Part shown: one piece after another, positions 1 to 64,000 of the stretch | How the letters are laid out: each line of letters opens with the position of its first letter | Position numbering within the stretch: the first letter of the stretch is position 1 | Assembly (NCBI GenBank): GCA_021796385.1 | Contig: JAJYXQ010000007.1 | Span: 1-64,000, forward strand | Direction: 5' to 3' | Length of the DNA: 64,000 nt | From: Thermoplasmata archaeon | Lineage (GTDB): Archaea > Thermoplasmatota > Thermoplasmata > Lutacidiplasmatales > UBA184 | Notes under the pieces: model-generated | Told to the model about the DNA's origin: nothing | The model's input: the letters and a program-made list of their open reading frames with translations, nothing else | Databases searched by the model: none | Made by a program: the position numbers and the translations under genes

Positions 1-1146
1 CTGGTAGTGGGCATTCTTGACGTGGACGGTGATGGCATAGTGCTGGCCGGCCTCAAGCTGGAGAGCATGGTCCGAAGTGACCGTGTAGGAACCACCGGGG
101 CCGGACACGGTGAAGGACACCTGAGCGGCCTTCCAGATGTTGCAGCCGTTACCGGCGCAACCCGCGGTGACCGAGTTGACAAAGAACTCCACGGGGACCT
201 TTGCCGGGGTGCTTCCTCCGAAGACGATCTGGGACCGCAGCGAAGTGAGATCCCCGTGGAAAACGTCGAGGTCCGTGCAAGTCGTGGCGGTGATCCCCGG
301 GACGGAACCACAATCGCTGGTCTGCCAGAGCGACCAGGAGCTCCAGTGACCAGTATCAGGAGAAGCAGCTCCCCAATCCGCCACCCAGAGGTGGTACTTG
401 GTCAGCGAGGGATTGATGCAATTGGAGGCATAGTTGCTGTTCATGTAGATTATCGGGACGATGTGGAAACCCTTGTGGGTCGCATAGGCCTCGACGATCG
501 TGGCCCAGGAACTGACCCAGTTCGAGAGCGAACCTGAGCTGGTGGACTGTCCGCACCCCACCTCGACGTCCAGAGCAGGGAGCATGTTCCCGCTCTTGAA
601 GTACGGTCCGGCCACACTGAGAAAATGATCGGCCTCGGCCGAGGCGCTCGTCGCAGAACAGTAATCCGCACTATCGTCGACCGGGCAGGCGAAGTCATAC
701 GCCCCCATCACCACGCCCGACGAGCGTCCACTCGCCATGTCATACCCGAAGGCCGGGTTCGTGTAGCCGGCCCCTTGGGTCGCCTTGGCAAAGGCGAACC
801 CGATCCCACTCCGGGAGATTGTCGACCAAGAAGGAAAACCATTCACGCTCGAGACATCGATCCCGTGCGCGGTACCCCCCGACAGCGGAGTGATGGATGT
901 CGCTCCGGACCCGGTGAGCGAGGTGGAAGATGACGAGCTCGTGGCCTGGGATGCCAGGGAGCCAAGAGGTCCGACGCCTGTGAAAAGCAGGGGGGTGGCG
1001 GTGGAGAGTACCACCAACCCGCTGCCTACCATCAGTAAGGCTGCGGTGAGCGCGAAGATTGCCCGGCTGGGGTCACGCGGCGAAGTGTGACCCAGCCAAG
1101 GGACCGTGCGCTCCCCGTGTAGTCGGGGTTCCCGTCCCCGTACCAT
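1..1146 (-). CDS. Secreted GH25-family muramidase (lysozyme) with C-terminal Ig-like/all-beta region; 3' end truncated by window edge
   Basis: Manual minus-strand translation from ATG at 1146: MVRGREPR...AIFALTAALLMVGSGLVVLSTATPLLF (signal/TM), then AHGIDVSSVNGFPSWSTISRSGIGFAFAKATQGAGYTNPAFGYDMASGRSSGVVMGAYDFACP...LPALDVEVGCG...KYHLWVADWG...WSSWSLWQTSDCGSVPGITATTCTDLDVFHGDL. This is the GH25 pattern (HGIDVS, FAKAT-G, GAYDFA, LDVE, LWVADW, LWQ, DLDVFHG). Open to position 1, so missing from the supplied ORF track. Confidence 0.87.
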   Translation of the reverse strand, partial: MVRGREPRLHGERTVPWLGHTSPRDPSRAIFALTAALLMVGSGLVVLSTATPLLFTGVGPLGSLASQATSSSSSTSLTGSGATSITPLSGGTAHGIDVSSVNGFPSWSTISRSGIGFAFAKATQGAGYTNPAFGYDMASGRSSGVVMGAYDFACPVDDSADYCSATSASAEADHFLSVAGPYFKSGNMLPALDVEVGCGQSTSSGSLSNWVSSWATIVEAYATHKGFHIVPIIYMNSNYASNCINPSLTKYHLWVADWGAASPDTGHWSSWSLWQTSDCGSVPGITATTCTDLDVFHGDLTSLRSQIVFGGSTPAKVPVEFFVNSVTAGCAGNGCNIWKAAQVSFTVSGPGGSYTVTSDHALQLEAGQHYAITVHVKNAHYQ

Positions 1147-1324
1147 CTTCGTACTTTCGGTTGGTCCGCTGCTCGTCATCAACCCATTCTTTCGCCGCCC
1201 AGCTATTAAAGGACGGCTGTCTCATGGGACAAAGAGGGGACAACTCGGGCCGTGGCGGTCATAGGGCCAGGAAGGCCTTCGGACGTCCCCTTTGAGCTCG
1301 AACGACGGGTAGTTCCTTCCTGTC

Positions 1325-2761
1325 CTAGGACTCCCATCGGTGGAGCGGGGGTTTCGAGGGTCGGGGCACTGGGGAGGTCCCCCGGACGGGCATGTGCTTG
1401 TGGGAGTAGGGCACTTGGTGCAATGGGATCGGGAGGATGATGAGGCCGCCCACGATGACGATGGCCATGGCTACCAGATAGGCCGTGGCCGAGTCCGTGA
1501 CATTGTAGAGCCAACCCCCGAAGATCGTACCGATTAGCCCGCCAAAGCCGACAACCGCGTTGTAGATCCCCAGGGCCTTTCCCTTGTTTCCGGCCCCCTT
1601 GAGAAGCCGGAGGAGGAAGAGGGTGCTTGCGGTACTCGTGAAGGCCCAGACCACCCCCATGTTCGCGTTGAGGGCCATCATCATCACCGCCATGAGCCCG
1701 GGCCGCCCCACGAGGTAGTACCCGCTCAAGAGGAAGAGTGGGATGAGCGCGGCGCGGATCCACGTGGTCCCGATGAACAGTCGCTTGGGGGAGTACCGTT
1801 CCGCGGCGATCCCACTATGATAGAAGAGGGCGGTCGAAGCCGCCGCCGAGGCGAAGAACACGAAGAAGACCATGTCCTGCCCGAGGTTGGCCCCCGAGCC
1901 GGCTGTGAGGAAGAAGATGAAGGTCCCGTAGAAGGTCTGGGATCCGAAGCTGACGAGAAGGAGGGAGATGAACAGGAGTATCTCTACCGCAGTGAGCGGG
2001 ATCGCTTCTCCCCGGGCAAGGTCGACCACATGGAGCACCCGCTTGCGGAAACCGCGGATGCGCTCGACCGCCCCCCGATGGAGCTGACCTCCCAGATCAA
2101 TGATGTTCCGGTCGAGGTGCTGCTCGGGCTCCTCGATCCAAGCGTAGGCTAGCACGGCCGAGAGGAACGCCAGGGCTCCCGAGAGCAACAGGAGGAATTG
2201 CATCGCTCCCACGAGTCCCAGGGAATACGATCCTTGGGTCGCAAACCCGTAGAGGAAGATGCCACCAATCGCCAATCCCATCGCGCTGCCGATACCGGAG
2301 ACGAGTCCGAAGACGCCGACGTCGCGTGCCCACCAATGCTTGCGACGGGTTTCGAGGAGCAACATGGTACCGATGGGGGTGCTCGCCGCGGAACAGACCC
2401 CTTCCAGGATGTTGAGCAAGAGGTAATCCACCAGGTTCGGGGCGAAGGGCATGGCGAAGAGCACGAACCCGGTGGCCGTGAAGGAAAGTACGACGAAATA
2501 TTTGCGGTGCCGGATACGATCCGACACGTTCCCCCAGAAGATCGTGAACGGTACTTCCGTGAGGGTTGAGGCGGCCACAATGATGGCGATGATGAGGGGA
2601 GAGTCCGCGTTGTAGAGCGCGATGGCGAGAAGGGGAATGAGGGGGGTGGAAAGTCCGTTGTAGAGGGACCAGGGAAGGTAGGAGAAGAACCAGAGATCGG
2701 AAGAGGAAGGACGCGTGTCGGGCTCTGGGATGTGAAAATCGGGAGCTGCGTTCTGGGACAC
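1325..2761 (-). CDS. Major facilitator superfamily transporter
   Basis: About 12 hydrophobic segments; WGNVSDRIRHRKYFVV is a typical MFS loop 2-3 motif. Likely GTG start at 2761 (VSQNAAPDF...) behind a GGGGAGGTG Shine-Dalgarno; TATAAATA upstream. Confidence 0.8.
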   Translation of the reverse strand: MSQNAAPDFHIPEPDTRPSSSDLWFFSYLPWSLYNGLSTPLIPLLAIALYNADSPLIIAIIVAASTLTEVPFTIFWGNVSDRIRHRKYFVVLSFTATGFVLFAMPFAPNLVDYLLLNILEGVCSAASTPIGTMLLLETRRKHWWARDVGVFGLVSGIGSAMGLAIGGIFLYGFATQGSYSLGLVGAMQFLLLLSGALAFLSAVLAYAWIEEPEQHLDRNIIDLGGQLHRGAVERIRGFRKRVLHVVDLARGEAIPLTAVEILLFISLLLVSFGSQTFYGTFIFFLTAGSGANLGQDMVFFVFFASAAASTALFYHSGIAAERYSPKRLFIGTTWIRAALIPLFLLSGYYLVGRPGLMAVMMMALNANMGVVWAFTSTASTLFLLRLLKGAGNKGKALGIYNAVVGFGGLIGTIFGGWLYNVTDSATAYLVAMAIVIVGGLIILPIPLHQVPYSHKHMPVRGTSPVPRPSKPPLHRWES

Positions 2762-2818
2762 CTTCACCTCCCCCGGTGACGAACCGAATCTATTTATATC
2801 AGCTATCCTAAACAACCG

Positions 2819-3025
2819 ATGATGGTGAGCTCGGGCCGCAAGAGCGAGAAAACCATCCACCATCAGTTCGACCCGGCGGACGATTCGGTGACGCTCGAGA
2901 CGGTGCTCACCATGATCGAAGCGCTGCGCAAAAAGCACCCCGACCGAGAGGTCTTCTTCGACGGGGACGAGTACTCCATCTGCTCACGACCGAAGCATAA
3001 GCATGGGGCCCACCGCCGGAGCTAG
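2819..3025 (+). CDS. Small uncharacterised protein
   Basis: 68 aa ORF starting just after the TATA-rich divergent promoter; 3' end overlaps the start of the TIM gene, suggesting coupling. Confidence 0.4.
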   Translation: MMVSSGRKSEKTIHHQFDPADDSVTLETVLTMIEALRKKHPDREVFFDGDEYSICSRPKHKHGAHRRS

Positions 3026-3707
3026 GGAACTCGGGACCCCCGTGTTCCTCCTCAACCTCAAGTCGTACCTTCCGGCTTTGGGGAACGGCGCGCTCACGAT
3101 CGGCCGACGCCTTCAGCACGCCGGGCGCCGATTCGGCGTGGCGACCGCTATCGCCCCCTCGGCAGCCAGTCTGGAGACCCTCTCAAGGGCCCTCTCCATC
3201 CCCGTTCTGGCCCAGCATGTCGACCCATTCGACCCCGGGGCCCGCACGGGGTTCTTGGTCCCAGCCTCGCTCAGTGCGACGGGTGTCGCCGGGAGTCTGC
3301 TCAATCATTCGGAACGACGGTTGCCTCCTCCGCAGGTCCGGGAGGCCGTGAACATGCTACGTGCTTCGGGTCTAGTTTCCGTGGTGTGCGCCGGGTCCCT
3401 GGCCGAGGCCACCCGTCTTGCCCGGTATTGTCGGCCTGAGTTCCTGGCCGTGGAACCTCCGGAGCTCATCGGGGGGAACATCTCCGTATCCGTGGCGCGG
3501 CCGGAGGTCATCCAGGGGACTGTCCGGGGGGTGCGACGTGTGTCTCCGCGGACGCAGGTCCTTTGTGGGGCGGGCGTGAAGACCGGGGAGGATGTGCGCC
3601 GGGCGTTGGAACTGGGGGCGAAGGGGATCCTTGTTTCGAGCGCCGTCGCCGCAGCGCAAGACCCGGCCCGGGCCATCGCGGAGTTGATGCATGGCTTTAA
3701 GTCTTGA
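3003..3707 (+). CDS. tpiA: Triosephosphate isomerase (archaeal short type)
   Basis: VFLLNLKSYLPALG, LAQHVDP, LLNHSERRL, AVEPPELIGG, LCGAGVKTGEDVRRALELGAKGILVSSAVA: archaeal TIM signatures. Confidence 0.92.
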   Translation: MGPTAGARELGTPVFLLNLKSYLPALGNGALTIGRRLQHAGRRFGVATAIAPSAASLETLSRALSIPVLAQHVDPFDPGARTGFLVPASLSATGVAGSLLNHSERRLPPPQVREAVNMLRASGLVSVVCAGSLAEATRLARYCRPEFLAVEPPELIGGNISVSVARPEVIQGTVRGVRRVSPRTQVLCGAGVKTGEDVRRALELGAKGILVSSAVAAAQDPARAIAELMHGFKS

Positions 3708-3730
3708 AACGAATTGACCGGGAAACGAGC

Positions 3731-3805
3731 GGGACTGTGGGGTAGCTTGGTCCATCCTATGGCGTTCGGGACGCTGTGACTCCGGTTCAAATCCGGACAG
3801 TCCCA
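3731..3805 (+). tRNA. tRNA-Pro(CGG)
   Basis: Acceptor GGGACTG/CAGTCCC, T arm TCCGGTTCAAATCCGGA, anticodon loop TTCGGGA with CGG anticodon and G37. Confidence 0.85.
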
Positions 3806-4004
3806 CTACCGCGACACGGAGGGGAAGTCCCTCAACTGGAAGCACCTCTAACCTATTGTATGATCCTAAAGTGAGTGGAGTCCGCTCCGCTCGACCGCGA
3901 AGTACCAAGATGCCGTGCGGTGGAAGGAGCCATAGTTTATTCGGTTCTGGTCTGTTCCGGCGAACGTGGCTTTGGACTGTGTGATATGAAGGCTTGGATG
4001 GAAC

Positions 4005-6368
4005 ATGGATAACATTCCCTCGGCACATGGACTGAGCAGCTCCGATGCCCAGCAACGGTTCGACCGCTACGGGCCCAACGAAGTACGAGAGGCCCCACCG
4101 CACCTCCTTCGAGACCTTGCCCTTCGCTTTTGGGGTCCGGTTCCTTGGATGCTGGAAGGGGCATTCGCCCTCGAGCTTATCCTCGGGAAGGTCCCGGAAG
4201 CGATCATTCTCCTAGCCCTCCTCGTCTTCAATGCCGTGCTCGCGGAGGTGCAGGAGCATCGCGCCCACGAAGCCCTTGAACTTCTGCGCCGTCGCCTTCA
4301 GGTCAACGCGCGTGTCCTCCGCGATGGCTCTTGGGTGACGGTCCCAGCCCGTGAGGTCGTACCCGGGGACCGGGTTCATTTGCGGATGGGGGACATCGTC
4401 CCCGCGGACGGGCGGGTCGTCGAGGGGGATCTGGGGATCGACCAGTCGGTGATCACGGGGGAGTCCGCTGAAGTGAGGGCCCCGGTGGGTTCTCTGGTGT
4501 ACTCGGGTTCCACCGTACGCGGTGGAACGGCGGATATTGAGGTCACCGCCACCGGGGCACATAGTTTCTATGGCAAGACTGCGGAGCTGGTCCGGACCGC
4601 CAAGAGCGAAGGCCACCTTGAACGCCTTCTCTTCAGCATCGTGCGCTATCTCGTGGCGCTCGACACGGCCTTGGCGCTCCTCATGCTCTTCACGGCCGAG
4701 CTCCGGGGGGTCTCACTGGCCGTGGTCCTCCCCTTCGTCCTTATCCTGCTGATCGCATCCGTGCCCGTTGCGCTTCCTGCCACGTTCACCATCGCAAACA
4801 CCGTGGAGGCCCGACGGCTGGTTGAGCAGGGAGTACTGGTCACCGGTCTCTCTGCGGTCCAAGAGGCGGCGAGCATGGAGGTCCTCTGCGTGGACAAGAC
4901 CGGGACGCTCACCGAAGGGAGGGAATCGTTCCGTCGTCTCGTGAACTGGGGGGGGCTCAGCGAGGACGAGGTGCTCTCTCTGGCGGGCGCCACTTGTGAC
5001 CCAGCCTCGTCCGACACGATCGACACCGCGGTCCTCCGGGAGGTACATCGTCGGGGCGTGTCCATCCCCCAGCGGTTGCGAGCCGTCCCCTTTGACCCGG
5101 CCCGGAAACTGTCCGAGGCCTGGGTCCAGTCGGGCGGAACGAAGATCCATGTGGTGCTGGGGGCTCCGGACAACGTGATCCGCATGTGTGGACAAACGCC
5201 TCCCGGGCTCCAGGAAGCTCAGGACCAAATGGCCGGGGAGGGTGCTCGGGTAATCATGCTGGCAGCGGGGACTGATGGCGCACTCGAGGCCAAGGGGCTC
5301 TTGGCACTGGCCGATGCCCCGCGCGCGGACGCCTTCGAACTGATCCGTTCGCTTCGGGCAATGGGGGTCCGGGTCATCATGTTGACCGGGGACTCCCGAC
5401 GGACGGCGGAGGCCATCGCACACCGGGTCGGCCTGGGGGACCGGATCGGAGACCGGGCACTTCTAACCGAAGATCCGACCGCCTTCGACGGGTTTGCCGG
5501 CGTCTACCCGGAGGACAAGTTCCACTTGGTCCAGGCGCTCCAGCGCCACCATCGGGTCGTCGGGATGACCGGGGATGGGGTGAACGATGCTCCCGCCCTC
5601 AAGCAAGCCGAGGTGGGGATCGCCGTATCGAACAGTACCGATGTGGCCCGCTCCGCCGCTCGTCTCGTGCTGACCCGCCCCGGGCTGGCGGACATCGTGA
5701 GCGCCGTCCGTGGGGGCCGTCTCGTGTACCGCCGCATGCTCTCTTGGACGCTCAACAAGCTCTCAAAGAACATCGAACTGGTCCTCCTGCTCACGCTCGG
5801 CTTCGTCTTTGCGGGGCTCCTCGTCACCACTCCCTTTCTCATCCTGGTCATGATCTTCGCGAACGATTTCGTGACCATGTCGGTGGGTTCCGACAATGCG
5901 CGTGTCTCCACGGCACCCGATCGTTGGGACATCCGTGAGATCCTGGCCACCTCCGCCGTGATCGGCGGGGCATGGCTCGCTCTGTCCTTCGGACTGCTCT
6001 GGTGGGCGTTCCATGTTGCTCAGCTTCCCCTGGCCACCCTCCAGACCTTCTTCTTCGTCTACCTCGTGCTCTCCAGCCAGGGCACTCTCCTCCTTGTGCG
6101 GGAGAAGGGGCCTTGCTGGAGCTCCCGCCCCGCCACCCCGCTCATCGCCGCGATGGCCGCCGATGACGTGGTCATCGTAGTGCTGGCCCTTACCGGGACC
6201 TTGATGGCTCCGCTCTCGATGGTGTTGATCTTCCTGCTCTTCTTGGTGGTCGTCGCCGGAACGTTGGGGATCGATCAGGTGAAGCTCGGATACTTCCGCA
6301 AGACGGACGCGTTCGGTCCCCGCTCCATCTTCCACAGGAAGGAAGGACCCCTGTCGAAGGCCACGTGA
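4005..6368 (+). CDS. P-type ATPase, plasma-membrane H+-ATPase-like (type IIIA)
   Basis: DKTGTLTEG phosphorylation motif, VITGESAEV, MLTGDSRRTAEAIA, GMTGDGVNDAPALKQAEVGIAV. Confidence 0.9.
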   Translation: MDNIPSAHGLSSSDAQQRFDRYGPNEVREAPPHLLRDLALRFWGPVPWMLEGAFALELILGKVPEAIILLALLVFNAVLAEVQEHRAHEALELLRRRLQVNARVLRDGSWVTVPAREVVPGDRVHLRMGDIVPADGRVVEGDLGIDQSVITGESAEVRAPVGSLVYSGSTVRGGTADIEVTATGAHSFYGKTAELVRTAKSEGHLERLLFSIVRYLVALDTALALLMLFTAELRGVSLAVVLPFVLILLIASVPVALPATFTIANTVEARRLVEQGVLVTGLSAVQEAASMEVLCVDKTGTLTEGRESFRRLVNWGGLSEDEVLSLAGATCDPASSDTIDTAVLREVHRRGVSIPQRLRAVPFDPARKLSEAWVQSGGTKIHVVLGAPDNVIRMCGQTPPGLQEAQDQMAGEGARVIMLAAGTDGALEAKGLLALADAPRADAFELIRSLRAMGVRVIMLTGDSRRTAEAIAHRVGLGDRIGDRALLTEDPTAFDGFAGVYPEDKFHLVQALQRHHRVVGMTGDGVNDAPALKQAEVGIAVSNSTDVARSAARLVLTRPGLADIVSAVRGGRLVYRRMLSWTLNKLSKNIELVLLLTLGFVFAGLLVTTPFLILVMIFANDFVTMSVGSDNARVSTAPDRWDIREILATSAVIGGAWLALSFGLLWWAFHVAQLPLATLQTFFFVYLVLSSQGTLLLVREKGPCWSSRPATPLIAAMAADDVVIVVLALTGTLMAPLSMVLIFLLFLVVVAGTLGIDQVKLGYFRKTDAFGPRSIFHRKEGPLSKAT

Positions 6369-6530
6369 GCCGCCCTTCGGGCCGTGGTACGTGCCCGGGT
6401 CCATTGCGTCCCACCATCCGTTCGTACGATCCAGGTAGCCACTCGAGATTAGCCAAGGCCGGGTGGTCGAACTTCGCCGGTAGTGAGGCTTAAGAGGTCA
6501 TTCCTTGTCGCGGTCCTTCGGTGACACAAC

Positions 6531-7484
6531 ATGAGTGAAAAACGCGTGTACCACGATATCCTCTACGAGAAGAACTGGCACGACCATACCGTCCTCATCA
6601 CGATCAACCGGGAGTCCCAACAGAACTCCTACCTCCTCTCAACTCTACGCGAACTCGTCCAGGCCTTCGAGGACGCAATGTGGGATGACGATGTCCAATT
6701 CATCGTCCTCACCGGGGCTGGGGACCGGGCCTTTTGCACCGGAGGCAATGTCGATGAGTACCGGACCACCTACGGGCGCAAGCCGAACGACTGGTGGAAC
6801 TGGGGGGAGATCTACGGTAGGTTCATGGGCATGATCCTCCACTGCGGCAAACCGGTCCTCTGCCGGATCAACGGCACCGTGGCCGGGGGAGGGCTCGAGT
6901 TCGTCGCGGCGAGTGACCTCGCCATCGCCACGGATGACGCTCGAGTGCTTTCCCCGGGTCCGCGCGTCGGCATGACCTCCATCGGCGGTCTCTCCCAGTG
7001 GTTACCGTTGCACTCGGGACTGAAGCACACTGCGGAGCTCGTGATGCTCTCTAGTGAGATCACCGCGGCCAAGGCGAAGGAATGGGGGATCGTGAACGAT
7101 GTGGTCCCCCGGGACCGCCTCGATGCCTCCGTGAAATCGTACATCGATCGGATGCTCGACCTGTCGCCCACCAGCCTTCACTATTTCAAGGTCCATCTGA
7201 ACTGGTGGAAGGACATGGTCTGGGCGGCCACCTGGGAACACGCCAAGGAGTTCTTCGCCCTCAACGTCGGGTCGATGCAACCGATGGAGGGACTCGGGGC
7301 GTTCCGGGACAAGCGTCCCCGGCGCTATCGCGCCATCCGGGACCAGATGGCCCAGGGGATGGACCCACACTACCCCTTCGGCCCGGCCTCCAGCCGCTGC
7401 CCGAAGTGCAACACCGATTACCTCCCCAGCCATTCTCAGTTCTGCCTGAAGTGCGGAGCCCCGCTCACTCCCAGCTCGCCATGA
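6531..7484 (+). CDS. oah: 6-oxocyclohex-1-ene-1-carbonyl-CoA hydrolase-like (crotonase fold) with C-terminal zinc ribbon
   Basis: TGAGDRAFCTGGNVDEYRTTYGRKPNDW, CGKPVLCRINGTVAGGGLEF, IGGLSQWLPLHSG, FFALNVGSMQPMEGLGAFRDKR resemble bacterial Oah; C-terminal CPKC-x11-CLKC. Operon context with had and dch. Confidence 0.82.
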   Translation: MSEKRVYHDILYEKNWHDHTVLITINRESQQNSYLLSTLRELVQAFEDAMWDDDVQFIVLTGAGDRAFCTGGNVDEYRTTYGRKPNDWWNWGEIYGRFMGMILHCGKPVLCRINGTVAGGGLEFVAASDLAIATDDARVLSPGPRVGMTSIGGLSQWLPLHSGLKHTAELVMLSSEITAAKAKEWGIVNDVVPRDRLDASVKSYIDRMLDLSPTSLHYFKVHLNWWKDMVWAATWEHAKEFFALNVGSMQPMEGLGAFRDKRPRRYRAIRDQMAQGMDPHYPFGPASSRCPKCNTDYLPSHSQFCLKCGAPLTPSSP

Positions 7485-8539
7485 GGGCGGCCCGGTTCCA
7501 CGGTCTGCCCGCCGGATTCCGGCCGGTCCACGGGAAACTCTCTCCAGAGCAGCATCTTGTGGTGGAGGATGTGGAGCGCCCTGTGCCTTTGATGGGGGAA
7601 GTGCTCGTCCGCACCGCCGCCTGCGGCGTATGCGCGACCGACCTTCATTATCTCCACGGGACCCCCACGTTTGCCAAGCCTCCGCTCACACTGGGGCACG
7701 AAATATCCGGGACGGTCGAGGTACTCGGTGCCGGGGTCGAGGGACTGAAGACCGGGGACCGCGTTCTCATCCCTGCTGTCGTCCCTTGCGGGAGTTGCAC
7801 GGCCTGTCGTACCGGACGGGACAACATCTGCGAACGGATGACGATGTTCGGAAACCACCGGGAGGGGGGTTTCGCCGAGTTCGTGCGCGCGCCGGCCGGG
7901 TATGTGGTTCCCCTTCCCCCGAGCCTCCCTCTGGTCGAGAGCGCCTTGGTGGCCGACGCCTTGTCCACCCCGTTCCACGCAGTGAAGAACCGGGGGGCAG
8001 TCCGGGCCGGGGAGACCGTCGCCGTTTTCGGCTGCGGCGGGGTCGGACTCAATGCCGTACAGTCCGCGGCAGCGTTGGGAGGCATCGTGATTGCGGTCGA
8101 TGTGGACGATCGGAAACTGGCCCTGGCCCGACAGCTCGGAGCCCAGGAGGTCGTGAACGCCACCGCAAAGGACGTCGTCCGCAAGGTCCGGGGACTGACC
8201 GACGGGGGAGTAGACGTGGCGTTCGAAGTGGTGGGACGCCCCGATGTGCTGCAGACAGCCTTCGATAGCGTGCGGTCCGGGGGCCGTCTCGTCACGGTGG
8301 GCTACAGCGAGGAGGACTGGAAGCTGAAGGTGAGCCGGGTCATGTTCCGGGAGATATCGGTCCTGGGTTCGCTCGGATGCCGGAGCGCGGAGTATCCCGT
8401 CATCCTTCGCTTGGTCGCATCCGGCCGCCTCCAGCTCGCTCCGCTGGTCTCCGCCCGCCTTCCCCTTGAGCGCATCAATGACGCTCTCGGGAATCTCGAA
8501 GCGGGCACGGTGCTTGGCCGACAGGTCATCACGTTCTGA
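7481..8539 (+). CDS. had: 6-hydroxycyclohex-1-ene-1-carbonyl-CoA dehydrogenase-like zinc alcohol dehydrogenase
   Basis: GHEISGTVEVLGAGVEGLKTGDRVLIPAVVPCGSCTACRTGRDNIC, VADALSTPFHAVKNRG, FGCGGVGLNAVQ; ATGA overlap with upstream oah-like gene (7481-7484). Confidence 0.82.
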   Translation: MRAARFHGLPAGFRPVHGKLSPEQHLVVEDVERPVPLMGEVLVRTAACGVCATDLHYLHGTPTFAKPPLTLGHEISGTVEVLGAGVEGLKTGDRVLIPAVVPCGSCTACRTGRDNICERMTMFGNHREGGFAEFVRAPAGYVVPLPPSLPLVESALVADALSTPFHAVKNRGAVRAGETVAVFGCGGVGLNAVQSAAALGGIVIAVDVDDRKLALARQLGAQEVVNATAKDVVRKVRGLTDGGVDVAFEVVGRPDVLQTAFDSVRSGGRLVTVGYSEEDWKLKVSRVMFREISVLGSLGCRSAEYPVILRLVASGRLQLAPLVSARLPLERINDALGNLEAGTVLGRQVITF

Positions 8540-8542
8540 GCG

Positions 8543-9301
8543 ATGATCGACCGCTCCTCTTCCGAAGGGGTCACGACCCTGACGTTGGCCCGGCCCCCAC
8601 TTAACATCCTCAACGAAGAGCTCGTTTCCCGCCTGGATGCAACGCTCGAAGCGCTCTTGCCCGACCCGGAGACCCGGATGGTGGTGCTCACCTCCGGTAT
8701 TCCAGGCACCTTCAGCGCAGGCGCGGATGTTCGGGAGCACCTCCCTCCGGACCACCGTTCCATGATTCCGAAATTCGTGTCCCTCTGCGACCGTCTCGTC
8801 CGATCACCCAAGCCGACCATGGCGGTGGTGGATGGCCGGTGCCTCGGGGGAGGCATGGAGCTCGCCCTTTCCTGTGATTTCGTGGTCTGCACGGACCGTT
8901 CCACCTTTGGACAACCCGAGATCTCGGTCGGGGTATTCCCTCCGATCGGTGCGGCCCTATACCCGCGTCTCTTGGGCCTCCGGTCGACCTATCGGGTCCT
9001 ACTCGACCCCCGACCGATCGAAGCGGCGGAGGCCTTGCGCATCGGTGCGGTGAATCGGGTCGTCCCACCGTCCGAGCTCGCCTCCATCGTGAAGTCCCTT
9101 ACAACCGCGATCGCCGGATCGAGCGGCGCCGTTATAGCGCTCGCAAAGCGCGCGATACGTGAGGGCCTCCCGCTCTCCTGGGACCTCGCACGGGACCGGG
9201 CCACCCAAGTGTACCTGGACGAACTGATGGGTACCGAAGACGCCATCGAGGGACTTCAGGCCTTCCTCGCCAAACGCCCGCCTCACTGGAAGGATCGCTA
9301 G
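8543..9301 (+). CDS. dch: Cyclohexa-1,5-dienecarbonyl-CoA hydratase-like (crotonase family)
   Basis: FSAGADVREHLPPD, GRCLGGGMELALSCDFV, FGQPEISVGVFPP and C-terminal YLDELMGTEDAIEGLQAFLAKRPPHWKDR closely resemble Dch. Confidence 0.86.
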   Translation: MIDRSSSEGVTTLTLARPPLNILNEELVSRLDATLEALLPDPETRMVVLTSGIPGTFSAGADVREHLPPDHRSMIPKFVSLCDRLVRSPKPTMAVVDGRCLGGGMELALSCDFVVCTDRSTFGQPEISVGVFPPIGAALYPRLLGLRSTYRVLLDPRPIEAAEALRIGAVNRVVPPSELASIVKSLTTAIAGSSGAVIALAKRAIREGLPLSWDLARDRATQVYLDELMGTEDAIEGLQAFLAKRPPHWKDR

Positions 9302-9415
9302 GGAAACCCTTCCGCCGAGCCTCTTTTTCTGGGCCGAACGCGTTCGGGGGGGGTCCTATCTTCCCGACATAGATCTCTTTCCGGTGACCCATGACGCGCC
9401 TTCCCCCTTGAGCCG

Positions 9416-10597
9416 ATGAGCGAGAAGTTCGGGATCACCTTCTTCACGGACACCTTCCCGCCCACGCACGACGGCGTGGCCAACGTCACGGGAGGGTTGT
9501 GCCGAGTGCTCTCGACCGGGGGACATCGGATTAACGTCCTTACCGTCCGCTCGAAGGGCCAACCCCGCACCGAGCGCACTCCCGAAGGGGTGACGATCTG
9601 GCGGGTCCCTTCGCTCCCGGCCCCCCGGTACCCGGAGTACCGGGTCGCCCTGTTCCCCCCCTGGGGGTTGAAGATACCCTTGGGAGACGTGGTGCACATC
9701 CAAACTCCGGGCTTGGTGGGGCTCCGAGGTCTGCTCGCCGCCCGAGGAAAGAAGGTGCCGAGCGTGGGTACGTATCACACGGACTTGGTGGGCATCCTGA
9801 AAGGGGTGGGTGCTCACTTTTGGTCCCGGAAGTTCTATGATGCGTGGGGGCGGTTCAGCCGCGACCTGTGCCTTGCTTGCACCGTCGCGACCGCTCCCAC
9901 CGCCTCTGCGCTCGCCACGTTGAAAGAAGGGGTTCCTCTGGGATCCGACTCGCACCTAGAGGTGGTCGAGAACGGGGTCGACCTCCAGCGGTTCCACCCA
10001 GGGGATGGGTCGGGTCGTGACCAACCGCGCCTCGTTCAAACGCAACGTCCGCTGGTGACCTACCTTGGCCGTCTCACACGGGACAAGGGGGTATGGTACT
10101 TCTTGGACGCAGTGGAGACGCTGGGTCCGAACATTCCGTTCCTTGCCGTGGTCGGTGGGGTGGGACCCGAGGGACCTCGGGTGCGCCAACGGATGGCCGC
10201 GAGCCCTCGCCTCCGGGATCGCACGCTCTTCCTTGGGAGCGTTCCCGAGGAGGCCAAGCCTTCCCTATTGGCCCAGAGCCGGGTCTTCGTGCTCCCCTCT
10301 CGCTTCGACACTTCGTCGATGGCGGTCCTGGAGGCCATGGCGTGCGGTGTCCCTTGTGTCCTGTCGAACCGCGGGGGGCCGGGGGACATTGGGCGCCGGT
10401 CCGGGGCCGGGCTTCTCGTCGAGCCGGAAGATCCCGTGGCCGTTGGGAATGCCATTCTGCGTCTCCTTCAGGAACCCGGACTTGCCCGAGAATCCGCTCG
10501 ACGGGGGATGGACTGGGTGCGTTCGAATGCTAGCCTCGAACGGACGGCCAAGGCCTACGAGGCAGTGTACCGCGCGGCCATGGATGCCTTCGGGTGA
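9416..10597 (+). CDS. Glycosyltransferase family 4 protein
   Basis: FFTDTFPPTHDGVANVT N-terminus, VVENGVDLQRFHPGD, FVLPSRFDTSSMAVLEAMACGVPCVLSNRGGPGDI. Confidence 0.87.
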   Translation: MSEKFGITFFTDTFPPTHDGVANVTGGLCRVLSTGGHRINVLTVRSKGQPRTERTPEGVTIWRVPSLPAPRYPEYRVALFPPWGLKIPLGDVVHIQTPGLVGLRGLLAARGKKVPSVGTYHTDLVGILKGVGAHFWSRKFYDAWGRFSRDLCLACTVATAPTASALATLKEGVPLGSDSHLEVVENGVDLQRFHPGDGSGRDQPRLVQTQRPLVTYLGRLTRDKGVWYFLDAVETLGPNIPFLAVVGGVGPEGPRVRQRMAASPRLRDRTLFLGSVPEEAKPSLLAQSRVFVLPSRFDTSSMAVLEAMACGVPCVLSNRGGPGDIGRRSGAGLLVEPEDPVAVGNAILRLLQEPGLARESARRGMDWVRSNASLERTAKAYEAVYRAAMDAFG

Positions 10598-10609
10598 GCG
10601 CGGGGAGGT

Positions 10610-11761
10610 TTAGTCGAACAGGATGGACTCGGTGAACGTCTCCACCATGGTACGGGCGTGTTCGAAGCTGGAAGCGGACTCCTCGTACTCGATGTGGAGG
10701 TACGGGAGGTTCGCCTTCTCGAGTGCCGGCTTCCCGATCATGTAGTCGTAGAGGGCGGGCTCGCAGAACTTTGGGGTGGCAAAGACGACCCCTTCCACCC
10801 CTTGAGTGCGGGCCCGATCGAGGAGCGCCTTCTGCTTGTTCACCGAGGGATGGAAACGGACCGTCATGGGTTCCAGGTTCTGGACGTAACCCCGGGCCAG
10901 GCTCTCGAGGGGGTCGGCCGCGGTGAGGTCCGCTAGTCCGAGCCACCGTTCCCCAACCAACGCCTCGTCATGGAGGATGAAGCAGCCCGCATCCTCGATC
11001 GACTTCATCAACATGACCGGGGGCTGTTCGCAGAAGTTCCCGAGCACCATCACCTTCACTCCATCCTTCGGCTTGCCCTCCCGCGACGGGAGCTCCGCCA
11101 GGTAGCTCTCGAGCGCCGGCAAGTACTCTTCCACCGGGAGCATTCCCCCGGCTCGTAGCACGTTGTAGTACTCGGTGTAGGGGAGGAGCCCGGGCCGGGC
11201 CCTCCGGAAGGCGGTCAACTGCTCCTGCAGCGCCCGCTTGCGATTGTAGAGTTCCATGCTCCGACGGAGGGCTTCGGGTTCCAGCGGGTGGTGGGTGACA
11301 CCGGCGAGGATGTCCGCAAGCCGTCGGTACTCTTCCCGCAGGTACGGCACCGCGTGGGCCGATGTGTTGTTGATGGGGTAGTGGAGGTACTCTATCCTTC
11401 GGTCCCCGAGGTTGCGTTTTGTTATTCCCGAGAGGTTCCGGGCCACGTCGCAGATGTTCGAGAACAAGAGGACATCCATCACATCGAGGTTCCCCTGAAG
11501 GCTCAATTGGAAGACGCTGCGGCTGATGGAGCAGACGAAGCTCTGGGTGTGAGCCGTGGCCATGTCCAATCCGACCCGGCCCGAAGCGCCGAGAAGACTG
11601 ACCGGGAGAAACCCCATGGCGTGGGCGATCTCGGAGGGGAAATAGACGGGGAAGTACCCGAGGACCGGCCGTCCGGTCGCTTTCTTCCAGGCCTTCACGG
11701 ATTCGAACGTGGCATAGGAGTCCTCGGCGCTCCGGGCGAACAGATCCGCGGTCCCGTTCAT
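10610..11761 (-). CDS. bcrC: Benzoyl-CoA reductase subunit C-like (2-hydroxyacyl-CoA dehydratase D family)
   Basis: GRPVLGYFPVYFPSEIAHAMGFLPVSLLGA, TQSFVCSISRSVFQLSLQGNLDVMDVLLFSNICDVARNLSGI. ATG at 11761 overlaps the upstream stop (ATGA); 383 aa. Confidence 0.85.
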   Translation of the reverse strand: MNGTADLFARSAEDSYATFESVKAWKKATGRPVLGYFPVYFPSEIAHAMGFLPVSLLGASGRVGLDMATAHTQSFVCSISRSVFQLSLQGNLDVMDVLLFSNICDVARNLSGITKRNLGDRRIEYLHYPINNTSAHAVPYLREEYRRLADILAGVTHHPLEPEALRRSMELYNRKRALQEQLTAFRRARPGLLPYTEYYNVLRAGGMLPVEEYLPALESYLAELPSREGKPKDGVKVMVLGNFCEQPPVMLMKSIEDAGCFILHDEALVGERWLGLADLTAADPLESLARGYVQNLEPMTVRFHPSVNKQKALLDRARTQGVEGVVFATPKFCEPALYDYMIGKPALEKANLPYLHIEYEESASSFEHARTMVETFTESILFD

Positions 11762-12555
11762 GCGGCCGTCCCCCGCCGTTTGAGGAGGCGTTGGTGGCCG
11801 AGGATCGCGGCCCCCACGGCTGCGGCATAGTAGAGGTCCGGTGAGGCGTTCAGCTTTCCCCCCATCTTGTCCTCGAAGGCCCGGACGAAGGCCGGATTCT
11901 CGACCAGCCCCCCGGTCAGGGTGACCTCGGGTTCGATCCCCACCTGCTTCAGGGTAAGGAGGACCCGCCCCACGACCGACTGGTGCGCCCCCATGAGGAT
12001 GTCCTCCAGGGGGACTTCTTGCGTGATCAGATTGATGACCTCGGACTCGGCCAGCACGGAACACACGGTCGATATCGCCACCGGGCTCTTCGAACTGAGG
12101 GCGGTCGGCCCGAGCGAATCCATGCTCACTTGGGAATAGAAGGCGATCCGCTCGAGGAACCCTCCTCCGCCAGCGGCACACTTCTCCGTCGCACGGAACT
12201 TGACCACCTTGCCTCTCCCGTCGATCTTGGAGGCCCGGGCGTTGCCCGCACCCACATCGAGCACGCACTTCGTCCCGGGGAAGAAGAAGCGAGCCCCGCG
12301 AGCGGTGGCCGTGATGTCCGTGACGCTGAGGTTCCGTAGTTCCGCCCGGTACCTCCCGAAGCCCGTGGCGGCCACGTACTCGACCTGGTCGGTTCCGAGG
12401 TGGGCTTCGGAGAGGGCCTGCGCGTAGGCCGACTCGATGGACTTGAGGAAATTGTATCCGGTGGGGGCACGCACCTTGGCGAGGAGTCGCTGCCCATCCT
12501 CAAGGATGGCCACTCGGGTGCTGCGGGTGCCGATGTCCATCCCGACGGTGATCAT
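11758..12555 (-). CDS. BadF/BadG/BcrA/BcrD-type ATPase, class I benzoyl-CoA reductase ATPase subunit
   Basis: ITVGMDIGTRSTRVAIL, FFPGTKCVLDVGAGNARASKI, KCAAGGGGFLERIA, VLTGG-type ATPase motif; overlaps neighbours by 4 bp on both sides. BcrA versus BcrD not assigned. Confidence 0.85.
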   Translation of the reverse strand: MITVGMDIGTRSTRVAILEDGQRLLAKVRAPTGYNFLKSIESAYAQALSEAHLGTDQVEYVAATGFGRYRAELRNLSVTDITATARGARFFFPGTKCVLDVGAGNARASKIDGRGKVVKFRATEKCAAGGGGFLERIAFYSQVSMDSLGPTALSSKSPVAISTVCSVLAESEVINLITQEVPLEDILMGAHQSVVGRVLLTLKQVGIEPEVTLTGGLVENPAFVRAFEDKMGGKLNASPDLYYAAAVGAAILGHQRLLKRRGTAA

Positions 12556-13373
12556 GCGGCCCTCCCTTCGGTCTCGGGGGCATTCGTGGCCTTCTCGCGG
12601 GCGAAGAGCGCGGCGCCAAGGGCCCCGCAGAACATGGTCTTCGAATCATGGTTGAGGTGGTGTCCCAACTGCTCTTCCAAGGACCGGATCATCCCCGGGT
12701 TCTGGGAGACGCCGCCTGTGAAGGTGATCTCCGGTTCAATGCCCACCCTCCGGAGCAAGCCGATCGCCCGGGTTGCGATCGAGGAATGGATGCCGTAGAG
12801 CACGTCCTCGAGCTTATTGCCCCAGGCGAGTTGCTCTTGGGTCTCGGTCTCGGCAAAGACGGCACAGGTGCTCGAGATCTTGATCGGATTGTTCGAATTG
12901 AGCGAAAGTTCTCCGACATCCTTCAACGAGAGCCCGAGCACTCGGGCGGACCCTTCGATGAACCTTCCGGTCCCAGCGGCACACTTGTCGTTCATGCTGA
13001 AATCGACCACCTCCCCGTGGGCGTTGATGCGGATCGCCTTCGTGTCCTGACCACCCATATCGAGGACGGTCCGGGTGGTGGGGAAAAGATGGTGGGCCCC
13101 CCGGGCGTGACATCCGATCTCCGTCACTTGACTATTGCCGAACGTGATCCGGTAGCGACCGTAGCCTGTCCCGACGACGTATCCGACATCACTCTCTCGC
13201 AAGCCACACTTCTGCAGGAGGAGGCCGTAAACCTTCTTTGTGGCCGTGACGATGTTGATCCCGGTCATGTCGAGGGCCGTGTCCACGAGCCGTCCCCGGT
13301 CGTCCACGAGGGCACCCTTCGTGTATGTGGACCCCGCGTCGATCCCGGCGTAGTAGGAAGGAGAGGCCTGCAT
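12552..13373 (-). CDS. BadF/BadG/BcrA/BcrD-type ATPase, class I benzoyl-CoA reductase ATPase subunit
   Basis: YYAGIDAGSTYTKGALVDD, VLDMGGQDTKAIRI, NDKCAAGTGRFIE, ITFTGGVSQNPGM. Start set at 13373 (the track ORF extends into the upstream gene). BcrA versus BcrD not assigned. Confidence 0.87.
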   Translation of the reverse strand: MQASPSYYAGIDAGSTYTKGALVDDRGRLVDTALDMTGINIVTATKKVYGLLLQKCGLRESDVGYVVGTGYGRYRITFGNSQVTEIGCHARGAHHLFPTTRTVLDMGGQDTKAIRINAHGEVVDFSMNDKCAAGTGRFIEGSARVLGLSLKDVGELSLNSNNPIKISSTCAVFAETETQEQLAWGNKLEDVLYGIHSSIATRAIGLLRRVGIEPEITFTGGVSQNPGMIRSLEEQLGHHLNHDSKTMFCGALGAALFAREKATNAPETEGRAA

Positions 13374-13374
13374 T

Positions 13375-14649
13375 TCAGGACCTCTTGCGCAACGCGAGCG
13401 TTTCAAAGAAGGCGTCCACCCGGTTCCGGAGCTGCGCCTCACTGTAGTACCGGGGATCCACATGATCGGATTCGATGAGCAGGGTCGGGATGTCAAGGTC
13501 GATGGCGAGGTGCTCCCGCATGTCTCCCTCCCCCATCGAGAAGGAGCGGCAGCTCTTGATGGAATGGATCACCACCCCGTCCGCCTGGTAGTCCTTCACG
13601 TACTGCTCCAGGAGCCGCGTGCGCATCGGCATGTTCCAGTTGCAGTAGGCATGGATCATGTACTCCGCCAGCGACTCGAACGGCTTGTCGGGATTGAGCC
13701 GGAACGAGCGCGTGTCGATCATTCCAGCGACCTTGGGGTAGGTCGCCGCAACGCCGCGCGCGTTGTAGCCCCGGAAGAGGTTCCAGAACTTCTTGAAGAA
13801 GGGGTAGTTCGGAACCCCCTCGAAGACCAGACGATAGTCTTCCCGCGGGGTCGGGCCGACCCCGTGGCTGGCGCGCTCCTTCAACTCTTCCAGAAGGAAC
13901 CGGTAGAAGTCCACGGCCTCTTGGGTGCCCCGGATGATGGTGATCGGGGCCATGTAATAGATGGCCTCGAAGTAGGCGTCCATGGGGGAGGGACGCAACT
14001 TCCCCATTTCGATCACCTGACCCCACAGGTCCCACGCTTCGGCGGACAGGCGCATGATCTCGCGGAATCGGTTCTCGTCGAAGCGCTTTCCACTCGCTCC
14101 CTCCATGAGCGGGATGGCCTCCTCGAGCTGGGATGCCACGTACCGGACGTCGTGGGGTTCGACATGGCCATCGTACTCCCGGACGTACGGCACATCGATG
14201 GTGAGGATCGGTGCGCCGGTCTGGTAGTGGAGTTGCTCCCACCAATGGATGTAGATCTGGCAACCGGAGTATGTCAGGAGGAGCACGTCGGGCCGGGGTA
14301 GCTTTCCGATCGCGGTCGATGTCCCGTCCATGGCCGCCGCAACGCCCATCTTTACGTAGCCACAGGCATCCGTGGAGTAGCCGGCTTCCTCCGCGAGGGC
14401 GATCAAAGGCGGGGAGCCTCCCCGGTAGGAGATGTTCAGGGACGTGATCTCAGGGTAGAACGGGATGATATCAAAGGCCTGGAAGAACTCGATGGGGTTG
14501 GCCATTACAAAGCCGTAGCCGATCTTCTGCCCGTTCGACCGCGGGGCCATGAGGCTTTGGAAGTAGCGCTTGGTGATCTCTCCTTGGAGGCGTTTGGAAC
14601 GATCGAAGTCGTCGAAATTTGCTGCCCCCGTCGCAGTCACGGCCGCCAT
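13375..14649 (-). CDS. bcrB: Benzoyl-CoA reductase subunit B-like (2-hydroxyacyl-CoA dehydratase D family)
   Basis: DACGYVKMGVAAAMDG, PDVLLLTYSGCQIYIHWWEQL, GVVIHSIKSCRSFSMGEGDMREHL, IPTLLIESDHVDPRYYSEAQLRNRVDAFFETL; Shine-Dalgarno GAGGAAGG before the ATG. Confidence 0.87.
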   Translation of the reverse strand: MAAVTATGAANFDDFDRSKRLQGEITKRYFQSLMAPRSNGQKIGYGFVMANPIEFFQAFDIIPFYPEITSLNISYRGGSPPLIALAEEAGYSTDACGYVKMGVAAAMDGTSTAIGKLPRPDVLLLTYSGCQIYIHWWEQLHYQTGAPILTIDVPYVREYDGHVEPHDVRYVASQLEEAIPLMEGASGKRFDENRFREIMRLSAEAWDLWGQVIEMGKLRPSPMDAYFEAIYYMAPITIIRGTQEAVDFYRFLLEELKERASHGVGPTPREDYRLVFEGVPNYPFFKKFWNLFRGYNARGVAATYPKVAGMIDTRSFRLNPDKPFESLAEYMIHAYCNWNMPMRTRLLEQYVKDYQADGVVIHSIKSCRSFSMGEGDMREHLAIDLDIPTLLIESDHVDPRYYSEAQLRNRVDAFFETLALRKRS

Positions 14650-15196
14650 ACCTTCCTCAAGGCATCGGGTTATTTATCCTTACATAATGCACACAACTAA
14701 CTGTATAAATTGGTGCAATGTCTCATATTAGTCTGTCTAAGTTCCAATTGCCTTAGGATTGGCCTCTCAATGTTCTCAATTGTATATGTAACTATTTTTG
14801 GTGATTGGCTAAAGGTAAGGGTATGCTGGTGGCGCAGGATACAGGCGAGCCGTGCCGCTACTGACACACGGTCGCTCGGAACTGCCTGAAAGCCATGTGT
14901 AGCTACGCGAACTTGCGCGTAATTAAAGGGAGCAAACCCGGCTAACCTAACCAGGAGGTTCGCAGTACGACAGGGATAACCTAGGTGAATATAGCAGCAA
15001 GATTGTGTGGAATTGATTGTAGATGCTTTCTCAGGCCTTGTAAGAATCATGAAGCATCGGATCGCGTCAAGAAGCGACAGGGTTTTGTGCATCGGACGCA
15101 TAGGACATGTATGGGTCCCGAGGGTGACCATGGGCGGGCCGTTCCGATACCCGGCTGCCGTGGAATCGACTGCCCTCAGCATCCCTGCCTCAGAGC
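14650..15196. promoter_or_regulatory. Divergent regulatory/leader region between bcr-like (-) and moc-xdhC-hcr (+) operons; AT-richer than flanks, several hairpins
   Basis: TATA-like GGATAAATAAC (minus-strand reading, about 14669-14679) and TGTATAAATT (plus, 14702-14711). Inverted repeats ACGCG-AACTTG-CGCGT, AACCT-AACCAGG-AGGTT and CCGTG...CACGG. No convincing coding sequence. Confidence 0.6.
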
Positions 15197-15895
15197 ATGG
15201 TGGGGGACCGCATGAGGCAGATGGTGGGCCGTTCCGTTGGGCGTCTCCCTTTGCATGAGGGGGAGGTCCGGGCCACGGCGAGGGAGAGGGGGTCCCACCG
15301 TCATGGGGTGGTCATCCTCGCCGCAGGTGCTTCCCACCGGATGGGAACTCCGAAAGGATTGCTTTCTGTGAAGGGAGTCCCGGTCCTTGCCACCATGGTG
15401 GAGCGGCTGACGGCTCTTGGCGCCGGTCCCACGGTCGTGGTGGTCGGACCCGATGCTGCGTCTTACCTGCGGGACGTGCCACCACAGAACTTCCGATACG
15501 TCGTACACGAGGGTTGGGAGCGGGGTCGGACGAGCTCTGTGAAAGCCGGACTGAAGGCCTTGGGGGGCCACTTCGCCTCCGTCCTCCTTTGGCCCGTGGA
15601 TCACCCTTTCGTGAGCCCGGTCACGATCGCCTCGCTTTGGGCCGAATGCCGTACATCTCCGGGTTCCTGGATCGTTCCTCGGTACGACGGAAAGCGGGGC
15701 CATCCCCCGCTTCTGACCAAGCGGGCTCTGGATGTCGTGATGCGTTATCCTGATGCGGTGCCGTTGCGCCAGTTCCCCTCCGAACACCCCGAGGAGGTCG
15801 TCGAGGTGGAGGTACCGGACCGTGGGGTCCTTCAGAACATCGACACCCCCGCGGACCTCTTGGCGGCCCTCCGGGCATCCCGGGGAGAGGCTTGA
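15197..15895 (+). CDS. Molybdenum cofactor nucleotidyltransferase (MocA/MobA-like)
   Basis: GVVILAAGASHRMGTPKGLLSVKGVPVL, VVVVGPDA, LLWPVDHPFVSP, GKRGHPPLLT. Start uncertain; could be internal. Confidence 0.85.
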   Translation: MVGDRMRQMVGRSVGRLPLHEGEVRATARERGSHRHGVVILAAGASHRMGTPKGLLSVKGVPVLATMVERLTALGAGPTVVVVGPDAASYLRDVPPQNFRYVVHEGWERGRTSSVKAGLKALGGHFASVLLWPVDHPFVSPVTIASLWAECRTSPGSWIVPRYDGKRGHPPLLTKRALDVVMRYPDAVPLRQFPSEHPEEVVEVEVPDRGVLQNIDTPADLLAALRASRGEA

Positions 15896-16683
15896 GCATG
15901 GACCGAGGGCTGTTGCGCGAGGCCACCCGACTGTCGGACCTGCATGCGCCTTACGCCCTGGCACTTATCGTGGGCACCGAGGGGTCGGTGCCACGAGAAC
16001 GCGGGGGTGGCATGCTCCTCCGGTCCGACGGTACCTTTCTCGGCACTGTGGGGGGTGCCCGGCTCGAAGAGGAAGTGAAGGCCGGTCTGCGTAAGGCCTT
16101 CACCGAGCGGGAAGGGGCCCTGCGTCACTATGAGCTCCGAGGTTGGAAGGCGGGGGGTGTGCCCAGCCGTTGTGGCGGCTCCGTGGATGTGGCCTTCGAG
16201 TATGTGGGAGGAGGGCCCAATGTGCTCATCTGGGGAGCAGGTCACGTGGGAAGGGCGCTCGGCCGCGCCCTGAGCCTCCTTGAGTATGATCATACTGTCG
16301 CCGACGACCGACCGGAATTCCTCACCCGGGACCGCTTTCCTTCGGCCCGGGACCTTTGGGCGATCGAGCCCGCAAACCTCTCATCCCGGGTACGGAATGA
16401 AGGCCACCGCTTCTCCCACGCCTACGTCCTGGGGTACGATTGCGAGAAAGACGAAGAGGTCCTCACGGGCTTGCTAGGCACCGTGGACGGTCCCATCGGG
16501 CTCATCGCCAGTCGGACGAAACGGGGGCTCACCCTGAAAGCCCTTCGGAAACGGGGGATCGAACCCCAGCAGCTCGCCCGGATCCGTTCCCCGGTCGGTC
16601 TCCCGATAGGCGCTGAGACACCGGAGGAGATCGCCCTGAGCATAGCCGCGGAGGTCGTCCGGGACTCCCGGGGAGTTCCATGA
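15892..16683 (+). CDS. xdhC: XdhC/CoxI-family Mo-hydroxylase maturation factor
   Basis: LALIVGTEGSVPRERGGGMLLRSDGTFLGTVGGARLEEEV, LIWGAGHVGRALGRAL, VLGYDCEKDEEVL, GLPIGAETPEEIALSIAAEVV. TTG at 15892 or ATG at 15898. Confidence 0.88.
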   Translation: MSMDRGLLREATRLSDLHAPYALALIVGTEGSVPRERGGGMLLRSDGTFLGTVGGARLEEEVKAGLRKAFTEREGALRHYELRGWKAGGVPSRCGGSVDVAFEYVGGGPNVLIWGAGHVGRALGRALSLLEYDHTVADDRPEFLTRDRFPSARDLWAIEPANLSSRVRNEGHRFSHAYVLGYDCEKDEEVLTGLLGTVDGPIGLIASRTKRGLTLKALRKRGIEPQQLARIRSPVGLPIGAETPEEIALSIAAEVVRDSRGVP

Positions 16684-17135
16684 AGTTGCGCGTGAACGCT
16701 TTGGAGTACCTCGTGGACCCCCCCGCCGAGCGTCTTCTGGTCGATCTCTTGCGGGAGGACCTCCATCTCACTGGTACAAAGCGTGGTTGCGATGACGGCT
16801 CTTGCGGCGCGTGCACGGTCCTTGTGGATGGAGCCCCCCAGCACTCCTGTCTCACGCTCGCTCGTCTCGTCTCGGGTCGGGATGTGACGACCATAGAGGG
16901 GGTCTCTCCGGGTCGGCTCAGCCGGCTCCAACGGTCGCTCGTCGAGACGGGGGGGTTGCAATGCGGGTTCTGTACCCCCGGAATGATCATCGCCGCTCTG
17001 GCCCTGCTCCAACGGGGCACTCCCTCCCGAGACGACATTCTCGAAGCGATATCGGGGAACTTCTGCCGATGCACGGGCTATGCGAAGATCGTGCAGGCGA
17101 TCGAGAGGGCCGCTCAGGAGGAAGGAGGGCGATGA
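16680..17135 (+). CDS. hcrC: 4-hydroxybenzoyl-CoA reductase gamma subunit-like, 2x[2Fe-2S]
   Basis: GTKRGCDDGSCGACTVLVDG, HSCLTLA, GLQCGFCTPGMIIAA, GNFCRCTGYAKIVQAI. ATGA overlaps on both sides. Confidence 0.85.
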   Translation: MKLRVNALEYLVDPPAERLLVDLLREDLHLTGTKRGCDDGSCGACTVLVDGAPQHSCLTLARLVSGRDVTTIEGVSPGRLSRLQRSLVETGGLQCGFCTPGMIIAALALLQRGTPSRDDILEAISGNFCRCTGYAKIVQAIERAAQEEGGR

Positions 17136-19450
17136 ACGGAATCGTAGGCTCTCGAGTTCCGCTCGTGGATGGTCCCTTGAAGGCCTCCGGCAGTGCGCTC
17201 TACACCGCGGACCTCACCTTGCCGGGCATGCTCCATGGGGCCATCGTACGCTCGCCCGAGGCCCATGCCCGCATCGTTTCCATGGAACTTTGGAGAGCCA
17301 TGGAAGAACCGGGCGTGTCGGCCGTGATCACTGGGGACAGCTACCCTAGGTCTTTCGGTGTGCTCCCGATCACACGGGACGAGACCATGCTGGCCGTCGG
17401 CAAGGTGCGTTTCCGAGGGGAAGGGGTGGCGGCGGTCGCCGCCACGAGCCCGGAGGCGGCGCAACGGGCCGCGCGCCAGATCAAGGTGATCTATGAACGA
17501 CTTCCTGAGTACGAAGACCCGGAAGCGTCGGCGGCCACAGTGACCGAGAAGATCCACGCGCACAGCCCCGGCATGACAAACCTCCAGAAGGAAGTCCGCC
17601 AGGAGTTCGGTCCGGTCGAGGAGGCCTTCCGCACGGCCGCCCATGTGGTGACGGTGCGGGGGAAGTTCCCAGGGGTTACCCATGCTGCCTTGGAACCCCA
17701 TGCGGTGCTAGCCCACTATACTCCCGACGACCGGTTGACGGTGTGGTCCTCTACGCAAGTTCCGCATTACCTTCATCGGGCCCTATCGGAGGTGCTGGAT
17801 ATCCCGGAGCATCGGGTGCGTGTCATCAAGCCCGAAGTGGGGGGCGGTTTCGGTGGCAAAGGCGATCCGATGCCGCACGAGATCGTCGCCGCGGCGCTTT
17901 CCCGGGAGACCGGTCGGCCCGTCCGGATCGTGCTTTCGAGGGAGGAGGTCTTCTACTTGAACCACGGACGCCATCCCACTCGGCATACCCTGAAGTTGGC
18001 GGCGGACGCCGAAGGCCACCTCATGGGCTTCGACCTCGATGCCTTGATCGATGGGGGAGCCGCCAGCTCCTTCGGTACCGTGACCACGTACTATAACGGT
18101 GTCCTGGCCACTGGGCCATATCGGATACCGGCCTTCCGCTACCACGGTCGCCGGGGATACACGAACCGCCCGGCTTCGGGGGCGATGCGCGCCCATGGCA
18201 GCGTGAACACCCGCTACTCCATGGAAGTGGCCATCGACATGCTGGCCGAGGAACTCCGGATGGACCCCATGGCCCTCCGGATGCGGAACTTCCTTTCCCC
18301 CCACACCACGACGATCAACGAGTTCCGCATCACCTCCAACTCGGTGGTCCGGTGCCTTGAGGCGTCTCGGGCTCGTTCATCGTGGGACACGAAGTACCGC
18401 AAGCTCCCGGTCGGGAGGGGCATCGGGGTGGCGTGTGGCTTCTTCATCTCTGGATCGAACAGCCCGATACACTTCACTCCTCCCTTCCCCCAATCGACCG
18501 TTCACCTCAAGATCGATGTGGACGGGGGGGTGACCATCCACTCGGGGGCTTCGGATATCGGACAGGGATCGAAGACGATTGTCTCCCAGATCGTGGCGGA
18601 GGTGCTCGGCATTCCGCTCGCCCGGGTGAGGGTGGCCGCGGTGGATACCGATTCCGCTCCGGTCGACCTGGGGAGCTATTCGAGCCGAGTCACCTTCATG
18701 ATGGGCAATGCCGCCCGTTGTGCGGCCGAGGACATGCTGCGGCAATGGCAAAAGGCGGCGGAAGAGATCACCGGCCGTCCGTCAGCGGAGTTCCGCGCAC
18801 ACGACGGCCGCCTTGAGGCACCCGGGAACATCTCCATCAGCTACCTCGAAGCCGTCCACCAGGCCATGCGGCACCACGGGGCACTGCAATCCTCCGGCGC
18901 CTATGAGAGCCCTTCCTTGGGGGGAAAATTCAAGGGGGCGCGGGCCGGCACGTCGCCTGCGTATTCCTTTGCGGCGTATGTGGCCGAAGTGGAGGTGGAT
19001 GTCGACCTAGGTCGGATCCACGTGAAGAAGGTCTGGGCCGCATTCGATTGTGGTCGGCCGTTGAACCCGATGCTCGTGGAGGGACAGATCGAAGGATCCA
19101 TCCACATGGGTCTCGGACAACTGCTGGGAGAAGAGATGCGATATCGGGGAACTCGGCTCATGAATCCTTCCCTTCTCGAGTACCGGACGCTCTCTCCCGT
19201 GGAGATGCCCGAGGTCGAGTGCTTGCTCGTCGGCGAAGAGGACCCCGAAGGGCCGTTCGGGGCGAAGGAGGCCGGGGAAGGCCCCCTGCCGCCCGTGTTG
19301 CCCGCGGTCGCAAACGCCGTATACGATGCGGTGGGTCTCCGGTTCACCGAGCTTCCGCTCACCCCGGATCGGGTATGGCGAGCGCTCCGGCAGAAGGAAC
19401 GGGGCGGGGGCCTTCAGAAGCCTCCCGCCCCAAAGGTCGATGCTCGCTGA
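17132..19450 (+). CDS. hcrA: 4-hydroxybenzoyl-CoA reductase alpha (Mo-cofactor) subunit-like, xanthine oxidase family
   Basis: VDGPLKASGSALYTADL, VRSPEAHARI, PEVGGGFGGKGD, GAMRAHGSVNTRYSMEVAID, ASDIGQGSKTIVSQI, PFGAKEAGEGPLPPVLPAVANAVYDAVG. 772 aa; ATG at 17132. Confidence 0.85.
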   Translation: MNGIVGSRVPLVDGPLKASGSALYTADLTLPGMLHGAIVRSPEAHARIVSMELWRAMEEPGVSAVITGDSYPRSFGVLPITRDETMLAVGKVRFRGEGVAAVAATSPEAAQRAARQIKVIYERLPEYEDPEASAATVTEKIHAHSPGMTNLQKEVRQEFGPVEEAFRTAAHVVTVRGKFPGVTHAALEPHAVLAHYTPDDRLTVWSSTQVPHYLHRALSEVLDIPEHRVRVIKPEVGGGFGGKGDPMPHEIVAAALSRETGRPVRIVLSREEVFYLNHGRHPTRHTLKLAADAEGHLMGFDLDALIDGGAASSFGTVTTYYNGVLATGPYRIPAFRYHGRRGYTNRPASGAMRAHGSVNTRYSMEVAIDMLAEELRMDPMALRMRNFLSPHTTTINEFRITSNSVVRCLEASRARSSWDTKYRKLPVGRGIGVACGFFISGSNSPIHFTPPFPQSTVHLKIDVDGGVTIHSGASDIGQGSKTIVSQIVAEVLGIPLARVRVAAVDTDSAPVDLGSYSSRVTFMMGNAARCAAEDMLRQWQKAAEEITGRPSAEFRAHDGRLEAPGNISISYLEAVHQAMRHHGALQSSGAYESPSLGGKFKGARAGTSPAYSFAAYVAEVEVDVDLGRIHVKKVWAAFDCGRPLNPMLVEGQIEGSIHMGLGQLLGEEMRYRGTRLMNPSLLEYRTLSPVEMPEVECLLVGEEDPEGPFGAKEAGEGPLPPVLPAVANAVYDAVGLRFTELPLTPDRVWRALRQKERGGGLQKPPAPKVDAR

Positions 19451-20459
19451 TCCCTTCGAGCTTCATGAACCGGCTTCGATCGCCGAGGCAGTGGCGCTCG
19501 CCAAGCGTTACTGCGGGGACGTTCGCTTTCTTGCAGGGGGAACGGATGTGTTGCCAGGACTCTTCCGGGGCCTGCATACCGTCCGCCACCTGATCTATCT
19601 CGGACGCATCCCCGAACTGCACGTCTTCGACCCGATCCGGGGGGTCTTCGGTGCGCAAACGTCGATGGCCTCCTTGGAAAGGGACCCTGTGGTGCGCCAG
19701 CGGTTCGTTGCGGTCTCTCTGGCCGCCCACGCCGCCGCCGGCCCCGCCCTTCGCACCAGTGCCACGCTCGGGGGAAATCTGCTGGTCGATACCCGGTGCA
19801 CCTTCTACGATCAATCCCGGTTCTGGCGGGAGGCGAACGAGGGATGTCTGAAAGCGGATGGTACCGAGTGCCGGGTGGTTTCCCAGGGCTCCCGCTGCTA
19901 CGCGGTCTATTCGGGAGACATGGCCCCACCCCTCCTCGCCCTCGGGGCGACGGTGGACATCGAGGGACTTGAGGGACGAGATTCGAAGCCTTTGGAAGAC
20001 CTTTATTCCCCCGGGGGAGATGGCCGGCTCTCTCACGCCCTTCCCGAGGGAGCCCTGCTGGTGGCCGTCCGGTTGCGTGACCCGAACCTTTGGAGCTCGT
20101 ACTCGAAGCTCCGTGCCCGTGGAGCCCCTGATTTCCCCGAGGGCTCGATCGCCATCGGGATCCATGAGACCGATGGAAGGTTGGACCACTTCCGGATTGC
20201 CGTTGGCGGGATCGATACTCGGCCCCTCGTCATGAACGAAATCACACGACCTTGGCTGGGCAAGCCGATGTCGGATGAGGTGGTGGAAGCGACGGTCGAG
20301 TCCGTTGGTCGCCGGCTACACCCCGTGGCCAATACCGCTCTTCTCACGGATTATCGCAAACATGTGGTGACACGCTTTCTGCGGACCGATCTGGCCCGGT
20401 ACCTGGCGCTCCGGTCGAAGGAGCTCACCTCTTCCACCCCTGCCGGACGCGTCGGGTAG
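19440..20459 (+). CDS. hcrB: 4-hydroxybenzoyl-CoA reductase beta subunit-like (FAD plus extra [4Fe-4S])
   Basis: FAD-type VRFLAGGTDVLPGL, RTSATLGGNLL, followed by DTRC-TFYDQSRFWREANEG-C-LKADGTE-C-RVVSQGSR-C: Cys spacing 16/8/9 matches the HcrB [4Fe-4S] insertion. Confidence 0.88.
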   Translation: MLADPFELHEPASIAEAVALAKRYCGDVRFLAGGTDVLPGLFRGLHTVRHLIYLGRIPELHVFDPIRGVFGAQTSMASLERDPVVRQRFVAVSLAAHAAAGPALRTSATLGGNLLVDTRCTFYDQSRFWREANEGCLKADGTECRVVSQGSRCYAVYSGDMAPPLLALGATVDIEGLEGRDSKPLEDLYSPGGDGRLSHALPEGALLVAVRLRDPNLWSSYSKLRARGAPDFPEGSIAIGIHETDGRLDHFRIAVGGIDTRPLVMNEITRPWLGKPMSDEVVEATVESVGRRLHPVANTALLTDYRKHVVTRFLRTDLARYLALRSKELTSSTPAGRVG

Positions 20460-20512
20460 AGAGACCCCGGACCGAGGGGAACCTGAGCGTACCGGCGCCC
20501 AGCTCCGGGCCC

Positions 20513-21214
20513 TCAATGTAGTCCCGTGCGGGATTCGAAGAGTTGAAGGTCGCTCTCATGGATCTCGTGGAGTAGCTTCTTCTCGATCATCGCCAGGGTC
20601 TCCGATATCGAAGACTTCGCCACATGCAGACGTAGGGCGATGTCTGCGAGGGTGGCGCGTCGGGGCACGTCCCAATACCCCACGGACAGCGCCACTTGGA
20701 ACACTTCTTGCTGACGCGGGGTAAGCAGTCCGGTGGGACCCTCGAAGACCTCCGAGCGGATAGCTTCCACGCGGGTATCGGGGGCGATCTTCAACATCCG
20801 GGAAAGTAGGGTGCGGACCTTTCCTTTGGGGGCCACCACAAGCAGTCGACACTCCGCTCCAGAAAAGGACACCGGGAAGCGGGTGATCAACCGGAGCTCC
20901 TTGAGGATCTCGGAGAGCGGTGGCATGTCGATCGTCAATCGGTAGACCGCCGCGTTTTGCGCATTCTCGATCCGTTCCACCGACCGGACGCCCCGAGAAT
21001 GCTTCAGCTCCTCGAGCAAATGCCCGGCGGTGGCCCCACCCGCCACCCGTACATCTTCGACCACCGCATTCCCGGCGATTTCCATCCTTTCGAGCACGAC
21101 GAACTGAAGGTGAGGATGCGAGAAAGAGATCGCCCGATGATACGTGGGATAGCCCTCCGGCAGCGGCATCCGTATTCGAGCTACGACGGATCTCCCCTCT
21201 TCCTTTGTTGGCAT
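20513..21214 (-). CDS. HTH_10 (bacterio-opsin activator-like) transcriptional regulator
   Basis: C-terminal GLLTPRQQEVFQVALSVGYWDVPRRATLADIALRLHVAKSSISETLAMIEKKLL is the HTH_10 pattern. Start taken as MPTKEEG (21214), about 25 nt below a TATA-like element. Confidence 0.82.
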   Translation of the reverse strand: MPTKEEGRSVVARIRMPLPEGYPTYHRAISFSHPHLQFVVLERMEIAGNAVVEDVRVAGGATAGHLLEELKHSRGVRSVERIENAQNAAVYRLTIDMPPLSEILKELRLITRFPVSFSGAECRLLVVAPKGKVRTLLSRMLKIAPDTRVEAIRSEVFEGPTGLLTPRQQEVFQVALSVGYWDVPRRATLADIALRLHVAKSSISETLAMIEKKLLHEIHESDLQLFESRTGLH

Positions 21215-21403
21215 GCTCCTCGCCCGGCTTATCTCAAAGTGGGTCTGCAGACGCCCGGGCACGTCGGCCCACCACCCGTTACCATGGCCCGACGGCATTT
21301 AAGCACGCTTTCTAGCGTCGAAAAACAATGCCGCCCGAGCGCCATCGAAATGGGTACCATTGTGGGGCCTGGGTTCTGACAAGATCCCGCGTGGACATGG
21401 GTC

Positions 21404-23641
21404 TCACTGCAATGAGCCTTCCCAAGCGGTCTTGCGACGACGGCGCAGTGTTCCTGCGATTCCTCCGATGAGGGCAAGGAGCCCGGCCGTTCCAAGGATC
21501 CACCAATCGCTTGAACTGAACGCACTTCCGCCCGAGGACGGGGTCCCGGCTGTGGAGCCGGCGATCGTAATCGTGGTGGCCGAGGAGACGGTCTTTCCGT
21601 TCCAGTGCGCTTGGACCTCGAGCAGGACAACCCCCGCCCCGCTTCCGGTGGTGAGAACGGTGGTGCTCCCAACATCCGTGGAAAGCGAGCCGAGGGTGTC
21701 GTTCGTGGACCAGGCAAACACAATCCCCAAGGGGCAGGTCCCTCCCCCACACACCGGAACGGCGGTGAAGCGTTGGGCCTGGCCTGAGGACAGCGACACG
21801 TTCGCTGGTGTCACGGAGACGGACTCGAGAGCGACGAGGGAAGAATTCGCTTGGATCGTTACCGAGTCATTGGCCATCCGAACGGTCCCACCCAGGGTCG
21901 CCGTGACGGTGACGGTATCGATCCCGGCACTACCCCCGGCCTTGAAGGTTGCCGAGGCTCCTTTAGAGGTGTTCAATGTTCCCAATGCGGGATCCGAGAG
22001 TGCCCAGGCCAGGGAGAGCGAGGGTAGGCAGGTCCCCCCTTGGCAGACAGGGGTTGCAATGAGCCCGAGGCTACCTCCCACGATGAGTGCGGGGTTGGAA
22101 GGGCTAACGGACACCGATGACAATGTGACTGTGGGTGCCGTTATTGCGAGCATGACCGGCCCTGCGGTCTTGGTCGTGCCGTTCAAAGTCGCGTTGACGG
22201 CCAACGAGACAGTCCCGGGATTGCTTCCCGCCGTGAACGACGCAGTCCCCGGACCGGTGGGGGAAAGGGTACCTAGAGCGGTCGGGGTGACCGACCACTG
22301 ATAGCGGATGACTGCGGGGCAGGGACCCGGGGCGCACTGGGCGACAGCGGTAAGGTTTGCCGAGGTTCCGACCATGATCGATGGCGTGGAGGCCGTCAGC
22401 GCCAAGGATTGCAACGCCGTCGGCGAAGAGATCACCACGAGGGATGTGTTCCTTGTCGCCGACGCTCCACCCGCGTCCGTTACCGTGACGGTGACGTTGA
22501 AGCGGCCCGCCGCGGTCGGGACGCAGGTCAGCGCCGCAGTGTTCGCACTCGAACATCCACTAGGCAACCCGGAGTAGGCAAAATGGAGAGGGGAAGTGCC
22601 GCCCGTTGCTGTGACGTTGAGATACGTCGTCGAACTCACCGGAATGGAACTGGGGGTTGCGGCAAAGGCGGAGATTTGGAGGGGGTTCGAGACGGTCCCG
22701 TTCAGTATGTGGATGAACCGGTAGGCGTAGGCCCCTCCGAGGGTCCAGTTCGCGCCGAAGTGGGAGTTGGTATGGGCGGCTACGGTCCCGTTTCCAAGGT
22801 AGACGGCGATATGGTCCCACGTAGAGTCCGTGGAGAGCCACTGATAATTGATCACATCCCCCGGGAGAAGGTCATTCACGCTCGGGACGACCACGGCCCA
22901 TCCGTTGTTGATGAGCATGTCCCCCAGGGCGGCGTTCCCGGGCTCGCCATACGTGGGGGGTACGCGCGAGGGGATGTTGAGACCTCCGCCGGGCTGGTGC
23001 GGTTCGTCACCGATCACTTGGCTGACGAAATGGGCGCAGTCGTCCCCCGACATGTTGACCACGCTGGTGCCTTGGGCCAGGGAGACGTAGGTGCTCGAAC
23101 CGTTCCAGAAATACCCATCACTCGTGACGACATTCCAGTAGTGCGCGGCGTAGTACATGGCCGCGGTCCGGTTGTACGCGACGGTGGAGGTGGATGTCCC
23201 CGTGACGTTCTGGAGCCAAGCGGTGGTCCCCGTTCCCTCGGCCGACCATCCGGTGTGCCCGTCGGTGTAGGCGATCTCCCACCAAATGTACCCTCCGATC
23301 GAAACGCTGCCGTTCGTGATCTGCCCGAGTTGCCCGTTCGATTCCGTGGAGATGAGTGTCCCGTTCGGTGAAGGCGATGCACGGCAGTTGAGGGTCGACG
23401 CGACGACCTTGACCTCGTCTCCCACGGCGAGGCCGAAGGGGTCGCTGCTTGGATGGGAGTAGTTCGGGGAGCGAAGGGTATCGGGCGCAAGTTCCCCATG
23501 GAATACGGGCGTCGAGCCGGGCGGATAGGGGCTTCCTGTGAATGCCACGGCGATCGATGTGCCGAGGAGTACAAGTAGGACCACCATCGGGGTGACACGT
23601 GGGAGAAAGGTAGATGACAATCGACCAAAGTTGTTGTTCAT
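21404..23641 (-). CDS. Secreted/anchored protein: SH3-like region, Amidase_6-like (NlpC/P60 superfamily) domain, Ig-like repeats, C-terminal TM
   Basis: VKVVASTLNCRASPSPNGTLI...IWWEIAYTDGHTGWSAEG (SH3b-like); YNRTAAMYYAAHYWN...GDDCAHFVSQVIGDEPHQPGGG...LLPGDVINYQW...DHIAVYLGNG (Amidase_6-like); C-terminal TM then RRRRK. Confidence 0.75.
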   Translation of the reverse strand: MNNNFGRLSSTFLPRVTPMVVLLVLLGTSIAVAFTGSPYPPGSTPVFHGELAPDTLRSPNYSHPSSDPFGLAVGDEVKVVASTLNCRASPSPNGTLISTESNGQLGQITNGSVSIGGYIWWEIAYTDGHTGWSAEGTGTTAWLQNVTGTSTSTVAYNRTAAMYYAAHYWNVVTSDGYFWNGSSTYVSLAQGTSVVNMSGDDCAHFVSQVIGDEPHQPGGGLNIPSRVPPTYGEPGNAALGDMLINNGWAVVVPSVNDLLPGDVINYQWLSTDSTWDHIAVYLGNGTVAAHTNSHFGANWTLGGAYAYRFIHILNGTVSNPLQISAFAATPSSIPVSSTTYLNVTATGGTSPLHFAYSGLPSGCSSANTAALTCVPTAAGRFNVTVTVTDAGGASATRNTSLVVISSPTALQSLALTASTPSIMVGTSANLTAVAQCAPGPCPAVIRYQWSVTPTALGTLSPTGPGTASFTAGSNPGTVSLAVNATLNGTTKTAGPVMLAITAPTVTLSSVSVSPSNPALIVGGSLGLIATPVCQGGTCLPSLSLAWALSDPALGTLNTSKGASATFKAGGSAGIDTVTVTATLGGTVRMANDSVTIQANSSLVALESVSVTPANVSLSSGQAQRFTAVPVCGGGTCPLGIVFAWSTNDTLGSLSTDVGSTTVLTTGSGAGVVLLEVQAHWNGKTVSSATTITIAGSTAGTPSSGGSAFSSSDWWILGTAGLLALIGGIAGTLRRRRKTAWEGSLQ

Positions 23642-23828
23642 TCAGAGTGTGGAGTGTGCTAACGAAACGCAGCCGGGTTTAAAAAGTGGCCTATCCAGAG
23701 ACCATTCCCCAACACTTTGTAACGCTCTCGCTACTTGAGCTGAGACGGGGCTCGACGAAGTGGAACCGGGGTGTCGCATAAGGGAGGATTCGGGATAGGG
23801 CAAAGGGGTGCGTTGAGAGCGACGGGGG

Positions 23829-24215
23829 TCAATAATGTATGACTGCGAGCCCCGGGATCGCATCGAAGTCAGAGTCCCGAGTGATCAACACCGATCGGTG
23901 CTGAATGAAGATTCCAGCAATGAGAAGGTCCGCCAGGTCGAGGGTCTTGCCCATCCGTGCCATCTGGAATCCCACGTGGGCTGCCTCGGAGGCTGATTCT
24001 GCATCTACCGGAAGCACATCGAGGCTCGCAATGAGTTCGAGCGTTTGAGCAAGGTGATTCCCTCCCCGTGCTAAGCCTTCCAACATGACTTCCGTAATCA
24101 CCGGAGCAGGTAGAGCCACACTACGCCCGGCAGTTCGGAGTTTCCCAACGTGTTTTAGGGCCCGCGGTTCTCCATGGAGGACATCGATGCCAAAGGAAGA
24201 ATCGGCGCACTCCAA
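23829..24215 (-). CDS. vapC: PIN-domain ribonuclease toxin, VapC family
   Basis: From TTG at 24215: MECADSSFGIDVLHGEPRALKHV...PVITEVM...DVLPVDAESASEAAHVGFQMARMGKTLDLADLLIAGIFIQHRSVLITRDSDFDAIPGLAV (acidic PIN residues); Shine-Dalgarno-like AGAGGGGGG upstream. Confidence 0.83.
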   Translation of the reverse strand: MECADSSFGIDVLHGEPRALKHVGKLRTAGRSVALPAPVITEVMLEGLARGGNHLAQTLELIASLDVLPVDAESASEAAHVGFQMARMGKTLDLADLLIAGIFIQHRSVLITRDSDFDAIPGLAVIHY

Positions 24216-24300
24216 CTCAAGTTCCCCCCTCTGATAGGAGCCGACGGGTTCGATTGCGACCCAATTCCTTCCGGTGCTGTCGAGCCTCTTCGAGCTTAGC

Positions 24301-24465
24301 CTAGTCCTCCGGAGACAGGTCTCCCCTGGCCCTTGAGAAGTCCGCCAGGTGTTTCCGTGGACGAGCAAGGCGCGCAATTACCTTGCTGAACGATTCTCCC
24401 TTCTCACGTGAATCTCGCAGTCTGCGATAGGCCTCATCGTTGAGAGCCACTGTGTGAGTCGACAT
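24301..24465 (-). CDS. vapB: VapB-family antitoxin, 54 aa (not in ORF track)
   Basis: Manual translation: MSTHTVALNDEAYRRLRDSREKGESFSKVIARLARPRKHLADFSRARGDLSPED*; resembles archaeal VapB antitoxins and lies directly upstream of the PIN gene. Confidence 0.8.
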   Translation of the reverse strand: MSTHTVALNDEAYRRLRDSREKGESFSKVIARLARPRKHLADFSRARGDLSPED

Positions 24466-24469
24466 ATTC

Positions 24470-24491
24470 TACATGTAGTTCAATACATGTA
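24470..24491. promoter_or_regulatory. Candidate VapB operator: two perfect TACATGTA palindromes 14 bp apart
   Basis: TACATGTA at 24470-24477 and 24484-24491, immediately upstream of the antitoxin start. Confidence 0.65.
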
Positions 24492-24590
24492 CAAAGTTGC
24501 CTAGGCGTGCCATCATTGCCAAGAACAGGTGGATACGGTGTCAAAACCCCGGTCCCTCTACGAGGGCATTCACGGTCAGAACCCTGATAG

Positions 24591-24667
24591 TGGCGGGCCC
24601 GCAGGGATTCGAACCCTGGACCAAGCGGTTAAGAGCCGCTTGCTCTGCCGGTCTGAGCTACGGACCC
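24591..24667 (-). tRNA. tRNA-Lys(CTT), CCA apparently encoded
   Basis: Reverse complement GGGTCCGTAGCTCAGACCGGCAGAGCAAGCGGCTCTTAACCGCTTGGTCCAGGGTTCGAATCCCTGCGGGCCCGCCA; anticodon loop CTCTTAA. Confidence 0.93.
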
Positions 24668-24695
24668 ACGCCCGGGGCCACAGCCAGTCTGGTTC

Positions 24696-26897
24696 TTATG
24701 CCTTCTCCTTCGGCTCCGAGGGGGGCGGGGATGCGTTCGGGGGGGCCCCACCCTGGGGAGGGACCGCCCGTCGGGCCCGGAACACAAGGAAGGGAATGAC
24801 CCCGAGCTCAACCTCGAGAACCAACACCAGCGTCAAGGGCGACTCATAGAACGCGCTCGTGGCAAAGTTCGTCGTGACATACAGCGAGACTCCCATCCCC
24901 GCCAAGGTCTGGTTCGTCAAGCCTTGGCGAGCATAGCTCAGGTCTGAGATCGGGATCTGGAGCGGCTGGGGGAACAGACCCGAAAGCGACGCAACGTGCG
25001 TTCCCTGCGTCGAGAATGGGACGGATGGAGGCACGGGAAAGCCTTCCGCCGAAGAGAGGATGACCGGGGACCGCGGAGCTGCGCCAAAGTCGAAGAAGTC
25101 GAGGGGAAGCCCAGAATCCGCCACAAAGCCGTTCAAGGCCGGTAAGTGCCAGTTGTAGTCGATGAAGGCGAGCATGGAGCCATGGTTGAGAAGGGTGTGG
25201 GAGACATAGTTTTCTTTCGCAAAGGGGCTGATCACGATGAAGGGGATCCGTTGGCCCAGAGGCTCCCCATCCAGCGTGGGGGGGGCGACCTGATCGTAGA
25301 AGCCACCGCCCTCATCGTATGTGATGAAGATCGCTGTGCTGTTCCAATCCGGGCTCTGCATCAGGGAATCCACCACCCGGAGGAGCCACATCGTGCCCCC
25401 CAGCGTGTCCGGAAGCTGGTCGTAGCTCGCACCCACCCCGCCATCGACCGGCTGCATCCAAGTGACGCTCGGAAGAGTACCCGCCGAGGCCTGGGCAAAG
25501 AAATCCGTATAGGGATGGATCCACGATGTGCCGGAAGACACTCCCGTGAGGTAGCTGAGGTCCCCTATCCCTGCGGAGGGATCCTGAAGGTAGTAGCCGA
25601 AGCTCACGTTGGCGGCCCCAAGCTCCGAGAATATGCATTGGTCGTACGGGATCTCCGGGGGCGGGCCATAATCGTTGATCACGGGGCTGAACCCACAATA
25701 GGAGTACAGCCGGTTCGGGTTCGTCTCGGAGAGCATGGGGGCAAAGTAGTTGTCCCCGATGGCGTATTCCTCGGCCCAATCCCACTCAGGCGCCACTTGG
25801 CTTGATGTGAGGTACGTCACGGCCGCCGGTCCCGAGTTCTGGAGGAATCCATCCATCTTACCTCCGTCCACATCGAGGTGGTAGGCACTGTAGCCCTCGA
25901 TGGGGCCTCCGGCATCGAAGGTCCTGTTCGACACGGGCGACAGAAATGAGGGGATGGAAGGGAGGGAAAGCAGGTTCAGGGGTCGGGACAGGTTGTTGGC
26001 GATCCCGGAAGAAGCGGTTTGCGGGTCCGAAGGGTAGATGCCAAAGATGTTGTCGAAGGCGTGGTTCTCGAGCATCACCATCACGACATGGCGGATGGGA
26101 GTGGCCGGGGAGCCCGACGGTTTCATGGCAATGTGGACGTTGTCACCGGTGTGGGGTAGGGCGGTGCCCACACTCAGTGCACCGGGGGACAGCCCGATGA
26201 GCAAGACGAGAAGAATGGGGAGGACGATACCGGGAGTTTGGGTAGGCGAGGCCGCGGAAGTCCGGGACAATGGCGGATCGCTCTTTCCGCTCTCCCGGAC
26301 AACCGCATCCTTTCTTCTCGCGCAAAGGCTAAGGGCTACGACGAAGACCGCGGCGATCCCCTCGAAGAGGAGGATCGTCTCGGGGAAATAGGCGTAGTTC
26401 TGCGCGATGTAGAGCACTGAACCTAGGAGAACGAGGGCGGTCGAGCCGATCGACGCGGCGGCCCAGAGCTTCCGGGGGGAGGTCTCCACAGGACTCCAAG
26501 GCGAGGTGCACAGGATCCCCCAAAGGGAGGTGACCCAGAGTACAAGTCCCGCTGAGAGGAAGCCACGGAAGGCGAACTCGAGGTTTGTCGTCACTGGATC
26601 GAGGGTGTTCCACACGCCGGCCGCCACCGTAATCGCCAAGCCCGTCACAGCCCAGATCGCTCCATAGAGGCGGCGTCGGTGGAAAGTCACGGCGGGGAGG
26701 ACCGGAAGGACGACACCGCCGAGGACGAGACCGAGGATGAGGTATGGGGCTTGGGAAAAGTCCCCCAGGAGGGAAAGGTCACCTGCGGCGTAAGCGCCGA
26801 CGATGACGGAGAGGCCGCTAAAGAAACCGAACGTCACACCGGCAAGGATCCGTGCGCCTCTTCGGGTCGACGATGTCGCCCCTTTCGACCCGGCCAT
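24696..26897 (-). CDS. Membrane-anchored phosphoesterase (phospholipase C / acid phosphatase family) with multi-TM N-terminus
   Basis: IRHVVMVMLENHAFDNIFGIYP, FAPMLSETNPNRLYSYCG, FITYDEGGGFYDQVAPP, RIPFIVISPFAKENYVSHTLLNHGSMLAFID: phosphoesterase family (PF04185-like). Several hydrophobic segments precede the catalytic domain. Confidence 0.85.
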   Translation of the reverse strand: MAGSKGATSSTRRGARILAGVTFGFFSGLSVIVGAYAAGDLSLLGDFSQAPYLILGLVLGGVVLPVLPAVTFHRRRLYGAIWAVTGLAITVAAGVWNTLDPVTTNLEFAFRGFLSAGLVLWVTSLWGILCTSPWSPVETSPRKLWAAASIGSTALVLLGSVLYIAQNYAYFPETILLFEGIAAVFVVALSLCARRKDAVVRESGKSDPPLSRTSAASPTQTPGIVLPILLVLLIGLSPGALSVGTALPHTGDNVHIAMKPSGSPATPIRHVVMVMLENHAFDNIFGIYPSDPQTASSGIANNLSRPLNLLSLPSIPSFLSPVSNRTFDAGGPIEGYSAYHLDVDGGKMDGFLQNSGPAAVTYLTSSQVAPEWDWAEEYAIGDNYFAPMLSETNPNRLYSYCGFSPVINDYGPPPEIPYDQCIFSELGAANVSFGYYLQDPSAGIGDLSYLTGVSSGTSWIHPYTDFFAQASAGTLPSVTWMQPVDGGVGASYDQLPDTLGGTMWLLRVVDSLMQSPDWNSTAIFITYDEGGGFYDQVAPPTLDGEPLGQRIPFIVISPFAKENYVSHTLLNHGSMLAFIDYNWHLPALNGFVADSGLPLDFFDFGAAPRSPVILSSAEGFPVPPSVPFSTQGTHVASLSGLFPQPLQIPISDLSYARQGLTNQTLAGMGVSLYVTTNFATSAFYESPLTLVLVLEVELGVIPFLVFRARRAVPPQGGAPPNASPPPSEPKEKA

Positions 26898-26957
26898 GCG
26901 AATAGGTTCCCTCGGTCCACCTCATCGGCGAGGTTAGTTAACCCTTGCCAGAGACCC

Positions 26958-27713
26958 CTACGGGACGGTATGGCGGGTGGGGGGCTCCCACAGTCGTCGG
27001 TACGCCAACCGGTAGAGGCTGCCGACATGCCAGACGTAGTCGGCAATCTGACGAAAGCTGAGCTTGCTCGATCCGGCGATCCGATCGTGGAAGACGAAGG
27101 GGATCTCGACGACGGGCTTCGGTCGGCACCGGACGAGGATCTCGAATCCGAGTTTGTAGCCAATGGGCCGCACGGGTGCCCGGGCCAAGACACCCCGGTG
27201 GACAGCAAAGAACCCGCTCATCGGGTCTTGCACACGCAGGCCATTGGTCAAAGGAAGTGCCATGAGGGTCGCCGCCGCGCTCAGGAGCCGGCGGTCCATG
27301 CGCCAGTTGACCACGTAACCACCCTCTACGTAACGGCTGGCGATGGCCATCTCGGCTTCGCCTGAGAGCACGACCCGGATGAGTGTCGGTGCGAGGGAGG
27401 GGGGGTGGCTCCCGTCCGTGTCCATGACGAGGGCTGCCCGACCGTGAGCCTCATTGAAGCCCTTCAGGATGGCCGAAGCGAGCCCCCGTTCCTCGGTCCG
27501 GACGATGATCCGCAAGGGGGTACGAAGCGAGAGCTTCTCGGCGATCTCGACCGTCCCGTCATGGGAATTGTCATCAACGAGTATGATCTCTGAACGGAAG
27601 CTCTCTCGGGAGAGGACCTCATCCAGTTGTCGGAGCACGGGTCCGACCATGGCCGCTTCGTTGTACGTTGGGAGTACTACGCTTGCGTCCACTCCGCTTC
27701 TTGGTGCTTCCAT
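26958..27713 (-). CDS. GT2 glycosyltransferase, dolichyl-phosphate mannose synthase-like
   Basis: SVVLPTYNEAAMVGPVL, IILVDDNSHDGTVEIAEKL, VMDTDGSHPP, QDPMSGFFAVHR. Confidence 0.9.
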   Translation of the reverse strand: MEAPRSGVDASVVLPTYNEAAMVGPVLRQLDEVLSRESFRSEIILVDDNSHDGTVEIAEKLSLRTPLRIIVRTEERGLASAILKGFNEAHGRAALVMDTDGSHPPSLAPTLIRVVLSGEAEMAIASRYVEGGYVVNWRMDRRLLSAAATLMALPLTNGLRVQDPMSGFFAVHRGVLARAPVRPIGYKLGFEILVRCRPKPVVEIPFVFHDRIAGSSKLSFRQIADYVWHVGSLYRLAYRRLWEPPTRHTVP

Positions 27714-30045
27714 CGGCCTTCGCCTTGGGATTTGCCACTGTGTCAGTGCCTATATAGCTTTGCTTTCGAGTGGAACATTCCATGTTGATGCAGATGGTCC
27801 ACGGAGGGCGACCCGACCGGACCACGGTCACGATCGGTGCTCCGCAGGCACCGCAGGCCTCGGGGTGCCGGTCAAGCCGGCCGTTCTGGGGCAACGGGTA
27901 GCTCACACGGCAGTTCGGGAACCCGCTGCAGGCGACGAAGCGCTTACCCCGGAAAGAATACTTGATCTGGAGGGGGGACGCGCACTTCGGGCACGTGCCG
28001 AACGAATACTCCTGCTGATGCGTTTCGCATTCCGGGTTGATGCAGTAGTTCTTGGGGCGCTGCCCGCGGTGGACGATTCGCACCATGGGGACATGGCACT
28101 TCGGGCACACTTCTCCGCAGGGCTCGATGTGCCCCGAGGAGGGCAGCGGATAGCTCGCCGTGCACGACCGTGGGTTGTTCGCGCACTGGACCCACCGGCG
28201 GCCTCGAGGGGAAGTGTGTATCCGGAGCGGACCACCGCACTTCACGCATAGCCCGACCAAGTGTTGCTTATCCAGAGCTCCTGTGAGAGTGTCCCGTACG
28301 CCCTCCGCATTCTCTCGGAGAACCTGGTAGATCTCCCGAAGCATGTCCCGGGACTCGGTGACCACGGCATCCAGTGTCCGCGTCCCTGCAGCGATCAAGC
28401 TCATATCCTCCTCGAGCCGGCTCGTCATCTCGGGTTTCGTCACGAGGCTAGCGTTAGTCTCCAGGGCCTCGGTCACGGCGAGACCGCTCGAGGTGGGTTC
28501 TAGCCCTTTGGGCATGATGTAGCGCCGCTCCACCAGCTTCTGGATGATCTCATGGCGCGTCGACTTTGTGCCGAGCCCCAGCTTCTCCATCTCCTGGATG
28601 AGTCCGCCCTGGGAGTATCTTCGGGGTGGCTCCGTCCGCCCCTCGTGCATGCGTACCTCAAGTATCTTGACCGTGGTCCCGGGGGCGAGGCGTGGGAAGT
28701 CGTTCTCCTTGGCCTCGTAGTAGGGGTACACGTCGTACCAACCGCGGTCGGTCAACCGGAACCCGGATCCCTCGAGAATCTCACCAGCCACCGAGACGCT
28801 GGCCTTCCGCCGGATGCCTTTGGCATCGGGAGCGGTCGTCGCTAGGAACCTCCGGGCAACGAGCTCGTAGACCCGCCCTCGGTCGGTGGCCAGGCTCTTC
28901 AGGTCGAACTTTCCCGTCGGATAGATGGGGGGGTGGTCCGTGGTCTCCATTCGGCCCCGGGTGGCCCGCAGCTTCTCTTGGGAAAGTACATACTTCGCCT
29001 CCTTGGAGAACGGGCCTTCCGCCAGCATCTCGAGGATACCGCGCAGACCGAGCGTACGAGGATACACCGTGTTGTCCGTACGCGGGTAGCTGATCGTGCC
29101 ACCGGTGTACAGGTCCTCTGCCACCCGCATCGCGTGGGAGGCCGAGAGGCCAAGTCGCGTTGCCTCCGCGAGGAACAGGGTGGTGCTGAAGGGGATCGGA
29201 GGACGGACGCTCTCCTCTTCTTCTGTGAATTCATCGACCTTGGCCTCCTTGGCCCGGGACATCTTCTTGTGGACCGCGTCGGCCTCCTTGGCATCGAACC
29301 AACGACCGTGGGAGTGTCGGAGCTCAAAGGTCTCACCGTTGTATTCCGCCGTCACCGAGATCTCCCAAAAGGGCTGGGGTACGAAGGTCCGGATCTCCTT
29401 GTCCCGGTCCACAAGGAGTGCGAGGGTCGGGGTCTGGACCCGGCCCGCGGACAGCACGGAACCGGATCCGGAGTAGCCACCGTCCGAGCGCGAGACGAGC
29501 GTGAGATAGCGGGTGAGAAGGGCCCCCCACATGAGGTCGATGTTCTGCCGGGCCATCCCGGCATCGGCTAGGTTGCGATCGAGGGCCTTGAGCTCGGCAA
29601 AAGCCTTCTCGATCTCGGACTTCGACATGGCACTATATTGGGCGCGCTGGACTTGGATGTTGGGATTGACCTCCTGTATGATCTCAAGACACTCCGCCGC
29701 GATGACCTCCCCTTCCCGGTCCCAGTCCGTGGCCAGGATCACCATCTGGTGAGTCGGCGCGTTCTGGCGGACGGTCTCGACAATGCCGGGTTCGGTCACG
29801 CTGCGTTGGGGGGTGGCCTCGAGGAGCTGAGGCAGGGTGGCCAGATCCCATCGGTTGAGCTCCTCGGGATAGTCCAGTTCCACGATATGGCCGCGGAGCC
29901 CCATGACGGTGAACTCATCTCCCTGGCGTTCGAAACGGAAGACCGCAACCGGACCTTGCCGCTCCCGTTTCATCTTCCCTTCGGAAAGCACTACGGCTAT
30001 CCGCAGGGCGGTGTTGAACTTCTCGGTGATAACTAGGCGCCGCAT
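27619..30045 (-). CDS. topA: DNA topoisomerase I (type IA) with C-terminal zinc fingers
   Basis: LVITEKFNTALRIA, ILATDWDREGEVIAAECLEI, SAGRVQTPTLALLVDRDKEI, ISYPRTDNTVYP, repeated Cys4 zinc modules. Confidence 0.93.
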   Translation of the reverse strand: MRRLVITEKFNTALRIAVVLSEGKMKRERQGPVAVFRFERQGDEFTVMGLRGHIVELDYPEELNRWDLATLPQLLEATPQRSVTEPGIVETVRQNAPTHQMVILATDWDREGEVIAAECLEIIQEVNPNIQVQRAQYSAMSKSEIEKAFAELKALDRNLADAGMARQNIDLMWGALLTRYLTLVSRSDGGYSGSGSVLSAGRVQTPTLALLVDRDKEIRTFVPQPFWEISVTAEYNGETFELRHSHGRWFDAKEADAVHKKMSRAKEAKVDEFTEEEESVRPPIPFSTTLFLAEATRLGLSASHAMRVAEDLYTGGTISYPRTDNTVYPRTLGLRGILEMLAEGPFSKEAKYVLSQEKLRATRGRMETTDHPPIYPTGKFDLKSLATDRGRVYELVARRFLATTAPDAKGIRRKASVSVAGEILEGSGFRLTDRGWYDVYPYYEAKENDFPRLAPGTTVKILEVRMHEGRTEPPRRYSQGGLIQEMEKLGLGTKSTRHEIIQKLVERRYIMPKGLEPTSSGLAVTEALETNASLVTKPEMTSRLEEDMSLIAAGTRTLDAVVTESRDMLREIYQVLRENAEGVRDTLTGALDKQHLVGLCVKCGGPLRIHTSPRGRRWVQCANNPRSCTASYPLPSSGHIEPCGEVCPKCHVPMVRIVHRGQRPKNYCINPECETHQQEYSFGTCPKCASPLQIKYSFRGKRFVACSGFPNCRVSYPLPQNGRLDRHPEACGACGAPIVTVVRSGRPPWTICINMECSTRKQSYIGTDTVANPKAKADGSTKKRSGRKRSTPNVQRSGHGRTRAPTTG

Positions 30046-30090
30046 GTGAGGGCTTTTAACAGGGCCTGCATGTCCCCGTCAGTCATAACT

Positions 30091-30163
30091 GCCGCGGTAG
30101 CTCAGTTGGGAGAGCGTAAGACTGAAGATCTTAAGGCCGCCGGTTCAAGCCCGGCCCGCGGCA
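30091..30163 (+). tRNA. tRNA-Phe(GAA)
   Basis: GCCGCGGTAGCTCAGTTGGGAGAGCGTAAGACTGAAGATCTTAAGGCCGCCGGTTCAAGCCCGGCCCGCGGCA; anticodon loop CTGAAGA. Confidence 0.95.
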
Positions 30164-30225
30164 TACCTCGGGGAGAGGTCCGCGGAGCTTTGGCGGGAAC
30201 TGTGATATATCCGAGTTCCCATAAG

Positions 30226-33200
30226 ATGATCATATCGCCCGAGCGAGGGAGGTCGGGCGACACTCAACAGGTAAGAATGCGAGCGAAGTTGGAGAAACCT
30301 ATCCTTCACCCGACGCAGTACGGTACGAGCCGCCCTGCCCCCCCGCATCCGTCAGGCTTAGTGCCGGTGTGCCTCCTGCTGCTCTTCATTCTTGCGTTGC
30401 CTTCTTTGCCAAGCTCGGTGATGTTCGGGGGTCTTACGACCGCTTCCGTCAGGGAAGCAGGGCCTGGCGAGGTTCCCGTTCAAAATCCGGTTTCGTCACC
30501 AGCAGCCCCGGCTTCAACAGAACGTGTGGGGAATGAGGTACCGGTGGTTTCTCAGGTCCCCTCAGCCCTGCCACCCCCGACCGCCGAGGTCCCGATCATC
30601 CTCTCCAACGCGCAATCCTCCTCCATCGGTGACTACCAGCAGAAGGTCGATATCGCTTCCTCAACATACTCCACGTACATCAATGCGAACTGGTCGAATG
30701 TCTGGTTCACTTACACGAACGGAACAACCATTACCGCCTGGATCGAGACGAATGCTTCGAACACGGCAGCCCAGACGATCGTATGGCTGAAGCTCAACGG
30801 GATTGGAGCCGGCGGTTCGGTCACAGTGGACATGGTGTTCGGCCCGACCAGCTACCATGGTCTGTCGGCAAGCGGTCCCACGGGCGAAGCCCCTCAGCTC
30901 TCCGCTAAGTATGGACAGTTGGATGATGGAGCCCTGGTCTTTCCCTTTTACGACAATTTCAAGGGCACCACCTTGAACACGAATCTGTGGAAGGCACCGG
31001 TCAAGACGGCGAACGGCGTCGTGACCGTGAACAACGGTGTGTCGTTCTATGCCAAGGCTGGTGGGGACTACGTCTTCATCCTGACGAAGAATTCCTTGGC
31101 TCCCCCCCTGATCACCGAGGAGCTCTTCGATCCGAACGGTCTTTCTACGGCCGGGATCAATCCCGTGATCGGCGAAACGACGGCCGGTACCAAATCAACC
31201 TTGGTCGATCTGTGTCCGGGGTATGAAGCACAATGGGTTACTGCAACGACCCCCTCTACAAAGTATTTTGTCGACCCCAATTGCACCACATCGACCAGCA
31301 TTGCGTCCGGATGGCCCATTCCTACCACGAACACGGTGGTTGGCACGGCGTGGGTGGCCACGGGATCTGAATGGGAGTACCAGAACTATTCCACCGAAGA
31401 AAAATTGACCGACTCGTCCCTACCGATCACCACGACGTACTACCCCTACCTTGGCTTAAGCAACTATGCCGCCGGGACCTACTATGTCCAATGGGTCCGG
31501 GCCCGGATGTTCCCTCCGAACGGTGTGATGCCCGGCACGACCTTTGCCCCACTCCTCACAGCGCCAGGCCAACCCACCGTGAGCGCGACCGTGCTGGATT
31601 CGGACCAGGTGCTCTCTGTCCAAGACAGTGTTCCCACCACCGGGAGCGCACCCTTCGAATACGAGTGGCTTGTTTCCGTTAACGGTGGGGGCTTCGGCAA
31701 GGCGAACGTGTGTTCGATCCCTGACGGGTCCGGTGTCCCGAAGGGGACCGTGGAGACTTGCACCGTTCCGGCGGGAACCCTCCTCTCCGGAAAGTCGTAT
31801 GCCTTCACGTTCGCCATCAATGATTCCACGGGAAGTTCGGCGGTTTCGACCTCTTCCTCCAACGTCAAGGTCTATGCTCCGCTCATCCCGGGGACCATCA
31901 CCGCTTCGGGAACCCTACTCGACCGTGGTCAGTCCGCCACGCTCACCGCCTCTCCATCGGGTGGGGCCGCACCGTACACGTATACGTGGTACGCCGGGAG
32001 TTCGAACATCTGTGCCAATGATCCCGCGGCACCGGGCCCGTACGCATTGACCACGACAGTCGCCCCTACGACGAGCTGGGACTACTGTTTCAGTGTACAG
32101 GACAGTGCGACCCAGCCGGAGAACCGGACCACAACCGCGGTGCTCTTGACGGTGAACCCCGCACTGAGCGCCAATGCGATCACGCCTTCAGCCCCGACGA
32201 TCCTCCAGGGCAATGGGGTTACGTTGAGCGCCCAACCCTCCGGAGGCTCACCGCCGTACTCCTTCCAGTGGCTCTCCGGTCTTTCTTCGAGCTGTGCTTC
32301 GGATTCCCCTATCTCCGGGGCGGCCGGGTCCATGCTCAACGTCACCCCCGCCACTTCAACGTACTATTGCTATTCGTTGTCGGATGTGTCTAACGGCACA
32401 CCTACTGCGACCGCGAGCTCACCGACGGACCTGGTCACCATCGCGACGCTTCCGGCGATACCCGGGACACCCACGGCTTCGAGGCCGACCGTGGATGTGG
32501 GACAGGGGGTCTCCTTCGTGAGTTCGGGTTCGTCAAGCGGGGGCTCGGGTGGGAACTACTATTCTTGGGTCGGTCTTCCCCCGGGCTGCCCTACCGCCAA
32601 TTCGCTCAACATCACCTGCGCCCCCACTGCCGCCGGAAACTTCACCATCAACTTGACCGTGACGGATTCCCAGGGCTACTCGACCACGAGCGCCACCTTG
32701 AATTATGTCGTCTATAGCGACCCGCACGTTTCCGCACCGGTACCCTCCCGAAGTTCATCGGACGTCGGCCAATCGGTGACCTTCGTGGCGAACGGGATCG
32801 GGGGGTACGGTTCCCTGACCTACTCTTGGACCAATTCGAGCACAGCGTTGGGATGCGCTCCATCGAACAATTCCACGCTCGGCTGCGATCCGACCCGTTC
32901 GGGGACCTCCTTTACCGTGAGCGTGGCCGTGACCGACCAGAACGGGTTCGTTACCGCCTTCAATATCTCGTCCTACTATCTGGTCTTTCCGGATCCGCTG
33001 GTTGGCATTCCCGTACCTTCTACGACGAACGTTGTCCTCGGCCTGAGCGTCTACTTCAACTCAAGCGTGGTCCAACCCGGTTCCGGCGGGGACGTATATC
33101 GTTGGACCTTGTCGGGAACTGGACTTGGGTGTGCGGTCTCTACTAACCTCACTCTCCGCTGCACTCCGGGTTCGACCGGCAACTACACCACCTTGATCAC

Positions 33201-34842
33201 GATGATCGACAGCAACGGGTTCTCCAATTCCTCCATCTCGCCAGTGGTAAGGGTGACTCCCACCACCTCAGGTCCCGTCATCAACAGTTTCGCTGCCTAC
33301 CCGGACCCGGTCATTCTCGGTTCGACGACATACCTCAATGTCTCCTCATCGGGGGGGAGCGGCACCCTTTCCTATACCTTCACCGGCGTTCCACCCGGGT
33401 GTGCAACGGCCGACGTGCACGCGCTTCCATGCACCCCGAGCCGGACCGGCAACTTCACCGTCGAGGTGTTTGTGAACGACACCGCTGGGCATTCGGCCAA
33501 CGCAGCCACGCTCCTTGAGGTCGTGAACACAACCACGGTCCCCGAACTCACATCGGTCTCGGTGAGCCCCTCGTCAAAGTCCCTACCGGTCCTGACCCAA
33601 GCAGTCTTCCAAGCGATCCCCGCTTGCACTGGCGGAGCTTGCCCCAAGGTCGGGGTGACGTACCTTTGGACCCTCCAGAGCCCCGCGCTGGGCAGCCTCA
33701 GTTCCACTTCGCTGCCATCGACCACATTCACCGCAGGTGCGACTCCAGGAACCACACGGATCGAGGTGACGGCTTCCTATCTCGGCAAGGTCGCCCATTC
33801 GAATGCGACCCTGACCATCACATCAACTGTGGTGCCGACCCTCCTTTCCGTTACGATAACCCCAGTCAATGCCTCACTCGCCCCGGGGGCCTCTCAGTCC
33901 TTCCAAGCCTCGGCGGCCTGCTCGCCGAGCCCGTGCCCCAGCGGGATCGCCTATACTTGGCGAATGAATGTCTCATCCCTGGGGAACCTGAGCACGCCAT
34001 CCGGTAGTGTCGTCCGGTTCACGGCGGGGGACCACTCAGGAAACCTCAGTTTGGCTGTGACCGCGGTCCTGGGTGCCCAATCCGTAAGCCACAGCATCCC
34101 GGTCATCATCTTGGCCGGGTCCACCGCTCCTACCGGGAGCACGGGGAACGGGTTCCTTGTGGACCTGTTGCTCATCCTTGTGCTGGTCATCGCCTTGGTC
34201 TTCCTGCTGGTCATGTTGGCTTGGCGTCGTTCGCGAAGGGCTTCCCCACCGACCTATCCGGCGGCAGCTGCCCCTCCCCCCACAGGAATGATCGCAGGCG
34301 CAGTGGTCGCGAGCACACCCCCGCCCCCACCAACCCAACCGGAGTGGATTGAGGACGATGAACCGCGGGAGGATGCTCCGCCCCCAGAGGCCCCGGCTTC
34401 TCCCTCATCGGAAGTGCCAGCGTCTGAGCCCAGGACCGTCGCGGTGATCCCCCCTTCGCTTACAGAGTTACCCTCCCCCGACAGCTTGCCCGAGGCCACC
34501 GACTTGCCACCCGAGGGAGCAACCACTGACATTCCGGCCACACCGCAGGAAGGGCCTCCGTCTCCCGAGGAGGAAACTCCGGCCCCAGAGCCCGATGAGT
34601 CCGAAGCGGTCTCCCTTGCCCACTTCCGCAATTTCAGCAAGGAACTCCGGCGCCTTCGAAAACAACGAACCGCCCTCGGTTCCTCGGTAGCGGCAGGAGG
34701 GACCCCAGGTACTTCCTCCCCGGAAGAACCCTCCCCAGAATCTCAACCTTCCGAGGCGGGCGAGGACGGTGGAAAGGGAAAGCCGGCCCAATCCCGGGAT
34801 GAGCCGTCCACAGAGGAAGAAGACCCTTCCGCGAAGTCCTAG
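30226..34842 (+). CDS. Giant surface protein: DUF2341-like N-terminal domain, about 10 Ig/PKD-like modules, TM, acidic Pro/Glu-rich cytoplasmic tail
   Basis: YQQKVDIASSTYSTYINANWSNVWFTYTNGTTITAWIETNASNTAAQTIVWLKL (DUF2341-like); repeated GxPxGC...C and C-PCP Ig modules; TM LLLILVLVIALVFLLVMLAW then RRSRR. Track start at 30046 lies before the tRNA; ATG at 30226 or 30277 is more plausible. Confidence 0.8.
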   Translation: MIISPERGRSGDTQQVRMRAKLEKPILHPTQYGTSRPAPPHPSGLVPVCLLLLFILALPSLPSSVMFGGLTTASVREAGPGEVPVQNPVSSPAAPASTERVGNEVPVVSQVPSALPPPTAEVPIILSNAQSSSIGDYQQKVDIASSTYSTYINANWSNVWFTYTNGTTITAWIETNASNTAAQTIVWLKLNGIGAGGSVTVDMVFGPTSYHGLSASGPTGEAPQLSAKYGQLDDGALVFPFYDNFKGTTLNTNLWKAPVKTANGVVTVNNGVSFYAKAGGDYVFILTKNSLAPPLITEELFDPNGLSTAGINPVIGETTAGTKSTLVDLCPGYEAQWVTATTPSTKYFVDPNCTTSTSIASGWPIPTTNTVVGTAWVATGSEWEYQNYSTEEKLTDSSLPITTTYYPYLGLSNYAAGTYYVQWVRARMFPPNGVMPGTTFAPLLTAPGQPTVSATVLDSDQVLSVQDSVPTTGSAPFEYEWLVSVNGGGFGKANVCSIPDGSGVPKGTVETCTVPAGTLLSGKSYAFTFAINDSTGSSAVSTSSSNVKVYAPLIPGTITASGTLLDRGQSATLTASPSGGAAPYTYTWYAGSSNICANDPAAPGPYALTTTVAPTTSWDYCFSVQDSATQPENRTTTAVLLTVNPALSANAITPSAPTILQGNGVTLSAQPSGGSPPYSFQWLSGLSSSCASDSPISGAAGSMLNVTPATSTYYCYSLSDVSNGTPTATASSPTDLVTIATLPAIPGTPTASRPTVDVGQGVSFVSSGSSSGGSGGNYYSWVGLPPGCPTANSLNITCAPTAAGNFTINLTVTDSQGYSTTSATLNYVVYSDPHVSAPVPSRSSSDVGQSVTFVANGIGGYGSLTYSWTNSSTALGCAPSNNSTLGCDPTRSGTSFTVSVAVTDQNGFVTAFNISSYYLVFPDPLVGIPVPSTTNVVLGLSVYFNSSVVQPGSGGDVYRWTLSGTGLGCAVSTNLTLRCTPGSTGNYTTLITMIDSNGFSNSSISPVVRVTPTTSGPVINSFAAYPDPVILGSTTYLNVSSSGGSGTLSYTFTGVPPGCATADVHALPCTPSRTGNFTVEVFVNDTAGHSANAATLLEVVNTTTVPELTSVSVSPSSKSLPVLTQAVFQAIPACTGGACPKVGVTYLWTLQSPALGSLSSTSLPSTTFTAGATPGTTRIEVTASYLGKVAHSNATLTITSTVVPTLLSVTITPVNASLAPGASQSFQASAACSPSPCPSGIAYTWRMNVSSLGNLSTPSGSVVRFTAGDHSGNLSLAVTAVLGAQSVSHSIPVIILAGSTAPTGSTGNGFLVDLLLILVLVIALVFLLVMLAWRRSRRASPPTYPAAAAPPPTGMIAGAVVASTPPPPPTQPEWIEDDEPREDAPPPEAPASPSSEVPASEPRTVAVIPPSLTELPSPDSLPEATDLPPEGATTDIPATPQEGPPSPEEETPAPEPDESEAVSLAHFRNFSKELRRLRKQRTALGSSVAAGGTPGTSSPEEPSPESQPSEAGEDGGKGKPAQSRDEPSTEEEDPSAKS

Positions 34843-34927
34843 GTTCGGTTCCTCTTTCTTGGGGAAGGGAGCCTCACGCTTCCGCTTCAGGTCGTACCTT
34901 TTCAGTCGGAACGGCTTGCCATACATA

Positions 34928-35590
34928 ATGGGCCTAACACCGGGCGTTGCAGCGGCACTTCATCACCTCAGATCGAAGGACCCCACGTTGGGTGCTTGGA
35001 TTCGTCGGATCGGACCCTGCGAGATCGAACGGAGCCCAGGGGGGTTCCGAGCCCTCGCCCGAGCCATCATCTTCCAACAGGTCTCGGGCGCCGCCGGAAC
35101 CTCAATCTACCGTAGGGTGTGCACCGCGGGAGGTAGGGGGTCCTTCCCCAAGGCATCGTGGTTCCTTGAGGCGCCTTTGGAGACCCTGCGCACTTCCGGA
35201 CTGTCTCCACAAAAGTCCACCTATCTTAGGGACCTCGCCCACCGTGTCGATAGCGGGGAGTTGGACTTTGGCCACCTTGGCGCCCTCTCCGACGAGGAAG
35301 TCATCGAAGAGTTGACCCAGGTCCATGGCGTCGGTCGATGGACGGCGCAGATGTATCTCCTGTTCCACATGGGGCGGCCCAATGTGCTTCCGACCGGCGA
35401 CCTCGGGGTTCGAAAGGGAGTTCAACGGGTGTACGGGTACCGGTCGCTTCCCTCCGAGGGGACCGTCCGTAGGCACGGTCGTCGTTGGGACCCATTCTGC
35501 TCCTTGGGCAGCTACTACATGTGGCGAAGCCTCGAAATCGACCCTCAGGATCAAGCGATATCGCAGGAGATCCCACCGGCTCGAAGCTAA
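34928..35590 (+). CDS. HhH-GPD DNA glycosylase, AlkA-like 3-methyladenine glycosylase
   Basis: ALARAIIFQQVSGAAGTSIYRRV, LTQVHGVGRWTAQMYLLFHMGRPNVLPTGDLGVRKG. Confidence 0.88.
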   Translation: MGLTPGVAAALHHLRSKDPTLGAWIRRIGPCEIERSPGGFRALARAIIFQQVSGAAGTSIYRRVCTAGGRGSFPKASWFLEAPLETLRTSGLSPQKSTYLRDLAHRVDSGELDFGHLGALSDEEVIEELTQVHGVGRWTAQMYLLFHMGRPNVLPTGDLGVRKGVQRVYGYRSLPSEGTVRRHGRRWDPFCSLGSYYMWRSLEIDPQDQAISQEIPPARS

Positions 35591-35918
35591 GACGATCGGC
35601 GACCGATCGAGGACCGTACGCGCTCGGTTCGGCCTTCATCACGGTGTCGGTTGGAATCGAAGGGTTTCCCAGTTCGAGCGCCGCTGACCTAGGAGGATAC
35701 GCGAGGGTCGAATCTACCACCGGTCCACTTCTATCATGAGATGGGTACGGCCTCCATGAGCAATCGCATAGGCAGGGGTTGGCCATATGGCAGTTTCCAG
35801 AAGACCAACCCACCGGTCCTATGGACGTGGGCGGGGTGGACCCTGGATCTCTGGCGAAGGGCCTCCGAAGGGAACCGGGTCGCGTCGAAGAAGACCTGTA
35901 CTACCCTAAAGGCGTCCC

Positions 35919-38900
35919 TCACCCATATCCCGGCGGGGCCGCTTCCGTCGGATTCGTAGACGGGTCCGGTTCGGAGCCGACTTGCCTCTTGTCGTCGGGT
36001 CTGTTCGCCTCGGGGTCTGGATTACGTTGCGGTAGTTTCCCACTCGACCTGGCCCGAAGTAGCCAGAAACCGATGAGGGCAACGATTCCGGCTCCAACAA
36101 GGGCTACCCAATCCACCCACGATGCACCGGACGACCCTTGGTCGTTTGCGGGGGGTACTGTGGTCGGCGCTAGATGCGTGATGATTCCGACAGTGACATT
36201 GGTCCATTCGGCCGTTTGGTTCAGGTTCGCTTCTAGTGTGATCGTGATTGTACCGGGAAGAACCCCGGCAATGAGTGTGGTGGACGAGGTGTTTGAGGAA
36301 GTCAAGCGGGCGAGCGAGTTGTTCAAGCTCCAATGATAATCGATGCCCCCAGGGCACGGTCCACCCCGGCAGCTCGCGTTGGCGGTGAAATTTATCTTTT
36401 CCGAGGCGAAGATGAAAGGCGGAATGGGGGTGATGGAGACGGAAGTGAGTACGGGTCCGGGCAGCCTTTGCGCGACGACCTGGAGGGCCGCCGAGGCCCC
36501 CCGCACAACCCCACTCAATGAGACGTTCAGAAAGAGCGAAAGGTTCCCCGGGGATGTCCCGGCAACAACACGGACTACCGAGGTATTGGTACCGCTCAGC
36601 TGACCATCATTACCGGCGAGGTGCCATGCGTACACCGTGCTTAACGGGCATGGCCCGCCGGAACACTGTACGGAAGTCTGGAAGGTCATCGACTGCCCAG
36701 TATCGAGGGTGGCATTTGCTGGGAGGATGGCAACGCTTGAAAGTACAATGGGCACTCCGATGGTGACTACGGCAACTGGACTGGATAGGTTCTGCGCCCC
36801 ATCGAAATCGCACCGCACGGTGAGGTGGACGATGCCGTAGGTGCTCCCCGCAGTGAATTCGACAGTGCCTCCGAAGGACGCATTGAGGCTCCCATCGCTC
36901 CCCGGTGAAACGCTCCAGGTCCAGTTCACTGTGGCCCCTTGGGAGAACACACACGGACCACTCCCGCACTCCGCCGAGGCGGCGAAGTACTGTTTTTGAC
37001 CGTAACCCAAAGAAATGGCGATTGGGGTAATAGTTACGTTGGTCAATCCCCGGACAATCGTGACAAAGCTGGTCCACCCGAGGGTGGAACCCGGCATCCG
37101 AGCCCACACCATGAGCTCATAGCTACCCGGATTGAGGGGGGTGAGCACGGTATGTGACCCGTAGTAGGTGCTCAATGAAAAGCCCGAAGAGTTTCCCACC
37201 CACGTGTAATTGACGCTCGATGGACAGGGCTGCAAGAAACAGGTGGCTAAAGCACTTATCGCCGCTGGTGGTGTCCCGTTGGTCCCGAGGTAGAGGGTCA
37301 GGGAACCGGGATCGATCTTCAGGGAGGAAAGGGAGGGTTCACCTCCCGAGGTCGTGTTGATAATGGAAATGGCATCCACGCCGAGGTCCTCGAGGAACAC
37401 GAGGTGGCTTTGGTTGTCGTAGGAAGCGTAGAGGGGCATGCTCCCCACCGTGAGATTTCCGGCCGGGGCCGTTCCATTGAAGACGCTCATCTGAAATCCC
37501 CACTCGTTGGACACCCACATGGTCGTGTTGGCGGGGTCGAAAACGAAACTCCCCTCCCCGATCGTGGAGATTCCTTTGGCGAGGACAGTATTGTTCCCTC
37601 CGGCGATGATCGTGAAATTGTAGGGCAGGCTCACAAACACCTCATTCCGCACTGGGTCGACGTTTACATCGACGGGGTAATCGCCCAGCGACACGTTCGT
37701 CTCCCATCGGTTCGAGGTGCACGAGTAGACCTCCAACTGGTCGAGTTGCCCGTCTCCCACGTAGAGGGAGTTCGTGTCGGTGTCCACAGCGACGGCAACC
37801 GGGTGGCTCCCCGCCGGGAAAGATGTGATCACACTAGCGTTCGCGCTCGATAGTGCGACCACCTCTCCGCCCCCTCCCCCAGGAAGCTGGAGGATGACGT
37901 ACAAATCTTGGTTCACGCTGTCGTAGGCGGAACCCACGGGGCTACCGGCGAGGGGTATCGTGGATAACACAGAATAGTTCGTGGCCGAGATCACCGTGAG
38001 GAGGTTGGTAGCGAGATTCCCCACATAGAAGCGCTCGTTCGCTGGATCGTACGTGATATCATAGGGAGATCCCCCTAACGCCTGCTGACCGACGACACGG
38101 TGTGTGGTTCCCGAGATCGTGGAGAGATTTTGCCCACCCACCACGATCGTGGCATCCGTTGTCGGGTCGTAGGCTATGCCGGAGAGTGGGAAACTGGTGA
38201 GGATGGAGCCGACCTGGCCGAATGTCGTAGCGTTCACGATCGTGATGTTGCCGGAACCCATGTTCGGCACCCAGACGTTTCCCGTTGAGTTCACCACCAT
38301 CATGCCGGACACAGACCAACTTGGGGTCGACCCAGTTCCAAAGCTTCCGGTCACATTGTAGGTAGTGGTATTCATCACGATCACATCCGTGCCCAATACA
38401 TTCGACAGTAACAGGTCACTCCCGTCCAGAGTCAGACCAAAGTAGACGGTTCCCCCAAGGTTCAACGTCTGGAGCACCGTTCCATTGGCCGGGTCGATGA
38501 CCTCAAGGAACGACCGCCAGTGAACTGACCCATTGTAGCGGCCCGTGAGATAGATCAAACCGTTGCCTGGATCGTACGTAATCGACTCGGTCTGCCCGGG
38601 GGCCGAGAGGGTGGAAATCTGACGACCTGCCGTCGTAGAGATGACAAGGACACCACTATTCAACGTTCCTGTGGTAGCGTACAGGTCTTGATTGGATGGG
38701 TCATAAGCGAGTCCATAAGGGTGGTCTAATCCACCCCCTAGGCGGAGGAACCCTCCCCAGGAATTGTTGTTGTTCGGAGCGGCGATTACGATATCACCTC
38801 CCCCATAGCTCGCGATGTATACATCGCCGTTCGAAGGGTTCACGACCATTCCCGACGGGCTCCCAATATTGTGAATGGTACCGACCACGGTGTTGTTCCG

Positions 38901-39674
38901 GGTTGAGATCACGGAGACATTGGCACCGGACCAACTTCCGACATAAACGGCTTGATTGAACGGATCATAGACGGCCGTGTACGGCGCTCCGCCAACCACG
39001 ATAGAGCCGATCACCGCCCGGGTCGTGATGTTCACCACGATCACATTGTCGACTCCCGGATTGATGGTTGGAAGGCCCTTTACGTAAACCACACCCGGGC
39101 AAGTAACGAACATCTCGTTCAAGGCCGGATCCTCGGTGAGCGAGGTGGGGTTCAGGCAGCCGGCCACATTGGCGTTTCCCGGCAAGAGGGAGTTGTTCCA
39201 CAGGTCCAAGGTCTGGGTGACCAATCCCGTCCCAGAGGGGCCCGCAGTCGCAGGGGATGGAGGAGCCGGTGCGACGTTCATCGTCCGTCCGGTGCGGTCT
39301 GTGGGAGTCCACGGGGTGGAAAAACCGCCCGTTCCCGATGGCGAAGCATCGGAGCTCTGGCCCCAGTCAACAGCCTGACCCTGCTTGAAGTGACTTCCGC
39401 TCAGTTTTGGTGAACCCTGTACGGGCGGGGAAAGTAGGGGGGCCACGGGAACGCCGGTAAGTCCCTGGGGTTCCCGGAGCGGGGCCTGTTGCCACACCAT
39501 ACCCGGAAGAAGCACGATAATTGCGGACAACAGCACGATCCCTCGGGCCAAGAAGCGCCGGTTTCGGATACCCGTCGCATCGGGCCCACCATGGGGAACG
39601 CGTCCGGTCACTTCCCGCTCCGATCGCATCAAGGAAATTGGTACAGCGTCAACGTGGGACCCTGAATTAGCCAA
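35919..39674 (-). CDS. Giant surface protein: YVTN-type beta-propeller repeats plus Cys-bearing Ig modules, C-terminal TM
   Basis: Repeats such as YDPFNQAVYVGSWSGANVSVIS, VNPSNGDVYIASYGGGDI, YDPANERFYVGNLATNLLTVIS; Ig modules with CxGGPCP; TM then acidic tail. Confidence 0.83.
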   Translation of the reverse strand: MANSGSHVDAVPISLMRSEREVTGRVPHGGPDATGIRNRRFLARGIVLLSAIIVLLPGMVWQQAPLREPQGLTGVPVAPLLSPPVQGSPKLSGSHFKQGQAVDWGQSSDASPSGTGGFSTPWTPTDRTGRTMNVAPAPPSPATAGPSGTGLVTQTLDLWNNSLLPGNANVAGCLNPTSLTEDPALNEMFVTCPGVVYVKGLPTINPGVDNVIVVNITTRAVIGSIVVGGAPYTAVYDPFNQAVYVGSWSGANVSVISTRNNTVVGTIHNIGSPSGMVVNPSNGDVYIASYGGGDIVIAAPNNNNSWGGFLRLGGGLDHPYGLAYDPSNQDLYATTGTLNSGVLVISTTAGRQISTLSAPGQTESITYDPGNGLIYLTGRYNGSVHWRSFLEVIDPANGTVLQTLNLGGTVYFGLTLDGSDLLLSNVLGTDVIVMNTTTYNVTGSFGTGSTPSWSVSGMMVVNSTGNVWVPNMGSGNITIVNATTFGQVGSILTSFPLSGIAYDPTTDATIVVGGQNLSTISGTTHRVVGQQALGGSPYDITYDPANERFYVGNLATNLLTVISATNYSVLSTIPLAGSPVGSAYDSVNQDLYVILQLPGGGGGEVVALSSANASVITSFPAGSHPVAVAVDTDTNSLYVGDGQLDQLEVYSCTSNRWETNVSLGDYPVDVNVDPVRNEVFVSLPYNFTIIAGGNNTVLAKGISTIGEGSFVFDPANTTMWVSNEWGFQMSVFNGTAPAGNLTVGSMPLYASYDNQSHLVFLEDLGVDAISIINTTSGGEPSLSSLKIDPGSLTLYLGTNGTPPAAISALATCFLQPCPSSVNYTWVGNSSGFSLSTYYGSHTVLTPLNPGSYELMVWARMPGSTLGWTSFVTIVRGLTNVTITPIAISLGYGQKQYFAASAECGSGPCVFSQGATVNWTWSVSPGSDGSLNASFGGTVEFTAGSTYGIVHLTVRCDFDGAQNLSSPVAVVTIGVPIVLSSVAILPANATLDTGQSMTFQTSVQCSGGPCPLSTVYAWHLAGNDGQLSGTNTSVVRVVAGTSPGNLSLFLNVSLSGVVRGASAALQVVAQRLPGPVLTSVSITPIPPFIFASEKINFTANASCRGGPCPGGIDYHWSLNNSLARLTSSNTSSTTLIAGVLPGTITITLEANLNQTAEWTNVTVGIITHLAPTTVPPANDQGSSGASWVDWVALVGAGIVALIGFWLLRARSSGKLPQRNPDPEANRPDDKRQVGSEPDPSTNPTEAAPPGYG

Positions 39675-39893
39675 GGGTGGTAGGCCTCACCAAGAGAGAT
39701 GGGGCCCCCGTTCATAACCCTTACTTTGAGTCCCGGACCCTCTCCTATTGATGCCCGGCCGGTATCGTGCTGAGGTTTGTCGACACCTCCCCTCTCACAT
39801 CGTCGGAAGACGCCATCAGGGGGTGGGGGCAAACCGTCCCTGTTCGGTCGGAGCATCGGACCGTTCAAATATCCAGCCCGTTAGAAGGGGGCC

Positions 39894-41303
39894 GTGGCGC
39901 CCCGCTACGAAGACACCCTCCAGTATCTGTGGGGATTACGTCGGCTTGGGGCCAAATCGGACCTTACGGTCATCCGGGCCATCCTCGCCTCTCTCGGGAA
40001 CCCTCAGCGCTCTTTCCCCTCGATCCACATTACCGGAAGCAAAGGCAAGGGGTCGACAGCCGCCCTGTGCGCCGCGGTGCTCCATACCGCAGGGTACCGG
40101 ACTGGACTCTACACGAGCCCGCACATGCTCTCCTACCGCGAACGAACCGTTGTGGACGGAGTGCCGATCCCGAAGGAAACCGTGGTGGACCTCGTGGAGC
40201 TCGTCCGGGAGACCTCGGCCTCGCTCCTTCAAGCGGGCACCATCGACCGGGAGCCCACGTTCTTTGAGATCACCACGGCCGTTGCGTTCGCACATTTCAA
40301 ACGCGAGCACGTGCAAGCCGGAGTGATCGAAGTGGGGCTCGGCGGTCGGCTCGATGCGACCAACACCATCGATGCTCCGGTATGTGCGATCACCACGCTC
40401 GAGCTTGAGCATACGGAGATCCTCGGGCCGACGCTCACGGACATCGCCCGGGAGAAGGCTGGGATCCTCCACCCCGGCACCCGGCTCGTGACCGGGGTCG
40501 ACGCTGGAGAAGGGCTCCAAGAACTCGAGCGAGTGGCCTACGGACTCCGGGTCCCCACTTGGCGGATCGGGTCGGAGATCCGGGTGGAACGTACCCGCCA
40601 AGACCGGGAATCCCAGGTCGTGGACGTACAAAATCCCCTCCGCCACCATACCGGCCTTCGGATCCCCCTCCTCGGCGGTTTCCAGGTGCTCAACGCCGGG
40701 GTGGCGGTCTCCGTCCTCGATCGTTTTGCGGAAGCGACCGGGCTCACTATTCCGGAGGAAGCGTACCACCGCGGGCTCGCTCAAACCTTGTGGCCCGGTC
40801 GGCTGGAACGATTGTCGGAAGCACCGTGCTTTTACGCGGATGCAGCCCACACGGAGATGAGCGCGCGGGCGCTCACGAAATCGATGCTTGAGATCGAACC
40901 GGATGCCCCTCGGAACCGGAACGTCGTGCTCTTCTCGTGTCTGCGCGACAAGCGCATGGGGGCCATCCTGGAGGAGTTCTCCCGGTTGGCGGATACCATT
41001 GTTCTCACGGAGCTCCGGAACGACCGGGCCATGCCCGTTAAAGAGATGGAGCGGGCGGCCCGCGGGCGTTTTTCCCGCATCTTGGTGGCTCCCCAGATCC
41101 CGCAGGCGCTGGAACTGGCCCGGGCCGCCGTGCCTTCGGGGGGTTTCCTCTTGGCGACCGGCAGCACCTACCTCATCTCGGAGGTGGAGGCCGCGGTCAA
41201 GGGTGTGTCGGTGGAGGAACCCCGGCTCTCGGACCCCCTTCCGACAACTGCTTCCGGCGCCGGTATCGCAGGAAGAACCAGGCGATCAGCACAACAAGTG
41301 TGA
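39894..41303 (+). CDS. folC: Folylpolyglutamate synthase / dihydrofolate synthase (FolC-like)
   Basis: SIHITGSKGKGSTAALCAAVLHTAGYRTGLYTSPHMLSYRER, EVGLGGRLDATN, HTEILGPTLTDIAREKAGI, DAAHTEMSARAL. GTG start. Confidence 0.9.
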   Translation: MAPRYEDTLQYLWGLRRLGAKSDLTVIRAILASLGNPQRSFPSIHITGSKGKGSTAALCAAVLHTAGYRTGLYTSPHMLSYRERTVVDGVPIPKETVVDLVELVRETSASLLQAGTIDREPTFFEITTAVAFAHFKREHVQAGVIEVGLGGRLDATNTIDAPVCAITTLELEHTEILGPTLTDIAREKAGILHPGTRLVTGVDAGEGLQELERVAYGLRVPTWRIGSEIRVERTRQDRESQVVDVQNPLRHHTGLRIPLLGGFQVLNAGVAVSVLDRFAEATGLTIPEEAYHRGLAQTLWPGRLERLSEAPCFYADAAHTEMSARALTKSMLEIEPDAPRNRNVVLFSCLRDKRMGAILEEFSRLADTIVLTELRNDRAMPVKEMERAARGRFSRILVAPQIPQALELARAAVPSGGFLLATGSTYLISEVEAAVKGVSVEEPRLSDPLPTTASGAGIAGRTRRSAQQV

Positions 41304-41883
41304 CGCCTCCGACCACATCGAGTAGAGTGAAGTACGGGTCGAGGCGAGTGAAATTGGACCCGAGGACGTATCCGACGTAGACCATGGCCACGGTGAACGG
41401 GAGCGATCCGAGGACCGTAAAGGCGACGAACCGGGGCTTGTCCATCCGTGCGACCCCCGCCGGATAGGAGATGTAAGCTCGCACGAGAGGAAGGAGCCGT
41501 GCCAGGAACACGGTGCCCTCTCCGTGCTTTGAAAAGAACCGATGGGCCCGGTCGATGTCCTCCTCCTCAATGTAGAACCGCTTCCCGAAACGTTTGAGGG
41601 CGGGAAGTCCGAACACCTGACCGATAAGGTACCCGCCGAGGGCGCCCAGGAGGCCGCCGACGACCGCCGCGGTCACCACCGTGACCCAAGTGAAGGGGAT
41701 CCCGAGGAATCCGACGGCCCCTTGGGAAAGGAGCACGCCTGAGAATGGGAGGATCACCTCGCTGGGGAGGGGTGGCAGTCCGAGGCTCTCGAAGAACATG
41801 AGGGCCAAGAGCCCGGGGATACCCACGGTGGTTAGGAACCATTCGATGGTGGTAAAGAGCGTGGCGGTGACCGAGAAGACCAT
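41197..41883 (-). CDS. DedA / SNARE-associated family membrane protein
   Basis: LPPLPSEVILPFSGVLLSQG, GALGGYLIGQVFGLPALKRFGKRFYIEEEDIDRAHRFFSKHGEGTVFLARLLPLVRAYISYPAGVARM. Confidence 0.9.
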   Translation of the reverse strand: MVFSVTATLFTTIEWFLTTVGIPGLLALMFFESLGLPPLPSEVILPFSGVLLSQGAVGFLGIPFTWVTVVTAAVVGGLLGALGGYLIGQVFGLPALKRFGKRFYIEEEDIDRAHRFFSKHGEGTVFLARLLPLVRAYISYPAGVARMDKPRFVAFTVLGSLPFTVAMVYVGYVLGSNFTRLDPYFTLLDVVGGVTLVVLIAWFFLRYRRRKQLSEGGPRAGVPPPTHP

Positions 41884-41891
41884 GTAAGGCC

Positions 41892-42200
41892 CTAGGAGGG
41901 GGGCTTTCCGCCTTTCCCCACCTTCTCCGAGAGGACCTTGTGGCTGGTCTTCTCCATCTCCGTGACAAGCTCCAAGACATCCTCATCCGATGCCGGTGGA
42001 ACACCTTTGAGCTCCGGTGGTTCCTCTACGGGCTCTTCCGCCGACTCTTCGTCGGTGAGTTCCTCGGGAGGTTCTACCTTCGTGGTCCTTTCCGCAGGGC
42101 CCTTTTTCCCCTTGAGCTTGTAGAGGATGAGCACGACCACCACGATGACCAAGGTCGGCCCGATCATGAGCGCTAGGTCAAGGAGCGTATCGTCCGTCAT
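41892..42200 (-). CDS. Small single-TM protein with charged tail
   Basis: 102 aa; TM LMIGPTLVIVVVVLILYKLKGKKG; tightly packed between gcvH and the DedA gene. Confidence 0.55.
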   Translation of the reverse strand: MTDDTLLDLALMIGPTLVIVVVVLILYKLKGKKGPAERTTKVEPPEELTDEESAEEPVEEPPELKGVPPASDEDVLELVTEMEKTSHKVLSEKVGKGGKPPS

Positions 42201-42206
42201 GGAGAT

Positions 42207-42593
42207 TCAGGTCTTGGAAGCTAAGAGGGATTTGTACTTTTCGCTGGAAAGCAGGTCTTCGGGTACCTTGGTGACCTCGAGGACGAAAATCCAACCACGG
42301 CCGTAGGGGTCTTTGTTAAGCCACTCAGGATGGGACTTGAGTTCCTCGTTGGCTTCCACGACCTTTCCGGCGGCCGGAGCATAGACGTCCGCGACCGTCT
42401 TCACGGATTCGAGGACTCCAACTCCCTTCCCCGCCTCGTAGGCGGCTCCCACCTCCGGGAGCTCCACGAACACGATATCGGTGAGCTCAGCCTGGGCGTG
42501 GTCGGTAACGCCCACGCGCAAACGGTTCCCTTCCACCTTGACCCATTCGTGGGAGGTCGTGTAGAGCAATCCCTCCGGAACATTCTCCACCAT
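42207..42593 (-). CDS. gcvH: Glycine cleavage system H protein
   Basis: YTTSHEWVKVEGNRLRVGVTDHAQAELTDIVFVELPEVG, ESVKTVADVYAPAAGKVVEAN (lipoyl Lys). Confidence 0.95.
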   Translation of the reverse strand: MVENVPEGLLYTTSHEWVKVEGNRLRVGVTDHAQAELTDIVFVELPEVGAAYEAGKGVGVLESVKTVADVYAPAAGKVVEANEELKSHPEWLNKDPYGRGWIFVLEVTKVPEDLLSSEKYKSLLASKT

Positions 42594-42603
42594 GGCGTTC
42601 CCC

Positions 42604-43839
42604 TCAGGTCCCCTCCTGCCAGGAGTTTAGATAACGTTTCTGGGCTTCGGTGAGCACGTCGACCTGGGCCCCGCAGGCATTGAGGGCGGCGCGCGCCACC
42701 CGGTCGTCCAGTTCCTGGGGTACCGGGTGTACCCCGGGCTTCAATTTCTTCCCCGAGCGGAGTATATGTTCCGCAGACAGCGCCTGGAGCGCGAAGCTCA
42801 TGTCCATGATCTCCGCAGGATGGCCCTGGCCTGCCGAAAGGTTCACGAGCCGTCCTTCCGCCAAAAGATAGACCTTCCGGCCGTCCTTGAAGACGAATTC
42901 CTCGACCATGGGACGCGCTTTGCGATGCCGGACCGAGAGTGCGTTCAGGTCCTTCTTGCTGATCTCCACATCGAAGTGACCCGAGTTGGCGAGGAGGCAG
43001 CCGTCCTTCATCACCTCGAAGTGGGCGCGGGTGACGACATCGGCACAGCCCGTGACAGTGACGATGAGGTCCGCCTCCTTGGCTGCGTCGATCATCCGGC
43101 GGACCCGGTACCCTTCGAGCCGTGCCTCGACAGCCCGCGCAGGGTCCACCTCGGTCACGATGACATCGGCTCCGAGCCCCCGCAGGCGGGATGCCACCCC
43201 CTTGCCACACCAGCCATAACCGGCCACCACAGCCGTCTTCCCTGCGATGGTGAGGTTCGTGGCGCTGAAGATCCCGTCTAGGGTGGATTGTCCTGTGCCG
43301 TACCGGTTGTCGAACAGGTGTTTCATCGTGGCGTCGTTGACATCGATCGCGGGCCAGGGAAGCTTGCCATCCCGTTCCATCGCCCGGAGCCGGACGACCC
43401 CCGTGGTGGTCTCCTCCGTGCTCCCGAGAACCTTGAGCCCCTTCCGGACAGCGGCTGCGACCAGGTCCGCCCCATCGTCGATGATAATGTCGGGATCCGC
43501 GGCGAGCATCGCCTCGATCCCCTTCTGGTAGTCTTCGACGGATTCTCCCTTGCGCGCAAAGGTCTCGACCCCTTCGAGACGAAGGGCCGCCACGACCTCG
43601 TCGTCCGTGGTGAGGGGGTTGGACGCCGCAAGGTGAACATCCCCTCCTCCGGCCTTCAGGGCAAGGGCCAGAGCGGCGGTCTTGGCCTCGACATGGAGCA
43701 CGAGGGAAAGCGTCTTTCCGTGGAACGGTGCCTCCCGCGTGAAGCGCGCCCGGATCTCTTCCAAGATGGGCATGTGGGCCCGTACCCACGCGATCTTTTC
43801 GAGCCCGCGGTTCGCCTGTTCGTTCTGCTGCGCCATCAT
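42604..43839 (-). CDS. ahcY: Adenosylhomocysteinase
   Basis: VAAVRKGLKVLGSTEETTTGVVRL, FDNRYGTGQSTLDGIFSATNLTIAGKTAVVAGYGWCGKGVASRLRGLGADVIVTEVDP, NSGHFDVEI, AAGQGHP-type motif. Confidence 0.96.
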   Translation of the reverse strand: MMAQQNEQANRGLEKIAWVRAHMPILEEIRARFTREAPFHGKTLSLVLHVEAKTAALALALKAGGGDVHLAASNPLTTDDEVVAALRLEGVETFARKGESVEDYQKGIEAMLAADPDIIIDDGADLVAAAVRKGLKVLGSTEETTTGVVRLRAMERDGKLPWPAIDVNDATMKHLFDNRYGTGQSTLDGIFSATNLTIAGKTAVVAGYGWCGKGVASRLRGLGADVIVTEVDPARAVEARLEGYRVRRMIDAAKEADLIVTVTGCADVVTRAHFEVMKDGCLLANSGHFDVEISKKDLNALSVRHRKARPMVEEFVFKDGRKVYLLAEGRLVNLSAGQGHPAEIMDMSFALQALSAEHILRSGKKLKPGVHPVPQELDDRVARAALNACGAQVDVLTEAQKRYLNSWQEGT

Positions 43840-43927
43840 CGCCCGTCACTCCTTGACCGGGATGAACCTTTCGTCCCCTTCCGGAAGATGGCGAGAACGG
43901 ACCGCGAGCGCCGCAAGCGTCGGAAGC

Positions 43928-44635
43928 CTAGTGACCGAGAGCCTCGACGAAGGTCACTTCGGCTTGCCCATGGGTCTTGTTCTTGAGCTTCTCCTGAAGG
44001 TCCGTCTGGACCCCTCCGGGGATCTCGACGAGCCCGCTCCAGGTGCCATCGGATCCCCAGTCCTCCTCCAATATCTTCCCCGCCGCCTTGATGTCCGAGA
44101 TGATCCGGGGGTACTGGGCCGCCTCGACCTTCACCCGGACCTTGACGTGTTCCATCCGGATCGGGAGGAGCGGTCGTAGCTTGTCGAGGGCCTCATTGGC
44201 CAGGGTGTCGATGTCGCGGAACGGTTCGACGTGGAACTTCGCCTCCTCGAGCGCCGCGGCGATGCGCGTGGGGGGGTGCGGGGCTCCCGTCTGGGGGTTG
44301 ATCGCATTGCGCGCAATGAAATCAACGACCTGGCGCCGCTTCTGTTCGACCATCACCCGCTTCTGCTCGGTGGTGATCTGGACTTCGCCATGGCGGATGA
44401 TCTCCTTGGCGATGGCGTAGACATCCACCGTATGGAACTGTTTCATCAGGAACTCGTCGGACACCTTGTCCCCTTTCTTCGCATCCTTGTAGATGTGGTC
44501 CTGGGCGAGCTTCTCCCGCAGGTCCACCTCCTTCCCGGACTTCACTTCTTGGACCACGGCGGGGTCCACGAGGACTTCGAAATGGCTTCCCGCCTTCACA
44601 AGGCGGGCAATGACAGCGTCCTCCGCCTTGACCAT
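43928..44635 (-). CDS. Ribosome maturation protein SBDS/SDO1 family
   Basis: MVKAEDAVIARLVKAGSHFEVLVDPAVV, EITTEQK-like VQITTEQKRVMVEQKRRQVVDFIARNAINPQTGAPHPPTRIAAALEEA. Confidence 0.94.
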   Translation of the reverse strand: MVKAEDAVIARLVKAGSHFEVLVDPAVVQEVKSGKEVDLREKLAQDHIYKDAKKGDKVSDEFLMKQFHTVDVYAIAKEIIRHGEVQITTEQKRVMVEQKRRQVVDFIARNAINPQTGAPHPPTRIAAALEEAKFHVEPFRDIDTLANEALDKLRPLLPIRMEHVKVRVKVEAAQYPRIISDIKAAGKILEEDWGSDGTWSGLVEIPGGVQTDLQEKLKNKTHGQAEVTFVEALGH

Positions 44636-45385
44636 CTAGCTCTTGGAATTCTTTCCAGAAGCCGGGGGTAGGCGGGCCGAGTACTTTTCCACCTGATCGG
44701 TCGAAAAGCGCTGGAAGCCCTTGTCCTTTTGCACAACGCAGATCTCGACCGAGCCCAGGTTCGAAGGGTCCTCCATCGACTGCTGGAGTCCTTGGAGGGC
44801 GAGAAGCACCCCTTCGTCCATGCTCATCCCTTCCGTGTACTTCTCCTCAAAGAGTTCCATCACGGGTGTCCGGTTTCCACCGATGGAAGAAGCCCGGAAC
44901 GAGGTGAGGGATCCCGAAGGGTCCGTTTCGAAGAGATGGACCCCCGTGTCGTCGATCCCACCGACGAGGAGGGCGGTCCCGAACGGGCGCACCCCGCCGA
45001 ACTGGGTGTATTGCTGCTTGTAGTCGCACACGGCCCGCACCAGCATCTCGAGGCTGATGGGTTCGTTGTACGTGACCCGGTTGATCTGGCTGGTCAGGCG
45101 AGCGTAATCGACCAAAACCCGGGCATCGGCCACGAGTCCGGCCGTGGCGGCGCCGATGTGGTCGTCCACCTTGTGGATCTTCTCAACGGAGGAGGGTTCG
45201 GCAAGCTTCGGATTGGCGATACGCCGGTCCGCTACGAGGGCCACTCCATCCTTGAAGACAACACCGGCGGTCGCGGTACCTCGCCGGACGGATTCCCGGG
45301 CGTACTCCACTTGAAAGAGACGGCCATCAGGGGAAAAGACGGTGATCGCTCGGTCGTACGCCATCTGGCCGGGTTGCATTTCCAT
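44636..45385 (-). CDS. psmA: 20S proteasome alpha subunit
   Basis: MAYDRAITVFSPDGRLFQVEYARESVRRGTATAGV (proteasome alpha signature), GGIDDTGVHLFETDPSG. Confidence 0.96.
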   Translation of the reverse strand: MEMQPGQMAYDRAITVFSPDGRLFQVEYARESVRRGTATAGVVFKDGVALVADRRIANPKLAEPSSVEKIHKVDDHIGAATAGLVADARVLVDYARLTSQINRVTYNEPISLEMLVRAVCDYKQQYTQFGGVRPFGTALLVGGIDDTGVHLFETDPSGSLTSFRASSIGGNRTPVMELFEEKYTEGMSMDEGVLLALQGLQQSMEDPSNLGSVEICVVQKDKGFQRFSTDQVEKYSARLPPASGKNSKS

Positions 45386-45550
45386 TTTACGTCACCTTAT
45401 CCTTGGTTTGGGACAGAGGGGGATAACGGGTGGGCTTAATAAGACATTCGGAAAACGGACCCCCGCTCCAAGCACCGGGACCCGTCGCCCCTCGGGAAGT
45501 ACCGAAGGTAAGAGGCAAAACGTCTAACCTTCTGATGCCTGGCTCTGGTC

Positions 45551-48500
45551 GTGGCGCTGCCATCCAAGGGGAGCCCCTTCGCACAGTCGGCGAGGGAACT
45601 ACCTCTTATGGGACTTGTGGCGGAGCGCGGGCTCCTGTCCGGGGCCCTTGCCGAGGCCCAGCAAGGCCAGGGATCCACATGGGTATTGGAGGGCCCCGCC
45701 GGGATTGGAAAGACCCGGCTCGCCCGGTGGGTGCAGCAAGAGGCGGGATGTTCCGCCTACCGGACCTTATGGGGGTACTCGGTTAAGGAGGTCTCCACCC
45801 CGTTCTTCCCTTTCCTTCAGATCTTCCGGACCCCCGTAGCCCTTGCCCGAGGGAGCGCGTCCCAGGACCTGAGAGGGTCTCCCGTCGTCATCATCGAAGA
45901 ACCGCGCACTCGGGAGGTTTTCGACCAAGTGGGTTCGCTTGGGGCCGGACGGGCCGTCCTCGTCCTATCCCGGGAGCGGCCGGAGACTCTGAAGTCTCGG
46001 TACCCCTCGTGGCCCGAGGGGGTCCGGTCCCTGTGGCTATCCAAAGGCGAAGGCCCGGAGAAGCTTTCTCCGACGGACATCGATCATCTGGGGAACGCGG
46101 TCGAGGACTTCCTGAGGTCCGCCCCCGGGAGCTTGGTCACGATGGCCGGGATCGAGTTCCTTGTCACCCAGAATGGATTTCCGCCCGTCCTTCGATTGGT
46201 CCAGTTCGTCCGGGACGTGGCCGAGGAGACGGGTGGCCAATTGCTGATCTCCGTCAACCCGGAAAGCCTGGAAAGGCGGGAGGTCTCCCTTTTGGAGGGG
46301 GAAGGCGAGGTGCACAATGCCCACCACCTCCCGGAAGCTTCCCCGACCGCCCCGGAAACGGGGGTGACCGCGATGATGCGTTATCTCGACGAGCTGGAAG
46401 GTGACTCGGCGGTACATCCCATATTGCTGGTCTTTGACGATCTCCCTTGGGCGGACCCGGACTCCCTACGAACGTTCCAGTTTCTCTCCCGGAACGTTCG
46501 AGATCTACGCGTGGTGATGGTGGCCACGGCGCGCACCGACCTGGACCCTACGGCTCCAGGGGAGGTTCTTCCCAGCTGGCGCGTACTCTTGGACGATCTC
46601 GAGAAGGAAGGATCGATCCGCCGGATCGCCCTCCACGGACTTGGCCCGAACGAGGCTGCCGACTTGGTGGAGAAGGCCTTTGGCGGAACCCTGCCCTCGG
46701 GGGCAGAGGACCCCGTGCTGCGCCATGTTCTCGAGCGCTCGGGGGGAAATGCGTACTTCCTCCTCGAGACCCTCCGGCAATTGGCGGAGAGGTCCTACCT
46801 TCACCTCAAGAACGGGGGACTCTCCTGGAACTTCCCTCCCGGCGAGGAGGAACGGCTCGGCGACGTGATCCCCGATACCCTTCGGAGGCTCGTGGGGCGT
46901 CGTCTTGAACCCCTCCACCCGGATGAACGGGAACTTTTGCAATGGGCGGCCGTTTGCGGCAGCGAGTTCGACACTGAGCCCCTCGCGGCCATGCTCTCTG
47001 TGCCGCGCTCGTCGGTCGAACGGCTGGTCGAGCGGATCGAACATCGGGAGCACCTTGTCGAGCGCACCCAGGGTACGGGGATGAAAGGGCGGTGGGCCTT
47101 CGGTCATCCCTTTGTCTGGGAGGTCGTTTCCGAAGGGCTGCCAATGGAGGCATGGCAACGCCACGCCTTGGCGCTTGCCGAGTGGTGGTCGATGCACCGT
47201 CCGGAAGAACGCGAGGCCGTGGCTCGCCTGTATCACGAAGCAAAGGTCGCCGAACCCGGCCTTGCCTGGGTCCGTAAAGCCCTCCAACAGGCGGTGGAAT
47301 CCCGGAATGTCGAAGCGGCCGAACGGCTCCACCGATGGCTGCAGGATCTCCTGGAGGTTGGAGGCATCGCGCGCAACCTCCGAGTCCAAGAAGGTCTCGA
47401 ATATTCGCTCCGATTGTTGGAGGTCGTCGGCCCCGCTCCTGAGGTGGAACGGATCCTTCGGGGATTGATGGACCTTCAACCGCCGAACGGCCTGCGCTGG
47501 GAGGTCGAGGCGTGCCGCGCCTTCGTCCTAGCCCCCACCGCGCCTCGGGAGAGCCACGAGATCATCGAAAGAATACGGGCCGAGTGGACCGGGCATGCCG
47601 ACCTACCCAAGCAGCTTTTGGCCCTGGCGGGGCTGGCCGCGGCCCGGTCGGCGGCGGCAGAAGCTCGGGAAGAGGACGTGGAACGGGAAGCGGACGGGGT
47701 GATCGCGCTCGGGCGGGACCTGCCCGAGTGGATCGAGGCGCAGGCCACCTATCTTTCGGGCGGGGCCCTCGCCCATCGCGGAACCCTCGGGCCGGCCCGA
47801 GAACGGCTCGCCCGTTTGAAAGAACTGAGCGCCGTCACGGGGAACGTGCGGACCCTCGCCGACCAGGCGAACCTTGAGATCTTCATTGCGGAAGCTACGG
47901 GGGACGTTATCGGACAATGCCATGCGAGCGAACGGAGGGTGGAGCTTGCCCGTCGGATCGGAAACCCGGCATCCTTGGTGACCGCCCTCTCCAACCTGTC
48001 GGTGGGGTATGTTTTGGAAGGCGATCTCGACGGAGCCAAGCGCACGCTCGCGGAGTTCCGACAGCTCTGCCACCGGTTCCGCTTCACACGGGCCATACCT
48101 CTCTCCCGGGTCCGGGAAGCCGATATCGCCCTTCACGAACGTCGATGGAAGGAGGCGTGCGACCTGTTCGAGGAGGCCGAGCAACAGATGATACAGTCTG
48201 GCGATCTCGAGCTCCTGCTCTCGGTACGGCTTTCCCACGTGGACGCCCTACTTTGCCTCGGGGATCTGTCCCGGGCTCTAAGCATCATCGCAACGATCCG
48301 GTCCTCGGAACAGGACTTGCGCATTTCTGAGCTCGCAAGCCTCTTGATGTTGGAGGGACGGGTCTTGCTTGCGCAAGGGGAGCGGGAGGGGTCCCGCCAA
48401 AAGTTCGATGAGGCCCTCGCCCATGCCGCGCGGGTGGAGAACTCATTCGACCAAGGAATGGTAGAACGACACCTTGCGCAGTGGGAAGAACGCTTTGGAA

Positions 48501-48625
48501 ATGCCGAAAAGGCCCAGGCACTCCGAGCCAGTGCCCGGGCCCGGCTCGTGAAGTGCGGTATTGCTCCTAAGTCCTGGGCGATGGAGTGGCCACCCCCTTT
48601 CCCGGACGCCGCTCCTCGGGATTGA
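45551..48625 (+). CDS. STAND/AAA-type ATPase with DUF835-like domain inserted between Walker A and B; C-terminal TPR/helical region
   Basis: Walker A GPAGIGKTRLARWVQ; DUF835-like GAGRAVLVLSRERPETLKSRYP...VRSLWLS...GSLVTMAGIEFLVTQNGFPPVLRLVQFVRDVAEETGGQLLISVNPESL; Walker B ILLVFDDLPWADPDSLRTFQFL. Start may be GTG 45551 or a later codon. Confidence 0.8.
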   Translation: MALPSKGSPFAQSARELPLMGLVAERGLLSGALAEAQQGQGSTWVLEGPAGIGKTRLARWVQQEAGCSAYRTLWGYSVKEVSTPFFPFLQIFRTPVALARGSASQDLRGSPVVIIEEPRTREVFDQVGSLGAGRAVLVLSRERPETLKSRYPSWPEGVRSLWLSKGEGPEKLSPTDIDHLGNAVEDFLRSAPGSLVTMAGIEFLVTQNGFPPVLRLVQFVRDVAEETGGQLLISVNPESLERREVSLLEGEGEVHNAHHLPEASPTAPETGVTAMMRYLDELEGDSAVHPILLVFDDLPWADPDSLRTFQFLSRNVRDLRVVMVATARTDLDPTAPGEVLPSWRVLLDDLEKEGSIRRIALHGLGPNEAADLVEKAFGGTLPSGAEDPVLRHVLERSGGNAYFLLETLRQLAERSYLHLKNGGLSWNFPPGEEERLGDVIPDTLRRLVGRRLEPLHPDERELLQWAAVCGSEFDTEPLAAMLSVPRSSVERLVERIEHREHLVERTQGTGMKGRWAFGHPFVWEVVSEGLPMEAWQRHALALAEWWSMHRPEEREAVARLYHEAKVAEPGLAWVRKALQQAVESRNVEAAERLHRWLQDLLEVGGIARNLRVQEGLEYSLRLLEVVGPAPEVERILRGLMDLQPPNGLRWEVEACRAFVLAPTAPRESHEIIERIRAEWTGHADLPKQLLALAGLAAARSAAAEAREEDVEREADGVIALGRDLPEWIEAQATYLSGGALAHRGTLGPARERLARLKELSAVTGNVRTLADQANLEIFIAEATGDVIGQCHASERRVELARRIGNPASLVTALSNLSVGYVLEGDLDGAKRTLAEFRQLCHRFRFTRAIPLSRVREADIALHERRWKEACDLFEEAEQQMIQSGDLELLLSVRLSHVDALLCLGDLSRALSIIATIRSSEQDLRISELASLLMLEGRVLLAQGEREGSRQKFDEALAHAARVENSFDQGMVERHLAQWEERFGNAEKAQALRASARARLVKCGIAPKSWAMEWPPPFPDAAPRD

Positions 48626-48902
48626 AGGCCGGGTGGCCACAGAAAGCTCGTTCGAGCCGAGGTTCATGGTCCACCTCGGAGCGAAGTTGCCCTCCAGAAG
48701 GATCCGGGCGAAGGCAAAACCATGAGGGTAAGGATGGGCATGAATACCGTTGAATAACAACCGACAGCATAAGTACTGCAGCCCCCATTCGGAATCCCGT
48801 GCGAAAGCTCCGAGGGTTAGGCCTCATCAGGTCAAGCTCAATCCGCGTCGGAAGACCAACGCCCTCTCCGTCAGATCCTTGGTTCCCCGGAGGTGAACCC
48901 GT

Positions 48903-51900
48903 ATGAGGATGCCCCCGTACCTCTCGGTGTACGGCTTTGCCATGGCCGCCGTCGCCCTTCTCCTTGTGCCGACCGGGATCGTGTTCCACCTACCCCCCGT
49001 CCTGAACTCGACCGGTGTCGCCCACGCCCCCGATCACCCATCCACTCCCACTCACTCCCGGTCCGTGGTCCCCTCATCCGAAAATTCCCCTTCGGGTCCG
49101 CTCTATGCCGCCGAGCGTTCGCTCGCCCAGGGGGCGGGCCCGGCCTATGGTCGCCCCACTTCGTGTGCGGAGGAGGGAAGTTCTGCCCACTGTGCCCCCA
49201 CGAAGACTTCCGCCCCCCTCGCAACTCCGCCTGGGGCTGTCGGATGGAGAGAGGTGTACCCTGCGGTCCCGTCACCGCGGTCAGACGAGGTTCTCGTCAT
49301 CGATACAAAGGACAATGTCACCCTGCTCTTCGGAGGGGTGTCGGCCCAGGGGATCTACCTCGGAGATACTTGGGAGTTTCATTCGGCCTCCGCCTGTTGG
49401 CCCTACTCTAGCGCCTGCTCTTTTTTCACGAACACCGGACCTCCCGGCGGCTATTGGCAAGAGTTGAATGGAACCGTATCGCCGTCCCCCCGTGCCAACG
49501 CGAGCGCGACCTATGATCAGATGGACAACGAGGTGCTGCTCTTCGGTGGCGAGGGGCCCGGAGGCACTGCCCTTAACGATACTTGGACGTTCCAGGATGG
49601 CAACTGGACTGAGGTGAATTCTGTCGCGTCCCCGTCGGCGCGATTTGCGGCCGCGATCTCGGGAGGCAGTGATGGCCGCGCGGTCTGGGGTTCTCCCACA
49701 GGTCCGGTCGTCCTATTCGGAGGCGAGACGGCGAACGGTCGAATGCTAGGGGATACCTGGCAGTTCTCCTCCGGACAGTGGGTCAACGTGACCCCGGCCC
49801 GGAGTCCCCCACCGCGTGCGTTCTCGAGCCTGCTTTGGACCTCCGCTCCATCATTCGCCCTTTTCGGCGGGCTCGGATCGAACCACGTCGTACTTGGCGA
49901 CCTTTGGATCTGGACCTCAGATCCGCTCGGGACATGCGGGGCGAGCGGCCTTCCCACGGTATTCTGCGTTTGGCACAATGTGACGGCCAATTTCACCGGC
50001 AACCTCCCCTCCCCCCGGTATGGGATGGCGTACTCCTCGAATGGAGGCAAGCTCTACGGCGGCACGGGTCCGGGTGGGGAACTCTACGGCGACCTCTGGG
50101 ACTTCACGAACCTCGGCGGCAGCGGTACCCTCACGAACATGTCGAAGTCGGACATTCTCGTGAACCGCCCCCCTCCCCCTCGAATCGGATCGTCCCTATG
50201 CGTCCCCTCCGCCATTTATCCTGGCGGATACGAGACGATGGAAATCTATCTGTGGGGGGGCAAGAGCCCTTCCGGAGAGGCCCTTGGGGACAGCTGGACG
50301 TTGGAGCTCGTGAATTTCGGGAACAATAGCACGACGGAATACTGGTGGATCAACATGACCTCGAGCTATCAACTTCCCCAGGGACCCCCTCCCGTCACCG
50401 GGATGAGCATGGTCTACGACGACGCCGACCAGGAGGTCGTGCTCTTCGGAGGGTTCTCGGACGAGATCGATACCCTCGTTCCCCAAGGCCCTCTCAACGA
50501 CACCTGGACGTATTCGAACGGGGTGTGGACCAATGTGACCTCGTATCCGTCCCCATCCGCACGGTGGGACGCTTCGATGGCCTACGACCCCGCCGACTCC
50601 GATGTGGTCCTGTATGGCGGGATCAGTGGGACGGCGGACCCGGCGTACACTAACGACGTCGCCTTGGGGGACACCTGGACCTTCGCCGCGGGCTCCTGGA
50701 CCGATATCTCACAAATGGTCACCGTCAATGACTCCAGCCAGCCCTTCTTCGAGCAGCTTGGAATGCTTCCGCGTGGCGGGGCGTCGCTGGCGTGGGACCC
50801 GCAAGACCAGGGCCTTCTGCTGTTCGGTGGTTGGGACTCCTTGACGGGGCATTGCATATACATGGTGACCATCCTCTTGAAACCCTGCGGGGAAGCGGGG
50901 GGCACTTGGCTCTTCAGCAACGACACATGGACCCGATTGACGGCCTCCGGTCCATCCAACCGTTCGAACGCGGGGATGGTCTGGGACTACGCCGACAATT
51001 ACATGGTCCTGTTCGGAGGACTCAACGGGCAGGATTTCTACGGGCTGCGGAGCGGATTGAACCTGGGGTTCCTCGACGATACCTGGAAGTTCACGAACGA
51101 CACCTGGACCCAGTTGAACCCTACCACCCCTCCCCCCCTCGTCGGAGCCCCTCAGCTGGCGTACGACCAGAACGACCACGAGGTCATCCTCTTCGGTTCC
51201 GGGGCGCCATACCCGACCCTGTGGCCCGCCTTCCCGGGGGACCTACCGTCGACCGTCAACAACGGTACGAACGCCACGTGGGCCTTCCGCGCGGGTCAGT
51301 GGACGAACCTTTCCGCGGCGTTATCCGAAGCTCCCCCCATCTCTAACGACGGGGCGATGGTGTTCGATCAGGCGGACAACACGATCGTGTACGTGACGGG
51401 AGACACGCCACCCTACATTGCAAGCGCCGCCCCCATCCCCTCGGGGTATCCCTATTGGACGACCGTGGTGCCGTACAACTGCTACCCCACAGCGGAGAGC
51501 ATCCAACTCTTCCCAGTTTCCGGCGGCTATTGCTGGGGGACCACCTGGACGTTCGGACCTCCGCCTCTTCGTGCGCTCGCCACGGCGACCCCGGCCCAGG
51601 GGCTCTCGCCGCTCACAGTCCACTTCACGGGGGCAGCGGTGGAGGGCACGGGCCCGTACCGCTACCTCTGGAACTTCGGAGATGCCTCACCGGAGTCCAC
51701 GGCCCAGAACCCGACCCACACGTACAATGCCACGGCCATCTTCACAGCGACCCTCACGGTCACCGACAAGAACGACACGAATGCCTCCGTCCGCCTCGAG
51801 ATATCGACGCTCTGTCCAAACTCGGGGAATTTCGTCTGTGTCGTGAGTCATTATGGGGGGTACTTCCTGCATGGAATCTCCGTCCAGAATACTCTCGGGG

Positions 51901-54900
51901 TATATGCCGAGGACAACAACCAATCCGCCACGTCCGTCACCGGTACGATCGGAGGCGCAACGTACACCTTCTCCGCCCCGAAGGGCACGAATGGCGCCTG
52001 GACGGTCTCCATCGACATGGGTCAGTTGGCCCCCCGTTCCGTTCTGGATGTGACGGCAACCTTCCCGGGAGGGGGCACGCTTTCGGAGAATTACAATCTG
52101 GGGATCATCGACACTCCGTCGTGGTTGACGGATTTCTTGGGGGGAGGTCCCACGAACGCCCGGGGCCCGGGGGGAAAGGCCCCGACCCCCCATCCGGATG
52201 CGAGTTCCTCGAGTGGGGGGAAGTGGTACGCCATGTATGGCCTGGGTCGGGAGGTCGACCTTCTCCAGCTCCTGAACGCGTTCAACGTGACCGTCCCCCC
52301 CTTCATCAATACGACCAATGGCTCGTTCAAGGTGCTACCCGATTTCGGCCTCTACGTCAACTACCTTTCGAACGGGTACATCACCCTGGGGGGCTTCGTG
52401 TCCGGCACCTACAAGACCCATCCACCCCCCTCTCCCTTCCCTTCGGATGATGACCCGTTCAACGATATGCCGCAGTCCGGGCCGTCGAACAACGCGGCCT
52501 CCAGCGAGACCTTTTCGATCGCCCTGAGACTGGATGTCACGGGCACTTGGAAGGTGAACGGCACCACCGACTCGGTGGATTTCGTCTACTTCAACGTCAG
52601 CTTGCAGGTCAAGGGCAGCTTGTCCTTCGTGGTCCCGATCGAGGGCTACGCGCCACCGCAGAATGGGGTCCCCGGGGTGGGCATCTACGTCACCATCACA
52701 GTGAAGACGAATCTCTCGTTCACGTTCGTCTTTGCCCCCAATACGTCGAGGTCCGACGACATTCTGGGACTTGGCATCATGCTCAAGGCATTCATCTTCG
52801 GGATCGGTCTGACGCTTGAGGTAGTGCTCACCGCGGCGGTCGCCATCGCCTCCGTATCCGGGGGAGGGGACGTGGGGATCACGGCCCAGTTCACGGTGTC
52901 AAACAACCAGATGTATCTCTCGAAGTTCGTGCTGTCGGGACAGCTGTTCATGAGCGCTACTTTCGGGCCTTTCGGGTACACCCTCATGCTCTACTCCGGG
53001 ATCATCTGGCAATGGACGCCCTCGGGGCTCGTCCCCATACAACGGCCCGCCGCTCATCCGGCCCCGAAGACGATCGTTTCCCTCCTTCCCCGATACTGGA
53101 ACGTCACCGGTTACGACTCTCCGGTGTGGGCCAACGGGAGTTGGTCCGGTACCGCCCTCCACGATGTGTTCCCCTATACCTCTCTCTCCCTGGCTCCTTC
53201 GGCGGACGGAGCATCATTCTTGTACATGACGGACGCCGTGAACAAGAGCGAAGCCGTTGGAACTTCGATCGAGGGGTACGATCTCAACACGGCCACCCGG
53301 ACCCTCTCCTCCCTCCCGCCCCCGCCTTCGGCCGCCACGCAGGTGTTGCTCCATCCTCTCCTCCAGAATTTGTCGAACGGGACCGAGCTCGGGCTGTGGC
53401 AGGCCATCGTTCCCGCCCAGATCCAAGGCGGCCCCGCGGGCATCCGCACCGCTGCCTTGCAGGCGGATTACTACAATGCGACCACCGGCGCCTGGAGCAC
53501 TCCGAGCAACCTTACTCAAACGGGGGTGGCGCAGAGCTTTGTGTCGGCCCCTTGCGGTGGCGGTGCCGAGGTCGCTGCACTCATCGGCCCCTCGTTCGGT
53601 GCTCCCGGGCAATACGTTCAACTTTGGCGACTGAGCAGCACCGGATCTAGCCTGGTTACCAACCGGACCGTGGCATCGGTAGAGGCCCTGCAGGGGCTCG
53701 ATTGCACGACAGGCGATGTGTCCTACCTTACTCCGTCCGGTGCCCAAGGTCTCCTCAACCTGGCCTCCGGGAGTGTCATTCCGATCCCGCTCGATGTGGG
53801 GTACCATGCCGCATCGCTCGGGGCCGTGAGGAACGCTTCGGGAACCTTTGCGCTGCTTGAGATCTCCTCGAGCGGTGAGCGGGTCACCGTGTTCGACGCG
53901 GGGAGCGGCTCTGCGATATTGTCTCGGGACCTTCCTGGGAATCCTGTCTCCGTTCAAGTGGTTGGCTTCAATGGGGCCTTTTACGGTGTGATCGGGTACC
54001 GATATGGCTACACCATTGAGAACCTCTCGGATGGTCGTCTCCAAACCCCCTTCACCTACACAGGGGACATAGCGTCGCTCTCCGGGGTCGAGCAAGGCTC
54101 GTACCTGATCGTCACCACGTTGGTCAATACCGGTACTTCTTCCCGCCCCCTCCTGAACCTCCTTGTGAACGATGTCCCCTTGATCCAGGTGAGCGCCCCG
54201 GTCGTCACACCCAACCCCGCCGGTCCCGGAGCCACCGTCAACATCACCGCGACCGCAAGTTCCCCCACCCCGGTCACCGTCACCTGGAACGGTCTTCCGG
54301 TGGGTTGCACCGCGGGTACGGCGGGGACGTACTCCCTGACGTGCCCGAACCCCACTCCCGGTAGCTATACGATCTCTCTCACGGCCATGGATGCCGACCT
54401 CCACACGGTGACTGGGCCAGGCGTGGTGCTCCGCGTTCTGGCACCCACGTCTAGTTCTTCCAGCGCCGGAGGTCTTTGGGTGGACCGCCCGCTTGCGACA
54501 CTTGGGACCGTCGACCCTTCCTTCCCCACCACCTTGCTCGTCGAGGCCGGGGGTGGAAAAGGCCCCTATACGTACAATTGGTCGGGTCTTCCCTCGGGAT
54601 GCCTATCGCAGAATGCTTCCCGCATCTCTTGCTCCCCCACGACGCCCGGGACATACGCCATTTCCGTCACGGTCCGGGATACGGCGGGGCGCTCGGTCCT
54701 GAGCCCGGCAATCCCACTGGTCGTGTTCCCGGACCCGTCCGTGGCGCTCGCCATCGGGAGTTCCCCCGTGGCGGGGCAACCCTTCCTTCTCACGGGCATC
54801 GTCTCGGGGGGGATGGCTCCCTACCTCATCTCTTGGCCCCAACTCCCCACCGGTTGCCTTGCGACCAATGCCAACCCTGTGCACTGCACGCTCGCTGCGG

Positions 54901-55244
54901 GGAGCTACCCGGTCTCCCTTGAGGTCCGTGATGCCTTCGGTGTCCCGGCGTTCGAGAACACGACACTTGTGGTCGCCAAAACGCCTTCCGGGACCGGCAC
55001 GCCAACCGGCTCGGGCGGGGGCAGCGGAACTGGTAACTCCCTATGGGAGATCATCCTCCTTGGCGTGGCGATAGCCGCAGCCGCCGGGATCCTCTTTCTT
55101 GCTTACTGGCGGTGGCGACCGGGAAAGGGCCTGGCACCCCCCTCCTCTCCTCCGAGCCCTGCGGTCACCCAACCAACGGCACCATCCCCGCCACCCACGT
55201 TCTCCGTTCCCCCTCCACCACCCCCCGGAGTTCCTCCCACATGA
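48903..55244 (+). CDS. Giant Kelch-repeat surface protein with PKD and Ig modules, C-terminal TM and Pro-rich tail
   Basis: Signal-type N-terminus; many Kelch blades (VLLFGGxxxxGxxLxDTWTFxxGxWT); PKD APAQGLSPLTVHFTGAAVEGTGPYRYLWNFGDASPESTAQNPTHTY; GLPSGC...C modules; TM IILLGVAIAAAAGILFLAYW. Confidence 0.88.
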   Translation: MRMPPYLSVYGFAMAAVALLLVPTGIVFHLPPVLNSTGVAHAPDHPSTPTHSRSVVPSSENSPSGPLYAAERSLAQGAGPAYGRPTSCAEEGSSAHCAPTKTSAPLATPPGAVGWREVYPAVPSPRSDEVLVIDTKDNVTLLFGGVSAQGIYLGDTWEFHSASACWPYSSACSFFTNTGPPGGYWQELNGTVSPSPRANASATYDQMDNEVLLFGGEGPGGTALNDTWTFQDGNWTEVNSVASPSARFAAAISGGSDGRAVWGSPTGPVVLFGGETANGRMLGDTWQFSSGQWVNVTPARSPPPRAFSSLLWTSAPSFALFGGLGSNHVVLGDLWIWTSDPLGTCGASGLPTVFCVWHNVTANFTGNLPSPRYGMAYSSNGGKLYGGTGPGGELYGDLWDFTNLGGSGTLTNMSKSDILVNRPPPPRIGSSLCVPSAIYPGGYETMEIYLWGGKSPSGEALGDSWTLELVNFGNNSTTEYWWINMTSSYQLPQGPPPVTGMSMVYDDADQEVVLFGGFSDEIDTLVPQGPLNDTWTYSNGVWTNVTSYPSPSARWDASMAYDPADSDVVLYGGISGTADPAYTNDVALGDTWTFAAGSWTDISQMVTVNDSSQPFFEQLGMLPRGGASLAWDPQDQGLLLFGGWDSLTGHCIYMVTILLKPCGEAGGTWLFSNDTWTRLTASGPSNRSNAGMVWDYADNYMVLFGGLNGQDFYGLRSGLNLGFLDDTWKFTNDTWTQLNPTTPPPLVGAPQLAYDQNDHEVILFGSGAPYPTLWPAFPGDLPSTVNNGTNATWAFRAGQWTNLSAALSEAPPISNDGAMVFDQADNTIVYVTGDTPPYIASAAPIPSGYPYWTTVVPYNCYPTAESIQLFPVSGGYCWGTTWTFGPPPLRALATATPAQGLSPLTVHFTGAAVEGTGPYRYLWNFGDASPESTAQNPTHTYNATAIFTATLTVTDKNDTNASVRLEISTLCPNSGNFVCVVSHYGGYFLHGISVQNTLGVYAEDNNQSATSVTGTIGGATYTFSAPKGTNGAWTVSIDMGQLAPRSVLDVTATFPGGGTLSENYNLGIIDTPSWLTDFLGGGPTNARGPGGKAPTPHPDASSSSGGKWYAMYGLGREVDLLQLLNAFNVTVPPFINTTNGSFKVLPDFGLYVNYLSNGYITLGGFVSGTYKTHPPPSPFPSDDDPFNDMPQSGPSNNAASSETFSIALRLDVTGTWKVNGTTDSVDFVYFNVSLQVKGSLSFVVPIEGYAPPQNGVPGVGIYVTITVKTNLSFTFVFAPNTSRSDDILGLGIMLKAFIFGIGLTLEVVLTAAVAIASVSGGGDVGITAQFTVSNNQMYLSKFVLSGQLFMSATFGPFGYTLMLYSGIIWQWTPSGLVPIQRPAAHPAPKTIVSLLPRYWNVTGYDSPVWANGSWSGTALHDVFPYTSLSLAPSADGASFLYMTDAVNKSEAVGTSIEGYDLNTATRTLSSLPPPPSAATQVLLHPLLQNLSNGTELGLWQAIVPAQIQGGPAGIRTAALQADYYNATTGAWSTPSNLTQTGVAQSFVSAPCGGGAEVAALIGPSFGAPGQYVQLWRLSSTGSSLVTNRTVASVEALQGLDCTTGDVSYLTPSGAQGLLNLASGSVIPIPLDVGYHAASLGAVRNASGTFALLEISSSGERVTVFDAGSGSAILSRDLPGNPVSVQVVGFNGAFYGVIGYRYGYTIENLSDGRLQTPFTYTGDIASLSGVEQGSYLIVTTLVNTGTSSRPLLNLLVNDVPLIQVSAPVVTPNPAGPGATVNITATASSPTPVTVTWNGLPVGCTAGTAGTYSLTCPNPTPGSYTISLTAMDADLHTVTGPGVVLRVLAPTSSSSSAGGLWVDRPLATLGTVDPSFPTTLLVEAGGGKGPYTYNWSGLPSGCLSQNASRISCSPTTPGTYAISVTVRDTAGRSVLSPAIPLVVFPDPSVALAIGSSPVAGQPFLLTGIVSGGMAPYLISWPQLPTGCLATNANPVHCTLAAGSYPVSLEVRDAFGVPAFENTTLVVAKTPSGTGTPTGSGGGSGTGNSLWEIILLGVAIAAAAGILFLAYWRWRPGKGLAPPSSPPSPAVTQPTAPSPPPTFSVPPPPPPGVPPT

Positions 55245-57703
55245 GGGCGATCCAAAGGCAGAGGAAGTGGAGGTCGATGCCGGGCCCGGAGCTGGGACGG
55301 TGGTTTGCTATACTTGCCCTGTCCGGGCTTTTGTTCTTGGGTGCCCTCTATGCGCCGGCTTTCCCGACCGGGGACTCCCATAGCCATCCGCCGGTCGGAG
55401 GATCCGTGAGCACCGTGGGGACCCCCCTTGGGAAGATTACGGAGGCACGACCTGGTCCGTTGACATTGAACCCTACTTGGGGTAACCTTACCCCAGCTCT
55501 GCCTTCCAGTCCCTCCGCCCGTACCCCCGGAGGTATGGTCTACGATGCCGCGGATGGCAACGTCCTTCTCTTCGGCGGTTGCTGCCTCTCGAGCGGGATC
55601 GAGGGCGACACCTGGACGTTCCATGCCGGCGCTTGGACAAACCGGACACCCTCTTTGGTCACTTCTCCCGGGCCATCGGGATGGGGGGCCATGACCTACG
55701 ACACAAAGGACGGCTACGTCCTCTACTTTTCCGGGAGCACGGACCAGACATGGAAGTACACCGCGGGACAGTGGACAGAACTATTCCCTCTCGTCAGCCC
55801 CAGCCCCCGTACTTCAGCCACCATGGCCTATGATGCGCTCGACAACTATGTGGTTCTCTTCGGGGGGTACAACGGAACGGCGACCCTCAACGACACCTGG
55901 ACCTACTCCGGCGGGAATTGGACGGACCTCGGGCCGAAGCTCGCCCTCTCTCCTCCGGCGAGGAGCAGCGCGGCGATGGCATACGATCCCTTGCTCGGGG
56001 GTCTGGTGCTCTTTGGGGGATGCGCTTCGGTCACATGCGCCCAAACGCGGAACGACACCTGGGAGTTCCACGGTGGCTCCTGGTCCCCCCTCACCGAGAC
56101 CTTATCGCCAGCCTCCCGCAGCGCCCCTGCGATGGGCTGGGACGGCACGTCGAGCCAATTGATACTTTACGGTGGGGAGTCCTCGTCCGGTCATCCCCTG
56201 AACGATACCTGGACCTTCGGGACCGGAACGTGGACCAACCTCACCTCGGGATTGGCCCTCTCCCCACCCGCACTCTATGGGGCGTCCCTGGTCAATGACA
56301 CGGGGGGTTCCGGCTTCCTCCTCTTCGGGGGGCGTGCCAATCCCATGGAAAGCAACCAGACGTGGTTGTATGGACTGCCCCCCCTCACACCGCTCATGGC
56401 CGTGGCGAAGGCAACACCCCTTTCGGGGCCCGCACCGTTAACAGTATCTTTCAACGGGCAGGCCACCGGTGGGGTCCCTCCGTACACCTTTTCTTGGAAC
56501 TTCGGGGATGCCTCATCCCTTTCCCCGCTCCAAGACCCGACGCATACCTACAACGCCTCCGGGGGGTACACGGTCACCCTCACCGTGCACGATTCTATCG
56601 GGAACTCCGCCACGCATGGCATCACCGTGACCGTCCAACCTTCGATCCTCCCGCTCCAACTCTCCTTGGGCGTGAGCCCTATCACCGGGACAGCACCGTT
56701 GACCGTGACCGTCTGGGGTAACGTCACGGGAGGGTCTCCCCCGTACACCTATGACTGGAACTTTGGGGACGGGACCCTGAGCGCGCTCGCGAGCCCGCCG
56801 CCCCATGTGTACTCGAACGCCGGGGTCTACAACATTTTCCTACAGGTAAACGACAGCGCGCAGGACGTCGTCCGCGCGCTGCAGGAGGTGGTCGTGAATG
56901 CCGTGCCTCCTCCCCCCGGTCCATTGACCGTCCATTCGACCGGCTCCCACGATCTCGGGGTGGCCCCCCTCGTCGATAATTTCTCGGCCTCGGTCACCGG
57001 GGGAACAGCGCCGTACTCGTACTCCTGGGTCTTCGGTGACGGCACCGTCGGCACTGGGGCCCTTGTCCAAGCGAACTACACCCGGCCCGGTACCTACCGG
57101 GTCGAACTTTGGGTGAACGACTCGGCGGGGAAGGGGGCCGTATCGAACCTGACGGTCACCGTGCTGCCCTCGCTCAACATCACCCTGGCCGCCACCCCCG
57201 GCGATCCCATCGTCGGTCAGCTGGTCACATTCACCGCCGGGACGACTGGGGGAGACCCCCCCTACACCTACCTCTGGAGCGGGTTGCCGGCCGGGTGCCT
57301 CCCGATCAACTCTAGCCAGCTCTCCTGCCACCCGACAGCCTCCGGCATCTTTACATCGCGCGTCGCTGTGACCGACGCCATCGGGGATACTGCGAACGCC
57401 ACGATCTCTACGACCGTGAACCGCTCGAGCACGGGAACCAGCGGACCCTCCCCCACCAACTCGAATTCGGGAACCCCCCTGTGGGTCTTCGTGGTCGTAT
57501 CAATAGCCTTGGTGGCCGGTGCCTTGGCGGTAGCCTTGTTCCTCCGCCAGCGCCACCGCAAGCTCTCACCTGTTCCTCCATCCACCGGGGTCTCTCCGGT
57601 ACCGGTATCTTCTCCAAGTGGGGCTCCGAATACACCGGTCCCCGGCCCCTCAATAGGCACGAACCTTCCCCCGCCACCGAACCTCCCTCCGCCCCCCCCG
57701 TGA
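55241..57703 (+). CDS. Kelch-repeat plus PKD surface protein, C-terminal TM and Pro-rich tail
   Basis: Start ATG at 55241 overlaps the upstream stop (ATGA). Kelch blades NVLLFGG...GDTWTFHAGAWTNRT; PKD NFGDASSLSPLQDPTHTY; TM WVFVVVSIALVAGALAVALFL. Confidence 0.88.
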   Translation: MRAIQRQRKWRSMPGPELGRWFAILALSGLLFLGALYAPAFPTGDSHSHPPVGGSVSTVGTPLGKITEARPGPLTLNPTWGNLTPALPSSPSARTPGGMVYDAADGNVLLFGGCCLSSGIEGDTWTFHAGAWTNRTPSLVTSPGPSGWGAMTYDTKDGYVLYFSGSTDQTWKYTAGQWTELFPLVSPSPRTSATMAYDALDNYVVLFGGYNGTATLNDTWTYSGGNWTDLGPKLALSPPARSSAAMAYDPLLGGLVLFGGCASVTCAQTRNDTWEFHGGSWSPLTETLSPASRSAPAMGWDGTSSQLILYGGESSSGHPLNDTWTFGTGTWTNLTSGLALSPPALYGASLVNDTGGSGFLLFGGRANPMESNQTWLYGLPPLTPLMAVAKATPLSGPAPLTVSFNGQATGGVPPYTFSWNFGDASSLSPLQDPTHTYNASGGYTVTLTVHDSIGNSATHGITVTVQPSILPLQLSLGVSPITGTAPLTVTVWGNVTGGSPPYTYDWNFGDGTLSALASPPPHVYSNAGVYNIFLQVNDSAQDVVRALQEVVVNAVPPPPGPLTVHSTGSHDLGVAPLVDNFSASVTGGTAPYSYSWVFGDGTVGTGALVQANYTRPGTYRVELWVNDSAGKGAVSNLTVTVLPSLNITLAATPGDPIVGQLVTFTAGTTGGDPPYTYLWSGLPAGCLPINSSQLSCHPTASGIFTSRVAVTDAIGDTANATISTTVNRSSTGTSGPSPTNSNSGTPLWVFVVVSIALVAGALAVALFLRQRHRKLSPVPPSTGVSPVPVSSPSGAPNTPVPGPSIGTNLPPPPNLPPPPP

Positions 57704-57736
57704 GACTCCCAAGGGCGCGGGGTCCCCGGGGCCCCT

Positions 57737-58726
57737 CTACGGCGCCGTCGGAGGAATGCGCGGTCCCTCCCTCAGGTGCTTGAGGCGTGCGTCCAGGGAC
57801 GTCTTGAGTTCCGGGAGCGCCGGTGCACCGGTGAGGTCCCGACGCGCAGCGATGGCGGCCTTGCCGGCGAGGATCCGCGCCGCCTTGCCCTTGAGCCGGG
57901 TCGGAGCCCCTTGCACCGCGGGATGGAGGAAGAGCAATCCGTACTTGGGAGGCGCCCTCCCCGTGCGGAGGTGGTCGAAGAAGGCCCGTTCGGCTCCCAG
58001 CACCTGGAGGGTTCCCGCCGGAAGGCGCGCCAACCGTTCGATCCCCCCGGCCTTTTCGATGATCCGGGCCGCTAACATCGGGCCGAGCAAGGCCGAAAGG
58101 TTCGGGAAGCGGGACGCTGACTCCTGCTCGACCGCGGTCTCCATGGCGCGGAGGCTCTGTCCCAGGTTCAACACGAGCCCGGCGATGTCCTTACGGGCGG
58201 CCTGGATCGCGGAGGTCGGTTCCTCATCCATCATCTGGCGGGCCACTCCGGTGCTCCCCTCGTCGCTCCGGGCGATCTCGGCCGGGGCTTCGTTCACCCA
58301 CCAGTTGCTCAGCCGCTCTCCCAGCAGGTTGACCACCTCGCCCAAGTCCTGAAGGGACCGGACACCCTCCACGATCTCTTGGGAGGGGCCGAGGGCTTCC
58401 GAGAGGAAGGCCTTTCCCGCGTCGGATAGTAAGGACCGTTGCCATTCCGGATCGAACCCACGGTCCCGTGCCGGGATGCGGGGGACGTATCCCATCGCCG
58501 GTCGAACACCGAGGGAGCGGAACCGGGCATCGCGGCTGGTGAGTTCGCGACGTTGGGGCTCGGGCACCTCTTCCCACAATCCCCGCTCCTCCATCGTGAG
58601 CCCGCCTTCCCCGCGGACCTTCCACCGCGCGAGGATCTCGCCCCGGTCCCGGGGAAAGTCCCGGCCGTTCACGACCTTGCCCTTCTCGACGAGGTACGCC
58701 CCGAACCAGCGCGTGACGATCTCCAT
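57737..58726 (-). CDS. nop5: Nop5/Nop56/Nop58-family C/D box sRNP core protein
   Basis: NLSALLGPMLAARIIEKAGGIERLARLPAGTLQVLGAERAFFDHLRTGRAPPKYGLLFLHPAVQGAP...GKAARILAGKAAIAARRD; ATG at 58726 (track ORF over-extended). Confidence 0.92.
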   Translation of the reverse strand: MEIVTRWFGAYLVEKGKVVNGRDFPRDRGEILARWKVRGEGGLTMEERGLWEEVPEPQRRELTSRDARFRSLGVRPAMGYVPRIPARDRGFDPEWQRSLLSDAGKAFLSEALGPSQEIVEGVRSLQDLGEVVNLLGERLSNWWVNEAPAEIARSDEGSTGVARQMMDEEPTSAIQAARKDIAGLVLNLGQSLRAMETAVEQESASRFPNLSALLGPMLAARIIEKAGGIERLARLPAGTLQVLGAERAFFDHLRTGRAPPKYGLLFLHPAVQGAPTRLKGKAARILAGKAAIAARRDLTGAPALPELKTSLDARLKHLREGPRIPPTAP

Positions 58727-59490
58727 CAGTCCATGCGCAGCCCACCGTTCACGTGGACCGTGGTTCCTGTGAGGTACGATGCTTCCGGGGACGCAAGAAA
58801 GGCGATCACCCCGGCCACATCTTCGGGCTGACCGAGACGCCCCAGGGGGATCGTCCTTTCCCGCTGGGCCCGCACCTCGGGGGTATCCGCAGCCAGGATC
58901 GCCGTGTCGATCGAGCCGGGCGCGACCACGTTCACGGTGATCTGGGGCGCGAGCTCCCGGGCGAGGGACTTTGCCAGCCCCCCGATGGCCGCTTTGCTCG
59001 CCGCATAATCCGCACCGTGGGTGGAGCCGTTGAGGGCCAGCACGCTCCCCACGAAGATGATCCGGCCCCAGGGCGCCTTGCGGAGCTGCGGAAGGAGCTC
59101 CCGGGTCACCACATAGGGGGCCCAAAGGTTCGTGATGAGCGTGTACATGAACTCCTCCTCATCTAAGTCCTCGATTGTCCTTCTCGGGTATTCCCCCGCA
59201 TTGTTGACCAAGACTTCGAGGGAAGGGAACTCCTTGCCGAGGGTCTGGGCCAACTGCTCGATATCCTTCTTCGAGGTGAGGTCCCCGGCGACGGGGAAGG
59301 CCTTGCGTCCCAGGTCCGTTATCTCCTTGGCGACCCCCTCCGCCTCGGCCTTGTGGGTGCGATAGTGCACGGCGACATCGAATCCCTGGCGGGCCAAGGC
59401 GAGGGCGGTCTGTTTGCCGATGCCGGTTCCGGCCCCTGTCACGAGCGCGTGCCCCTTCTCCCCTGCCATGCCCTTCCCCAAGCGACGCAA
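58726..59490 (-). CDS. SDR-family oxidoreductase (FabG-like)
   Basis: ALVTGAGTGIGKQTALALARQGFDVAVHYR, LVNNAGEYPRRTIEDL, YAASKAAIGGLAKSLARELAPQITVNVVAPGSIDT. Confidence 0.92.
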   Translation of the reverse strand: MRRLGKGMAGEKGHALVTGAGTGIGKQTALALARQGFDVAVHYRTHKAEAEGVAKEITDLGRKAFPVAGDLTSKKDIEQLAQTLGKEFPSLEVLVNNAGEYPRRTIEDLDEEEFMYTLITNLWAPYVVTRELLPQLRKAPWGRIIFVGSVLALNGSTHGADYAASKAAIGGLAKSLARELAPQITVNVVAPGSIDTAILAADTPEVRAQRERTIPLGRLGQPEDVAGVIAFLASPEASYLTGTTVHVNGGLRMD

Positions 59491-59493
59491 GAG

Positions 59494-60135
59494 TTAAGGT
59501 TGAGTCTTCGGACCCTCGGGCGCAAGGAACGGCCTTAGGGATCGCCGGAGCCCCCTCGCCGTCGTGTAGTGTACTGCCGACCATCCGGCATTCCGAGCAC
59601 CCGCAACGTTCCGGATACGATCGTCGATGAGGAGGATCTCCTCGGGACGCATCTTGAGGGTCCGCTCCGCTGCCCGGTAGGCGGCGAGGTCGGGCTTTGT
59701 GGCCCGGATCCGGTAGGAGAGGACCCATGGGTGAAGGAACTTTAGCTCGGGATGCCACCGGAAAAGAGCGGCGTGCGTTGCGTCGGTGTTGGAAAAGACC
59801 CCTGTCACATAGCCCACGTTCCGGAGCTGATGGGCGATGCGCACGGAGGACGGGATCACTTCAAGATGTTCGCTCAACATCCCGATCCATAGGCTCCGGT
59901 AATCTCGGGGAAACGGGATGCCGAGATCGTGCGCGAGCTGGCCCCACATGGTCCGCAAGGAGATCCGGCCGCCTTGCAACTGGTCCCGGAGGGGGAGGAT
60001 GGCGCTCTCGACACGATCGTAGGGCAGGCCGTATCGGCGGCACAGCCGGCGGAAGATCCACTCATCCCGCCATCGGATGAGGACACTTCCCATGTCGAAG
60101 AGCACCCCCTTCACCGGGTTCGGTGGACGATCCAT
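59494..60135 (-). CDS. HAD-superfamily hydrolase
   Basis: GVLFDMGSVLIRW, TGVFSNTDATH, RATKPDLAAYRAAERTLKMRPEEILLIDDRIRNVAGARNAGWSAVHY. ATG at 60135. Confidence 0.88.
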   Translation of the reverse strand: MDRPPNPVKGVLFDMGSVLIRWRDEWIFRRLCRRYGLPYDRVESAILPLRDQLQGGRISLRTMWGQLAHDLGIPFPRDYRSLWIGMLSEHLEVIPSSVRIAHQLRNVGYVTGVFSNTDATHAALFRWHPELKFLHPWVLSYRIRATKPDLAAYRAAERTLKMRPEEILLIDDRIRNVAGARNAGWSAVHYTTARGLRRSLRPFLAPEGPKTQP

Positions 60136-60259
60136 GGGGCCCGGGAGCGCGTGCCGGGGATAGCCGTTACGATTTCCTCTGGAAGGCGAATCCACCGGAA
60201 GTTTGACCCAGACGGCGGGCGCAACACTTAACCCTCCTTGCCACCTCCCGGGTCCGGCC

Positions 60260-61069
60260 ATGACCTCGCAACCGACCCGGGGACGACAACCCGCCCATTT
60301 GGCCGACATGCTCGCCCTGACGGCGCAGACCGCGCTCGAGCAAAGGCTCCTCGAGGAGATACGGAAGGAACCGGTCCCCCGACACCTCGGCATCATCATG
60401 GATGGGAACCGCCGTTTTGCCCGGGACCATGGCCTCCTCACCGAGGAGGGCCATCTAAAGGGCAAGGACAAGCTCGAGGACCTGCTCAACTGGTGCCTTG
60501 AGGTCGGGGTCAAGGTGCTGACGGTGTACGCCCTTTCGACCGAGAACCTGAACCGTGAGAAAGAAGAGGTCGACAAGCTCATGGACCTGTTCGTCGAGAG
60601 CTTCCGGAAGGTCGCCGAGGACCCCCGAGTGCACAAGCACCACATCCATGTGGCCGTCATCGGAGATCGCAACAAGCTCCGTCCGGATGTGGTCGAGGCG
60701 ATCGAACTAGCGGAATCCCGGACCCGGGACTACTCCGACTACCATTACAACATCGCGGTGGCATATGGCGGACGGGAGGAGATCATTCACGCCGTTCGGG
60801 CCATCGCGCAAGAAGTGAAGGAGGGGAAGATCTCGACCGACGACATCACCGAGAAGCTCGTTTCCGAGCATCTCTACACACCCCATCTCCCGGACCCGGA
60901 CCTCGTGTTCCGCACGAGCGGCGAAGAGCGCATCTCGAACTTCCTCCTCTGGCAGGTGGCCTATGCAGAGCTTTATTTCTCCGATGTGATGTGGCCGGGG
61001 CTCAGGAAGCTCGATTTCTTGAGGGCCATCCACGATTACCAGCGGAGGAAACGGAGATACGGGAAGTAA
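60260..61069 (+). CDS. uppS: cis-Prenyltransferase (UppS-like)
   Basis: PRHLGIIMDGNRRFARDHGL, VLTVYALSTENLNREKEEVDKLMDLF, NIAVAYGGREEIIHAVR, DPDLVFRTSGEERISNFLLWQVAYAELYFSDVMWP. Confidence 0.94.
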   Translation: MTSQPTRGRQPAHLADMLALTAQTALEQRLLEEIRKEPVPRHLGIIMDGNRRFARDHGLLTEEGHLKGKDKLEDLLNWCLEVGVKVLTVYALSTENLNREKEEVDKLMDLFVESFRKVAEDPRVHKHHIHVAVIGDRNKLRPDVVEAIELAESRTRDYSDYHYNIAVAYGGREEIIHAVRAIAQEVKEGKISTDDITEKLVSEHLYTPHLPDPDLVFRTSGEERISNFLLWQVAYAELYFSDVMWPGLRKLDFLRAIHDYQRRKRRYGK

Positions 61070-61081
61070 TCGGGTCGGGAT

Positions 61082-61166
61082 GCAGGGGTAGCCTAGCTTG
61101 GCCAAAGGCGCCAGATTCAGGGTCTGGTCTCGAAGGAGTCCGTGGGTTCAAATCCCTCCCCCTGCA
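61082..61166 (+). tRNA. tRNA-Leu(CAG)
   Basis: GCAGGGG...CCCCTGCA acceptor, anticodon arm CCAGA-TTCAGGG-TCTGG, variable arm, T arm GTGGGTTCAAATCCCT. Confidence 0.92.
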
Positions 61167-61225
61167 TGGTCCTCCCGTACCCTGCCGGACCCAGGACCCA
61201 CCCATGGTGTCCTAGGGTCCGTGGG

Positions 61226-61924
61226 CTAGGGGGGTGACGTGCGAACTCCCGCTACGACCTTCTTCACCTTCAGCACCCGGTTGCGGCCCGAGCGGTTTCC
61301 GAGAACGGTTCCGCTCGGAGCTAAGGAACCCTCGTTGAGCAGGGCATAGAGGTCGGCATCGGTCCAGGATGTTCCGTGGAGGTGCGCGTGTCTCCGGGTG
61401 CCCTCCTTGACGAAACCGGCCTTGGTCAACACCCGCGCCGAAGCCTCGTTGTCGACCTCGACCGTCGCTTCGATCCGGTGGACATTGGTGTGGCGGAAGA
61501 CCTCGGCACAGACGGCGATCACGGCCTCGGTGGCTAAGCCCTGTCCCCAGAGTCTCCGGGGTACCCAGTACCCGATCTCGCCATGGCGGTCCTTCCAGTT
61601 GAGGTTGTACAATCCCACGGCGACGGAGAGTTCCCCGGTCCGTGCATCGACCCCGATCAGGTTGAGCATCTCCCCTCGCCGCATCTTTCGCCGAGCCCCG
61701 CTTACGAAGTCGGTGGCATGGACACGGGTGTAGGGGCGCGGACGCCCGGAGACGAAGCGGCCCATCGTCTCGTCGCGTAACGCACGATAGACCGACTCGA
61801 CATCGGAGGTCACCGGCGCCCGAAGGATCAACCGCCGGGTCCGGATGGGGAGCCGGACCGCGGCGAGCTTCCCACCGAGGAGCCGAGGCTTTCCTCCCAT
61901 GCGCACTGAACGCCGTGCCTTCAT
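61226..61924 (-). CDS. GNAT-family acetyltransferase (RimJ/RimL-like)
   Basis: IRTRRLILRAPVTSDVESVYRALRDETMGRFV, EIGYWVPRRLWGQGLATEAVIAVC, RIEATVEVDNEASARVLTKAGFVKEGTRR. Start 61924 or 61900. Confidence 0.85.
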   Translation of the reverse strand: MKARRSVRMGGKPRLLGGKLAAVRLPIRTRRLILRAPVTSDVESVYRALRDETMGRFVSGRPRPYTRVHATDFVSGARRKMRRGEMLNLIGVDARTGELSVAVGLYNLNWKDRHGEIGYWVPRRLWGQGLATEAVIAVCAEVFRHTNVHRIEATVEVDNEASARVLTKAGFVKEGTRRHAHLHGTSWTDADLYALLNEGSLAPSGTVLGNRSGRNRVLKVKKVVAGVRTSPP

Positions 61925-61964
61925 GCGGTCGGTTCCCCCGGCCCCGGGATCGTCGTTTCCCGGT

Positions 61965-63302
61965 TCAGGGGGAGGAGGGTATCCTGGGCCGCCCAGAAGG
62001 CTCCGCTCCCGAGGGCTTCTCCCGCGGTTTCGTTGGTGTGAACTGTTCGGCCTCGGTGGAACCTTCCAGGGCGAGCGTGCTGGTGAGCCCTCCGGAGAGG
62101 ACCTGGGCGACATCATCAAAATAGCCGGTCCCGACGAACGATTGGTGCTTTACGGCGGAATAGCCTTCCCGTTCCGCTTGGAACTCCGTCTCCTGGAGTT
62201 CCGTGTAGGCCGTCATACCGCTCTGGGCATATCCCTTGGCCAACTGGAACATTGTGAGGTTCACCGCGTGGAAGCCGGCCAGCGTGACGAACTGGAAGCG
62301 ATATCCCATCTCCGCGATGGACGATTGGAAGCTCGCGATCTCTTCCCGGGAGAGCTTCTTGCGCCAATTGAACGAGGGGGAGCAATTGTAGGCGAGGAGC
62401 TTCCCGGGATATTTCGCATGGACCTCCCGGGCAAAGCGCTCGGCCTCGTCGATGTCGGGAGAGGAGGTCTCGAACCACAGGAGGTCCGCGTACGGCGCGT
62501 AGGCGATCCCCCGGGCGATGACCATGTCGAGCCCCCCCGTGACCTCGTAGTACCCCTCGGGCGTCCGGTTCCCGGTCATGAACGGCCGGTCCCGCGGGTC
62601 GATGTCGCTCGTCAGGAGCTTTGCCGAGAGGGCATCCGTCCGGGCAATGAGCACCGTGGGCACGCCCAGGACGTCGGCGGCGAGACGGGCGGCCCAGAGC
62701 TTCTGGTTGAACTCCCGGACCGGGACCAGGACCTTCCCCCCCATGTGTCCGCACTTCTTCGCAGAGGCCAGCTGGTCTTCTATATGGATCGCCGCCGTCC
62801 CGGCCTCGATGAGGGCCTTCGTGAGCTCGAAGGCGTTCAGGACGCCTCCAAAACCAGCCTCGGCGTCCGCAACGATCGGGGCGTACCAGTAGACGTCATC
62901 CTTTCCCCGGGCGTGCTGTTTCTCGTCCTCCCGGCGGAAGGCATTGTTGATCCGTCGTACAAGGGCCGGCATCGAGTCCGCCGGATAGAGGCTCTGATCG
63001 GGATACGTCTGCGCGGCGCCGTTCGCGTCCGCAGCCACTTGCCAGCCGCTAGCGTAGATGGCCTGGAGGCCCGCCGCCACCATCTGGACCGCCTGGGTTC
63101 CGGTCATGGCCCCGAGCGTTGGAACGTAAGGTTCGGAGTGGAGCAGGCGCCAGAAGCGTTGGGAACCCCGGGTCGCAAGCGTGTACTCGATCGGGACCGA
63201 TCCGCGCAAGCGTTCCACATCCTCCCCCCGGTACGGCCGTTGTATTCCCTTCCACCGCTCGTTCTCTTTCCAGTCCCTCCCCACACTCTCCATTCCTATC
63301 AC
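61965..63302 (-). CDS. aceA: Isocitrate lyase
   Basis: [29 protein letters not shown] (KKCGH), [55 protein letters not shown]. Confidence 0.97.
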
Positions 63303-64000
63303 CTAATGTAAGATCCCGGTTCCTCCAGTTCTGGATACGCTAGCAGCGTGAGGAATTCATCGAGTTCGTCCCGGGCAACGCTCTCTAGCAGAATCCTGGA
63401 AGCTGCTTCTACCACCGGCGCCTCGCCGGCGTGATCGGCCTCGCTGAGGTACCGGGACACCTCCTCGAGCAGGACCTCCCCGATCAAGCCCAGGTCGACC
63501 GGGGGGCCCTCCCGCACCCGGGCACCGTGGTGTACCCACTGCCAGAGCTGGGTCCGGGCGATCTCCGCCGTCGCGGCATCCTCCATGAGGTTCTCTATCG
63601 GGACGCAACCGTTGCCACCCAACCATGAGGCCGTGTATCGGAGGGCGGCCTTAGCGTTCCGGTGGACCCCTGCGAGCGTGATGTCCCCGGGAGGAATCGC
63701 CAACAGTTCGGCCGGTGTGATGTTCTCGGGAGGCAAGGCGGTCCCGATCCGGTTCGCATCGGGCATATGCTCGTTGAACACCGAAAGCGCCACGGGCACG
63801 AGGCCGGGATGTGCCACCCACGTGCCATCATGGCCGTTCCGGACCTCCCGTTCCTTGTCCGCACGGACCTTGGCCAGGGCGTCCTCGTTCGCTGCGGCGT
63901 TCCCCTTGATCGGTATCTGCGCGGCCATGCCACCGATCGCATGGGCGCCCCTCCGGTGGCAGACCTGCACCAGCCGGCGTGAATAGGCGGTCAGAAAGGC
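63299..64000 (-). CDS. aceB: Malate synthase (A-type), 5' end truncated by window edge
   Basis: Open frame to 64000 reads [79 protein letters not shown]...[33 protein letters not shown]. Confidence 0.95.

Follow-up and report, generated by a model that had tools for sequence, protein, structure and literature searches.

Why would an archaeon without murein carry a gene for a wall-cutting enzyme, and does the gene at the left edge of the window (the whole 64,000-nucleotide stretch of Thermoplasmata archaeon DNA analyzed here) encode such an enzyme at all? An earlier note on this DNA had proposed an unlisted minus-strand coding sequence with its stop outside the window, a transmembrane or signal segment, and a near-complete GH25 signature. 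In an open reading frame listing with open ends, the minus-strand frame 1–1182 indeed contained no stop as far as the window edge, where contig C36 of the source genome (2.28 Mb, 81 contigs, 92% complete) ends as well. The proposed membrane or signal segment was recovered as a single N-terminal hydrophobic stretch (residues 41–67, hydropathy 2.41 over 19 residues, from hydropathy alone), while the start had to be moved: the ATG at 1146 is internal, and the ATG at 1179 is the better candidate. We preferred the latter since a TATA-like TTTAATAG stands 23 nt upstream of it and since its upstream sequence is also kept in the orthologue from DX1. By this consensus match, 1179 is the most plausible start, and the spacing would fit a leaderless archaeal transcript. 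The features of the left-edge gene are as follows.

1–1182, minus strand: 5′ part (394 codons of 967 aa) of a predicted exported GH25/SLT-like muramidase gene; open frame, with the 3′ part on contig C79 of the same genome (L043:1-1865)
1203–1210, minus strand: TATA-like box TTTAATAG, 31 to 24 nt upstream of the ATG at 1179 (a consensus-type observation only)
982–1062, minus strand: N-terminal hydrophobic segment (residues 41–67), putative signal peptide or membrane anchor, by hydropathy
292–861, minus strand: GH25 catalytic domain (residues 108–297), by Pfam; same stretch in the whole-genome search; model matches 1jfx
856–858, minus strand: catalytic-site Asp109 (HGIDVS), aligned to D9 of 1jfx; invariant
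562–570, minus strand: catalytic Asp205 and Glu207 (LDVE), aligned to D98 and E100 of 1jfx; invariant
271–273, minus strand: catalytic-site Asp304 (TDLD), aligned to D198 of 1jfx; invariant
1–195, minus strand: start of the first ‘CN[IV]W’ accessory repeat, running on into C79; same repeat in the C8 paralogue

The GH25 signature proved to be full-length: the Pfam profile (PF01183) matched over positions 1–180 of 180 with E=1.9e-33 and 116.8 bits, more than four times the curated cut-off of 27. The nearest solved structure by sequence was the Streptomyces coelicolor lysozyme 1jfx (1.9e-18). We then compared an AlphaFold model of the domain (five-sequence alignment, pTM 0.75, mean pLDDT 69) with the PDB, where 1jfx again ranked first (E 1.2e-13) and the 21 fold matches at E ≤ 0.001 were all GH25 enzymes except the last two, both Rv2525c, a GH25-like protein. 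By structure comparison, the domain thus adopts a GH25 barrel fold. A loss of catalytic acidic residues, which the earlier note had named as fatal to its reading, did not occur: in the sequence alignment, D109, D205, E207, and D304 correspond to D9, D98, E100, and D198 of 1jfx, which we take to be the catalytic acids, and all four are invariant in 10 of 10 archaeal GH25s (paralogues and relatives). This supports the window gene as a GH25 muramidase with a complete set of catalytic acids and predicted activity.

To recover the sequence beyond the window edge, we used the DX1 orthologue (L008, 935 aa, from a same-genus contig and itself cut by its contig end) as a query against the archaeon’s own genome. 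The missing 3′ half turned up where contig C79 begins, with 97% identity to the orthologue. The two contigs, C36 and C79, share an overlap of 143 nt with a single mismatch, and L008 runs through their junction in one frame; the join rests on this overlap and the spanning orthologue, not on reads. Once joined, the frame gives a protein of 967 aa and closes with a TGA stop. GH25 makes up only its first third, and the remainder lies on C79. Specifically, sequence comparison resolves the hydrophobic segment (41–67), GH25 (about 105–312), two ‘CN[IV]W’ accessory repeats (residues about 347 and 480; also found in the C8 paralogue), a beta-rich module (603–737), and a C-terminal domain (746–967). Pfam identified no recognized wall-binding domain in the window gene or its C79 half.

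The C-terminal domain itself had no direct Pfam match, including to the SLT model (PF01464), and we therefore call it SLT-like rather than an SLT member. That designation comes from its homologues, which are 32–34% identical in other Thermoplasmata and 65% identical in one genome of the same family: they keep the Glu, MQ, and YN.G positions common to this domain family and the SLT family, and five of seven family members match Pfam SLT (best 1.5e-5). The window gene’s domain has diverged too far from SLT to match the model directly, and it has AYNHG in place of the AYNAG of its relatives, while the catalytic Glu (Glu89 of the domain, Glu834 of the protein) is invariant. One homologue also carries LysM and SH3 (Pfam). 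A single-sequence model of the truncated domain from L008 reached a pLDDT of 33. With moderate confidence, we read this as an SLT-like domain of the lysozyme superfamily, with predicted activity. Since GH25 and this second domain lie on one joined chain, the 967-aa protein is probably a two-headed muramidase. Both catalytic domains are constrained: between the window gene with its C79 half and the DX1 orthologue, dN/dS was 0.15 for GH25, 0.11 for the SLT-like domain, and 0.45 for the first 104 residues, which shows purifying selection on both domains, albeit from small counts of changes.

Next, we evaluated the other wall hydrolases of this archaeon. Its genome holds at least four GH25 genes (on C8, C26, C36, and C65), four lysozyme-like domains of the type found in the C8 protein, and two Amidase_6 genes, one in the window and the other on contig C80 (L060). 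Three loci are needed below.

21404–23641, minus strand: second putative wall hydrolase of the window, with an SH3-like region, Amidase_6 (E=3.2e-8, above cut-off), Ig-like repeats, and a C-terminal membrane anchor
L005:7029–10691, minus strand: C8 paralogue, 1221 aa, on contig C8 of the same genome
L044:6435–9986, minus strand: kumamolisin-type protease on contig C21 of the same genome, with two copies of the beta-rich module

In the Amidase_6 protein of the window, the Cys and His motifs (GDDCAHF, WDHIAVYLG) are present; its SH3-like region and anchor were read from the sequence. The C8 paralogue comprises, in order, an N-terminal lysozyme-like domain, PKD, GH25, about six propeller-like repeats (‘GYWLV..DGGVF.FG.A.FYGS’), one ‘CN[IV]W’ repeat, the beta-rich module, and a hydrophobic end. 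Its lysozyme-like domain family has an invariant Glu and weak matches to SLT, SLT_3, Phage_lysozyme2, and GH124, and the C8 protein also appears to have two heads, in the opposite domain order to the window gene. This type of domain occurs in genera g1 and g3 as well and is joined with LysM or Amidase_6 in some proteins. Many paralogues end in hydrophobic segments, i.e., candidate anchors, by hydropathy. The earlier reading of the left-edge gene stood as far as the GH25 muramidase is concerned; it had missed the second catalytic domain, three further GH25 genes, and additional wall hydrolases of the genome, which lie outside the window, and the hydrolase at 21404–23641.

Other observations concern the surroundings of these genes. 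A GH25 fragment at C3:1-594 (L092) was considered as a fifth GH25 gene and set aside: it nearly duplicates the beginning of the C26 gene, is cut by the contig edge, and was taken to be a variant from another strain or a recent duplication. In both genomes, the gene after the C26-type GH25 gene (L007, L010) encodes a similar large secreted protein, which indicates a locus order conserved between species. In L060, L058, and L062, the lysozyme-like domain is preceded by a region ‘PVVCQACAWIGN..AF’ that may be another glycoside-hydrolase-like domain. No plasmid match was obtained in looking for a donor of the C8 propeller-like repeats. The beta-rich module, common to the window gene, C8, and the C21 protease, has no Pfam name; a PDB profile search gave weak antibody light-chain matches only, and the module is at most a generic beta sandwich on this basis. 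The window also encodes several very large putative surface proteins, one of which (48903–55241, plus strand, 2113 aa) combines kelch-type propellers and PKD.

Taken together, the product of the left-edge gene is likely a murein hydrolase that is exported and probably bifunctional and that would act with its paralogues on neighboring bacteria. In such a mechanism, the N-terminal hydrophobic segment would carry the chain over the membrane, and the two ‘CN[IV]W’ repeats and the beta-rich module would hold or position the enzyme. GH25, with its acidic residues at the mouth of the barrel, would cut the MurNAc-GlcNAc bond of bacterial peptidoglycan, and the SLT-like domain would cut that glycan a second time. 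Its partners would be the other GH25 proteins (three or more), the lysozyme-like proteins, and the Amidase_6 proteins. Many of these partners appear fixed to the surface by a C-terminal hydrophobic segment. Neighboring bacteria may be lysed or digested at close range, and the archaeon would gain by killing competitors, by feeding, or both.

This reading presupposes that the gene belongs to an archaeon, and contamination of the archaeal bin by bacterial DNA would be one objection, given that the nearest orthologue sits in a MAG titled ‘bacterium’ (DX1.bin10). That MAG, however, falls in the same archaeal genus by genome-set grouping, other relatives of the window gene come from MAGs titled Thermoplasmata archaeon, and all 20 GH25s of the archaeon’s family form one clade (100/100). 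Contig C36 itself carries archaeal proteasome alpha, SBDS, archaeal-type topoisomerase I (TopA), and TPI; the contig is archaeal, as the earlier note had assumed in calling the muramidase archaeal, and not the bacterial one that would have overturned its reading. A search for PBP transpeptidase found none in this genome (the control search was positive in ten bacteria), and a wall substrate in the host is unlikely for that reason. With archaeal markers present and PBP transpeptidase absent, the producer is an archaeon without murein. Marker genes, MAG grouping, and the lack of PBP transpeptidase make contamination very unlikely, and the marker genes on the contig refute it in practice. The gene might instead descend from a captured phage endolysin or prophage remnant, as GH25 domains are common in phage endolysins, and 68 phage records match this GH25, the best at about 32% identity among the matches listed. 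Yet no viral relative of either the GH25 or the SLT-like domain was confirmed in 2.9 million viral contigs, no closely related GH25 was found in an archaeal virus or provirus, and cellular genes flank the window gene. Membrane segments, multidomain chains of 900–1200 aa, and several paralogues also argue against a phage enzyme, and a phage remnant is highly improbable. In the GH25 tree, the window and C8 genes are sisters (98/97), and all Thermoplasmatota GH25s but one group together, against eight bacterial or phage sequences only.

If the enzyme is the archaeon’s own, its target and benefit can still be read differently. It could act on glycans of the archaeon’s own envelope rather than on murein, which would suit both the many paralogues anchored at the archaeon’s surface and the lack of a recognized peptidoglycan-binding domain in the window protein. 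GH25 is a lysozyme family, however, and relatives carry wall-associated domains (LysM, SH3, Amidase_6). The distribution is also patchy, which argues against a housekeeping role: of 390 genomes in the phylum, 20 carry GH25. All five genomes sampled from the genus have it, as do all four from genus g3, while almost none were positive in the other genera of the family (the GH25 of G020, a genome with 7% contamination, was left out as evidence for genus g7). We consider an envelope role quite improbable. A feeding enzyme, which would digest dead bacterial biomass alongside secreted acid proteases rather than serve as a weapon, is more probable but still unlikely as the main role. The beta-rich module shared with the kumamolisin-type protease points to extracellular digestion, and a nutritive role was also raised for the Aciduliprofundum enzyme by Metcalf et al. 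(PMC4241558). Against it, several paralogues are surface-anchored rather than free, and MurQ was not found in the archaeon’s genome. MurQ being the usual enzyme for MurNAc use, its absence leaves full use of MurNAc as food unsupported, while peptides and GlcNAc would still be usable. Sequence does not tell killing from feeding, and the exported murein hydrolase that we favor may be antibacterial and nutritional alike.

The set of wall hydrolases as a whole suggests that these archaea attack or digest bacteria. More speculatively, and with considerable doubt on our side, the genus might be a wall-digesting predatory archaeon whose contact-dependent attack would combine displayed and secreted muramidases, lysozyme-like enzymes, amidases, and GH25+SLT-like chains in two orders. 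Archaeal weapons against bacteria are only beginning to be recognized. To these, the locus contributes a lineage whose genomes each hold several different wall hydrolases and whose chains include two-headed ones. Should the enzymes prove active, they may represent new antibacterials, and it would become directly testable if archaea kill the bacteria of their communities or eat them.

Archaeal GH25 muramidases are already known, while the GH25+SLT chain and the arsenal look like a new variety of them. The literature searched, in partial coverage, yielded no description of an archaeal GH25+SLT chain. 1jfx, the best match by sequence and fold, has the same acidic residues, yet it is a single-domain structure that is 28% identical in the fold alignment, compared to a multidomain chain here. 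Strock et al. (2025, PMC12352652) reported that some 5% of archaeal genomes encode peptidoglycan hydrolases, named Thermoplasmatota as one of the prominent groups, and showed two Halogranum enzymes to kill bacteria. The window protein resembles these as a predicted secreted wall-cutting enzyme in an archaeon but differs in having no recognized wall-binding domain, which some of its relatives do have. As that survey required such a domain, it would probably miss the window protein. A close precedent is the bacteria-killing GH25 muramidase of Aciduliprofundum boonei (Metcalf et al. 2014, PMC4241558), likewise from an archaeon of the class Thermoplasmata without murein, and a likely Aciduliprofundum genome (G051) also has Amidase_6, SH3, and a C-terminal hydrophobic segment. 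In contrast, the window family forms its own clade, with PKD/Ig-like or ‘CN[IV]W’ domains and several paralogues per genome, and the window protein adds a second, SLT-like catalytic domain, as predicted from its homologues.
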